Shown in pieces: positions 1 to 64,000 of a DNA stretch of 64,000 nt (positions are counted from its first letter, which is position 1; each line of letters begins with the position of its first letter). A program made the translations under genes and the position numbers. The notes beneath the pieces were generated by a model. That model was given only the letters and a program-made list of their open reading frames with translations. It was not told where the DNA came from and searched no databases. This DNA comes from Liolophura sinensis (Eukaryota; Mollusca; Polyplacophora; Chitonida; Chitonidae), in the NCBI RefSeq assembly GCF_032854445.1, contig NC_088302.1, positions 50,250,046 through 50,314,045 on the forward strand. The letters run 5' to 3'.

Positions 1-38
1 GACACATACCCAAAGTAATATTGATATTAAAAGGATGT

Positions 39-110
39 TATTTATTTATTTGATTGGTGTTTTATGCCATAGTAAGAACATTTCACCTACATGATGGGTG
101 AAACATCATC
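39..110 (-). mobile_element. SINE 3' fragment
   Basis: Antisense TTTATTTATTTGATTGGTGT then TTTATGCCAT, the conserved tail of the SINE family seen throughout the window. Confidence 0.7.
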
Positions 111-142
111 TGAACAAATGAATAAACCAATGCATCACTCAC

Positions 143-246
143 CTGTGACAGTTGCTATGGAAGTCTGACCGGCTACTGAGGGAAATGAGTGCTCCCGTAC
201 CAAGGCCTAGCGAGAAAAACACTTGTCTGCTCACATCCCACCACAT
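143..246 (-). CDS. SLC6-like gene, exon 8: TM6 (last exon in the window)
   Basis: MWWDVSRQVFFSLGLGTG then ALISLSSRSDFHSNCHR, matching W.DA..QIFFSLG.G.G.LI...S...F..NCYRD of TM6. The LeuT F259 position is Thr. Phase 2 at a GTGAGT donor. The transcript continues past the left edge. Confidence 0.93.
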
Positions 247-3200
247 CTGTCAACAGAGGAGAAACAGATTATAGACAGTTTATCACATATCATGAGATTC
301 AAGAAATGATTGTTGTACTGAGTAAATCTTACCCAAGGATCACATGAGCTAATAACACATTCATAACGGTTAAAATAAATCAATTATCACATTAAGGCTT
401 TATTATAGCCACGGTAGTCAATGATTCTATTCACACATTGTTCATAAACGGAAGGAACACTTGAAGTTTTATTGAACCTTATGGGCGATACCTGCAAAGA
501 AATTTGTAACAGCACTGGTAGGTCGATACTACATGCACACCTGCACAATGCAGATTTACTGCCCTTTTTCCAAATAGATTTGATATCGGCTAAAATTTCT
601 ACCACTAGAAGACCCCACTTAGCAACTTGATTAGTTTTGGCTATTGTGGTCAAAGATTAGAGATATTTTTTTTTTTCAGATTTCCCTTAAAATCAGCTGG
701 AACTTCTCATTGTGCATATATGTATCTAAGATACTTCAAGCTGAGACTTGTTATCTTGTTTTGCAGGCCTGCTATATAGCATGTGTGTTGTATTTATAAG
801 CCAGAAGCCTCTGTGGTCTACTGGTTATTGTGGTCTAGCAGCACAATGACCGAGGAGGCTCTCATCAATGGTGTTGCTGTGAGTTCAATTCCAGCTAATG
901 ATGGATTCCTCAACATGAGAAATAAATATTTACATGCCAGATCACAGATGACATAGTCAGCAGCTATTTTGAATCTCGACTCACTTCTGGGCAGATCAGG
1001 TTGTACCAGTTTGGGGTTAGGTAAAAACGGATGCCCTCTACAGCACCCTCTACAAAACAGCTCCGGATGAGAAGTGAGATGATGAGAATGACAGGTAATG
1101 GAATGAGAATGTATAGCACCTGAAAAAGAAACAGAAAACTGCTAAAGAGGCATAACAAATATATGTCATACAGGTACATGTGAAGATGTCATATATACTT
1201 ATGAGATTGTTCAGATTTCATTGAGCAGATCATATAATTCCCTTATCCATTAGCCTTACCACATCAGTATTGCAAAGTCTAAAATTTGAGATTCTGATCC
1301 AACAATGAAAGATTCTGTTTCACAAAAGAGTTCCGTTAGACCTAATTTAATACTTTAAAGTGTTGGTTTTTCCAAATGGGATAAATGGATGGGCAAAGTA
1401 CTAGTCAGCCTGGCCTCACTATACTGTGAGTGGGTGGGGCACATCTTCCACTCAGCACTGGAAGCATTCCTTCCAAGGAGCAAACTCTCTTCCAAACCCA
1501 TACTACACTTATCACATTTACATACTTTTTTAAGAGGAGATAACTGCTGTGACCCTTTTCTCAGCTCCAAAGGTTTTGCTGGACTTTATTTCTGTATAAT
1601 AATGTTTTGGTTATCTTGGAAAGTCACAGCATTCTCAGACTCCTGGCAATTTATTTCTGTCACTTATTTAATAAAAGGTCTTACATTACTTACATGTACA
1701 TGTTTGTCTGGTGTCTTTCATCAAGAATGCTGGGGAACTCATTTTATGACCTGACTGGGGAATCTGACATAGATAATATTGAGGTAGGGGGGATGTACCT
1801 TTGAGGCAGGGGGGATGTACCTCTGAGGCAGGGGGGATGTACCTTTGAGGCAGGGGGGATGTACCTCTGAGGCAGAGGGGATGTACCTCTGAGGCAAGGG
1901 GGATGTACCTCTGAGGCAGGGGGGGGTGTACCTCTGAGGCAAGGGGGGTGTACCTCTGAGGCAGGGGGGGATGTACCTCTGAGGCAGGGGGGGATGTACC
2001 TCTGAGGCAGGGGGGATGTACCTCTGAGGCAGGGGGGGATGTACCTCTGAGGCAGGGGGGATGTACCTCTGAGGCATCTTTATACACATCTTGTACATGT
2101 AGGTACAGTATGAGCCAATTCCCCGATGCCAAAAGTAGACTGTCCAGAAGGGAGAAGACAAGACAATGCTGGACATCTTCCAGTTTGTCACTCCCCTTAC
2201 TCAGGGACAACACCTGGTCACAGTGTACCTGGGAACTGTGATTACCTTAGGCATGATTCTGGTCCCCTGGGTCAGTAGCAGACAGACTGTGAGCCAGGTA
2301 AGGAGAAGACAGGCCAGGAGGAGAGGCTGGACATCCCCGAGTCTGTCAGCCCCCTCACTCAGGGACAACACTTGGTCACTGTTAAAAAGAAGAGAGTTAT
2401 CATGAAGGTAAGAAACACAAAATAAGTACAGATATATATATTATCATAGTGATGACTGGTCCTGTGGAAAGGCTGTTCAAGATGTTTTCTTACAACATAC
2501 TGCTTCAACAAAATGACTCATTTTAACTGTTACTTTTGTTGGGGTATGCATATCCTTTTAGTGTTAAAACCAATGGAAAACCTAAAGTCCTGCACAAAGT
2601 TTTTATTTCTCTTCTTTGATTATTATAAATCTTTAAACTGATCTAAAAAATTATATAATGAATAATAGCATATTTGTTCAGAAATCATAAAATATCATGT
2701 AGGAATGCAAGATTACATTTACAGGTTTTACGTGAACAAATTACCTTGTGAACCATTCAGTGAAGATTTTCTGAATGAAGAAAGACAGAAACGAAAAAAA
2801 CAAAATCTTGAATGTTGGTTTAACGTTTAATTTGTATGCCATTACATATTGGTGCAACAACGACTTAAACAATCTGTAGATAATGTATGGGAGCTTTTTA
2901 AGATGCTCTGTAAACTGTTCCTGTATCTCATGTAGAGAGCACTGACATCCTGACAACTGGGGTGTACCTGAAATGTGATAACTTGATACCTGGTAGGTGT
3001 GCAGGAATGACTGATCATGGGGGTCAGTAATTTTGGCTAAAATAGGGTTTTATAGACATTGTGAAACAACTCACTGAAACAAAATTCCACTGTGTGAGGA
3101 ATGGAGGGTGTAGCGATTTGGGGAATTAGCTTCAAATGGACGTTTGATGACGGGCCCTTCATCCAGTACGGAGGATGATTGTGAATAGTTGACGGGATTT

Positions 3201-6200
3201 ATTGCTGAAATCAAGAAAAGAGAATCTACAGTTCACTGACACTGACACTCAATATTTTAGCTTTTCCTATTGTTAAAATGAAAGCAATTCTATTATAATT
3301 CTATATAATTGACAAAATTACAAGTGATGGTCCCCTTGTCCCTTAAAACAGTACTCATGTTAACAACAACTTCAGTAAGTTGATAGCAAAGGGGAAACAA
3401 TACCTGAGGAATTTATGCCTGTGAGGTCAGGTGAAAACATCAGACCCAGGTAATAGACAATCCAGGTGACGTAAATACTGTGATAGATACTGATCAAAAT
3501 CGATATCAGCACCATAGCAAAACCCAAGCCTGAAACAGATAAGAGACGGTCAGGTAAGTCTAATGAAATTAATGAACATTCTCACGTTACTGGCCGGCAC
3601 AGGTAAAATGGTGACCTGAAAGGCATTCTGCTGATTATCAGTTACAATCAATAACTGATGATGGTCAAGCTACCTGTTACCTGGACAAGCCTGCTGGAAG
3701 CCTAACATGGTGCTATGGCGTAGTAGGAAACTTTACATCATGTAAATGTACCTATATATGTATGTATATATGAAAGTATATATATATATGTTTATGTGTA
3801 GAGGAAACTCGGAGTAAAAACTGCCTTACATGATATACATAACAAACTTCCTTTAAGCCATAGACAAACCAACAAGAACTGGAGTTGAACATGTGACCTC
3901 ACCTGCAACTCACCATCTTAAAGTATCAGAGTCCAGATTTATTATTTATTCATAATTAGTACCCCTGTGTATACTGTTAAATTGAGTGTGAAAAAAGTAT
4001 TTTAAAAAGGTACATTAATTTGATGGCTCTTAAAATTACTAGATAAATAGGCTGGTTTTGTGCATTTTTTCGACCAACACTTGGTAGTCTCCCTCGAATT
4101 ACATTATACAAGTCCAACCTTTGCGAGCTGTCAGAGCTTCACCATTTAGTTCAGCGTTAAAAAAGCTACCAACATGCATATCGCATACATATATCTCCAC
4201 GAAATGGTTTGCTGTTCTGCATACGATTGTAAAAACATGTGGTCTAAGAACCCTGGAGTTAGTTTTTTTTTATTTGGCCCTCAGGAAGCATGGATTTACT
4301 GCACAAGACAGTAGGATTTTGTACCCACCAAAAACAGATGTGTCTGTTGTCGTCATTTTACAGCTGAAAACGACGAGAGGAATGCAGGTGATATAATATA
4401 AACAATAATGTAAACAATAATATAAACAATATATCTATTGTTTTTGGTGGATTTAAAGTAATTATTACGTTTCTCAAAAGCCCACCTGGTACTATACTGA
4501 TTAAACAGGTTATAATCTTAACAATCAGGGTGTGTAGGTAAATCTGGACACTAATCCTTTAAATGAGGCAAGTGAAATAGATGTTACCAGTATTACTCAT
4601 AATTTTACTTATTTGCAATTTTTAATTTACAATTTGCAATTTTAATTAATTCCTCATTCCGAATCTTAATCCTTTAAATGAGCCAAATGATATAGATATT
4701 ACCAGTATTGGTCATAATTTTACTTGTGTGTAAACTGCTTATTAAGGTAACTGTTGTTAACATATTTTGTCAAGTTAATGATATCCCTCTCTGTGCATGC
4801 GGGATGGGCTATGCAACAAATTTAAGAATAACTGGGTCAGAAGATCAAAAGAAATGAATCTAAACTAGATCATGTCATTAAGATACAATGTACATGTAAT
4901 TATCACTTGTCAAATTTGCAATTTTAATTAATTCCTTACTAAGGCACATACATTAGTATTCACCAAACTAGCACAATTACCTACACTACTCCTCAGCGGT
5001 ATGCACAGTTTGATAATGAAGGGGCCAAAAGATGGAAAAATACAAACCTGGACTTTACTGAAAGGGTTAACCAAACAAATGTGAAAAAAAAAAATACCTG
5101 AAAAAAGTGGAACAATGGTCCAAGATTTGATTGGTCCATGGCCAGAGAATTGACCAATGACTGTCTCAAGATAGACCATGGGGACACCACATAGGAATAC
5201 AACCATGGAGTACGCCAGGCAAAATGTCGCTGTGAATAGAAGAAAACGTGTCTGTCAAAAATGCGCATGACCATGAAATTTTGACACAAACAAAACTGTC
5301 ATGTACAAACCTGTCAAAGACGTGAAAAGGGCAAAGATTCGAAGAGGACCATTCCAGTTTAAAATATAAACATTCATGTGAACAATAAAGGAGAACACAA
5401 TACAACATGATATTTAATACTGAAAAATTAAGTACTTTGAAGGACATATCCTAAAGTAAAACTCTTGAAAACCTTTCAACAAAATTCTAATACATTTAAG
5501 GACTTCAAGGGCCAATGGTACCAGTGGGAACCTGGTCAAAGAAAACTATATTTCTAGGCTTCAACAACATGGATCTGTTCTTTCCTGAAAGCTTTACATG
5601 CCTTCAACCCTTACAAATTAATAATGCTGTGATTTCATGCAGATGTCAAAATAAAAACAACGATGGACTAATTTTGTGTTCCATAAGGCAGTTTATTATA
5701 CACCTGACATTAGAACACTCATCATTATAGAAAACTAAATACCCAGTAATCAGCACAAATCATCCGCACATTAAAGTACAGAATCACAAATTCAGGCAGT
5801 AAAACTTTGCAACCTAATTAGACTGCTTCAACTGGAAGATGCTTTGGTAAACATCCACATATTGTACTGTTTCTATTTTGTACATTTTTCAAAAGTTTGA
5901 CATTAAGCAATGGAAATAAAATTTTTTTTTTTCAAATGTTTTGTTAATGAACTTCAGTTTACGAAGAAATTACCTTAATTATCTTTTTCTGTGTTCAAAA
6001 AAAAAAAACCAAAAACGAACATGAAAGCATACACATGTATACCTATACATCTGCGTCGTCGATGCTGAACAACACTGGAATACTTAACCAAAAAAAAAAA
6101 CCAGTAAGAGCTACAATTAACAGTTCCTCAATGGAAACATAAAATCTTGTCATAAAACTTTGCTTTATTCTTCATTAGTTTCATTGACAGATAATGAAAC

Positions 6201-9042
6201 AATAAATGTGTTAATCATATGAGCTAGAGGTCCATAAAAACACTCAGATTGAGAGCCATGCTACAGTCACAATCTTCCACATGAGTTATATTTCTAACTA
6301 GACCAGACTAACCATCCAGTCCAAGGCACAACTGTGGGTCATTCAATGGTGATGTATATTCCAGCATTAAAACTGTGCCCTCCTGTTTAACTGATGAAGG
6401 CTGTTCATGATAGACTCTGGGGTAAGGAAACGGTAGCTGTAGAACTCTGAGGTGTGGCTTAGTTATACAGAAGGGTTTTGATTTCCTCCTATAAATGGCA
6501 GGCCCTAGGGGCAGAATTGATCTATAACGACCAGTGCTTGTGTTTACCCTCAGATACCTTGTCTTCGGCAACTACCCATAGAGCCGTGGCACCATTTCCT
6601 GGCATGGCACTTCATTATCAGCAAGGCTACTGAGGGTCAATGACTTGTTTACAATGAGAAAGCAAAGCCACAGATTGAAATACTTATAACACAGTGATTT
6701 GCTAATTGATTTCATTTTAACAAATTTTCTGTCATAATTATGGTCTGGCTTCTGAATTTTGTAGAATATCAGTACATCACCATCAATTACATCTATGGTG
6801 AAAACTGGAACACTTGATGGTACCTCTAAATGTATATCCTTTCTTCATATAATTACTTAATTTATATTATTGTGTTATTAATTATTAATTTATTTGTGTG
6901 ATCACAAAAGAATACTTCTGTATCTTAATTTGCATATGACAACCCAATACACACAATAAGCCATAAATTCTTAAAAGATTAACTGATTATTGCATAAAAT
7001 TGCAACAAATTGCACAGATTTCAAAAACATCGCATATGTTCCTGTGATACACAAGATTCTTAGTATCACTGATACACAGGATTCTTAGTTTCACTGATAT
7101 GCATGCAATGCATGAATCAAACTCACAATCAACTGATTTACATTGCACTTCAATGGAGTGTAAAGTGAACAAGATAAACCTGGAGAGAATTTTAATTCTA
7201 GTCACATAAAATAAGTGAACATAAAGTCTGCCACTACAGCTAAATTTATTAATAAAGTAGTATTTCAGAAATGTTCTAAAAATATTCAAAGAATTCTACA
7301 CCACTTATTAACAAAATAAATAGCAAATAATTGTAAGTACCTTTCTAGAGGGACATCACAGAACCTAGGAGCTCTCTCATCAGCATTAAACAAAGTGACA
7401 CAGAGAAAATACACGCAAAAACGCCTGATGCCCACCCAAAGAGTATCAGCTCTACTTCTAAATCAAAGTAGGCATAAAAATGGTTTTCCAGACAAGGTTT
7501 GATCAGTTCTCAGCAGTGAGCCCTACAGGTAATGAGCTAGTCTGACGTACGATGTAAATGCTGTCAAAGCTATTATAAGGATAAAGTGGAGGGAGACTAA
7601 GCCTGCGCTTCTGGGCATGCAAAGGATTTTCACCTAACGTCGTTTTCAGGAAGTACTGATGGAAAGCATTGTGAAGACCAGATAGCAAATATGCTCGAAA
7701 AATGAAAAATAATTGTTTAACTTTTTTAAAATAATTTCTGTATTATTAGCTTATATAATAACTTAAGTATTTCAGATTATCATAATAATTAAAAGATTTA
7801 ATCATGACTGGTAACTGATAAATGATGATTTGAATAACAGATTTAAATTATTACTGGGTACCTCTCAATGACAGAAAATCAACTCTCAGAGCTAATGCAG
7901 CCTGAAGCCTGTATGCCTGATGAAGAGAGGTTCAGGCTACATGACCTTTAGAGATCCCAAATCTGCCTTATTAATGACTTTTTGGTCTGGTTTCATCGGT
8001 GCTGATCAGCCGTCTTGGGACATTGACCAACGCCACACAGTGCATGCTAAAGGTAAATCAGTCAGATGTACATTCAGATCCAGGTCAGAAGATTGGGCAA
8101 ATAACTGTGAATTCTCCTGATTATAGCCGTATTTGTAACAGACAAGATTTGTCTCGACAATGTAGAGTACAAAGACAGATGACACAGAAAAATACATAAT
8201 ACATGTACATATGCATTCAATGTCAAGAGACAAAACTGATATTAATTCCAACATTGAATGAACAAGAATCTCTGTGATTTGTAAATCTGCATCAACAAAA
8301 CTTACTCCAAAAAGATATGGTTCCAACTGTCAACCATAACTTTAAGATCATTTAATAATTTGTTTAATTATTATTCCACACTTGCTATGTAACAGTATAA
8401 CTGAACAAAGAAACTTTTCAATATATAACATTATGCACCCTTGTAAGTATACAAGTATATACTCAAGAATTCTGGGAAAACCTTGAAAAGACTTCAACAG
8501 CACACTGTCATCCCAAACAAACATATCCTAATGGAAGGCTTCAATGGAGACAACACCAGCTGGACATGAGCACATTAATAGTCTTGGGTTGCTAACTTGA
8601 ACTAGGATAGCAGACAGTAAGCAAACAATGTCCCCACCTCTGCTTAAAGGTGTCAGCCACAAGCAGTTTATAGTAGGGTATGAGGTACTAAGGGTACCTT
8701 TGATACCGACATATTGATTAGGTAAGTGAGCAATTGAATGACTTCCCATACCAGATTAATTACCCTGGACCTAAGATAAGTATCTCTGTTCTTGCTTACA
8801 TAGAAACTAGTCTATACCAAGGTACATAGTGTATGTACCACTTAAATACATCCTTGGACATTTTTGCACCTATATAGCCATTCATGTTCACATGGTAATC
8901 ACTGGGTAACTTTGTTTCCATGTCAAATGTATGATTACAAAACATACATGTAGTTGCTACAAGTCCTTGTGGTCACTGGCATTTATATACACTGGGCAAG
9001 CATAAAATTTAGTTCACAAGAATTATGATATATCCAAGTACA

Positions 9043-9098
<56 letters not shown>

Positions 9099-12000
9099 TT
9101 TGTGAATGGTTTCATTCTTCCAGCTAACAGCTTCAGAATACTGTAGAAGCAAAGTTGGGAACATTGCCAACCTTTTGTAAGAGTTAACAGAAAAAGAGTA
9201 GATTATATACTGAAACATATCATATGTTATCTATTTCATCCGAAGAAGAAGTGATGGGCTTGTGACTTGTAATGAAAATCAATTTTTGAAAATGTTTTAG
9301 CAGTAAATATGGTCATCTATTGACTATATTTAATTCTTACAAGCACAGGTGAGCATAAACCTTGAGAATCAGGCAAGACACCTTTATACAGCCCTGAAGC
9401 CATTCAGATTGATAAGTTTAAGTACATGTGGGCAATTCAGCGACGCGTCTATAACTCGTCGTGTCCTTCCCAGTGGGCAAAGCATTGTTCCTACAATCCA
9501 TAAAACCATGACCAATGGAGTCTTCTTACAATCCACTTCCAATGCCCTCCTCAGGTGCAGCTTTTATCTTGAAGCTCATCAATATTTTCTAGGAGAGCTG
9601 GTTTTCTTTGATTCCCATTTTAGACTTGTGTGGGCTAGTTAGACATGCAGACAGACTTGCCTTGTGCTTTTAAAATTCTGATATTCATTGCAACACATTA
9701 CACTGTACACTGTATCTCTCAAACAAAGTGCCAGAGAGTTGCAAACTCCCAGTGAACAGTTTGTGTCATGTCCTCATGGAATTATGAAGATAAGAGAGGT
9801 TTTGAAGCAATTATTAAATTCACATTTACTTTGAAATGGTTTTGGCTGGGCATGATGTACCTTTACAATGTCCATCAAACACTCCATCTAGATGGAGTAC
9901 GGCCTAGTGTAATTTACCTTCACAATGTCCATTAAGGACCCAATCTAGATGGTCTAGGACATGGGCATGATCTACATTCACAATGCCCATTATGGACCCA
10001 TCTAGATGGTCTAGGACCTGGGTATGATCTACATTCACAATGCCCATTATGGACCCATCTAGATGGTCTAGGACCTGGGTATGATCTACATTCACAATGC
10101 CCATTATGGACCCAATCTACATGGTCTAGGACATGGGTATGATCTACATTCACAATGCCCATTATGGCCCCATCTAGATGGTCTAGGACCTGGGTATGAT
10201 CTACATTCACAATGCCCATTATGGACCCATCTAGATGGTCTAGGACCTGGGTATGATCTACATTCACAATGCCCATTATGGACCCAATTTAGATGGTCTA
10301 GGACCTGGGTATGATCTACATTCACAATGCCCATTATGGACCCAATCTAGATGGTCTAGGACCTGGGTATGATCTACATTCACAATGCCCATTATGGACC
10401 CAATCCACATGGTCTAGGACCTGGGTATGATCTACATTCACAATGCCCATTATGGACCCAATCTAGATGGTCTAGGACCTGGGTATGATCTACATTCACA
10501 ATGCCCATTATGGACCCAATCTAGATGGTCTAGGACCTGGGTATGATCTACATTCACAATGCCCATTATGGACCCAATCCACATGGTCTAGGACCTGGGT
10601 ATGATCTACATTCACAATGCCCATTATGGACCCAATCTAGATGGTCTAGGACCTGGGTATGATCTACATTCACAATGCCCATTATGGCCCCATCTAGATG
10701 GTCTAGGACCTGGGTATGATCTACATTCACAATGCCCATTATGGACCCAATCTACATGGTCTAGGACCTGGGTATGATCTACATTCACAATGCCCATTAT
10801 GGACCCAATCTAGATGGTCTAGGACATGGGTATGATCTACATTCACAATGCCCATTATGGACCCAATCTACATGGTCTAGGACCTGGGTATGATCTACAT
10901 TCACAATGCCCATTATGGACCCAATCCACATGGTCTAGGACATGGGTATGATCTACATTCACAATGCCCATTATGGACCCAATCTAGATGGTCTAGGACA
11001 TGGGTATGATCTACATTCACAATGCCCATTAAGGACCCAATCTAGATGGTCTAGGACCTGGGTATGATCTACATTCACAATGCCCATTATGGACCCAATC
11101 TAGATGGTCTAGGACCTGGGTATGATCTACATTCACAATGCCCATTATGGACCCATCTAGATGGTCTAGGACCTGGGTATGATCTACATTCACAACGCCC
11201 ATTATGGGCCCAATCTAGATGGTCTAGGACCTGGGTATGATCTACCTTAACAATGCCCATTATGGACCCAATCTAGATGGACTCGGGGTCTAGGGACCAG
11301 CATTAGGAAGCTGGGCAGAGCCCAGGGGTAAATCACAAGAAGTAAAGACAATTTTCAGCAAGCACAATCAGAACTATTCTTAAGCCTGCTGAAGAACTCA
11401 CTAGATAAACCAAAGAAAAACAACATGGCCTAGTGCATGGCATTATTCATCTCATAATCAATCCACTCTTGGGCAAACTAAAAAACCAGAATGCTTGAAA
11501 AAACCAGACAAAGCCATGCCATGGCAGCTTGGCGTTACAACCTATAACACACCTGGAAAGCCGTCATAAGCAAAATAAGAATGATTCTGCAATGACATGA
11601 TAACCGTTTATCTGTGTTCTTGTATGTATACATGTACCATGCTAACACACTGGATTTTGGTGTTCAACAAGCACCCTATGTCACTCTTCCCCAGCATAAG
11701 GCTCTGGGATCTGTCTTACAAAGCATTCACAACCTACATCTGCAGCATGCAGAGATATGCTACCATATGGTAAAGCGTTACGACAGCATTGTAAGACCCC
11801 ATGCCCCTGAATGATAATTTTAGTAAAAAATTTTACTCATTAAATTTGGCACATTCGTTTAAATTATTTTAGATGAAATTTTTTATCATGCCTTGTCAAG
11901 CAGTATTTGGACCTTATAACATCAGAAATAACAATTTTAAGGTGATTTGAAATTTTGACTAAGTCTAAGGTCGCTTCGTAGCCTCGGGGTCTAGTCCTGA

Positions 12001-15000
12001 GGACATTATACGCTAGGTGATTTGAGGATCGCTTCATAATCCCGGGGTCTGGTGCGCAGGACATTTTACACTTTATGGGTAAATGCTCCATAACCTGTTT
12101 TTGTTTGCTTTCCCTTGTTTTACACCTTCAATATGTATTCTACATGCACTGAATTCTTTTCAACAACACAATAACCCAAGAGCCTCCCAGTACTGTGGTC
12201 GCTGTGAGTTCAAGTCCAGCTCATGCTGGCTTCCTCTTCGGTTGCACAGCAACCTGCGGATGGTCGTGGGTTTCCCCAGGGCTCTGCTTGGTTGCCTCCC
12301 ACCATAATGCTGGCTGCTGTCGTATAAGTGAGATATTCTTGTGTACGGCATGAAACACCAATCAAATAAATAAATAAATAAAAAAACCCTTTCCAGTAAT
12401 ATCCATTAGAACAAGTGCCTTATTGTTATTGCCCTCAATAATGGCAGGGACCTATTGCGGGTCAACTCTCATGCACAGGTAAAAAAAGCACATATTTACA
12501 GGCCAAACTTTAGGTAAAATATAGGACTTGGCTCATGAGGAAAATTTTGTGATCATGGTCCTGGATGGGGACATTGCACAAATTGTTTACAGATGGATGG
12601 ACAGAAGCAGGTCAGAACAAATGGATGGACACATATGGCCTATTACTAAATGAACTAAAGCACAAGCAATCTATCGCTAGGAAGAGGGGAGACTTAATTA
12701 ATTCTCCCCCAAATTATTAAACTCCAAAATCAATGAAGTACTGGTGCCTGAAGCAGATGTGGGACACTGGATTGGATAAAACCAAAGTACACTTATCACA
12801 GCAAAAATATACAGAGATATCTATAATAATGAAACTGAGCCTGTCATTTAGTGTTGATGTGACTTGGGATTAGCTGCTGTTACTTACCACCTCCGTACTT
12901 AGCTGCCAGACATGGGAACTGTAGAATGTTGCTGAGGCCACAAACAAACCCCAGACAGCAGAACAGGTAGTCCAAGTTACTGTTCCAGTTAGCCACATCA
13001 TCTGCAGCCTCCTCTCCATCATTGAAACTATCACCATTTGCAGCACCCGTGTCCGAGAGTCCTGCTTCAAACTCACTGTCATCATAGTCCTGGTCACTGT
13101 ACTGCTCCAGGAAAGGTGGATCGTCTTCATTATCGGAGTCTGTCTGCAAATATCATCGGTAAAGATGCGCTTTACCAACTTGTTGTTTTGTGCAATAATC
13201 ATTCATACAAAGTATGACAGGATTGAAAAGTTCTTGGCATGATGAGCTTAGAGAAGATTCTTCACATGGTGATGTTTCTTCTTCAAATACTCACAGCCTA
13301 ATCATCTTTCTGACTCGAGTTTTAACTTCCTTTATTATATATTCATAAGGAGCTGCTCAATTAGTAACCTATATAACAAGCAGATACAAATAGGGCGACT
13401 CACAGTATCTGAGGTGAAAAACGTTTCTGAATCACAGTCCAGGTTTCTCTATAAAGAAAACCTAGCCTTAATCGTAGTGCCTAATTTTAAGACAGGTTAA
13501 TGGCACAAAAAGAGCTACATGCACATTCTAACAGAATGTAAATAAATAAATGTATTTATTTCTTTGCTGTTGTATGCCACATTCAACAAAATTTCCATTA
13601 TAAAATGGCAGGAAACATTATGGTGGGAAGAAACAGGGCAGATCCTTGGGGAAACCTCCAACCATGTACAGGATGCTAGAATGGCTTGTCACGTACACAT
13701 GTACAAGAGAGGAGGAAGCCAGCACAAGGGACAATAACATGTCCACGTAGAACACTCTTTAAAGCCATTAACATTTATACAGCTGTATACATGTACCTGT
13801 CTCCACACAAATAATCATTTCATCCAAAATTTCTAATGAGGCAAATATGACACAATATACCACTATGCAAAAAGAGAAAAACTTTAAAATATTGTATATC
13901 AATCAGGTATCCAATAGTTTCTCCTGTATGCTCTTTAGCATGTTTGTGAGTCTGGGTCAGTCTCTTTGCTACTTAGTGAATGAATTAATAAAGGCCACAA
14001 CACCCCCCTGACCCCTAAAGGCTATGGCCAGTGAGCGGGCACAGATCACTCAAAACATGTACTTACAGCTTCTAAAATAACATGCTCGTGCATCATCCCA
14101 GAGGAGCAAGACACCTCTGTACCTCCAGGACAAGGCATCCACATAAACTTCATTCAATTATTGATTATTGTTGCATGAATCTGCGGAAAATTTCATGATT
14201 CACAATTCCATGTACAACATCAGCTCACCACAATTCCTCGGCAAATCAGACTTCAAACGTAAGTAAGAGAAGATCGATCAAAGGCAAGCTGCAGATATTA
14301 AATGGGTTGTATATGTTTTAACTCTGAATCTAATAAACTACTGAGGAGAGACTTAAAAGCCGGCCTTCTCCCACTCCCTTCAGTTATATATGTGGGAAGG
14401 GTCAGCATACCACCCACCACACCATTGGATACATCTTGTTACATCTTGCCATTATGAAAAAAAAACACATTGGATAAGTTCTGATGTGGTATTTGCATAG
14501 ATTGTATCAGTGTTTGACAATGCAGGAATGATACCTGTAAGAGTACAGTAGACTTACTCTGACTGTAACTTTCAATGTATAGTACTGGCATCCTCACAGG
14601 TCAAGGCAATGACTCTATCTTGGGTCTGGATTCCCTCTGTTTACAGGCACTGACTGTATCCCGATATCTAATTTAGAGACATTGACTGTAGCTTAATGCT
14701 GAAATCCACAACAGTTTAGAGAAACTGACCACAACTTGGCGCTAGAATCCATGTCAGCTTAGAGATGGTGACTGTAACTTTAGGTGCTGAAATCCATGAC
14801 ATGTATAAAGAGAAAATGACTGTAACTTAGAGCTGGAAACCACAACAGACTACAGAAACTGACTGTAAATTAGTGCTGGAATCCACAACAGACTACAGAA
14901 ACTGAGCGTAACTTAGTGCTGGAATCCACAACAGACTACAGAAACCGACCGTAATTTAGTGCTGGAATCTACAACAGACTACAGAAACTGAGAGTAACTT

Positions 15001-18000
15001 AGTGCTGGAATCCACAACAGACTACAGAAACTGACCGTAACTTAGTGCCGGAATCCACAACAGACTACGGAAACTGACCGTAATTTAGTGCTGGAATCCA
15101 CAACAGACCACGGAAACTGACCGTAACTTAGTGCTGGAATCCACAACAGACTACAAAAACTGACCGTAACTTAGTGCCGGAATCCACAACAGACTACAGA
15201 AACCAACCATAATTTAGTGCTGGAATCCACAACAGACTACAGAAACCGACCGTAACTTAGTGCTGGAATCCACAACAGACTACAGAAACCGACCGTAACT
15301 TAGTGCTGGAATCCACAACAGACTACAGAAAATGACCGTAACTTAGTGCCGGAATCCACAACAGACTACGGAAACTGACCGTAACTTACATGTATCACTG
15401 GAATCCCTGGAATCTTACTGTTACCCAGAAAACACTGTCAGTTTACACACAATTACTGTAACCAATTTGTACATTTAAATGTTGCTATCTCTAAGCACAT
15501 ATAGCTATATCTACAATGAGAGATAACATTTTAACAGTCTCAGAACTGGGATATCAGTTCCAATAACAGTGTGAATGGATAAGAAAAAAAGAATCTATAA
15601 CCTTTGTGCAATGGTCTTTATATTACAACTATCGACAGAATTCCCTAATCAAATACAGCCAGATTGTATGCCAGGGTTCTCCCACTCAGGTGGGGGCTGG
15701 GGTAGAGAGACGAGCCTCAGTGCAGACAGGGCATGTTCACAACAATTCCTCCTGACATGCCTGCCAATAACAGTTTTTTCCCCGACATTCTCCTTTATCC
15801 TTACTTACGTGGGATACAACACGATCCATTTCAGGGCCTTCCTGGCAAGATCTAGAGATTTGGGAATAAAAACAATTTTGTGATGTACTGTTTGTAAATG
15901 CGCAGTCACAGATGGTACCATTTTCCAGTGAGTAGCAACCTGATCTAAGTTTCCCATTAACGTGATTGCTTTAGAAGTCTAGTCAGTTCTGAAAGCTCAT
16001 CTAAAACAGCTAGGCAAATTGTCAGTTTCTGGTGAACTTAGCCATATATCTGAACATCACCATCTGTTGCAGTTACCATGGATACCCATTTTTACAAACT
16101 CATTTTTTTTCCTTTTTTTTCTTTTTGTGAGATTTGTCTCTCGTAAAAATTAGAGAATAAATTTATGTTTAATGATTTTGATAAAAAAAATGAATGTTAT
16201 TTTATTAATGAAAATTTATGAAATCTACAGTATATATGTTCCATAATAGCCTACATGTGTTGAGTACAAGTAGGCCTTGAAATGTTCACGAAATATTTTC
16301 ATGGTTTTAGTACATATTAATTTGTTCCTCATTGAAATTAATAATGTTATTTTAAGGTAAGTAAGAACAGATTTGTTAGCAATACTACCCTAGATCTTGC
16401 CTGAAGGAGTCCCATAGACGCAAATAAGTTCCTGTGTCTCGATTTTGAATATTTGTCTCAAACAAACTGGTATATATTCATATGCCCCACATGGGGTTTC
16501 ATGAGAAAACAACAGAAGACTGGGTGGAAACTGAGCAGTACCATTCAGTACAAGTAAATACCAGTAAAGCAAATGCCTCATAATTATTCTAGTCTTAAGT
16601 GGCTCCTAACATCCAAAAAATGTAGACAGCACAAAAGCAATCTTGGTGGGTTTGATGCCCCAAAAATTCAATCCCTTGGAATTCTACCACAATGTGGTGT
16701 GATAAACATGCTGCCCTTCCACAAATGGCAGATCAAGTAGAAACTCTGAGGGCTGATAAATACAATGTGTCTACAGGAAATACATCAACTGGGCGTACAT
16801 CCTACAAAACTAACAATACATACACCTCACGCAACATTCTGAAAGCAGCTTACGTTCCACGTACAGCCTACTAAATCTTGGCCTCGTAACAGATTCTTAA
16901 ATGTCTATACAAAATGGTCTAGAATCGTTACACTATTCTATAAAAGAACAATGATTAGAAGTCAAAGAAAGTAAACAATGTAATAAATGTGGCTGATACC
17001 ATGATCCAGCAGTTTTAATGTCTGAAAAAAGTACAAGTATGTCCCAAGTGTGTAATTTGTGACTCATCAGTCTCTTAAATGTAGAACTTATTTCTGCAGT
17101 GTTTGATCTTTAATGAAACACACTACCAGTATTAACAACAAATCAATATCACAGACATGCACGTATCAATATGTATACATGATTTCAGAAGAGTAGGGGA
17201 GCTCACATACATGAAAATCAATCACCAATGCAGGCCATGTACATGTACTTGTATCTATACCCAGAAAAGGAATGCAATTATCTGAGATGTCTGCCAATAC
17301 CTGTGATACGATATTCAGGGACTGATCTTGCAGAATAGCTTGGTCTCCCATTTTGACTCACAAAGCTGTCCTAATTCACCATTTTTATATATGTAAATGA
17401 CATAAAAGTACGAAAATTTTATCATTTGGGATCCCAAATTCAGGATTGTAACTTAAGGGTGGATGGGTGCACATAAGCACCCACCTCTTAACCAGGGCAC
17501 CCAAAAAGGTTTACTTTAGCAATGATGTTGATCTAGGGGCACTGTTTTTAATTTGACCCCTGAAATTCCTGAACACTTCAAAAACGTACAAGTTCAGGCC
17601 CTGGCATTGGAAAAACTGTGGAGTTGTTGATTTTCAAACTGTCCGAAGCCTCAACTATAGTTCATATGGTCCACATGCAGTTTTAACATCTCTATAAGGT
17701 ATTACCTAACCTAGATTTGATAATGAGGTACAATGGAAGTACACAGATACAAACTGATTGATACTTTGCCCACAGCCCACGTGTAGAAAACCAGACTTGA
17801 TGTCTGATACCCAGTGGGAGATGTAGAAACTCATACAAATTCAGAAGATAAAAAAAGTTTTTGTGCTTGTCTGTACATGTACAAATGCATTAGTAAAATG
17901 GCTCAGTATTTAAGGAGCAATCCAATATGCTGTTGTACATACATGTAAGATGAAAACAAGACAAAATTCTATGAAAAGAAGTTAAAACTTAAAATCTGAT

Positions 18001-20369
18001 GATGAATTCACTCATTTTAATGCCATTTTGTGGACGTTCTGATCTTAAATGTGACTAAGTTATCAACATAGAATTATGCCTATCAAGATTCCAAACTAAT
18101 GAATCTAAACCTGTTGAACCCAAGACATCTGTGACAAACTGTTCCCAAATCAGGGCTTTCAAACCTTCTAGTCAAACATTCCACCCTGTCCTCACACACA
18201 CGTGCAAATACTCGTGAAAATCTACAAGAAATGTTTCCTGCACATAAAATGCAACTTATTAGAATGCATACAGGCCTGTGCTTAAATTGTATGAGGGTCA
18301 CCTTCACACAATTGCACAATGTTACTGGTAATCACTACTTGAATACACAATAAACATGTTTACTTAGTAACCAGCCATAAACAGATGGCAACACTCATCT
18401 GATTCTAGCCTTCACCACATATTGGCTGTCCAAGGCCATCAACATACACAAGCCTGGGGTAACACTTTAGAACTGTTAAACTATGAGGTGTACAGTCTCC
18501 TTTGCTTCTGTCTTCTGGATAGTTCTGTAGGACAATAAATATATTCCCGTGACTTACGACCAAAGTCTTGCATGTTGTCAAGTCAAGACATTTTACCTCA
18601 AAAAGTTCACCAATGATGAGTCTCAATATTACAGCAGGGAATCATGGATAATGACTAGAAGAAACCATGCAGTGAATACATCTCAAAGTGATACTATCTG
18701 TAAATCTGGACTTCAAAGGAAAGAGAAAATCAGATGAACAACCAAGACCAAACCCATCATGCAGTGTTCCATTATACATGGTCTGCTAACTATTGTCCTC
18801 GAAGGGTCTCTTCCATTAAAACTATGGACTAAAATCAGATGGAATGAACTGAAATTTCAACCTTTGCCTTCAAGTTTTCACTGATGGTTTTGTATCCTGA
18901 AACTGATTTCCTTCTGGAATTGATTTCCACTTCAGGAACAGGTGTATTCATATCTAAATTTGACAGGTTTCCTGCTGGAAATCAAAGTAATGCTATTAAT
19001 GGAGCCTACTATTTATTTTCTCTTGCCCTTTGATCATTTTATTTTTTCAAGAAATCAAATCAGGACCATACAAAATTTCTAGAAATATGACTTTGATCTT
19101 GTCATGGAGGTCTGTCTGGACAAATGTCCTGTATAATAAACTGGCTCACATGTCAGGGACAGTATTGCATCTTATCCCATGGATTAAGCTGTACATTACC
19201 CTATACTTCAAATCCCATACTGTGTAATACAGTCTTTGACAGCCTTCAGCAAGTGATCTATTGCTCTATGACAGTATTACCCAAGCACCCAGATAGAATG
19301 TATGTATACAGAACATTTTCACAGAAGTGTATATCAAAGACCGAGCAGAACCAGTTCTAACGGACTGATTGATTGATACTCAGCAATATTTCACTTTTAT
19401 GCCAACAATGTTAATCTGGGTGCAAAAACTTATTTCACAATGGTAGGATGTTTCATGAGTGAAGCAAGCTGTAGTGCTCGGCGTAAACCACCGGTATTTG
19501 ACAGATAACTGATGCACTTTATCACATGTGAAACAGATTTTCATGTGCAGAACAAATTCATGGAAACCAAATAAACATGATGATCATGTATATAAGACAG
19601 TGCAATGCCAAAAATATACCTGCTTTGTTTCCATCCTGGGGATCTGATAACAAGATTTATGAGTACATGTAAGACTTACTTCCACAAGATCGGCATCCTC
19701 CATCATGGACACCTTCTCCAGTGTACACAAACTGTCGCTGTCACCAGGCTTGTTGGTGCCAATGGATGAGACACTGGCCACACCTGCAGAACCCGCATCA
19801 CATCTACCTATGCTGCTCTTGGTTGTTTCTGCCACTATTCCAGCTGACATGGATTTACACCTGGCGCTGTTAGATAATCTTTCTGGTTCAGCTACAATCT
19901 TCACTGACAGGGGTCTGTGACTGGCACTTTTAGAAGCACTATCAGTTTCAGCCATTAGTTTTACAGCTTTTTCAGCTTCGCAGTTCCCTGAAAAGACTGT
20001 TTCAGATGAAATTCTTACAGACAGTGGTCTGTGGATGGCGCTGTTGTACAGGCATTCGCTTTCACACTTTTTTCTTTTTGAAACTGGTCGCGTGGAAGCA
20101 CTTCTTGAATGACCAAGAGTTTCAGCCAAAACTGCCTTGGATACTGGCCTAACAGGGACAGCTTTAGTGGAACATCCTGATTCAGTAAGAACTTTTTTTG
20201 AAACAAATCTTACACATGCAATTCTGTGCAGATCTTCACTCTCAGTAACTGTTCCCTTTGAAGAGGAACTGCAACCGCTAGGTTTTGTCTGAAGTTCAGT
20301 TTCAGCAACAGCTCCCACTGAAACTGCTATTTTCTCACTACTTTTAAGTGAACCAGCACTATCACCCAT
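143..20369 (-). CDS. Atypical SLC6 family transporter, 3'-truncated by the window edge (8 exons)
   Basis: Sodium- and chloride-coupled symporters of the SLC6 family carry neurotransmitters, amino acids or osmolytes across the plasma membrane with 12 TM helices. Exons, in transcript order, are 20369-19680, 13143-12888, 5229-5098, 3529-3404, 3204-3075, 2235-2067, 1119-985 and 246-143. All seven junctions keep the frame and give 580 residues. Residues 1-230 are a repetitive Ser-rich N-terminus and 231-282 are acidic. TM1 follows (GFVCGLSNILQFP near 295-307), then TM2 with a GIP-like GVP and a GQFSGHGPI loop, TM3, EL2, TM4 (LSKGSDKLEDV), TM5/EL3 (GAVEGIRFYLTPNW) and TM6 (FFSLGLGTGALI). TM7-12 must lie beyond position 1. 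The usual TM1 arginine (WRFP or LRFP) is Gln, and EL2 lacks the usual Cys pair. The family is certain; substrate and orthology are not. Introns reach 7.7 kb. Confidence 0.93.
247..984. other. SLC6-like intron 7
   Basis: Intron between the TM5 and TM6 exons. Apart from a SINE head (801-912) I see no coding signal. The short minus-strand frame at 387-653 has no recognisable features. Confidence 0.7.
801..912 (+). mobile_element. SINE tRNA-like head fragment
   Basis: AAGCCTCTGTGGTCTACTGG and GTGAGTTCAATTCCAGC (box B-like). Head only; the 3' half is missing. Confidence 0.7.
985..1119 (-). CDS. SLC6-like gene, exon 7: TM5 and EL3
   Basis: VLYILIPLPVILIISLLIR then GAVEGIRFYLTPNWYNL, a near-textbook SLC6 TM5-EL3 segment (GA..GI.FYL.P.W..L). 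Phase 0 in and out, 45 codons, GTGAGT donor. Confidence 0.93.
1120..1778. other. SLC6-like intron 6, unique part
   Basis: Intron sequence between the 24-bp array and exon 7. Overlapping short frames on both strands (1355-1754) show no family signature. Confidence 0.65.
1779..2066 (-). repeat. Minisatellite of about 24 bp made of the TM4-exon donor
   Basis: About a dozen head-to-tail units of 23-25 bp, read on the minus strand as CCTCAGAG|GTACATCCCCCCTG. The first unit contains the real exon 6 end and donor, and the array runs 3' into the intron. Each unit repeats CAGAG|GTACAT. C-run length varies, mostly between units. Confidence 0.93.
2067..2235 (-). CDS. SLC6-like gene, exon 6: end of EL2 and TM4
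   Basis: QVLSLSKGSDKLEDVQ matches the VL.LS.GI..LG.V block before TM4, followed by a hydrophobic helix and YLHVQDVYKDASE. The acceptor TCACAG is the one that fits phase 2. The donor (CAGAG|GTACAT) is the first unit of the minisatellite at 1779-2066, so many alternative donors lie directly downstream. Confidence 0.85.
2236..3074. other. SLC6-like intron 5
   Basis: Contains two sequences resembling the exon 6 region, GTCACTCCCCTTACTCAGGG near 2188 and GTCAGCCCCCTCACTCAGGG near 2345. This suggests an older partial duplication of about 160 bp. No further exon is supported. Confidence 0.5.
3075..3204 (-). CDS. SLC6-like gene, exon 5: extracellular loop 2
   Basis: Begins AINPVNYSQSSSVLDEG and ends SHSGILF. 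It has an NYS sequon and no cysteine, although EL2 of most animal SLC6 transporters holds a disulfide pair. Phase 1 in, phase 2 out at GTGAGT. Loop sequence is poorly conserved, so the call rests on phase, position and splice sites. Confidence 0.8.
3404..3529 (-). CDS. SLC6-like gene, exon 4: TM3
   Basis: Starts GLGFAMVLISILISIY and continues HSIYVTWIVYYLGLMF, the SLC6 TM3 pattern (G.G.A......IYY.....W...Y). It ends at the start of EL2 with an NSS glycosylation sequon. Phase 1 in and out. Confidence 0.9.
3530..5097. other. SLC6-like intron 3
   Basis: No gene seen. Contains a short TA-rich tract near 3770-3795 and AT-rich sequence repeated loosely around 4560-4740. Confidence 0.6.
5098..5229 (-). 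CDS. SLC6-like gene, exon 3: TM2
   Basis: Encodes ATFCLAYSMVVFLCGVPMVY then LETVIGQFSGHGPIKSW. It matches the SLC6 TM2 block (GIP..FLE...GQ..R.GPI.W). Phase 1 in, phase 1 out. It joins exon 2 across a 7.7-kb intron to restore a GGATF motif. Confidence 0.92.
9048..9096. repeat. (TA)n microsatellite
   Basis: About 24 uninterrupted TA dinucleotides. They explain the Tyr-Ile run that appears in minus-strand translation here. Confidence 0.98.
9855..11285. repeat. 58-bp satellite array, about two dozen copies
   Basis: Head-to-tail units of 57-58 bp with core GATCTACATTCACAATGCCC, then ATTATGGACCCAATCTAGAT and GGTCTAGGACCTGGGTAT. The 57-bp variants contain the perfect palindrome CCATCTAGATGG. Both edges are degenerate and the centre is nearly homogeneous. 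Lies within SLC6-like intron 2. Confidence 0.96.
12166..12387 (+). mobile_element. SINE, 5'-truncated head with full body and tail
   Basis: Contains GTGAGTTCAAGTCCAGCTCA, CAACCTGCGGATGGTCGTGG and the tail CACCAATCAAATAAATAAAT. Confidence 0.88.
12888..13143 (-). CDS. SLC6-like gene, exon 2: acidic linker and TM1
   Basis: Phase 0 in (TTTGCAG acceptor), phase 1 out (GTAAGT donor). It encodes about 50 acidic residues (TDSDNEDDPPF onward), then NWNSNLDYLFCCLGF and TM1 with GLSNILQFP, ending AAKYGG. The Asn that binds sodium in LeuT (N27) is kept. The LeuT R30 position is Gln. Confidence 0.92.
13541..13735 (-). mobile_element. Antisense SINE, diverged
   Basis: ATTATGGTGGGAAGAAACAG and AGAGAGGAGGAAGCCAGCAC match the SINE body in reverse. 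Confidence 0.75.
14650..15395. repeat. 43-bp satellite array
   Basis: Roughly 16 units of 43 bp with core CTTAGTGCTGGAATCCACAA followed by CAGACTACAGAAACTGACCG. Left-hand units are diverged and right-hand units nearly identical. Lies in SLC6-like intron 1. Confidence 0.93.
19680..20369 (-). CDS. SLC6-like gene, exon 1: repetitive cytoplasmic N-terminus
   Basis: Residues 1-230, phase 0 at a clean GTAAGT donor. The ATG at 20369 is the first after an in-frame TGA about 20 codons upstream. The protein is a run of roughly 20-residue degenerate repeats starting with A/T-E-S/T and carrying R-P-V/L-S (RPVSK, RPLSVRI, RPLSVKI). It ends MEDADLVE and joins in frame to the acidic exon 2. I recognise no domain. 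SLC6 N-termini are cytoplasmic, so this tail is probably intracellular. Confidence 0.75.
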
Positions 20370-23300
20370 GTCTCCTTTCAGGAATTTGATCTTAAAGTGG
20401 CAAGATTGGAAAGGTTCATTGGTTTGTATTCTTCAAAAAGAAACAGGTTCCAAATTACTCTTCTGTTTTGGTTACCTCTGAACTCTCTTTTGCAGCCATA
20501 GTTCCATGAAACACATAGTTGGACGTGGAACGTTTATGGATATTTTTAATGGATCCTCACTTTCAACCATTTTCTTGACTGCTTCACAGTTTGTATTAAA
20601 CTAGTTACAGATGAAGATCCTCAGGTTACACTCACTATGCCATCTTCAATTTCGAAAAGACCAAGTTAGTTGTACAAATGATTATAAACACATCAGATTT
20701 CTCTGTCCCTTCCTCATCTGGTGTACAGTCATCACACAGCATTTTTGCACAGCACTAATCTCACAAACAAGAACCTGGGGGGGAAAATGACACACCATGA
20801 TAAACTGCTCAGCCATCAAGGTTAGTTAAATATGAAGGTAACATAGTTTTCACTACTGTACTCAAACATACCCTACTTCTCCTAAAATTTGGGAAAGATA
20901 TTAGTAGTGTTGAAAGTAGAATATTACATTTTTTACCAACCTTTTGGAAAAGTAAAGATATGAGTGTGTTGTTCATTAGATAGTCTGACCAAGTAGGAAA
21001 AAAGAAACACAATATACCTGCTAGAATTACATATACATTGGCTAAAATAAGCAGACATGGTGTCTCAAAATTTAAAAGAAATAGGGTGAATCATTTTCAC
21101 ATTTACTTTTAAATTTAGAAAAAAATGGTATTTTAAGCTTCTATGTTTTAAATGAGGTAGGAACAGAATTACAATATGTAAATGTTGCACTGCAACAAAG
21201 AATACAAAAATGTAAACACGTAAACAAGTAGCCGGATGACAAACTTGCCGTTTCAATAAAATCTTGCATAAAAAGCGGATTCAAGCATAACTATAACTTC
21301 CAATTTCTAAAACCAAAACAAATAAACCGTTAAAAGCCAACCCATAATCAGTTGTTTTCTTGTCCTTACATGTTTTTTATGATGTATTTCAGCCCAAAGA
21401 TTCAGGTTTAACACCAACAATACGTGCCTATGGTTTAATGACTTCAACAGTAATATGTTTACAAACATGTTAAGTATTTCACTGAGAGATTTCTCATATT
21501 TATATTAAAAACACAGGAAAATTGGTATCTTGACTCAAAAAGTTAAAAGACAGAAGTTTTTAAATCAATTAAAAATAAGACATTCAAAACAAACCTTACC
21601 TGAGTTTTTCAGCATCAAAACTCAAGCTGATGCTATCCTATATTCTTCTGTCAGTGAAAGCTGTGTTCAGCGGGATTTACATACATGTATGTTACCACAC
21701 TTCTGTGGAAGGAGACATGCCATGGTCAGTGCACAGGCCACAACAAGCTTTGTAATCGGGCGTCAGATCGTGATTATGAGGGCTATGTGCCCCGGACATG
21801 GTCAGGTGGAGGTGATGGTAAGAACTCACCCAGATCGCCTCGCTGTCTCCAAGGCTGGGTATATCTACGTCATATATCCAGGGGCACTGGAGAGTATTCC
21901 CATGGGGGTAATGGTGGTAAAGATCTTGCACATGCCACAGCCGTTGCTTTCCCAGCGAGACACTCTACATGTAGCCAGTCCAGAATCTGTGCTCTAGCTG
22001 ACACGCCAGCAGAAAAACTATCAAAGACTTCAATCTGGCAGTCAGGTAAAAACTAACCCAGCACAACCACTATTGTCTGACTGCCAGTGGCCAATGGAAA
22101 CTCCCGCTAGATATGCTTGGGATTTCCACAGCTTGTAACGTCAGGAATTAGTAGCTTTGTGAGCCGGCTATTGTTTCTGTGATAGGGCTGGCTATGCTGT
22201 GGAGTAACCGGGTGTGAATCCATGCTACAGGCCTCGCAGGCGGATTGTTATACATGTAGTGAGGTGAAAAAAGATGAGGGGCTTGGCTGGGCTTGGCTGC
22301 TCTTGTCTGGACCCTCAGCACAGTTGTCTACACTACTCGTTAACTGGCTTGGACAGGTTAACGCCTGACTCAGCCAGACCAGCTCAGGTCAATAGACATG
22401 CTCATGTCAGCCTGTCCCTTACTCATCCAAGCACTGAGCCAGCGGAGAAACTCCACCAAAACTTGAAAACCTATTACACTATGAATGACATCACCTGATT
22501 CTGCCACAAATCCTTTAAGCCGCTCACGGATCAATATCAGGCCTCACAATTGGTCGTCAGAATCCGTTCCGATACGCAGTATTTAGAGCACACAAACAGC
22601 AATGCCCTACACCTACTGACCTGAAAATCAACTCCCGGTCCACAGATGATGCATATATTTTAAATGCCCCCAAACTGTTCCTTGCCTGCCATGAATGGAA
22701 CCATGTGCCATTCTTAACATACCATATATCATACAGGTATCAAACTCTATACTTCTTCAGGTACCAATAATTAATCATCAAAACGATCAATCTCAGACAC
22801 AGTCTGACCTTATTCAAAGGTGTCATGTTACACCATAATAAAAATATATATTCAATGGCACGTCAAGTATTCCCCATCATTAAAGCAGCATAAATATGAA
22901 AGTATAGCTGTTATATTCTTATTCTGACAGGTGTATCAAGGAATTTAGTATGGCAAAAAACTTCAACCACTTGGATGAACATAGTAATTTTGATATGGTT
23001 GAAAAACCAGATCATGCATCTATTGGATTTTCCAAGACATGATCACAGATGAAAGCTTCCTTGAGCTCTATTCTGCCTTAATTTCTGATTTTATCATTAT
23101 CTTTTGTTTCTGAGGTCTCCAAACAGGTCCCACGTCAAAACTAATATCTTCCCACCAGCATGTGCTAAATCAGGTACATATATTTTCATACATTCTAGTT
23201 TCCAAACCAGGTTTATGTTCGAAAGTATAAACTGAACAAAAATAAAAGGTACCTTGGAAAAAAAACACATCAGGGCAGATTAACATTTCCTTTACTAATT

Positions 23301-23755
23301 ACCCAGTGTTCAATAATTATATGATATGGAATAACATGAAGGTTTAATCAAGGAAAATTTGAGAACCAGACCAAGCATCTTTCTGGACACCTACCTACGT
23401 ATTTAATAGCTACAATGTGCATTTATTATGATATCTTAACATTGCAAATATATAACTTAATTTACAAGAAAACTATAAACACAGCGTTTAGAATAGCATA
23501 ACAACCCAACATACATGCATTTCCTTAGCCTTGCCTGGATGTTCAAACCATCGGTACCAGGGAATATAATGATACCCTGTAGCCCTGCCTTAATTTTGCT
23601 CTCCAAAGTGCAGTGACTTGTTTTATATAGAGAACTAACTTTGGTGTCAGATAGTTTTGAACACTATTTCCATGACCCTGACTGCCCTTTTATAGCTTAA
23701 ATAATTATGAATGCTGTAGTAAAAAACTATTTTATAAATTAATAAATAAGTACAT
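20370..23755. other. 5' flank of the SLC6-like gene, no supported gene
   Basis: May contain the promoter and 5' untranslated exons, but nothing marks them clearly. Overlapping plus-strand frames at 21530-22056 are open for 120-155 codons without any recognisable motif. I do not call them genes. Confidence 0.5.
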
Positions 23756-23759
23756 AGTC

Positions 23760-24880
23760 GTCTATGGTCAACAAACCTGACAAGCTCTAAAGAATGCTGC
23801 CTTTATCAACAGATCTGACAAACTCCATCGTGTACAGCCTGACAACAAACTTGTCCAACTATATGGTATACTGAAGCCTTTACTGCCTGACAACAAAAGT
23901 GGAAACGTTTGCAGTAATGCGACTGGCAACAAACCTAACAAACCCATGCAATCTCTAAAACTTACTGAAAACCCATGATCACATATCAGTTTAGCAGATC
24001 AGTTTTGCGTAAAACAAAATGGATGAAACCCTGAATATTGAAGTCATCATGATACCGGTACTCTTCATCAGCTTACTACTTCAGCTTATCTACATACACA
24101 GTCATCAAGAATGGATTAGGTCATACATGCTGTACAAGGTAAAATAAGTGCCAACAATTTCAATATTTTCTTCTATGTTGTTTTACAATATACTGACTGG
24201 CAACAAACCTGACAAACTCTACATTATTATGACTGGCAACAAACCTGACGAACTCTCCACTATTTTAACTGGCCACAAACCTGACGAACTCTCCACTATT
24301 TTAACTGGCCACAAACCTAACAAACTCTCCACTATTTTAACTGGCCACAAACCTAACAAACTCTACACTGTTATAACTGACAACAATCCTGAAAAACTAC
24401 ACCATTCTAATGCCTACAAACCTGACAAACTCTGCAAACAAGACAAACTATCTACGCTCTTCTTAAGGTAACAAACTCTCCATTATTATAAGTGGCAACG
24501 AATCTGGCAAACTGCACTGTTCTAAATGGCGAGAAACTGACAAACACTACACTATTCTAACTGGCAACAAACCCGACAAACTCTCCACTATTATTTATAA
24601 GTAGCAACAAACTTTACAAACCCTCCACTATTATATGTGTCAAAAAACCTGATAAACTCTACACTGTTCTAACTTTCAACAAACCTGACAATCTCTCCAC
24701 TATTATAACTGGCAACAAACCTTACAAACTCTCCATTATTATAACTTGCAACAAACCTTACAAACTCTCCACTATTATAACTTACAACAAACCTTACAAA
24801 CTGTACACTACTCAAACAGCAAATCTGATAAACTCTACACACTGTACTAACAAAAAGCTACACACCTGTCATATTAACGA
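23760..24880. repeat. 37-bp degenerate satellite
   Basis: Repeats of about 37 bp with core ACTGGCAACAAACCTGACAA then ACTCTCCACTATTATAA. Clearest at 24180-24840, strongly degenerate at both edges. One frame stays open for 107 codons only because of the periodicity. Confidence 0.9.
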
Positions 24881-25997
24881 ATCAATATACTACACGAGAC
24901 ATTCATGCACATCCATGAAAATCGTGGATTACAGGAAGTATTGAATTTCTTCCACCTGCTCTCATTATGAGAGATTACTCAATCTGAGCATCTAAACATC
25001 TGCATCATGCTTGACTCATCCAGATTTCAACCTTCTCGTGTTTACTGGGAAATAGTTGGGATAATCAATTAACTACATCTCCTTGTGGGATACTGGAGAG
25101 GTCAGGTTTCAGCATGTGGCTCAGGTCCAGAAATAATATTGCTCAGGAGCCCACTTTCTAACCATCTCTATTGCCAACAGACAAATATATCACAATGACC
25201 AATCAACATGCTGATTGCACATGTCCATCACATGTCAATCTGATCTCTATAGATAACAGCACACAGCACAAAGGAGAAAACAATTTACAGCGCAGACAGC
25301 AGTATTAAGCACAAAGCCAACAAAGCCTAAAGTAAAGATAGAAATAACAGCCTAATACATTGTATAAATATGTGTTGTTATGGTAGCTAAAGAATCCATT
25401 TTGCCCTGAGAGAAATTAAATTTATTTTGGAAAGAAATCAAAAAAATACTGTTCGGCTTAGGTATGACATAGGAAAGAGACTTAAATGAATATATAAAAT
25501 TTTGAAAAACAATAAAAACAATAATCCAAGGGCTATAAAATGTTTGTCGGATATGAAATCAACCTATATCAAGGTAAGTAGTGGAATCATGTAGAGCTGA
25601 ATGTCATGTAAAGTCATGTAAGTTTAGCTTGGAATGCGTCATGGAGTTTCTAAGCACCATGCAACCAATAACAAACTAAAACGAATCTATCATACTGTTT
25701 TCGAAGTGAAATAAGAAAATAGCTTTAAAACCAATCCAGAGTGTGTACTGGTGCATGAGTGTGCAAACACAGATTCAATATATGTAAATAACCAGCTGTG
25801 CACCACTTCCAGTTCAAGTTTGAGGGTACAGCACAGGGAAAATTGTTGAGTCATATATCACATTATTGGTTCATTTGCTTTCTCTTTATAATGCTATACT
25901 CCAATATTTGTTAATATGGAGTGCATAGAGAAAACCACAGACCTCTGGCATACACAGGCTTGCATACTATGCTGGTTGAAGACAGGGGTACAGCCTA
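24881..25997. other. Gap without recognised features
   Basis: AT-rich sequence between the 37-bp and 33-bp arrays. No gene or repeat family recognised. Confidence 0.5.
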
Positions 25998-27610
25998 TTA
26001 TGACAAAGGCCATATGGAGCAGATGGGAGCACATGACCAAGGCCATATGGAGCAGATGGGAGCAGATGACCAAGGCCATATGGAGCAGATGGGAGCAGAT
26101 GACCAAGGCCATATGGAGCAGATGGGAGCACATGACCAAGGCCATATGGAGCAGATGGGAGCAGATGACCAAGGCCATATGGAGCAGATGGGAGCAGATG
26201 GCCAAGGCCCTATGGAGCACATGGGAGCAGATGACCAAGGCCATATGGAGCACATGACCAAGGCCATATGGAGCACATGGGAGCAGATGACCAAGGCCAT
26301 GTGGAGCAGATGGGAGCAGGTGACCAAGGTCATATGGAGCAGATGGGAGCAGATGACCAAGGCCATATGGAGCAGATGGGAGCAGATGACCAAGGCCGTA
26401 TGGAGCAGATCACCAAGGCTGTATGGAGCAGATGGGAGCAGATGACCAAGGCCATATGGAGCACATGGGAGCAGATGACCAAGGCCATATGGAGCACATG
26501 GGAGAAGATGACCAAGGCCCTATGGAGCAGATCACCAAGGCTGTATGGAGCAGATGGGAGCAGATGACCAAGGACGTATGGAGCACATGGGAGCAGATGA
26601 CCAAGGCCATATGGAGCACATGGGAGCAGAAGACCAAGGCCATATGGAGCACATGGGAGCAGATGACCAAGGCCGTATGGAGCACATTGGAGCAGATGAC
26701 CAAGGCCATATGGAGCACGTGGGAGCAGATGACAAAGGCCATATGGAGCACATGGGAGCAGATGACAAAGGCCATATGGAGCACGTGGGAGCAGATGACC
26801 AAGGCCATATGGAGCACGTGGGAGCAGATGACCAAGGCCATATGGAGCACATGGGAGCAGATGACCAAGGCCGTATGGAGCACATTGGATCAGATGACCA
26901 AGGCCCTATAGAGCAGATGACCAAGGCCGTATGGAGCAGATTGGAGTAGATTACCAAGGCCGTATGGAGCAGATGGGAGTAGATTACCAAGGACGTATGG
27001 AGCAGATGGGAGCAGATGACCAAGGCCGTATGGAGCATATGGGAGCAGATGACCAAGGACGTATGGAGTAGATGGGAGCAGATGACCAAGGCCATATGGA
27101 GCAGATGGGAGCAGATGACCAAGGCCGTATGGAGCAGATGGGAGCAGATGACCAAGGCCATATGGAGCACATTGGAGCAGATGACCAAGGCCATATGGAG
27201 CAGATGGGAGCAGATGACCAGGGCCATATGTTGCAGATGGGAGCAGATGACCAAGGCCGTATGGAGCAGATGGGAGTAGATTACCAAGGACGTATGGAGC
27301 AGATGGGAGCAGATGACCAAGGCCGTATGGAGCATATGGGAGCAGATGACCAAGGACGTATGGAGTAGATGGGAGCAGATGACCAAGGCCATATGGAGCA
27401 GATGGGAGCAGATGACCAAGGCCGTATGGAGCAGATGGGAGCAGATGACCAAGGCCATATGGAGCACATTGGAGCAGATGACCAAGGCCATATGGAGCAG
27501 ATGGGAGCAGATGACCAGGGCCATATGTTGCAGATGGGAGCAGATGACCAAGGCCATATGGAGCAGATGGGAGCAGATGACCAAGGCCGCATGGTGCACA
27601 TGGGAGAGTA
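25998..27610. repeat. 33-bp minisatellite, left block (about 49 units)
   Basis: Units of 33 bp: ATGGAGCAGATGGGAGCAGA then TGACCAAGGCCAT. Occasional units lack the middle 11 bp. The unit is a multiple of three without stops in several frames, so long frames appear on both strands. Near the right end a 297-bp block (9 units) is duplicated, so positions 27016 and 27313 start near-identical stretches. Confidence 0.97.
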
Positions 27611-28270
27611 TGACCAATATAGTGTCATGTCCGACATTCATGTACCATTCGTAGTCCATAAAGGGCGTTCCAAGTCGATAATGGCAAAATCCATTTCCGA
27701 AACAACGTTTAACACTAGCTCCAAAAGACAAAGGTATGTAAGAAATTATACAAATAGGAAATAAAGCCGGTAACACACAAGACAGAAGCAGTCATCAGTT
27801 TTCAATGATACTGGGCAGACAGTGGGTATTCCAGGCATGAATTCCATACCAAAGGTCAAATTCGTAGTCCATTAATGAGTTCCAGGTCAAATAACAATTT
27901 AACAAGGTATCTCAGTGGCGCTTTGATTGCAACTGTTCATAAAGGCATCATGCAGATGTAATGAGCATGGCTGCCTTTACGGCCCCTAGCACGAGGTTAA
28001 GCGGTATTAGATACATTTTGAAAATGACAAGCGTTACAGACCTTAACTGAACAGATTGTGATTCAAAAGTAACAGACCGTTACGTCTTTCCCTTTAATAT
28101 GTAAGGATCTCATACCACAAGAGGTGCCATCTATGATGTTACACATGACATGCTGGTCTGTATAAAAGCTGTCTACAAGATAGATGGTTACACTTGGCTA
28201 TCAGCGCCATCTATGTTGTTAAATACCATGTACGTGACAGATATGTACATAAGGATAACAGCGTCGTCTA
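27611..28270 (-). mobile_element. 3' flank of the retroelement remnant
   Basis: Non-satellite sequence between the left 33-bp block and the reverse transcriptase remnant. TTCGTAGTCCAT occurs at 27647 and again near 27868, a possible trace of terminal repeats. Probably untranslated 3' sequence of the element; its limits are inferred from where the satellite stops. Confidence 0.4.
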
Positions 28271-29814
28271 TGTGGTTGATCACAATGCAGATCGCCAGAG
28301 ATTCTGAACACTCTGTCCATACCTGTCAACCAGAGTGTTATACTCAATGTAAAAGTTGAGAAGCTTAGAATGAAGGCATTTGATAGAGTATCCTTGACAA
28401 ACTAGTTTTTGAAGTAGCAACTTGTGACGCAGATTAAAGTCATCACAATTAACGCAAGATCTGACAAATGCTACAAGGCGAGATATGTATACGCCATACG
28501 CAGGACCCTTTGGTATATTGCTATCCATATAAGGATAATTTACAATATCAAAATTGAAATTATCCCTTTTGTCATAAAGGCCGTGTGAAAGTAGACCATG
28601 TTCGTCGTTGTACAGATATAAATCCTAATAAGATGCACCATCAGGACTATCTGTTGTCATCTTTAAATCCAATGAAGGCAGATAGATTTCCTTCAACGCT
28701 TCAGCAATATGGGGGTTATTTAACGCCAGTAGATCATCAATACACTGCTTGGTACATGAAAAGGATCGAGCTTTAAAGATATTACTTTTAAGTAATTTCT
28801 GCATATCGTCGTATTCACATGAAAACAGGTATAGGTCTGCCAAAAAGAGGCGCACAATTGGTACCCAATACCTGTGCACTGTTGGTAAATGGTATCCCCG
28901 AAGTTCACATAAATGTTATTAATGGGAAATTCAAGTAATTCAGCAATAGGTCAATAAATAATGTAACAACCCATGAGTGGGAATCTTTATAAATAGTAGA
29001 ACCAAAGAAAGCCTCATTGCTTCTGACGTTAATGTAACGGTGACCTGTTTTAGTGAATACCGAGACAATTAACAACGATATTCTTTAAATAAGATCTTTG
29101 GGAGGAATTGTAGTAGAGAGAGAGTACATGTGGATACATCTTTGTACGGTACATGCACATAAGCATCAATTTCTTCTGTAAGACGTTTGGAGTTGTTAAG
29201 AATCCACATGCAGTTGACACCTGAATTTTTTGTTATGGCACAATACTTATTTCAAAATGACTTTACTTCTTGTAACACTCTTGTAAGTAGGGTTGACAAG
29301 AGTTTGGTGATACAACTCCTTGAACCCGCAATACATCGAGCCTTGTACGGGGATTTATGCATTTTAGGAATCCAGTAAAGTTGTAGTATTTCTGTATGAC
29401 GGGTAGGTATTTAGGGTCCTTTCTTTAAGAAAGGTTTTGTGTTTATTAAATAGTTCCTCCAGAGTACATGTGGTAGCAGAATACGTGGATGTTGTTGTAG
29501 ATGTATATAGCTCTTGAACAAAAAATTTGATAATAATAATTCTTGCAAATAAAGATGACATTATTAGTAGCCTTGTCTGCTATAGTGAGGACACATTTAC
29601 TATGAAGGTCAGCGAGTGCTTCTTGCACAGTGGGATCCTTCAGAAACTGTTAAACTTTAGGTAGAGCATCAATGTCTATACGGTATATAGCTAAACTAAC
29701 CTTCTTTTTGACAATCTCAAGCCAATCGTTAAGTTCCAAAGAATCCACTTTCTCCCGTTTTGACCATTTTTTAACATATTCCTCAAGCGTCGAGATGATA
29801 TTTTTTGTTAGATC
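28270..29814 (-). pseudogene. Decayed reverse transcriptase, Penelope-like type
   Basis: Minus-strand fragments read in order as parts of one reverse transcriptase: a basic N-terminal piece (29810-29650), DLHSKCVLTIADKATNN (near 29600), a shifted frame with PKMHKSPYKARCIAGS (near 29360-29300), CMWILNNSKRL, YLFSCEY and CIDDLLALNN in place of the usual Y-x-DD box (near 28760), and GPAYGVYISRLV with a long C-terminal helix region (28528-28280). The PK.HK motif suggests a Penelope-like element, but I cannot exclude another retroelement class. An in-frame stop near 29650 and several frameshifts show it is dead. It appears truncated at its 5' end, where it abuts the right 33-bp block. Confidence 0.75.
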
Positions 29815-30405
29815 GAATGGAGCAAATGGGAGCAGATGACCAAGGCCGTATGGAGCAGATGGGAGCAGATGACAACGGCTGTATGGAGCAGATGACCAAG
29901 CCCATGTGTGGCAGATGGGAGCAGATGACGAAGGCTGTATGGAGCAGATGGCAGCAGATGACGAAGGCCGTATGGAGCAGATGGGAGCAGATGACCGAGG
30001 CCATATGGAGCCGATGGGAGCAGAAGACCAAGGCCATATGGAGCAGATGGGAGCAGATGACCATGGCCCACATGGGAGTAGATGACCAAGGCCATATGGA
30101 GCAGATGGGAGCAGATGACCAAGGCCTATGGAGCAGATGGGAGCAGAAGACCAAGGAACTATGGAGCAGATGGGAGCAGATGACCAAGGCCATATGGACC
30201 AGATGGCCAAGGCCCTATGGAGCACATGGGAGCAGATGACCAAGGCCGTATGGAGCAGATGACCAAAGCCCTATGGAGCAGATGACCAAGGCCCTATGGA
30301 GCAGAAGACCAAGGCCCTATGGAGCAGAAGACCAAGGCCCTATGGAGCAGATGGGAGCAGATGACCAAGGCCGTATGGAGCAGATGACCAAGGCCCTACA
30401 CAGCA
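29815..30405. repeat. 33-bp minisatellite, right block
   Basis: Same unit and orientation as the left block, about 18 units and more degenerate, several shortened to 22 bp. Together the blocks bracket 2.2 kb holding the retroelement, so the element probably inserted into one pre-existing array. Confidence 0.95.
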
Positions 30406-32508
30406 GATGTGTCTAAAATTCTCTGTACAAGGCCGGGATTGAGCCTGCACCTGAATTGAATTAGGAAATACCAGTACGCACTTAATGATGTGCCAGCTCT
30501 GCATTTTTTTTTGTTATATATGCACACGAGATCAATAGCTAGGAAAAACTTACAAAGGCCAACCACATTAAAGCTTTAAGCTTCAGGAATAAGGTATTCC
30601 AATAAAAGACAGGTTATACCAAACAGTGATTAATTCTGTTACACAGAACTGTGCAAAACTATAAAATCAATTGAAGACTTGAATGATGGCCAGTCTTAGA
30701 GACGCTCAAGATGTTTAGAAAAAATTGTAGGAAGCCCTGTGTAATTCGCTTAATATCTGGTGAAGTCCAGGTTTTATAGCATCCCTTCCCTTGGTTAAGC
30801 CACAGCATACAAAACAACCACGTGTCTTTTTGCTTCTTTTTCAATGTTTATTGGAAAAATCAAACCACTCCATTCAATGGAATGCCAGCGGAAAAGATAG
30901 AGGTACACATAAAATACAGTGCTAGCTCTTACACCCCTTGATGAATACATTCTTCTAATGAGGGAAGCATTAGCAAGGTAAATTGGGCCATCTTTAACAA
31001 CATGCATTCAGGGACGACATAGAGTGTACTAATCAATAATAAATTAGCCTTCAGGTAGAGGAAAATGATCACCAACATGTACACTGGCACAACATAGCAC
31101 TCAAAGCACATTTCCAATTTATATTGACTTTATCGGATCTGTTTTTTGCTGTGTCAAGAATATTTCATGCCATCATTTAACAATTCTTTGTTTGGCATAA
31201 CCTGATCCTCTCAGAATAAACATGGTGGGTCAGAAGGGAAAGCTTTTTTATTCTGGATAAAGAAAGGCATACTTGAGGTTTTAAGATACGGAGAAAAATG
31301 AAACTAAATGTCTATCGAAGGCCCAATAAAAACTTTGATGTAGGGCTGTTTGGGTAAGGTATGGTCACTCAGGTAGTGCAAAACAAACATACTGTTATTG
31401 ACAGCCTCACCCAAATGACAGTCATCTGGTCTATCAGTGGGAGAAATCTGGGGAGCTTGGAGGAAACTGGGCAGGATTTTTCACCACATCCATGTATCTG
31501 ACAAAACTCTTGGCATAGAGTAACAATACATTTCAGTGTTAAAGTCACCTTTACACAACTGGTATACTGCACTGGTATATGTTATTTGTTACATGCCCAT
31601 TGTTTGACATATTCTTTTACGTTTTCATTTTTTTTTTCAAAATTTGATTATTCAAAAGGTTTACACACAAGGCATTTAAAGTGCCAATTCATCTGCCGAG
31701 TATTCAAAATTTTTAGATTTTTAGAAAGCTAAAATTCCATGTTTTTCTCACATTTGTAAATCCTTCGTGAATTTAGTTACACCAATATTATTTGGTGTTT
31801 TACAGTTTTATGGAAAAACAGACATGAAACAAAAATCCACTTTTTATTTTGCCTTACTAGTATCTTAATGTTTTCACGATTTTCCTGTTTTTCAACGCTT
31901 TCTGATCATGTAAATATGTCTTTAGCAGGAAAAATGGCTGGAATAGTCCATATTTTCCACAAATGACGATTCCCAAGTTTTATTTCCATGCTATATTCTG
32001 GCATTCAAGAAACATTTATTCAACAATCCCTGACGGTCCCTGAAGTAAGATGATTCCCATACAAGAAATGAGAACAAAACAGCACGTCATCATCATCAGA
32101 CATACCACTGAGAAATGTACCTAAAAATACCTTCACTAAGTTTTTAAAACTTTTTGAAAAACAATTAAATTCACTTAAAGATATTCACTTGAAATCTGAA
32201 GTAGGCTTTTTATAGTGTTGGATGGCAATGATGTTTTACGGACATTTTTCTTGACCTTTATGTTTGGCCATAAACAAAAATTCTTGTGATTTGCATTATG
32301 CAATGTGCACTAAGAGCTATTCTCATGCCTATTCCATGGTCAAAAAAACAAGGCCATGCATTCTTACAAGAAAACACATTTATATCACATCATCAAAATA
32401 TCTAGTCTTGGAAGATTCATTTTGTATAGTTTACACAGTTTGTTACAAGTACATGTAGCTGCAATAAGCAGCTCAATAAATTGCTCTGTAGGCCTGTCAG
32501 TCAAATTT
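30406..32508. other. Intergenic gap, no supported gene
   Basis: Between the satellite and the 3' end of GEMIN8. AT-rich, with only short frames lacking recognisable features. May include GEMIN8 3' untranslated sequence. Confidence 0.5.
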
Positions 32509-32759
32509 TGTGGCCTAGAGGTTAGCATGCTACCACAGCACAATAACTCAGGAGACTCTAACCATGTGATTGCTATGACTTCTAGTCCAGTTCATGATGG
32601 CTTCATCCCCATTTATACCTGGAAAGCTCTGCCAGCGTCCTGCGGAAGGTCATGGGTTAACCTCAAGCTCTGCCAGGTTTCCTTCCCACCATGATGCTGG
32701 CAGTCATTGTATATGTGAGATCTTCTTGAGTCGTAAAAATCCAATCAAATAAATAAATA
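32509..32759 (+). mobile_element. SINE, nearly full length
   Basis: From TGTGGCCTAGAGGTTAGCAT to CCAATCAAATAAATAAATAT. Diverged body. Lies about 190 bp past the GEMIN8 stop codon. Confidence 0.85.
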
Positions 32760-32949
32760 TCTTTTAACATGGGACTTTCTCTTCACACAGAGGCCTGACT
32801 GCATGAAGACATGGACTATTTGCAGGATACTGTAGCTATTCTTCATTTAGACACCACTTTTCCCATGAGAGTTCAAGGACCAACTCTGACTAAACTGATG
32901 CAAGAAAGCCATATCACAGGGAAGACTCATTATTTCAAACAATTTCACC

Positions 32950-33263
32950 TTATGCAGAAGAGAAGTGCGTCTGCTTCAAATTACATTTACACGAGACACA
33001 GTATCCCACCGAAACAGTGAATCCCCTGAAATTAAGAGTGAACAATTCACTTATCAACTTCATGAAAAACACAATTTTCAAGGGCATATTTGGCCAGAGT
33101 TTTGGTTGAAGGATATCAGTGTTTCGGTCAAAGGTCATCTGCATGGCAGTCTCCATCCCATGAATCATTGCAGCTCCTTTCCCATACAGTAGTTTCATTT
33201 CTTGGGTTCGCCTCGCACCTGGCCTCTCCGTCGGTGCCTGAGTCGTGGCTGTCTTTCGATTAG
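32950..33263 (-). CDS. GEMIN8: GEMIN8 coding exon 3 (C-terminus)
   Basis: TTTCAG acceptor, phase 1. Encodes TNRKTATTQAPTERPGARR and then MKLLYGKGAAMIHGMETAMQ, highly similar to the vertebrate C-terminus. Reading continues 38 residues past PLK to a TAA at 32952-32950. Confidence 0.9.
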
Positions 33264-35449
33264 CTGAAACACGAACAAACGGAAAGATGAGTGCTGGAAT
33301 AACTGAATATATTCTCAGGTACTCTTACTGAAATTGTGTATTGCACATTTTGAGGTGACCTCATTTTTACATCAGCATGTATCTACTATGTACACGAGTC
33401 CAAATACAGATGTCAGTGTATATGTTTCAAGTTCAGCATTGATTAATCATGAACTTTGATTTAAAGGGGATAAGATTTAGAACCATGAACCTGTCATTTG
33501 GTGCTATTTATTCAAAGACTCAGAAACTTTTTCAGTTTAAAAGACTGTACTATAGCCACAGACTACTCAAACACTGACATCAGTCCTTTGTTGCAAAGGT
33601 TATTTATGTATGTCCATCTATAATGTATGTTATTTATGAGTTAAGGTGACGAGTGACAATTTTTTTCACATACATATAATTACAAGTTCTAAATGGGAAA
33701 TATGAATGACATCCATTAAAACATACAACTATAAGCTATTTATGAAATAAACTTACTTTTTTCTGCATCAACATACACATCTCCACTATTTTCCACATCA
33801 CTCAACTTCTTAGCATCATCTGTCAAAATAATCAAGAAAAATCGTCATTAATTGCACCTGTTACAGTTTCAATTCATTCATACAATATTTCATTTTCCCC
33901 TTCCCTACCATATCCATGATGAGTTGTGTCGCTTTGTGTAACTAAGGGTACTGCATCAAAAAGCAGTAACAACATCCTCCAACCATAAAACTGTTGATAA
34001 GAGAACAATAAGTGACGTTAATAGACCGGTCAAACATATGCCTTGTTTATCTGACTGTTGTTAAAGCAGCATACTCAAGAATATTTCACTTAAGCTGTAA
34101 AAATAACAGTTCAATAATTAACAACCACAATAGTATTTATGTACATATAAAGTTATACTGAACAACCAAATGGCTGCCTTGACATAAACAATACACCTGC
34201 CACAAGACAATATCAATATGAAGAACTGTATACATGAAAGATGGTACACGTTGCCATGCAGAAGAATAAAGGTGATTTTAAACTACTGCAATTTTCCGTA
34301 ATGACAACTCATGAACAGATCTCAAGAGGACTGGTTCATTCATCATTCATATATGTCCCATTTTCTACCTCAGAACTAATCACCTAGACAGTTAGAACTT
34401 CAAATGAAACAACTAGCATTTTATTTAATTCTAAACAGTATCAAAATGTTTTGGTGACACAAAGCATAAGAACAAAAAATGTTTGCATGCACAGGTCTGG
34501 GATGATTTCTAGTGATAAATATCAGTTAAATTCAGTATCACCCTAATCAAGAAATGTTGACTTTAATATTATAATGATGAAATTTGTGGGCAGAGCATAT
34601 TAAAACAACACAGAACACATCTAACCTTGCTTGGCAGACAGAAAAGCCCAAAACCGAAGCTGAATTAATGATGATTTAATTTTAAACTAGCAATCTCATG
34701 GACGAAGGACAAGCATATGACACCCTACGCAACCACAAGCTCCAATGTTAAATATAAATACCTCGTTCTTTCTTATGCTTTCTGGACTGTGCAAAAAATT
34801 CCACCATTTCATCTGTGATTTCCATTTCAAACTGTTCAGGATTAATGGCAGTGGCTAACTTTGATTCAGCTCCCTCCAGACAAGAGCTACTCTCTAAACC
34901 AGATGATGCTGTGTCTCTGCTTGTATAAGAACTCGATTTGGTATGGTGCGGTGTTCCTGTATTCACTTGCTGACTTTGTGTGTTAATTGAAGTCCACGTT
35001 GGGTAGGTGGTTTCTAGTGGAAGACGTGGCCTTTGTGATATGGCACTACGATGGAATGAAGCATATGGATTAAAACGTGACACATTGGGCTTAATGCTAT
35101 GGCTTTGAGTGGCACTCCCAGGGCTTAACCTGGAAGTTAACATCTGGTATGTCTCCAGGTGTTTGTGATACCAGTTCATCACTTGATGGTAATGTTTCCA
35201 GTACCTCTGAAAACGAGGATCCAGATACCAGTCTACAGTGTTAAGATCTGGAAATAGGCCAGCTGACTTTCCCCCAGTGGCAGTAGCCTGATTTCCTGGA
35301 CCAGCAGGACGCTCTGGGAGGTGGGAAGAGCCCTTTACACTACTCTCAATTTCTGACGAATCCTGGGAGGAATCTTCAGTTGTCACATCACCCCTCTCCA
35401 GTTGACTGTCTGGAGGCTCCATCATCAGGTCTGGAAGAATATAATCCAT
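32950..35449 (-). CDS. GEMIN8: Gem-associated protein 8 (SMN complex subunit), 3 coding exons
   Basis: GEMIN8 is a structural subunit of the SMN complex, which loads Sm proteins on spliceosomal snRNAs. It bridges SMN and the GEMIN6/GEMIN7 pair. Exons 35449-34762, 33819-33757 and 33263-32950 join in phase into 354 residues plus TAA. Diagnostic blocks are DWYLDPRFQRYWKHYHQVM (residues about 73-91; vertebrate WY..P...RYW.HYHQAM), MEITDEMVEFFAQSRKHK (about 209-226), APTERPGARRTQEMK, and MIHGMETAMQMTFD with QPKLWPNMPLK near the C-terminus. The ATG follows an in-frame TAA, so this start is the first possible. The protein is about 110 residues longer than human GEMIN8 (242 by memory), from an acidic N-terminus, a longer middle and 38 residues after the usual PLK end. 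Confidence 0.92.
33757..33819 (-). CDS. GEMIN8: GEMIN8 coding exon 2
   Basis: 63 bp, phase 1 in and out, TTGACAG acceptor and GTAAGT donor. Encodes DDAKKLSDVENSGDVYVDAE, equivalent to the vertebrate LDSYVNADHD region. Confidence 0.85.
33820..34761. other. GEMIN8 intron 1
   Basis: AT-rich intron sequence with no other feature seen. Intron 2 (33264-33756) likewise holds nothing recognisable. Confidence 0.7.
34762..35449 (-). CDS. GEMIN8: GEMIN8 coding exon 1
   Basis: 229 codons plus one base, starting MDYILPDLMMEPP. Holds the YW.HYHQ block and the MEIT helix, ending KHKKER at a GTATTT donor. The 70 residues before the conserved core are low-complexity Ser/Glu-rich. Confidence 0.9.
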
Positions 35450-35494
35450 CACTTTATTTTATGAGAGATTTTTAAAAGAAAAGACAACAGTATT

Positions 35495-35645
35495 TATTTA
35501 TTCACTTATTTATTTGGTTGGTGTTTTATGACATACTCAAAAGTGTTTCACTAATACAACAGCAGTCAGCACTATGGTGGGAGGAAACCAGGCAGACCCT
35601 GGAGGAAACCCACGACCAAAGACAACTGTTGGCCACATGCATATA
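35495..35645 (-). mobile_element. Antisense SINE fragment
   Basis: TTTATTTGGTTGGTGTTTTA and CACTATGGTGGGAGGAAACC, lying just upstream of the GEMIN8 start. Confidence 0.85.
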
Positions 35646-36734
35646 TGCACTGATAAAGTATTCCACATAAAGTTTGAACAGACATACCAAAAAGGTAACA
35701 AAAACAGCTGTGGCTATTAGGGTTTGTTTCCACCCCATTTCACAATAACTAAGGTTATGTTATTTATTGTCTTTCCTTTTAAATCTTTACAATGGCTCTC
35801 TCAGGGTCAATAACATTGGCAGTATTACCTACTAGTATAACATGGTGGAAACAAATATACACCAGTGCAGTGGTGTGTTTACCTGTGAAAAAATATGGAG
35901 TTACAATGTAAAAACCATTTCAACTATTATTTACTACAAATCAATGTAATAAAAGTCATGTTTAGAGAGGTGTCATCAATTTATGGCAAACTCCCTTTCC
36001 ACCATACTAAAAGACAAAGAGAGAATAGAGCAACACTGTAAGGTATTGGCCATTGAATTTTACCATTCTAACTTTTAAACTGATTTACAACGGGACATTG
36101 GAATATCTCTGCTTCACCAACGCCAAGGTCTGTTCTAAGCCCAAATAATAATCAAATGTTTTAGCTCTGGAGGTTGGGTGTTGAAATATAATATACACTG
36201 ATAACACTGGAATGTCAAACTTAGTTTTGCATGACAGATCTGTGATGTTATAATTTGCTACCCAGGGGTAAATGGCTCTCAGCCTTTTCAGGCTCTAGGA
36301 AATACGATGTTGGTGGCTAATTCATATGATTGGTTGCAGAGCAGGCTGTTAATAAGAAAACACCATCATTCGCTTTTCTACAGTAATTAAGGAAGCATTT
36401 ACTAAATAAATATAGTGTTGTCATTCGCTTTCATTCGTCATTAAGCTTTACAGAGACCCCCTTAGAAGGCAGTGACAACTGCTCCATCAATCCGCAAAGT
36501 TACAACAACAACGTCTGCATGCAGATATTTTCCCAAAAATCCAACATGCATAACAAATCACACAAAAGGTGTCACCATCTAAACTCAACCACTGAACGGC
36601 GTGCGCATATTATAATTCACCACCAGCTTATCCTAGTCCTAACATCAGACACCATTTTCTCACGTTTTCGTTTAAAGCTCTTTGAACTTGATCGTCAATC
36701 GCACAGACGAAGCCAAACTGATGAAGACCAGGTA

Positions 36735-36778
36735 TCATGTGGGCATGCGCACATCATTTGTTTGATCACGTGACCGTA
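36735..36778. promoter_or_regulatory. Candidate promoter motifs between GEMIN8 and WDR17
   Basis: A GGGCATGCGCAC element resembling an NRF1 site (36741-36752) lies 14 bp from a palindromic E-box TCACGTGA (36766-36773). Both are common in promoters of broadly expressed genes. Position suits a promoter of GEMIN8 (an upstream 5' UTR exon) or a shared divergent one. No transcript evidence is available. Confidence 0.3.
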
Positions 36779-37789
36779 CCTGTCTACATTTTTAAGAATA
36801 GACGAGGTGGCAGAATTCAGAAGATTTATTACATATCATTTGTGATGAAAACGTAGAAAGCATCACAGTAGCGTGTTTTCTTGCAATCTGCTCCGATGTC
36901 GTAGAGAGAGTGGCTGTCACGGTAAATATCAATGAGGGTGAAACGTAATCTGTGTTGTCGGCAACTGTCGTTGTTGTAGCTGTTGAATCTTGCATGTTTT
37001 GCTCTTTTTTACTGCTTGGCATTGACAGTTTAAATGTTGAATTCGCGACCCTTGTAGAGTGGAATGGGGTGGGTGAGAGGGACACAACATACAGCTGTTT
37101 AGCTTTTTAAGTTTGACTTTTCTGTAAAACGGAACACCCTAGTCAGTGATTACTTCGTGTTGATACCACTGGCGTCCTTCACCGTAGTCCAAATTTTCTA
37201 GCTCTATGTAGAATACACCAGGTACACCGTTTAGTAGGGTGAGGGATATTTGGATATGCCATATCCAGGGCTGCTCAACCTACAGTCAGAGACCGTGCAG
37301 TTGACTAAGTGGCGAAGAATAGTTTGCTTGGCAAATATGCACTGAACAAGGCATTACAGCAAAATATATTTAAATCCTCCTGTCGGTGACTAGATTTAAT
37401 TCCTACCATTTGTTCCTGTATCGGGACATGTAGTGTAATCAGTGAGTGGTCCATAACCCCAAAGCTCATGCTCATGCAGTAAACAGTAAAGAAACACTAT
37501 ATAGACATTGCCTTTCATGCCTGTTGAATTAGGGAATCCCTCCCTTAGGAAGTAAACTGTCAAAATGTAATGTAAGATGATACCTGTTTCCTGATTTTTG
37601 TACAAAGGGGCATAATCGAATGGAAAAATCAATCAAGAGACTATGCATAATTCACCAAAAATACAATAATTTCCATTACACTTACAGCTGTAAAATAAAG
37701 ACAAACAGTGGTTAGCATATATGACCCCTAGAATAGTTTTCCACCTTTAATTCTTGCAGAGTCTTTTCCATATTTCTAAACCAAAGGTT

Positions 37790-37805
37790 GGGGGGGGGGG
37801 GGGGG
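37790..37805 (+). repeat. G16 homopolymer
   Basis: Sixteen consecutive G residues, able in principle to form a quadruplex. Length is likely unstable. Confidence 0.95.
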
Positions 37806-39224
37806 ACAAGATGGGGTAAGACTGCTCTTCTAAATGTCCAGTTTCATTCTATTTTCACGTATACTTATTACTATAAAAGATGGATATAAAAGCTTGTCAC
37901 ATGAAATTCTGTATCTTTATGCACGAGTATAGGCTCTCGACTTTCAATTTGAGGTTGGCTGGAAGGGCCATAAGCATTCATTCTGACTTTCAATGATGCA
38001 CAGTTAGGATCTGTAATGCCTTCCTGCTCTTAATTACTTCTCTCTTGTCAAAACCAAGCCATGGCATTTCCTTGCAGGCATGCCCTTCCAATTGTCACAC
38101 ACGATTTTGTCATCTGAATATTCTGGCTAAAACTTGCAGCAGATATTGTGATAGATCTGACAGCATGCTGCATATTTGGAGCAACGATCTTGTAAGGGTA
38201 ATCCGACGAAGTATCGTTTCATATGAAAAATGCTCCCAGACTATAATGGCGCCAGTGATTTCAACATGGTAACCATTTGCCTCCTTGTTTGACGGGTCAC
38301 ATGAACAAAATTGCATAGCTAAAATAATGCAAGCGATGAACACTACTAATGTTTAAAAAGAAAAACTACAAAAGTCCTCTTATGTGTGACTTAGCGGGTT
38401 CCAGCCAGCAAGGGGGTAGGAGGGGGTTGGTAATGGGACGCCTCCCACTATGTTACTTCTCGTGCTGGTTGGGACAGTTGCAGGGATATCACTATTGGTT
38501 GTGTTGTTGCTTTTTGTATGATTGAATGTATGTAGCTTCTCTTTTCAAACTAGGCGGTGCTTTATCTTGTTTTATGTGTATTGATGTGCTTTTTTATTGG
38601 ACTCTGAAGTACATGTTTCTTATATATTTTTTTTCACTGTAAAAGCCTTGGGAAAGAACAGTTTCATTGTAAATTCACCGAGCTACCTTCAAGTAATAAA
38701 GATATTATTATTAGTGATGTGTATCATAAGGTCTGATTGACTCATGGAAGAAAGTTATCATATAAACTGTAGGGGGCCCTAATAGGTGAACACCACTTAG
38801 TGGTAGCAAATTTAAGTCAGCATTGATTTTTATCACATAGTTATCAGCATGTGGAACTGTACATTGTATGCCAGATAAGAGCATAGCGTACATGTAGTGC
38901 AGGAGGTCATCCTGGCATGTTGCCCACATGCTAATGATTGATTACACTGCATCCCTTGTAGACAGTCAGTGCCAGCACATGTGATGACACATCCACATGT
39001 ACATGCATGTAAAAGATCGCTCGAAAATGGGAATTAATTCAATCTCCTCTCACTTAAGGGAGATTGGTAAATCTGGCATGACATACGTGGAGGAGCTAGA
39101 CTTCATTAACAGCACATGCTATCACTCATCAGAATATTTTCCTCTGTAAGCAGGTTAGTCCTACATGTTGCAGTTCAATGACACTGCAGATGAATAGAAA
39201 CTCCAATCACATCTGATAACAGTG

Positions 39225-39545
39225 ACACTTTCTGATTCAAATTTGGCTTCACTATTAGTGTCTGATCTGTTGATGTGGAAATGTAGGTGATTGGTTTTCA
39301 GATATTTGTAAAACTTGTGTTTTAACTCCAAACATGTCTATTGACGCTATCTGATGCAAACTTGGTTTCGCTATTAGTGTATGATCTATTGATGTGGAAA
39401 TGTAGGTCATTGGTTTTCAGATATTTGTAATACTTGTGTTTTAACTCCAAACATGTCTATTGACACTATCTGATTCAAACTTGGTTTCGCTATTAGTGTA
39501 TGATGTATTGAATGTGGAAATGTAGGTGTTTGTTTTTCAGGTATT
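39225..39545. repeat. 120-bp tandem repeat upstream of WDR17
   Basis: About 2.7 copies of a 120-bp unit, recognised by GATTCAAACTTGGTTTCGCT and ATGTGGAAATGTAGGT. It ends 270 bp before WDR17 coding exon 1. Confidence 0.85.
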
Positions 39546-39827
39546 TTGTAATATTTACATTTTATAATGTGTGGTTTCTCTTTCTTTCTTCATTGTAAAG
39601 GATGCATCCCTGTGTTTGGAAGAGACACTGTGAGAGACAAGCTTTCCTTGCCTGACAGCAGTGGTGAAGGGAACCAGAGCTGTTTCCGTATGATTTGTAG
39701 CAATGGACACTTAACAGCTGACAGCATGTGAACACACTGATTGAGCCAGATCAGTTTCTGTTTGATTATATAATATACCTATGCTGATAATACCTGACAA
39801 ACAGTGTTTCAGCTAGTGTAACCAGTT

Positions 39828-39944
39828 ATGGTCAAGCAGGTAGGTTTGCTGGCTGCAGGCTGCCAGCCGTGGAACAATGACGTCTGTGCTGCCAGTGAGG
39901 ATCTTTTTGCTTATTGTGCTACCCTTGCTGTCTACATTTACCAG
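39828..39944 (+). CDS. WDR17: WDR17 coding exon 1
   Basis: The exon probably begins at 39813 after GTTTCAG. ATG at 39828 gives MVKQVGLLAAGCQPWNNDVC, against MSQVRQVGLLAAGCQPWNKD in vertebrates, which supports this start. Ends AVYIYQ at GTAATC, phase 0. Confidence 0.92.
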
Positions 39945-42569
39945 GTAATCAGTTACATGTATTTCAGTTTTTGTGTATTTATTTGCTTTTAAAGGATTCA
40001 ATCCATCACAATTTTTATTGTAATGCAATTTCCAAGAGCCTTTCCAGCTTGATCAATCAGTCCAGAATGAAACCAGCCAAAAAAAGGGTATATAGGAAAA
40101 ATTCAAATTCTGTAGTTTGCAGAAAAAAACAGTGGTCTGGTGGTTCACACCATTAGCTTAGTTATAGACCCCACCTGGTATTTGATATGAGTGTTTGGGA
40201 TTTGCTGAGACTTGCAAGGATGTTACCATTTGCATTTGCCTGAGCTACAGTGTGAAGTGCATATCATATTAATAGTACATAATGTAATTTGCCGATTTAT
40301 AGATCAATAACGACTCCTTAGACAAGGGTATTCTATCTACCGGTATCTGAATTGTAAAGCAGAACGGATAGCCATGGTGTGGCAGCTTCATTTGTCATCA
40401 GAGCTATGTGCAGGTGTACAAGCTTGGATCTGCTGTCTACCTGACCTGTCAGATAACATGTTTATTGATTTGTCAGATCCTTTTGCCTGCACAACAACTT
40501 GTGATTAATTGGCTGTTTAAGTAGAGTTGTACTTCCTCTTGTGTTAGCTGCGTATCAAAGCTGGGTTTACTCTGGCAAAGTCATTTTGACCTACGTGTAG
40601 CATTTTATTAGTCTTTATCATCTGTGAATGGCTGTATATGTATAGTTCTTCATTGTATCTGGGATCAAGGCTAATGGCTAGGAAGCCCCCTGACATTGAC
40701 AAGTCTGAATGTGCAACATAACTTTAGACCATTTGTTAGTAATCTCATAACCTTTGGAAATGTCTTGGTTTCCCTAATCGGGCTTTCTTTCATAAATAAA
40801 CTTTAGAGTCACTATGTAGATGATAATAATGTTTAGTGATATAGTGATACCATCCAATGACATTTATATCATTTATATATGTCGGCGAGTTTGCCGCGCA
40901 CTTGGTACTGTAATTCTTCAACCTTTTGCATGTTTGCAAGGTGTTTATTCAAGCAATTTTTGAGGACGTTATTCTGTGTAGACTGATAGAATTACATGTA
41001 TACTTTTTGGGAAGCCCTGAAATTGGTCAGCCCAACCAAAATCGAATTAAAAGCATGCATAAATTGCATTTAAAGTTGCTCTTTTATATGTGAAAAGATT
41101 GAGGAATTAGGGTAAGACTAGTTTCTGTCAGCCTTTTTAGATACTTCTGTTGAAGTTGACAGCTTAGGTACAATATAAAAATTCTTAATTACATCATGAG
41201 ACATCAGTGAAACTAAAAAATAAAATGCTAAGATTTCGAAATACATCGATGACAACAGGAAATGAGGCTAGGAAATTATAATAGCACATTCAGCATATCT
41301 CCACTCCTCTTAGGTGACCTTGTCTAACCTTGTCTGTTTCAGAGGGATAAGTTCAATGAGTACAGCCTACATTCCATCATGTCAGAACATAAGAAAACCA
41401 TTACGTCCATTGGCTGGAATCCTCGTAACAAGGACCAGTTTGTGACAGCAGGGGTAGACAACCAAGTGATCGTGTGGGATGTTGTTCAACAGCGGGTGTT
41501 GGGCCGCCTTCAGACATCGAAAGAGACACCGCGGACTGTGGGTTGGTGCTCTCAGGAACCAGACACAGTTGCGTTCATGGGGGCGTGTGGCCCGTTGGTT
41601 ATCTGGAAGTACAAGCAGGGAGAGGGCACAACATCCTGTGTTAAAGACTCCCACAACTTCATGTCAGAAGTCTGTCAACATCGGTGGCATCCAAAGAAAA
41701 CTGGCAGGATTGGATTTGGTCACCAAGATGGAAGCATTTCTGTTATTAATCTAGGTTTGTGTTTTAGAATTAGTTATGAAGGCTTTTCCTTGTACAGTTC
41801 TATGCTTAAAGACATGAATACGTACTATAAAATGAAGAGTATGGTTTAAAGGAATTTGAAGAAAAGTATGCTAAGAAAGTAAGTAAAAAATTTACATTTT
41901 TGAGGCATATTTTACATTTCTTAATAAGCCCTCTGGCTCTACTTTATGCATATTTTTTTGTCAGTGGTCGGAAATATTTAGAAACAATGTGATCAATGAA
42001 CATACTGGGAACTCATGACTAGCTTAACTTCCCCAATTCGGGCTCTCCTCCAAACAAAGGTTTTTTTTAACAGCTGTCACCAATGAATTATGTAGCGGAA
42101 GCAGGCTACTTAATTTCCAGACTGACTGCTGGGACCTTGCCAAAACTGTAGTATTAAGCCATTTTTACATCCTGAGAAGACAGGCGATAAACTTTTCTGT
42201 AGTTTTATATGTTAGCTAGACCACATCATATGCGATGTATTAGGAATAAAAACCAAACATTTAATTTATTTATTTATTTAATTGGTGCTTTACGCCATAC
42301 TCAAGAATATTTCACTTATACGACGGTGACCAGTATTATAGTGGGAGGAAACTGGGCAGAGCCCTGGGGGAACCCACCAAGCATTTAATGTATCTTTTCA
42401 GTGATCACTGTATGGGATACCTATGTTCAGTGTACGCTATATAAAAATATGAAAAAAGTGTAAATTTGGCAAATCTTCATTGAAGATATAGTCTTACCTT
42501 TGGTTACAGATCTGTAAGAAAATAGAGCTGTTTATTATACCCTCCTCATTGCCGGGGGTGTAGCATACT

Positions 42570-42609
<40 letters not shown>

Positions 42610-45600
42610 CAGACAGATTTTATCCATGCCTCTTTTCCAAAACAACTGCACTGATTTCAATGAAACTTACAATACATCTGCAACCTGCGGATGGTCGTGG
42701 GTTTCCCCCGGGCTATGCCCGGTTTCCTCCCACCAGAATGCTGGCCGCCGTTGTATAAGTGAAATAATCTTGAGTACAGCATAAAACACCAATCAAATAA
42801 ATACCTAAATACAATACATCTGCCTTATCATCTGAACGCTTAAGTTTAATGGCAATGGGGACTTAACAGTGCATAACAGTGCTTTCGGTGTATTAAGATT
42901 TTGCCCATGCATCTCCTCTACTGTGCCAGTTGTAATGAAACTTACTATGCATCTGGCCTATCATCTGAACTTGTGCAGGCTTAAGTTTAATGGTTTAATT
43001 ATATTCATACATGTACGTGTAATTACCCCCATTTTGGGGTAAGAGTGAAGTAACTTGCAAATCTTCCCTATAATCTAAACTTCTGCATGCTGAAGTGTAA
43101 TTACTCCTGTTCAGATACTTATTGCAATAATGGGTTTTCATGTACACTGTAGTCTCTTCTGATTGCTACATTTTTATCTATTCAAACTGGCAGTGCAATA
43201 AATTTCCCCCATCAGTTGACCATGCAACAATCTATATGACGACAAACTTAGCAACATAACGTCCTGTCATGTCTTTTAAGGTTTTGTTGGGGGATGGAAG
43301 GGGGGTATTTTGGACATCCGGATTCTAATTTGTATTGACATTTGTTGACATCTGTTTGTCAAATCTCATTTAGTTACATACCATGTACATACATATGTTG
43401 TTTGCTAGTGTCAGGAGTGGGCTTTTTATTTCTGACAGGTTTCTGACACAAAGAGTGGATTATAAGGATATACTCCAGAACTTAAGTATGTTTTTTGTTG
43501 GGTGAAGCTATTATACATTCACTAAATACTGTCATCATTGTGACTATGAAAACCTGTACAATTCATCTCGTAGCATTTTTGTTGATATCTTTCGTATAGT
43601 GTGAAGGTGGCCTCCGTGGCCTGATGGTTAGTGTGCTAGCACAGTGCAATAACCCAGGACCCTCTCACTAATGTCATCTTTCTGACTGCAAACCAAGCTA
43701 TGTCTGGGTTCCTCACAGATCATCTGCCTGCAAACTGTAAATGGTCATGGGTTTCTCCTGTTACAGGTAGCTGGTAAATACATCAAACAGAGTAGAAACC
43801 ACTTGTGGTCTCCATCATCTTTGTGATGTGTCGTGTACATGTGGTTTTGTTATCAATGTCATGATTGTAGTGATGTAAAAATGAGAAAGAAAGTTTATCC
43901 TTGCAGGTCAGAAGAGCCACAAGCACCTGCTCCAGCCTGACACAGGGGAGGCTTATGAAGAGGACAGGGTGACAGCTCTGGAGTGGGACCCTCTCTCCCT
44001 GGACTACATACTCGTGTCTAACCTCCATACCGGGGTGCGACTGCTCGACACCACCGCCCCCTCTGTCATCATGACCTTCCAGCTACCCAGCGCTGCCGCC
44101 CATGTGCATACTCTCTCCTGGATGCCCAATGCCCCAGGCATCTTCATCACAGGAGGTAAGTTAGTCAGTCAGCTATTAGAGTTTATGTGTTAACAGTACT
44201 TACGATGTAGAATTCAGCATGAACTCAAAGACATACCACAAAGACACAAGGCAATTTCATAATTGGACCAGCATGGACCAGTTTTATATTTGACAAAACA
44301 AGATGATGGATGCCTAGTCTGTTATATATTTCCTCCCATCATAAGCAATTAGCAATATGAGTCATTATTAGGCTTCCAAACTTTCACTTGGAAGACTATT
44401 GTTTTTGCTCAGATTATTTTTCTTCTTCTTTGACAGCTGTTTTTTTTTTTTTTTGGTTTTGCGAGAAAACTGCGTGTCCAACCCTTTTAACTTTCTGGAC
44501 GTGTTTATTACCAGATTGCTTGGGCTACCTGCTGGAGTATAAAAACTTTAACCACCTGTGACCCACTTTTCGGCCATATTGGAGCAGTATGGAAATATGA
44601 AAAAAAACTTCTTCTCCAGAACTGCTGATCCGATGGCATTGAAAATTGATATGCATTTACAAGACTACTGAGGGTATCAGGATTGAAAATTTTATGCAAA
44701 TCGGTTGAGAAATGTGACAGCTCTCTATTGATCCTTGTAGTCATGTGTTGACCTGTGGATGAATTTTGAAAAAACAAGATTGCAATTAGATGTAGTTTGG
44801 CCTGCTGAATACAACCATGGTTTTAGGTATTTCTGATTATTTATAGTTTTTCTTTAAATTGCAGTTGTAGCTCATTTTAGTGTCATTTTTCAAATGTTAC
44901 ATGACCGGATACGTAATAGCTATGAAAATTGGTCAGTAGATAACCACAGGTCTTCAGTTTTGACTGGTAGAAACACACAGCTACGACTGATAGTTTTGCA
45001 ATTAAAATGCATTCAAAAACTTATTTTTAATTTATTTTTAAAAAAAGTTATTTTTATTTATAATCAGCTCGTAAAATTACAGTATCTCCAAAACTGGTAA
45101 AAGTGGAAAAAACAAACTTTGCATTTTCACTAGCCAACATAAGAAGCAGCTTTTGACGTGTTGTTCTGTTTGGCCAGTTCATGTGATTTAGAAGCCTTTT
45201 TGAATTATATTGATAAGCTTTAACCATGTTTTTCCGTAAATCGGGTAATGATCTTTGGATGAAATTCAATTTGCAAGCTTTAGGTGGATTGCCGTACCTA
45301 CATTGTACAAAAATTTTTTGTTTGGTGTGCAAGTTGTGCTGTAACTGACCAATGAAATTAGCTTAAAAGTAGGTCAAGTCTAAAAACTGCTCAAAATAAT
45401 TAAATAAGCAAACTGTCTAGTACTGCTTGACATCCGGATTACAAATCTGTAAGAATTATTTTTGCACTTGATATAGTTTTCAGGTTATGACCAAAGAAAC
45501 ATCAAAATATGAAGTATGACATAAAACCTCCCCGATAGTACATACATACAAACACTGACCAGATCTCCCATTCAAGTAACACAGAAGCTCATGCTATTCT

Positions 45601-48600
45601 GCATGAAGCCCGTTCATTGCAGGGTGCTGGCCGCAGGGGTCTTTTCAAATTCTGTCTGGCGACAGGAGCAGTAGATCAAAAGAACAATCTCTCTACACAT
45701 GTTGCCAAGCACTGCTATTTGAGAGAAATGCTTTTTTTTTGTCTGCACCTAGCAGTAACTGGTTCAAATCAGTTTATTCCTGCCAATCGTTGCCCTTTTT
45801 TTCTTTCAAATACCATGAAATTATTAGACTACCAGTCCTAACAGCCTGGGATTCAAATCCAGTCTACTCCTTACCATTGTTACCAAATTCATTTCAGATT
45901 TAAATATGGACACTACAGTTCATTTTTGGGAGATCATGATTTCGAGTATTGCTGAAATAGTTTTGTTTTTGTTGAAAATACAAGATGTGGTTTCCACAAG
46001 GTACATTCAGTTTACTCGTTTGGAGAGTTTATTGTCTAATAGGGATTTTTTTGCTTATATTAGACAAACCTGGTTTTTTTTTCAGAAGAACATAGAACTA
46101 ATAGATTTGAATGGTCTGTGATGGAGGAAGTGGAAAGTTTTAGAAAGTGGACGCTAAAAGCTGTGTGTACAGACCACTTGGAAGCCGTATAACTGCATGC
46201 ACTTCTGGTTTATTTATTTGTTAGGTGTTTAACAATGAATATTTCACTTATTTGATGGCAGTGCAGTAAACCATAGTGCCCAGAGTAGGCGTTTTAGCTG
46301 AATGAGGCAGAAAGGACCCTCAGTTTTATATATATGTGATCTTGGGTAGGCGATGTTACATGTAAATAACAATCAGTTTAGCTGGTAAATCTGTTAAAAG
46401 TACCGTATAAAATATTGTATTATCCACCAAGTACTTCCTGCTCTTTCCCATATACACCTAAGTTATAACTTTGGCTAACCCTGGAAAACCTAAATTATAA
46501 GTTCGGATTCACAGTGGAGAGCATTAGCGGAATGCCTTCCAATTTGCTGAAGTACATGTATGTTGTTTTGAATATGTGTTGTAAAACATCAGCTACTACA
46601 TCTTTTTCAGACAGGTACACTAGGATATTGAGGGATTGGGACATCAAGTCAGCAAACCACCCTCATATTATGAGAGTTTGGTTATATACAGTGTAAAACA
46701 ACTGTCTGTTATTAAACTAATCAGTATATCAGTTTTAGACAGTCATTCTAGCGTACAGATTGTGTCTAAATCCACAAAGCAAATAATTGTTCCACTCACA
46801 ACCCACCTGAATTATAACCGTAGTGTATACTGTGTAAAGCAAGAGCCAGTACATGTATATCTATACCAGACAGTCCTCTGGGGTACTCAGGGTTTGAAAC
46901 GTCTCTAAATCCACTAAGCAACCCTTGCCCACCAATAATCCACCTGAATTGTAACAGTAGGATACACTGTGTAAAACAAAGTATATATCTGTTTTAGACA
47001 GCCACTCTGGGGTGCTAAGAGTGTGGAACGTCTCCAAATCTACACCCCTGGAGAACTTGAAGCTGAAGAAGACAGGTTTCCACTGTCTGTACATGATCTC
47101 AGAAGACCAAACAGCGCCCCTGGAGCCAGGCCTGGCCTCCAAATGTCACTTGTCCCCAAAATCTCACCTGTCCTCCACAAGCGTGGCTGTGGCCCCCTCA
47201 TCTTCTAACAGTTCTCATCTTGCCCTGCCTCCCACTAACGTTGTCTGTACCTTCCTAGATGGTGGTGTAGGTCTCTATAACATGGGACACAGAAAGTGGA
47301 AGTTTTTAAGGGAAAAGGTATGTGGAAAAAAAACTTTCAATGTGGCATTCTGTTTATTGAAACAGTTTAATAGTCATCTGAAAATCAGCAGTAAAATTGT
47401 ATCAATTTATAAAAGAAAACAGCCATGAAAATACATGAAAAACGAACATTTCTGTAATTACTTTAAGTTCAGTGCTGTGTAAGTGAAATTTTGTTTTCAA
47501 ACAACATTCTCCCTGGTAAAAATTATACAAAAAGGTAAGTTCAAAATGACATGGTCAGACTTGGAATCCAGTGTATCACGAACAAAATCCTCTTCCTAAG
47601 TGGCAGAAAAAAGAAACCGAACAAGTCCTTGGAATTGCATGAACATACATTTATATTGCATGTGGCTATCATGATCATTGTTTAGGGTCACATGGAGACT
47701 ATCTTTGACTGTGAGTTTAAACCGGATGACCCTGATATTCTGGCCACAGCTAGTTTTGACGGAACAATAAAGGTGTGGGATGTCAACACTCTGACTGCAG
47801 TAAGTATAAGTCTTGTTTCTCTACCACGAACATGTTCTTCTCACAAGATGGCTGAAATATTGCAGATGTGGTGTTAAGCCATAATCATTCATTCGTGTAC
47901 TCACTCTGCCATGGAACTCTTTTCCAACATTTTGGAAATCATTCCATCCGGTGTAGTTATATCTCACAAAAATTACTTGCCAGCTGTACAGTTACATCTT
48001 CAAAGTAAACTCATCCAAACTGGGTACATCTCCAAAATAGAGCCACCTAATGTCGCTGTACATGTTTCCACAATTAACACACCCATTGTAGTTAGATCTT
48101 CAGAATCAACCTATATAATAATATCTTTATTTTGCCGAAGGTAACTGGGTCAATTTACAGTGAAACTGTTTTTCCCCAAGGCCTTCACACAGAAAACAAT
48201 ATATACGAAACATGTCCAATCACAGTTGAATCAAAAAATGCTTCAGTATATATAAAACAAGATAAGGCATCGTGTAGTTTGAAAATTGAAGCTACATACA
48301 TTCATACATACAAAAATCAACAACACAACCAATAGTCCTGTCTGTGCAACTGTCTCAACCAGCAGGAGAAATAGGGTAGTGGGAAATAGCCCATTACCAA
48401 CCCCTTCCTCCCTTCCTGCTGGCTGGAACCCCAACATACATGTATATCAAACAAACCAAGTGAGTGAGAGGTGGCCCATTGTGGTAGCATCTTCGAAACA
48501 CACCTAGACTGTGTAGCTTGCTATATTTATCTGGCCAAATTAGTTACAATATAGATATAATTTCCAACACTGATAAATCAAAACTAGCAAAAAAACTGGC

Positions 48601-51600
48601 TTAATTTATTAGTGCTGGAAATAATGTCTACTCAATGTATATCCTGACAAAGCTGTGCTAGTCACTGTAGTAATGTAAGTTAAGGATTTGGTACAATGTA
48701 GCTGATGTTTACAGCTGTTTATGGGGGCCTCTGTGGCCAAGTTCGTGAGTGTGACAGCACAGCACAGTGACTCAAGAGCCTCTCACCAATGCGATTGATT
48801 TGAGTTCAAATCCAGCTCATGCTGGCTGCCTCTCTGGTCATACATTCTGAAGGTCAGCCAACGACTTGCGAGTGGTCATGGATTTCCCTCGGGTTCTGTG
48901 CGGTTTCCTCCCAATAAAATACAACCTGCTGTCATAAATGTGAAATATCTTTGAGTGCAGAGGAAAACACCAATCAAATAAATAAATAAATAAATAGTTG
49001 TGTTTATGACTGGTATACATCATCTGTTTTCCCTCCCACAGATTAATACCTCTCCTGGTAATGAGGGAGTCATTTACTGCATCTCCTGGGCCCCAGCCGA
49101 TCTCAACTGTGTTGTGGCTTGTACTTCAAAACATGCTGTCTTCATATGGGACATTGGCAGAGGCAAAATAGCAAAAAGATTTTTAGAGGTAAAAATGAAC
49201 TCCAAAGTGGCTTTGAAATATTTTACATTGTGATTTTTGAGAATATTTATAGAAGTACTTTGTCTTTGTAACTTTTGTGGATATGTTCCCTACAACTGTA
49301 AACACTTTTTAGTATATATACACATTTGTATAATCACATTGATCTTTTGGAAACTTTTCTCAGGTATTTCACTTTCTGAAACTAGTGGGTCTTGTTTGGG
49401 TGGAGATTGGCATATTGTAACAAAGGGGTTAACAGTCCTCTTTAATTTAAGTGTTTTTAACATAATATTTGGATGGTGCATCATTACAATGTATTTACTT
49501 GTACATAAGATGATGTAACTGTATTAAAGATGTGAACTGTGGGTCTCTTAGAATGTGAGGCTTCACTAAATGAGGATGTTATGATATACCCTCAGCATGG
49601 TAGAGCCAGTGTGTATTCTGTAGCCTGGAGTAAGAAGGATTCGGGAAGGATCATGTCCTGTGGAGCAGATGGCTATTGGTAGGTCACCCGCTCTTGGCGT
49701 TTTTTATATTTATTTCTCATTTGCTGCTGTTATGGAGCATGGACAAGATATAACTTTAAATAAGGACACCCTAGAAATACAGTTACATGTAAGTGGCAAA
49801 AGAATCTGACACAGTGCGATGAACATTTACAGAAAACAAATGAACGAAAACTGGGCAGCATTTTTTGTTTTTCTTGTCAGCACTTTATATTACTTTCGTC
49901 CACATACTCAAGCAGAGAATTTCGTCGTTTGTAACTTCTCAACTACTTTAGTTCCTGAACCTTTTCGCAGATGAAGGAGCAACTTTCAGTGCAATTTATG
50001 CACATTTCTCATTTGTTTTTGGAGGCAAATCTTCATTGGTTGGATTGGCCAGTTTCAGGGCTTGACAAAAATAGTTTTACCAGGCAACACTGGGTAATGC
50101 CTTCAGAATATGCTTGAATGAACACCTTGCCAACATGAGAAAAGGTTGATTTACAGTATGTATGTAAGGTTGATGAAACAGGAGACAATATCTTGAACTT
50201 TTTCTCAGACATAAGTGATGTACTGATTTTCATTTCAGCATAGTTCGTCAGATAGATGGCACGTTGATTCAGAAGTACAAACATCCAGGTGCTGTATTCG
50301 GCTGTGACTGGAGTCCACATAACAAGTATGGCTCATTTAGTCAGGCACTATTAGCTTTTTTTTGTTAGAAAACAATATTCTCAGTGGTAAACTTATGAAT
50401 GAAAGAACTGCATAGTCAAATTGATCGTAAAATAATATGCGAAAGTGCAATAGTGTCAAGCTTCTGAATCTTTTGTGTTGAGTCTGTCATGTTCCAAAAT
50501 TCTTAGTGTGAAGTTATGCTTGTGTATTTCAGAGATATGCTGGCCACAGGTTGCGAAGACAAGAATGTGCGAGTGTATTACCTAGCTACCAGCCAAGATC
50601 AGGCCTTAAAAGTCTTCTCAGGTATGTAGGTGTGAACGGCATAGATGTCTGTATTGTACAGGTGTATTACCTGCATGTAACTACCAGCACAGATCAAGCG
50701 TTAAAGGTCTCCTCAGGTATGCAGGTGTGCACAACATTAATGTCTGTATTGTACAGGTGTACTACCTACAAGTAGCTACCAGCACAGATCAGGCCTTAAA
50801 CGTCTCCTCACGCATGCAGGTGTGCACAGCTTCAATGTCTATATTTTACAGGTGTATTACCTACATGTAGCTACCAGCACAGATCAGACCCTAAAGGTCT
50901 CCTTAGGCATGCAGCTGTGCACAGCTTCAATTTATTTACTTTCTTGATTGGTGTTTTATGCCGTACTCAAGAATACTTATAGGCGAAGCCCGGGGGGAAC
51001 CCACAGCCATCCGCAGGTTGCTGCAGACCTTGCACACCTTCAGTGACTATATTGTACACGTGTATTACCTACATGTAGCTACCAACACAGATCAGGCCTT
51101 AAAGGCCAGATTTGCAGGTGTGCACAGGTTTGTTGTCAACATTGTGCACCCTAATGATAGGCAAATACAAAACTGATCTCTGTTTGACCAAATTAATTGA
51201 TTTTACACCATACTGAGGAATGTGTTACCTGCCAAATTACAGAGCTAAGTCTCTGAATGTAAAGCTTACCCCGCTCTGTCTGGATTCAAATATGTAACTG
51301 CTTTGACCAGTTGTGGGCTGAGTGATACAGCTGTGGAAATCTTGATGAAGACACATTTTTCATCATTGACTTTCATTGTCTAGTCCAAAAAAGTTTTATT
51401 GAAAAACATTTAATCGAGGTGGAAATTGTCTCTTTCAAAATAAATCCCCTGTTACAGCTAGACATCATTGCCAACATCTTTTCTAGAACTCTTTGAATGA
51501 AGTTTCAGAAATCACACACTGTTGCCCCTCAGCCTATTTGTGATATAAATAATTTCATGTACCTGTTTGTACTTTCACCTCAGTAGACTTTAAGCTAACT

Positions 51601-54600
51601 ATGCAGTGGGCGTATTTTTATATCTTACGTTATTTAACCTGTCATTTCCAGGTCACAGCTCCAAAGTTTTTCGAGTGAGGTGGTCTCCCTTGAGGGAGGG
51701 CATATTGTGTAGTGGCTCAGATGATGGGTAAGTTAATGTATGGTGTTCAGTTTAATATTTAGTTCTTATTGCTATAGATTTTCATGAAACTTATGTCGTA
51801 TTGTCCTTTTTTTTTCATACTTAGTGTTAATTCTTTTAGGGAAAATAACATATAAAGTGTCTACAAATCTGAATTGACTAGTTGTATATGCATCAAGCTG
51901 TTTAGGGCTGTTCCAAATCATGACATTTATAAAACACACTGTTGTTATTACTGTAAAAAGAAGTATTTTCATAATTCTAATCTGTCTTTTGCTTATATAT
52001 TGCATCCTACGGATGATTTGGGGTTTGCCCAAGGCTCTGCCTGTTGTCCTCCCAGCATAATGCTTGAAAAAAGGCCAAAATATAGAATCACAAATGTCAA
52101 ACTTAGTACTGTTTATATCATTAGTCTGATACCTAACTGTATTACTTTGTTCAGTTCAATCAGGATATGGGACTACACCCAGGAGGCTTGTGTGAATGTA
52201 CTCTCCGGTCACACAGCCCCTGTGCGGGGCCTCCTCTGGAACTCAGAAGTACCCTACCTACTGATCTCTGGCAGCTGGGACTACTCTATACGGATCTGGG
52301 ACACCAGGGATGGGGCCTGTGTGGACACTGTTCTGGACCATGGAGCTGACGTCTATGGTAGTATAAGAGACGTTTACTAGCTGTTACGTGTGAGATTGTG
52401 CTAGCTGTTACGTGTGAGATTAAAAGACTGTAAGAAAAGATTCTTGAGGTACATTTCTATGTGCATTATTAATAGATGTGGGTAATTTTTATTTTGAGAG
52501 TTTTTATGTTATCTTCACTCTCGTAATAATCCTGATGGTAAAAAGGGGTTTAGGATGCAATTCCTTTGTGGAAAAAGTTCTCATGTGTGGTTCCATGATC
52601 ACGCATTTACTATACTCATAAACTGTACATTATCAACACTCCTTGTAAAAGTTAGTGTTGTTGAATTGAGATAATCATTCAGAAGGGTTAACTTTGAATT
52701 AAAGCTGTCCGATCACAAGAATTCACTCATGCTGAGCGTATATGTGATTTCTCTGCTATCCAAGGGCTGACTTCCCATCCATCTAGACCATTCGTCTTGG
52801 CCTCCTCATCACGAGATTCAACCGTGCGCATTTGGTCCTTGACCTCTCTGGTTCAGCCAATAGAAATGCACCTCATAGTTCAGCATCCTTGGGAGGTTGT
52901 CATTGGGCCAATAGGTCAGTATCAAGTTTTACCTAAAATCTTTCAGAATTTTAATATTTTATGTCTACTCCTTGTGATACAAACCACTGCGCCACCTGTT
53001 ATTAGATGTGTCACCATAACCTGCTTCATGTGACGATGAGATCCACAGTATCAGTTAAAAGTACAAGCCCTCTCTCAGATGGCACTATGGATATTATTCA
53101 TGTCTTAGTTCTGGGTGCATTGTTCTGGTTATTTGTTAACATGAGCTATTGTCCGGTTGAGTTGACTGCTTCACTGGCTAGATGAATGTCTCCTGCAGAA
53201 TTAGCTACTGTCTTGCACGAGATGATTTGTCAGGTGTTTTCTACAACAGTATGGTTTTTGGCCGTATAGTTTGGAAAGTCTTCCAACAACCTGCAGATTG
53301 TCATGTATTTCCTCCAGGTTGTCCTTAGACTCAGCCCAGTTCCCATCCACCATAATGATGAATATCGACGTAAAAGCGAAATCTTTTTGAGTACTTTGTA
53401 GAAAAACAACACTGAAATGAATAAATGAAATAAATAAAGACATCTTCTGTCTGCCAGTAAGTTTGGCCATTGTTGTTTAAGAATATTTAGGTGTGACATA
53501 ATACACTTATCAGATAACCTTTTGTCATTTACATGTTAATCATAGACATCATTGTGAGTTATCATCATTATCTATGTTTCAGACCGTGCCATGTCACAAG
53601 GCTCTATACCGTTGCTCACAGGCAAGGTGTCTAAAGAACTAGTGCAGCAGATAGACAGGCTACAAGGAAATGTCTATTCAAGAACTTTGCGTTTATTTTC
53701 AAAATTTTTCACAGTAAGCAGGCATTGATTAAAAATATTGTCTGATTATACTTTATAGCTTAAATGTTTACATGTATATGCTTGTTTGTATTTGCTGTTG
53801 TATTATGGTTGTGAAAAGTGCAATCTCCACCGTGTGACTAGAGGTTCATTGAAACATACATGTACTAAATTTGCTGTCTGAGGACGATACCTCACTGTTC
53901 TGGATCTCAAAGTTCATTCCTTTCCTCACTCTTTAAAACATTAACATGATAGAAGCAGGGTAAATACATATATGTTTTCCTGTCAAATATAAAATGTGTT
54001 GACCTGAAAGATTGAAAACAGGAGTGCAGGGAAAAATTTGACCTTAGTGATATTGGAGGGAAATCTTCTTGTTCACAGCATCCAGCAGGCACAAGTAACT
54101 TGTGGGAGTTAGTCAGTGTGGTGATGGGCCTGGATGACAGTCTTCTCTCTACCAACTACAGCAAAGGCATCATGCATGTCCGGCATCTCTCCAGGGTCAT
54201 GGCTGTATGTATCAGACAAATGTCAAGGTCACACCACATCAAGTTAACTGAAAGACTTACTCGGGCATAATTTATCCTAGATCTTTTAGATTTTCTCCAA
54301 CTGAGTGCTATTTGTTTTATGGGATGTTTTAAAAACAGTTTTTAAATTTATATTTCTGTGATCTGTAACATTTCTGAATGTTAGTTATAGTCCTCTCTGT
54401 TTCAGTCTGAAGCTCAGCAACTAGAAATGATCAAAATGGCAAAGTTCGGGGGAGGCATTGGAGCACCAACTAAAGAGGACAGCCTTAAATCAGCTGCTCA
54501 ACTCCATATTAAACTAGGCAATATACAGCGTTACTGTGAACTCATGGTGGGGCTGGGACAGGTCAGTTACATTCAAGTTCCTCACTGGCCCACAGCCTTA

Positions 54601-57600
54601 CTATGAACCTCTGGTGGGGCTGGGACAGGTCAGTTACATTCAAGCTCCTCACCTGCCTACAGCCTCACTGTGAATTCAAGTTGAGACCAGGACAGGTCAT
54701 TTACATTCAGGGTTCTCACTGGCCCACAGTGTGACTGTGAACTCATGGTGGGGCTAGAACAGGTCAGTTACATTCAGGTTCTTCACTGGCCCACAGTGTT
54801 GCTGTGAACTCATGGTGGGGCTAGAACAGGTCATTTACATTCAGGGTTCTCACTGGCCCACAGTGTCACTGTGAACTCATGGTGGGGCTAGAACAGGTCA
54901 TTTACATTCAGGGTTCTCACTGGCCCACAGTGTCACTGTGAACTCATGGTGGGGCTAGGACAGGTCATTTACATTCACAGTCTTCACTGGCCCACAGTGT
55001 TGCTGTGAACTCATTTTGGAGCTAGAACAGGTCAGTTACATTCAGGTTCTTCACTGGCCCACAGTGTCAGAGTGAACTCATGGTGGGACTAGGACAGGTC
55101 AGTTACATTCATTGTCCTCCCTGACCCCCTCCCACACCCTGAACTTGTGTGGCTAGTACAGGTCAGTTACATTCAGGTTCTTCACTGGCCCACAGTGTCA
55201 GAGTGAACTCATGGTGGGACTAGGACAGGTCAGTTACATTCATTGTCCTCCCTGACCCCCTCCCACACCCTGAACTTGTGTGGCTAGTACAGGTCAGTTA
55301 CATCCAGGATCCTCACTGCCCCACAGCCATACTGTGAACTCCTGGTGGAGCTAGGGCAGTTCAGTTACATTCAGGTTTCTCTCTGGCCCACAGCCTGACT
55401 GTGAACTCAAGTTGGGACCAGGACAGGTCATTTACATTCCAGATCCTCACTGGCCCACAGTGTCACTGTGAACTCATGGTGGGTCTAGGACAGGTCAGTT
55501 ACATTCCAGATCCTTACTGGCCAAGTGCTCCATACTGCGTCAGTTAAGATCTAGCGTATATCACCACTGTGTTCGGACTATTTCTACCAGGTGTGGAGGA
55601 TTCAGGAAGATCATCAGATATCTGGACAGATGGAATTGTTACTCCACCTATAAGCTAGAAGGCCATTGTACAAAATAAAACTTCCTGAAAATGGCATAAA
55701 ATATTAATTAAATAAATAGTGAAGTTATATATAGTTGTGTAATATAAACTGTAATACAGTTATAAAAACAGCTATATTATCGATTCCACCTTCTTGCCAG
55801 TCGCCTTAATTTCGGTTGTTTGTGGTTTTCTAATACATACATGTATTAATTGTAGCAGATAGCTACAATGTTGATTCAGATCACAAGGGAATTACTCACT
55901 CTGATATATACCTGTATATGTTATCATGTTATTACAGTGGGAGAAAGCCTTGGCAGTATCACCTGGGGTATCTATGGAGTACTGGACATCATTATCCAAA
56001 AGGTAGGGCTTCTTATCCTAATCGTGTCTGCATTTGTAGACAAGAACAGTGGGCATGGTTGACTTCTGTGAGCAGATGTAAAAGATATCCACTCACAGGG
56101 ATAGTCCTGAAAATTGTGAATTATAATGGTGAAAATTCTGTGGATTGCTTCAGCGCATTTTTTGCTCGCCTGTACGAAGTAAGGCGATGTATTACGAGAT
56201 GGGGGCAAAGTGTCAGCGTTGGTATCAGGTTAATCCTTTTTTTTTAGCTCCTGTATAATGGGCTCTCATGTATGGATTGAAGGTTAAGCCTTTTCTTTTA
56301 GCTCCTGTACATGTATAAGGGGCTCTAATTCATTGAGAGCTTTTTTGTTTAGCCACTCTGGTCTCTAGGTATGGTATGTAAATGCACATACTCAGATGGC
56401 AGGTTAAGCTTTTTTTTTAGCTCTTGTATATCAGGCTGTCATACATGGATTGAAGGTATGGTGGGTAAATGCACAATCTCGGATGCCAGGTTAAACTTTT
56501 TTTGAGCTCTTGTTTATTGGGCTATCACACATGGATTGAATGTTAGGTTTTTTTTGCTCCCTAGTTTAAGGTATGGTGTGTAAATACACATTTCCAGATG
56601 GTAGGTTAAGCTTTTTTTAGCTCCTATATAATGGCAATCATAGATGGAGAGAAAGTTATGTTTTTATTTGTGTTGTTTTTTTTTATATTTCTTTTCATCT
56701 GTGTACATCTGCAAAGGAGCTACTGATGGAAGGTTGAACTGTTTTATTGGTTTTAATTTTATAGGCTTTGTGAATGTTTTTTAATGGTTTTAATTGATAG
56801 ACTAAACTTCAGTTGTAGGAAACATGCTTTGTACAAATTAAGTGTCCATGCAGGGCAACAGTTCTTATCTACAGGGTTTCTGTGGCATTATTGCTTATGA
56901 GATTTATGGACTTTGCCAGATTTAGCATTTTTGTAGTCAAGACAAGTTTGTAGGGCTACAATTTTTATGCACATGCCTATCTACATGTTGGAGAACAAGA
57001 AGAGTATTGGGTTCCCCTGGCATTTTTTTTTACCATTTTCCTGTTTTCTTGACACACATTCAGATTGACTTCATTTTATGCTTCTGTAAACACAGATTTC
57101 TACAAGCCTTGCTTGTAGGACTACAGTTTCTTATGCAATCACTTATCTAGATAAGTTTTTTGTCTCTCTAGCTCCATGCACTTTACCAGTTTTGTGGAAT
57201 GTAAGAAATTACCTTGATGTACATGTATATTAGTCTATCTTGTAAACATGTACATAGTAGACACTGGCCGATGCATGTGCCTTCCTAAATTGTGAAGGAG
57301 TGTTTAAGCATGCAGACAGGGACTGTTGTCAGCTGGGTATTTGCTCAGCCAATAAGAGGTCTGCAGAGGCCACCCATAGTACACAGAAAACCAATCATGG
57401 GAAGCGATTTGCATGTGAAATACCACTCCAGCGAGTTGGTACTCGAACACCTCACCGTGAAGTTTTTTACTACAACAGCTCAACATTTGCTCAGCCATTC
57501 ACAGCGTTGGAATTGTTCACAGATTGCAGCATGCAGTTCACAATTCGCATATCAAAGACCACTCCCTCAGTTTTGTGCACAAACTCTTTACCACCACAAC

Positions 57601-60600
57601 ACATGATGTCTTTACCACCACAACACTTTACAACTTTTATCTTTGTTCTGATTCTATTGTCTACTTGACTGCTATAGCCGGAAGCTGGTGGGATTCTCTT
57701 GGTTTGATCTGCTGTTATAAGGTATTCTGAGTAACCCATTAAGTGTTCTCACCTGCAGGTTGATAGGAAAATAAGACAGTTGGCCAGTTATTGAAATATG
57801 GTACAAACAGGATAAAGCAGAATCACAATATAGGCTGGGGGCACTATGGAATAAACATTTATTGTATTTGTATCACATCCACAAATTATGTTATTTGTCC
57901 TCTGTCTTCCTTCCATTGACAGATATGCCGACTTCTTAATTCGAGAAGACAATGATAGCGCACTGCCATTTTGTATGGCTACCAGGGACACTTCCAAATT
58001 AGTTCACTTTCTCATCTCTAAAGGGCAAATGAAGGATGCTTTGTTGGTAGCCCAGGTGTCTTGTGAAGATGACAGGGAAATATCGCAGACACCATCATCA
58101 AACTCTGGGAACTGTGTACATGTGAATGGAGTGGAAGAACCTTCTCAAGAGAAACTGCAGTATGGGTTAAATATTATACTACATGCTTTACAGGTGCCCA
58201 TGGGCTACCTATATTAGTATATCTGTTGATAATCTAAAATGTAAAAGGCACATTTAGATGAGTTCGTATGGGAAATTCAGTGGCCTGATTCACAGTAAAA
58301 TTCCTTGTCAAGACGGAGGTATGCTCATGCTGGCTACCTCTCTGGTCATATGTGGGAAGGTATGGCAACAACCTGCAGATGGTTGTGGATTTCCCTTGGG
58401 CTCTGCCTAGTTTCCTCCAACCATAATGCTGGCTGCCATCAATAAGTGAAATATTCCTGAGTTCAGCATAAACCTCCAATCAAATAAATGAATCAACTAA
58501 ATATTTTACATACATACTTGTGTTTGTGTTTACCATAACATATCATGTTACAGACTTCTGTCCTGGGCTTGTGAGGAGCTAGCAGACTCCTACTTCAGGA
58601 AAGGGTGTCCCACCCTTTCAGCGTGTTGTCACCTGGCCATTAGTGATACTCAGGTGAGAGATTGGTTCATTCTCCCTATACATGTAGACCCACCGAAGAG
58701 GTTTTGTGAAAGTTCACCAAGAGTCGCATTTTAAGACCTTGTGTGGCTCTGACAAACTTCAGGTAGTAGAAATTACTTTTGTACATACTTTTATTTAGAA
58801 CGTGAGTATTCCTGGCTGGCTTCAGGGCCAACCTGTTGGTAATACAAGGTAACTGCTATCTTGCCATGCATGCTGTGCCATGTAGTTCTAATTGTTTTCA
58901 GAAATTTGATGTGAATCAGTGGTGAAACGCGCAGTTCTTGATTACTAGCTCATGAACTGTGGGTTGAAACCCAGCCTTGGAAAGGAAATTTCTCGATTCC
59001 ACAGTTCTTATTGTTTGTAGGGCTTTGAAGGTGGTTTTTAACACTATTCTGTCAATACTGTTGTTGAAGACCTATTGTATATCGGATCCACAGTTGTGGA
59101 TGGCGGTGAATTACTCGGGATAACAAAGTGAACAAGACCTTCATATGCCGCTGTAAACACTGGAAGTGACTTTATTGTATTACGCATTGCATATATGCAT
59201 GAACACAAGTTGCTTACATCATTACAAATAAATTGCAGACCACTTGTGTCCTATCAATATGGCATGCAGGTGTGTACATTCAATGTGGGAAAGCTGGTCA
59301 GATACATGACGAACACTGATGGTTTACTCCCATCTCATACCTGACTGCTATGACATAGGTTAAAAATTGTTCAATGCAGAACTACACAAGACAATCAACC
59401 AAATGAATAAATGTATTATTTTTCAATGCTGCCCTTGACAGAATGCCCTCCGGAAACTGATCCGTGGCAATGAACTGGAACTGGCAGCGTCTATTGGGAA
59501 GGTACTAGGAAAAGAAGACTTGTTAACTCACCTGGCTATTGAGTTCTTGGCACGCAGGTGTGAAGATTTGGGTAAATGGTAAGCAGTTTACTTTAGATTA
59601 CCTGTGTCTAGTTACAGGCGTTTTTAGTATGTAATAGCGTTAACTACATACACACAGATTTTTGTTCTTCAGTTTTTGTGATGAGGGACAAAGAATTTGC
59701 CATCGTCTTTTGTGTTAAGTGTGGATTTTTGGGTAACTTGTTAAATGGTCAATCATTCTTTCCTTAGCTGGCCCAGCTTTAATGGCAGGTAACCTACATG
59801 TATGTTGTGTGTTACATGACTACCTGTTTGTGAGCTAGGCAGTGCTGTCTTACTATGGTGTGTGCACAATGTATCTGCAGGGTAATCCACGTATGGTTAC
59901 CTGTACGCTGTTTGACTCTGTTATCTGAAAAACTTTCCAGAAGCTATTTGTCAAATTCCTATCCCTGTTTCGGCCTTTGTTGTTTGTAGTTCTATTTCAG
60001 TCTAATCCATTATGGTAAGGCTTTGTAGCTTCGTTTTTCGTAACGTCTCGTAAAGCTTTGTAACTCAGTTTTCACTTTGTAACTCAGTTTTTCAAAATTT
60101 TTGTCATGTATCTTTGTAACTCAGCTTAGAAAGCTATGTGACTCATAAAATAATAAATTTGTCATATAACATTGTGTCCCGGGCAGTCATTCACAAAAAA
60201 TGTAAATGCCAAATAAAACACTAATATGCCAGAGATACATGTCGGATGAAAGACCACTTAAAACAGTTGGGGAAAATTGTTTGGATTTGAATTTCTTTGT
60301 TTGAAACTTTGCATTCTTACATAAGCATTTTGTGTCAGAATCAGGTTTTTGCCACTTTATACATGCAGAGTGATGCACATGTGTATTCATTTTGTTTAGA
60401 GAGTTGCCTTTATTTAGCTGTCTGTTAAATTAGCCATACTGGCTACCAAAATTGTCTTCAGTCAGGGACCTGCAAGAACTCAAGCTCTACACAGGACGAT
60501 GTTTGAAGTTCATATTCTTTCTCCGGAAAATGAAGTTAGGACATGTTATAATTCATCAAGTTGAAGTCTATAAGCTCGGTTTTGACAACATGAACCAATT

Positions 60601-62700
60601 GCCTCGAGTGACGTCATAATTATTCAAAAACCAGTGGCATGCTGGGTATTGGGTGGGGTTCAACATGTTTTGAAGGAGGGTGACACCACCACTTACCTGA
60701 ACTGCTGTTGACTTTACTGTAAACCCTATTTCTGACACTGCCATATTTGAAACCGTTCACACGCTTTGATATAAGATTAATAGGTAACAAGGTAGACACC
60801 TTAATAAGTCAATTTTACTTTATGTCTTGTAGTATATGATCTCACGGCAGTGTAGTTTTGTAGATGAATATGGGAAAATTAAAGCAATCTAGTTATTCAC
60901 AGAGACAGTAGTTTAGGCTGTGTTATTGCATGGAGTATGTTCTAACCACTGGTTGGTGCAGCCATTGTGAAACTAATTACTCTCCACGCCCATTGTCCTG
61001 CATGAAACTTTTTGGAATAATTGTGACGTCACCCGAGGCAAAGAGCTCTTGGTGTCGAAACTAAGCTTATGGAATTTAACATTACGAATTAGAAAAAGTA
61101 TTATAACTGCAAGTTATACTCCGTCGCAAAAGTTGTTGAAAAATAAATCAAACTGCGGACGAGCTTAATGGTGTGTCAAAGCCTTGAAGAGGAATTGGAA
61201 TTACAGAAAACATGGAGAGAAAGGAAGAGGTCGTTTCCATCCTAGAAGGATTAATCTGTCGTACCAATAGTGTGTAACTGTCTGTCATGAACACAAATTG
61301 TGCATAAACCAGTACTTTGTCAGTGAGATGTCAGTTTTGTTAGTGGTCTGTTATCTACTCCAGCTCAGCATTAGTTCATGAACCTTAATTTGAGTTAAAG
61401 TTCAACGTCGATGTACAAAATATACATGTGTGTAATCAGATATGTTTTATTGGACATAATATATATGTTGTGACAATTGCAGCATGGGAAAGATATAAAA
61501 TTTGTATATTTGCCAGTGATAGGTGTAATTTTTTCATCATCTAGTGATAATATCTCTTAGCATTTCTTAGATTTTAAAGCTTGATAAACTAGGGTGACAA
61601 GCTGATGCCTGCATGTGTATGTGTGTGTACAGGGAGCTGGCAGTGGATATGTTACAGATGATCTCAGATAATGACTTACAGCTGGCCCAACTTTGTGCCC
61701 GCTGTGCTGCCAGCATGGATGAAATCAACCTTCTGCACAACAAGGTACATCTTGTATTTCACCTAAATTTTAACATTTTTCACAGGACTCATTTTGCTTG
61801 ACTCTGATTTATTACCACACCATTACCACACCATGTCAAAGACACTAATCTGTACTCTATTGCAAAGTCACATTTGTAAACTGAATGACGTCATACAGTC
61901 AAATCACTCGTTCACTGAACCTACTGTGGTTTCACATCTCATCACATGGAGGAGCACAGGGTTGCGGTTTCACATCTCATCACATGGAGGAGCACAGGGT
62001 TGCGGTTTCACATCTCATCACATGGAGGAGCACAGGGTTGTGTATATAGGGCTCTCATGTATTCATGATGTACAAGTCAGTTTTTTGTGGCAAAATAATG
62101 GTCACAAAATATTACTTTTGAGGCAGAAATTTACATTTTCCATCATACATGAGCTTGAAAACACCTTTATTAGATGAATAGAACTCGGGCAAAATGAGCA
62201 GCTTCTGGCCAAGGTTTTAGGTCTGACACAGTACTTACTGGTCAGATAATACCCTTTTTGTGACATGGAGCAAAGAAAATGTCATTTTTGACCATACATG
62301 TAATATTTTATTTATTTATTTATTTATTTATTTGATTCTTGTTTCACACTGTACTTAAGAATATTTCACTTATACAACGGCAGCCAGCATTATGGTGGGA
62401 CAAAAGAGGCAAGAGAACGGCAGAAACCCAGGACCATCGGCAGGTTGCTGGAAGACGTTCCCATGTACGGCCGGAGAGGAAGCCAGTGTAATATGTTAGG
62501 TCTTTAATCCTTTCATTCAAACGTTAATAAGATACAAGCAAGGATGTGTATGTTCCAGGCTGGTTTCCCCAGTATGGATGAGTGTGCTATAAAGGCTGAG
62601 AAACTACTTGGCCAGGGTGACATATTTGGCTGCGTCAAGTTTTACATCATGTCCACAACTCCAGAGCAGGGACTGCAGATTGGCCTTCAAAAGGTCAAAG
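39828..62700 (+). CDS. WDR17: WD repeat-containing protein 17, 3'-truncated by the window edge (21 coding exons)
   Basis: WDR17 is a large intracellular protein with two predicted WD40 propellers followed by an alpha-helical repeat region. Its molecular role is poorly known. Twenty-one exons join in phase to 1084 residues, collinear with vertebrate WDR17 (about 1300 residues by memory). Diagnostic matches: QVGLLAAGCQPWN at the N-terminus, IMSEHKKTIT, VTALEWDPLS, LKLKKTGFHCL, FKPDDPDILATASFDGTIKV, EGVIYCISWAP, LLISGSWDYSIRIWDT, FGGGIGAPTKE, RYCELMVGLGQ and LIRGNELELA. WD signatures include VIVWDV, LRVWNV, IKVWDV, VFIWDI, IRIWDY, IRIWDT and VRIWSL. Up to about 220 C-terminal residues lie beyond the right edge. 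Three of its introns contain arrays copied from the adjacent exon boundary. No internal stop or frameshift was found. Confidence 0.95.
39945..41342. other. WDR17 intron 1
   Basis: AT-rich intron with no repeat array or exon recognised. Confidence 0.7.
41343..41754 (+). CDS. WDR17: WDR17 coding exon 2
   Basis: Residues 40-177. Starts RDKFNEYSLHSIMSEHKK, has VIVWDV and ends FGHQDGSISVI-NLG. Phase 0 in, phase 1 out. The intronic reading beyond 41754 is not coding. Confidence 0.95.
42260..42378 (-). mobile_element. Antisense SINE 3' part
   Basis: CGCCATACTCAAGAATATTT and GTGGGAGGAAACTGGGCAGA. Confidence 0.85.
42681..42809 (+). mobile_element. 5'-truncated SINE with a perfect 13-bp target duplication
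   Basis: CAACCTGCGGATGGTCGTGG to the AATAAATACCTAAA tail. Flanked by TACAATACATCTG at 42668-42680 and 42810-42822. Confidence 0.93.
43608..43760 (+). mobile_element. SINE head and partial body
   Basis: GGCCTCCGTGGCCTGATGGT, then GCACAGTGCAATAACCCAGG; lacks the 3' tail. Confidence 0.85.
43907..44155 (+). CDS. WDR17: WDR17 coding exon 3
   Basis: Residues 177-260, with RVTALEWDPLSLDYILVSNL and LPSAAAHVHTLSW. Phase 1 in and out, donor GTAAGT. Noticeably GC-richer than its introns. Confidence 0.94.
44156..46610. other. WDR17 intron 3, unique part
   Basis: No exon seen. A T-run at 44440-44454 and a SINE tail fragment (46208-46275). Ends in the exon-4-derived array. Confidence 0.65.
46208..46275 (-). 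mobile_element. Antisense SINE tail fragment
   Basis: TTTATTTATTTGTTAGGTGT then AATATTTCACTTATTTGATG. Confidence 0.6.
46611..46997 (+). repeat. Three decayed tandem copies of the WDR17 exon 4 acceptor and exon start
   Basis: Exon-like starts follow an AG at 46611, 46739 and 46870, then the real exon at 46998. Spacings are 128, 131 and 128 bp. Copies read DRYTRILRDWDIKSANHP, or closely match ACAGTCCTCTGGGGTACTCA against the true ACAGCCACTCTGGGGTGCTA. The CCACCTGAATT..AACAGTAG...ACTGTGTAAA part of the unit is intronic. The two copies nearest the exon are most alike. Confidence 0.88.
46998..47317 (+). CDS. WDR17: WDR17 coding exon 4
   Basis: Residues 260-366. Starts DSHSGVLRVWNVSKSTPLEN and ends GVGLYNMGHRKWKFLREK. 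Acceptor GTTTTAG. Three decayed copies of its first 45 bases lie directly upstream (46611-46997). Phase 1 in, 0 out. Confidence 0.94.
47686..47799 (+). CDS. WDR17: WDR17 coding exon 5
   Basis: 38 codons, GHMETIFDCEFKPDDPDILA through FDGTIKVWDVNTLTA, a full WD blade end. Phase 0 in and out. Confidence 0.96.
48723..48996 (+). mobile_element. Full-length SINE
   Basis: tRNA-like head GGGGCCTCTGTGGCCAAG with box B-like GAGTTCAAATCC, full body, and (AAAT)n tail. The most complete copy in the window. Confidence 0.9.
49042..49188 (+). CDS. WDR17: WDR17 coding exon 6
   Basis: 49 codons, INTSPGNEGVIYCISWAPAD to VFIWDIGRGKIAKRFLE. Phase 0 in and out. Confidence 0.95.
49596..49678 (+). CDS. WDR17: WDR17 coding exon 7
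   Basis: HGRASVYSVAWSKKDSGRIM then SCGADGY. Phase 2 out at GTAGGT. Too short for most frame finders. Confidence 0.92.
50239..50325 (+). CDS. WDR17: WDR17 coding exon 8
   Basis: C-IVRQIDGTLIQKYKHPGAV then FGCDWSPHN. TTTCAG acceptor, phase 2 in and out. Confidence 0.93.
50533..50621 (+). CDS. WDR17: WDR17 coding exon 9
   Basis: DMLATGCEDKNVRVYYLATS then QDQALKVFSG. Phase 2 in, phase 1 out at GTATGT. Its last 49 bases are the source of a four-copy array downstream. Confidence 0.94.
50622..51110 (+). repeat. Four downstream copies of the WDR17 exon 9 end and donor
   Basis: Copies of GTGTATTACCTAGCTACCAG...GGCCTTAAAAGTC start at 50662, 50757, 50852 and 51060, after the parental copy at 50573. 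Spacing is 89-95 bp except for the last, which is split by a SINE. Each is preceded by a pyrimidine-poor ATTGTACAG-like acceptor. Copies share a 6-base insertion (CATGTA) absent from the exon. The first keeps a CAG|GTATGC donor; the third and fourth have lost it. Confidence 0.92.
50931..51031 (-). mobile_element. Antisense SINE inserted in the exon-9 array
   Basis: GATTGGTGTTTTATGCCGTA to CCGCAGGTTGCTGCAGACCT. Flanked by TGCACAGCTTCA and TGCACACCTTCA, a likely target duplication. Confidence 0.88.
51111..51651. other. WDR17 intron 9, remaining part
   Basis: Unique intron sequence with no further exon copies recognised. Confidence 0.6.
51652..51727 (+). CDS. WDR17: WDR17 coding exon 10
   Basis: GHSSKVFRVRWSPLREGILC then SGSDDG. 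Phase 1 in, phase 2 out at GTAAGT. Confidence 0.94.
52005..52070 (+). mobile_element. SINE body fragment
   Basis: TCCTACGGATGATTTGGGGT and CTCCCAGCATAATGCTTG match the internal SINE region. Confidence 0.6.
52155..52357 (+). CDS. WDR17: WDR17 coding exon 11
   Basis: Two WD signatures, SIRIWDYTQEACVNVLSGHT and SWDYSIRIWDTRDGACVDT, ending DHGADVYG. Phase 2 in, phase 1 out. Confidence 0.96.
52765..52914 (+). CDS. WDR17: WDR17 coding exon 12
   Basis: LTSHPSRPFVLASSSRDSTV then RIWSLTSLVQPIEMHL, the last propeller blade. Phase 1 in and out. Confidence 0.94.
53270..53440 (+). mobile_element. 5'-truncated SINE
   Basis: GGAAAGTCTTCCAACAACCT through GAATAAATGAAATAAATAAA. Confidence 0.82.
53583..53713 (+). 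CDS. WDR17: WDR17 coding exon 13
   Basis: DRAMSQGSIPLLTGKVSKEL then a charged helix ending LFSKFFT. Aligns with the PLLCGKVSRDI region of the vertebrate protein. Phase 1 in, 0 out. Confidence 0.9.
54079..54204 (+). CDS. WDR17: WDR17 coding exon 14
   Basis: 42 codons, HPAGTSNLWELVSVVMGLDD then SLLSTNYSKGIMHVRHLSR. Phase 0 in and out. Confidence 0.93.
54406..54561 (+). CDS. WDR17: WDR17 coding exon 15
   Basis: 52 codons, SEAQQLEMIKMAKFGGGIGA through RYCELMVGLGQ, start of the helical region. Phase 0 in and out, donor GTCAGT. Its final 33 bases are multiplied in the following intron. Confidence 0.95.
54562..55535 (+). repeat. 67-bp array of the WDR17 exon 15 end, with twelve open 33-bp micro-exon copies
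   Basis: Units of 67 bp (33 exon-like plus 34 intron-like). Copies 1-3 start at 54596, 54663 and 54730. Each runs CCCACAG, then 11 codons such as TGTCACTGTGAACTCATGGT..GGACAG, then GTCAGT or GTCATT. I count twelve copies of exactly 33 bp, all stop-free in the parental frame; eleven keep the GT. Two further units are degraded (CCTGACCCCCTCCC..). Confidence 0.94.
55938..56002 (+). CDS. WDR17: WDR17 coding exon 16
   Basis: WEKALAVSPGVSMEYWTSLS then KR. Phase 0 in, phase 2 out at GTAGGG. Continues the vertebrate sequence ELMVELG-EWDKALSIAPGVS directly from exon 15. Confidence 0.93.
56003..57922. other. WDR17 intron 16
   Basis: Starts with a degenerate repeat of about 110 bp (56225-56650), recognised by GGTTAAGCTTTTTTTTTAGC and ATGTATGGATTGA. 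The overlapping open frames at 57292-57668 have no recognisable features. Confidence 0.6.
56225..56650. repeat. Degenerate tandem repeat in WDR17 intron 16
   Basis: Four to five imperfect units with AGGTTAAGC, a T-run, AGCTCCTGTATAATGG and CATGGATTGA. Unit length is uneven, about 50-115 bp. Confidence 0.65.
57923..58159 (+). CDS. WDR17: WDR17 coding exon 17
   Basis: RYADFLIREDNDSALPFCMA, TSKLVHFLISKGQMKDALLV and AQVSC, then a variable Ser/Asn-rich stretch. The GTATGG donor at 58160 is the only one that fits exon 18. Phase 2 in and out. Confidence 0.9.
58318..58502 (+). mobile_element. 5'-truncated SINE in WDR17 intron 17
   Basis: TATGCTCATGCTGGCTACCT through CCAATCAAATAAATGAAT. Confidence 0.88.
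58554..58653 (+). CDS. WDR17: WDR17 coding exon 18
   Basis: LLSWACEELADSYFRKGCPT then LSACCHLAISDTQ, against vertebrate AACCHLAIDNIE. GTTACAG acceptor, phase 2 in, 0 out at GTGAGA. Confidence 0.92.
58654..59441. other. WDR17 intron 18
   Basis: No array or exon recognised. A sequence at 58918-58985 with GGGTTGAAACCCAGCC resembles a tRNA-derived repeat only weakly. Confidence 0.55.
59442..59578 (+). CDS. WDR17: WDR17 coding exon 19
   Basis: NALRKLIRGNELELAASIGK then VLGKEDLLTHLAIEFLARR. Phase 0 in, phase 2 out at GTAAGC. Confidence 0.93.
59579..61632. other. WDR17 intron 19
   Basis: Two-kb intron. A short direct repeat around CTTTGTAACTCAGTTTT occurs near 60050-60130. Nothing else recognised. 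Confidence 0.6.
61633..61744 (+). CDS. WDR17: WDR17 coding exon 20
   Basis: W-ELAVDMLQMISDNDLQLAQ then LCARCAASMDEINLLHNK, against vertebrate LAADLLLMIPDNELHLIKLC. Phase 2 in, 0 out. Confidence 0.92.
61925..62040. repeat. 38-bp tandem repeat, three copies
   Basis: Three near-identical units of GGTTTCACATCTCATCACAT then GGAGGAGCACAGGGTTGC in WDR17 intron 20. Confidence 0.95.
62307..62490 (-). mobile_element. Antisense SINE with (TTTA)n
   Basis: (TTTA)n, then AAGAATATTTCACTTATACA and CGGCCGGAGAGGAAGCCAGT. It ends 70 bp before WDR17 exon 21. Confidence 0.88.
62559..62700 (+). CDS. WDR17: WDR17 coding exon 21 (last in the window)
   Basis: AGFPSMDECAIKAEKLLGQG then DIFGCVKFYIMSTTPEQGL. TTCCAG acceptor, phase 0 in, phase 1 out at GTAGGA. 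Further exons are expected past position 64000. Confidence 0.92.
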
Positions 62701-63520
62701 GTAGGATGTCCCTTAGTTATTCATAAATTGGGAAAACTGGTCATTGCGTTAGATGCGAGACTTTGAAATTTATGTGGGAAGTCACCTGTCGATGGACTGA
62801 TGATTTCTGCCAGAATTACCCTGACCCGTGACCAATGAAGTAGCAGGTTCAAATCCAGCTTTGCCTGGTCCGGGTGCAGTTTTGAGTCAGGAAGTCACTT
62901 TCACAAAAGTTTCTTAATCAATTTTTCGTAACATTTCTCATAAATGAATAAATCTTGAATAAACACGTTGAAGATGTGCTGCATCGTCCATCATTATGAA
63001 AGTCTATCTCGAAAAAGTTTCCAGACTTCTGTTCACAAGTGCTTTATCTTTCTGAATTGGAACTTAGCACATGAATTTACCATGACAAGTTACACAGGTG
63101 AACAGCTGTCATCACCTGTATTTAATAGTGCTTAGAGTTACAAAGCAGTGGAATTGATAAATGTGTTATGTTTAAACCTTGATCACTTGTAGAATTAGTA
63201 TTAAATCCAGTTGAACTCACTGTATGAAGTTAAGAATGTGAGAATGCGAGATTGCCTGCTCGAGCTGCAGGAAAGTTTTATGAGCTTGTCTGTACATCAG
63301 TTGATTAATTGGTCTCAGTGTTGACATCTTATCTTTTGTGTGTGCCATTCACTGATGAGGTGCCTAACTGCAAGATGATATGTTGCAGCTGTTTCAAATT
63401 TCTGCTTTTTGTGTATGATTTTGATTCTAAACTTCAAGTATTATGCAAACCAGCATATCACATGTGGTTTTTTACATGGAGACCAGTCACAGACATCAGG
63501 ATTTCACCCTCTTTTAGTAT
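62701..63520. other. WDR17 intron 21, unique part
   Basis: No exon recognised before the right-edge array. Confidence 0.55.
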
Positions 63521-63529
63521 AAAAGAGCA

Positions 63530-64000
63530 CGTTGCTAACTCACCATCACTTACCTCTGATGACTTGTACCTTAGCACCAGAACTGGTGCAGACCTTTTGC
63601 ATACCATCGGCTTACTACCCAGCAGTATTACACATCACACACCTGACTCACTTGCCATCACTTATCTCTGATGACTTGTGCCTTAGCACCAGAACTGGTG
63701 CAGACCTTTTGTATACCATCGGCTTACTACCCAGCTGTATCACACATCACACACCTGACTGACTCTCCATCACTTACCACTGATGACTTGTACCTTAGCA
63801 CCAGAACTGGTGCAGACCTTTTGCATACCATCGGCTTACTACCCAGCTGTATTACACATCACACACCTGACTGACTTGCCATCACTTATCTCTGATGACT
63901 TGTACCTTAGCACCAGAACTGGTGCAGACCTTTTGTATACCATCGGCTTACTACCCAGCTGTATTACACATCACACACCTGACTGACTCTCCATCACTTA
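63530..64000. repeat. 112-bp tandem array reaching the right edge
   Basis: At least four copies of a 112-bp unit containing GATGACTTGTACCTTAGCAC, AGAACTGGTGCAGACCTTTT and CTACCCAGC. Copies are nearly identical. On the minus strand each unit has CAGAG|GTAAGTG, a strong donor-like match. The array continues past 64000. Confidence 0.95.

Follow-up and report, generated by a model that had tools for sequence, protein, structure and literature searches.

Minisatellites lying across exon-intron boundaries are known from amphioxus as 'mirages', where they have been described in the Adh3, BflGb6, BflGb9, troponin C and PGBD5 genes (PMC3087553, PMC3902484), and one of these sources presents them as perhaps a general cephalochordate feature, with copied splice signals that could act as cryptic sites and with repeat units that have been proposed to become exons (PMC3087553). 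In human genes, according to a further report, repeats at exon-intron boundaries led to new introns (PMC2812944). Among the matches that a search of open-licence papers listed, none describes mirages in molluscs, and passages of PMC3862624 and PMC12783039 hold nothing on boundary-spanning arrays.

The locus examined here lies in a window of 64,000 nucleotides of Liolophura sinensis (contig NC_088302.1; positions are those of the window) and carries a tandem array at the end of an exon (Table 1). The genome encodes haemocyanin domains, which identify it as molluscan. The host gene is putatively WDR17 and the parental exon putatively its number 15, labels adopted from the initial annotation; a domain search gave a WD40 match in the host gene and also a TPR_GEMI5 match below the cut-off. 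For the array, TRF reported a period of 67, 15.0 copies, 80% matches and a score of 1133, the unit joining an exon part of ~37 bp, including ACAG, to an intron part of ~30 bp. With the junction placed from the sequence, the array start at 54525 falls within exon 15 and the unit runs on into intron 15. Fifteen anchors, namely the real exon end and 14 intronic units, follow one another in steps of 67 or 64 bp as far as 55522. Twelve of the intronic 33-mers are clean: as had been described at the outset, they align without gaps to the exon tail, are free of stops in the parental frame and are preceded by AG, and GT comes next in all but the copy at 55327, which has TT, hence in 11 of the 12. The two remaining units (55129 and 55260) have lost the AG and are altered at the copy start; across all 14 intronic units, GT is kept in 13, and AG together with GT in 11. 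Inside the array lies a secondary duplication of 131 bp (55014-55144 versus 55145-55275, 97% identical), and the two degenerate units probably represent a single event recopied by this later duplication. A tandem array in such exact register is no chance match; a genome-wide search with 336 array bases gave four matches, all within the array, although this search skips common words and leaves uniqueness unproven. We read the array, with a probability of roughly 0.92, as a minisatellite spanning the exon-intron boundary, i.e., a mirage, that would be spliced out with intron 15: its unit holds both exonic and intronic sequence, and the units stand head to tail with signs of turnover.

Table 1. 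Features of the putative WD-repeat/TPR-type gene and of its exon-edge arrays, in window coordinates.
Feature	Position	Strand	Remarks
Second exon-tail array, same gene	50583-50931	+	Period 95, 3.7 copies; 3' end of upstream WD-repeat exon
Exon 15 of putative WD-repeat/TPR-type gene	54406-54561	+	Donor junction placed from the sequence
Minisatellite over exon 15/intron 15 boundary	54525-55522	+	67-bp period, ~15 units
Exon 15 tail, parent of the array	54529-54561	+	Last 33 bases; donor CAG/GTCAGT
Eight clean copies	54596-55097	+	Each AG..GT, stop-free; starts 54596, 54663, 54730, 54797, 54864, 54931, 54998, 55065
In-frame TGA	54604-54606	+	First stop on reading exon 15 beyond its donor
Degenerate copy	55129-55161	+	AG absent; ends 64-bp step; uncounted in initial annotation
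Clean copy	55196-55228	+	AG..GT, stop-free
Degenerate copy	55260-55292	+	AG absent; ends 64-bp step; uncounted in initial annotation
Final three clean copies	55327-55493	+	Starts 55327 (donor to TT), 55394, 55461
Exon 16	55938-56002	+	3' end approximate, placed by eye at AAAAG/GTAGGG

The array would have started with a tandem duplication of ~67 bp, beginning at ACAG among the final codons of exon 15 and ending ~30 bp into intron 15, which would have brought along the exon tail and the donor; slippage or unequal exchange may later have expanded it to ~15 units. The outermost (first) donor would stay the true exon end, while the remaining units would be intron, removed together with the rest of intron 15 and changing under no coding constraint that could be detected. 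From the sequence, we infer this history of duplication and amplification, the use of the first donor alone and the silence of the copies. The AG traces back to a CAG (Gln) codon of the exon and the GT to the exon's donor, 33 bases being no more than the distance between the two. The copies thus appear in frame and splice-flanked because the exon's CAG, frame and donor are inherited, and the combined property is one accident copied many times. In tandem exon duplication and mutually exclusive exons, extra in-frame exon copies lie in the next intron; the array likewise places in-frame copies there, but it repeats the last 11 codons only, lacks the exon's acceptor and shows no coding constraint. 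The likeness to amphioxus mirages lies in tandem units of exon edge plus intron (10 to 160 bp in amphioxus) with AG/GT copied in many of them, in the occurrence of donor- and acceptor-side forms and in signs of turnover within arrays, whereas the host here is a mollusc and not a cephalochordate, and the distance from AG to donor is a multiple of three, with the AG present by chance. Intron gain by tandem duplication, as reported for potato RdRp (PMC4974935) and human genes (PMC2812944), similarly involves a boundary-crossing duplication that gives ready-made splice sites; here, in contrast, the intron would seem only to have been enlarged.

The pattern of change within the array was compared between its exonic and intronic parts. 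Among the 10 units complete in both parts (the real exon end and nine intronic units), the mean pairwise difference was 0.208 in the 33-mers versus 0.126 in the 34-bp spacers. Variable columns numbered 20 of 33 in the former and 12 of 34 in the latter (Fisher P = 0.051), and a one-sided permutation for greater exonic than spacer divergence gave P = 0.13, so that the 33-mers show, at a minimum, no added constraint. The 12 clean copies contain 24 distinct changes from their consensus, of which 5 are synonymous, 18 are non-synonymous and 1 would create a stop if alone, against 5.1, 17.7 and 1.2 expected without coding constraint; minor bases number 17, 18 and 8 at codon positions 1, 2 and 3. The absence of stops in the parental frame, with stops in 10 of 12 and 12 of 12 copies in the other two frames, was considered and rejected as a sign of function, since all 12 full spacers are equally free of stops in any of three frames and a stop-free set would arise in the absence of selection with a probability of 0.11 if copies are taken as independent or 0.29 by distinct changes. 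The stop in the 12 of 12 frame pre-exists in the exon, and those in the 10 of 12 frame come mostly from one shared CTG to CTA change. Within this one genome, neither the counts of synonymous and non-synonymous changes nor the divergence relative to the spacers revealed coding constraint on the 33-mers. The 33-mers are at least as variable as the spacers, and their lack of stops is unremarkable.

Similar arrays were found at other exon edges of the genome. Of the copies in the gene's second array, the first retains GT and the following two have GC. Among 120 sampled exons of three families (the best 40, 60 and 20 stop-free matches by E-value, of ~90-300 bp, from 81, 132 and 58 listed, with certain stretches overlapping neighbours), arrays cross the 3' edge in 4 of 120 cases and the 5' edge in 2. 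This total of 6 of 240 exon-match edges was reached after reading the seven flagged by script, and it retains one weak case, L117 (30 bp, 2.4 copies, 76%). The flagged edge that was dropped, L064, is a 5' edge whose exon begins after the array. In chaperonin exons, arrays lie at 2 of 21 3' edges and 0 of 21 5' edges, a rate based on the 21 matches without stops among 30 taken of 50; L020 and L021 were also flagged in this sample, but their matches contain stops and were not counted. A kinesin gene carries six stop-free 36-nt copies, each AG..GT, and for these six intronic copies the difference is 0.067 among the 36-mers and 0.054 among the spacers; adding the unit of the real exon, which lies out of register, raises the spacer value to 0.215. 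Among the other donor-side arrays, five of the eight examined hold at least one in-frame, stop-free, AG..GT copy (the copy count of 16 for L047 being inflated by a repetitive donor motif). A candidate third exon-edge array, with a 112-bp unit from 63538 to ~66558, was left uncounted, no exon having been identified there. Read on the minus strand, its unit contains CAGAGGTAAG, which resembles a donor, but L036 has just 1 match to CAGAGGTAAG versus 17 to CAGAGATAAG.

Two interpretations had initially been offered, a recent array not yet decayed and a reservoir of alternative micro-exons, in which single 33-nt copies would be included between exons 15 and 16 and add an 11-residue variant repeat in the helical region. 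The layout is compatible with the latter, given that the exon 15/exon 16 junction is phase 0, that a 33-nt insert would preserve the frame, that all 12 clean copies are 33 nt and open, that 11 of 14 intronic units have both AG and GT, and that, from the second copy onward, the upstream intron would measure at least 101 nt; a 34-bp spacer is too short for adjacent copies to be spliced together. On the genome's own matrix, the copied donors, being duplicates of a real one, score like real donors (at the 25th or 66th percentile of these). The acceptor-like AGs of the 12 clean copies, however, score 0.8 to 3.3, the 55th to 76th percentile among all AGs of positions 40000-63900, which is background level, whereas the acceptors that the gene itself has at exons 15 and 16 reach 8.0 and 7.5. 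By this matrix score, as opposed to an assay, no clean copy has an acceptor as good as the real ones, in a comparison that is biased in that the 'real' set consists of the best scorers in a small window, although the exon 15 and 16 acceptors do not belong to that set; the matrix covers just 14 upstream bases. The kinesin gene shows the same layout and other arrays show it less neatly, which suggests geometry and not function, and amphioxus mirages with AG/GT units reportedly leave regular splicing undisturbed (PMC3087553, PMC3902484). Divergence, codon position, synonymous and non-synonymous counts, stop simulation and splice-site scoring all failed to support a micro-exon function, and with synonymous sites unfavoured and the 33-mers no more conserved than the spacers, we regard the reservoir as very unlikely. 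The recent array, on the other hand, is supported by the neutral-looking change, the internal duplication, the decay of 2 of 14 units and the similar arrays in unrelated genes, and it is the part of the original interpretation that we retain.

The copies might instead act as decoy donors that slow or modulate intron 15 splicing, for example through intron retention or truncation, with copy number tuning expression. This would draw on the retention of GT in most intronic units and on their donor scores, as well as on the in-frame TGA of exon 15 read-through, which precedes the first intronic donor (54629), such that extension of exon 15 to any array donor would truncate the protein. The retained GTs nevertheless require no selection, with 22 of 34 spacer columns unchanged, and the GC in two of three copies of the gene's second array also speaks against such a role, which we consider distinctly improbable. 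Still less credible, and the least probable of the readings considered, is active seeding of arrays at splice junctions, e.g., through nuclease action or a block to replication where exons end. Exon-edge arrays do occur in each of the five gene groups examined (the window gene, chaperonin, myosin, kinesin and SNF2), but array coverage is lower at exon edges (4 to 5 of 120) than 250-350 bp away on both sides (15 to 21 of 120), which disfavours targeting and resembles general repeat density with tolerance at edges; moreover, 3' and 5' edges are both hit, and the sample is small. It is conceivable, though we would give it low odds, that exon-edge minisatellites are frequent enough in this mollusc, at 6 of 240 sampled edges, to supply donor-flanked and sometimes in-frame tail copies, and that some of these, such as the 33-mers of this array or the 36-mers of the kinesin gene, are spliced in at a low level and provide raw material for new micro-exons and introns.

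The boundary-spanning minisatellite is a phenomenon known from amphioxus, and what is new is the host group, a mollusc, together with a rough frequency. Taken by itself, this is an array of ordinary repeat DNA. A caution for annotation follows from it, as in-frame, stop-free copies flanked by AG and GT can come from geometry in such genomes, and calling them exons needs transcript evidence. Its value lies in showing that boundary-spanning minisatellites, described earlier as perhaps general among cephalochordates, also occupy a few per cent of the exon edges sampled in a mollusc.

The analysis of the 1,376-bp intron between exons 15 and 16 (numbers from the initial annotation) of the window gene, a putative WDR17, reveals an array that is most likely a neutral minisatellite spanning the exon-intron boundary. 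The joined WD part of this gene matches WD40 repeats, and the solved structures matching that part (best 60 of 736) are other WD-repeat proteins; the exon 15-16 part has a TPR_GEMI5 match with a score below the cut-off. Exon 15 (SEAQQLEM...RYCELMVGLGQ) joins exon 16 (WEKALAVSPG...) in phase 0, as the initial annotation had stated, and its count of twelve 33-bp copies of the exon end, in 67-bp units, holds for the 12 clean intronic 33-mers, which are ungapped against the exon tail, open in the exon frame, preceded by AG and, in 11 of the 12, directly followed by GT, all as described. It had not counted two degenerate units at 55129 and 55260 (AG gone, similarity partly lost). The anchors number 15, the real exon 15 end at 54561 and 14 intronic units, at a spacing of 67 bp but for two 64-bp steps. 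A 131-bp block within the array is itself duplicated (97% identity), and searching the whole genome for 336 bases of array sequence, common words being skipped, gave four matches, all inside this array.

The repeat unit begins at ACAG in exon 15 (54525-54528), where CAG encodes Gln, and extends about 30 bp into the intron. Beyond the final copy the intron reads ...TGGCC|AAGTGC, and within the array the same TGGCC leads into C and ACAG (by eye), so the apparent acceptor CCCACAG is exon 15's own ACAG, which the duplication junction placed after a piece of intron. The donors of the copies are exon 15's own donor, duplicated. Given this unit anatomy, the flanks, the reading frame and the constant distance of 33 nt amount to one inherited fact and not twelve.

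The array had also been read as a possible reservoir of alternative micro-exons. Splice signals were scored with a weight matrix that started from general consensus frequencies and drew on 120 exon matches of this genome, whose edges gave 114 donors and 116 acceptors. Its set of sites is biased upward, each having been chosen as the best within a short stretch, and the matrix covers only 14 bases upstream. The array donors, except for a TT at 55327, rank at the 25th or 66th percentile among real donors; they are good because they are copies of the real donor. In the 12 clean copies the acceptor scores lie between 0.8 and 3.3, equal to the 55th to 76th percentile of every AG dinucleotide in 40000-63900; the acceptors of exons 15 and 16, which lie outside the matrix set, score 8.0 and 7.5. 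When exon 15 is read on to any array donor, a TGA is reached at 54604-54606, ahead of the first such donor.

The 33-mers were also compared with the 34-bp spacers: across the 10 units with both parts complete (the real exon end and nine intronic units), mean pairwise difference was 0.208 in the 33-mers vs 0.126 in the spacers, and variable columns were 20/33 vs 12/34 (Fisher P = 0.051; permutation P = 0.13). Neither measure gave a sign of greater constraint on the 33-mers in these units, and their higher variation is no more than suggestive. The mean pairwise difference within the set of 12 clean intronic 33-mers was 0.204. Minor-base counts at codon positions 1, 2, and 3 were 17, 18, and 8. 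The 24 distinct changes from consensus in the clean copies comprise 5 synonymous, 18 non-synonymous, and 1 giving a stop if alone, where a random draw of changes expects 5.1, 17.7, and 1.2, and the chance of no stop in 12 copies without selection lies between 0.11, if the copies are treated as independent, and 0.29, if distinct changes alone are counted. None of the three frames contains a stop in any of the 12 full spacers. Of the three frames of the 33-mers, the parental one alone is open in 12/12 clean copies, the other two having stops in 10/12 and 12/12, which says little because the 12/12 stop is present already in exon 15 itself and the 10/12 stops come mostly from one shared CTG to CTA change. 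Micro-exon use is improbable; beyond geometry and good donors, positive evidence for it was not found.

Arrays at exon edges in the window gene and in stretches from elsewhere in the genome
Feature	Coordinates	Strand	Repeat	Position
Exon 15 array, window gene	54525-55522		period 67, 15.0 copies, 80% matches (TRF)	starts inside exon 15
Second boundary-spanning array, window gene	50583-50931		period 95	over 3' end of upstream WD-repeat exon
L119, kinesin gene	G000:C1:4570548-4571515	minus	63-bp period	
L023, chaperonin gene	G000:C1:72036829-72039978		109 bp x 5.1	donor side, exon tail
L012, chaperonin gene	G000:C8:53404471-53407662		66 bp x 7.0	donor side, exon tail
L081, kinesin exon	G000:C8:681771-682780		64 bp x 6.7	acceptor side

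The kinesin array in L119 is a close parallel to that of exon 15, its intron holding an exon tail of 36 nt six times over, each copy in frame, free of stops and set between AG and GT, with acceptors that score poorly (-1.8 to 1.9). In the second array of the window gene, TTGTACAG or a close variant precedes the copies, the first of which retains GT and the second and third of which have GC instead. An in-frame, stop-free AG..GT segment occurs in at least one copy in 5/8 other donor-side arrays examined (this second array, L023, L020, L072, and L119) and in none of the copies of L012, L047, and L117; the in-frame AG..GT layout of the exon 15 array is not special. On the acceptor side, L081 retains a strong copied acceptor (score 11.0) in four upstream units, AG being lost in two.

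The frequency of such arrays was estimated from 120 exon matches (myosin head 40, kinesin 60, and SNF2 20, in E-value order from 81, 132, and 58 listed), each of ~90-300 bp without internal stop and taken with 400 bp on either side. TRF arrays crossed the 3' edge in 4/120 and the 5' edge in 3/120 before the sequences were read; the 5'-edge case in L064 was then dropped, having no true overlap. The resulting 6/240 edges (four 3', of which L117 is weak, and two 5') is a rough rate because exons of the same gene are non-independent, some stretches overlap, and domain ends may not be exon ends. Array coverage was 4 to 5/120 at the edges vs 15 to 21/120 at 250-350 bp away, and 13/120 at 400 bp, where the sampled stretch ends; arrays are thus not concentrated on exon edges. 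Among chaperonin exons (30 of 50 matches taken, 21 stop-free matches used), 3'-edge arrays were found in 2/21 (L012 and L023) and 5'-edge arrays in 0/21.

Arrays of period at least 8 occupy ~12% of the window (14 arrays, 7,595 bases, hand sum). Those at 26000-27617 and 29817-30409 are separate, ~2.2 kb apart, with like units (ATGACCAAGGCC...GGAGCAG, 33 and 23 bp). Another, at 63538-64000, continues past the window end to ~66558 in L036 (~27 units of 112 bp), and no exon was identified at its edge. The GC-rich stretch at 50948-51050 looks like a piece of a dispersed repeat, its core pattern having one further match in the window (12241-12259, 3 mismatches). The window's contig also carries eight matches in one run to the mollusc haemocyanin beta-sandwich domain, which is not known outside molluscs and so identifies this genome as molluscan; eight haemocyanin units are usual in gastropods.

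Exon-intron-boundary minisatellites of amphioxus are named mirages, a unit of which, it is proposed, may become a real exon and thereby create introns (PMC3087553); lancelet mirages also occur in troponin C and PGBD5 (PMC3902484), intron gain via tandem duplication over an intron-exon boundary is described (PMC4974935), and in human genes new introns are reported to have arisen where repeats lie at boundaries between exon and intron (PMC2812944). The exon 15 array shares both structural features of mirages that were examined, a unit with exonic and intronic sequence across the predicted splice junction and head-to-tail repetition with signs of turnover. No report of mirages in molluscs was found in the open-licence literature, and one may exist elsewhere. 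The presence of boundary-spanning arrays at a few per cent of the sampled mollusc exon edges is the part worth following.
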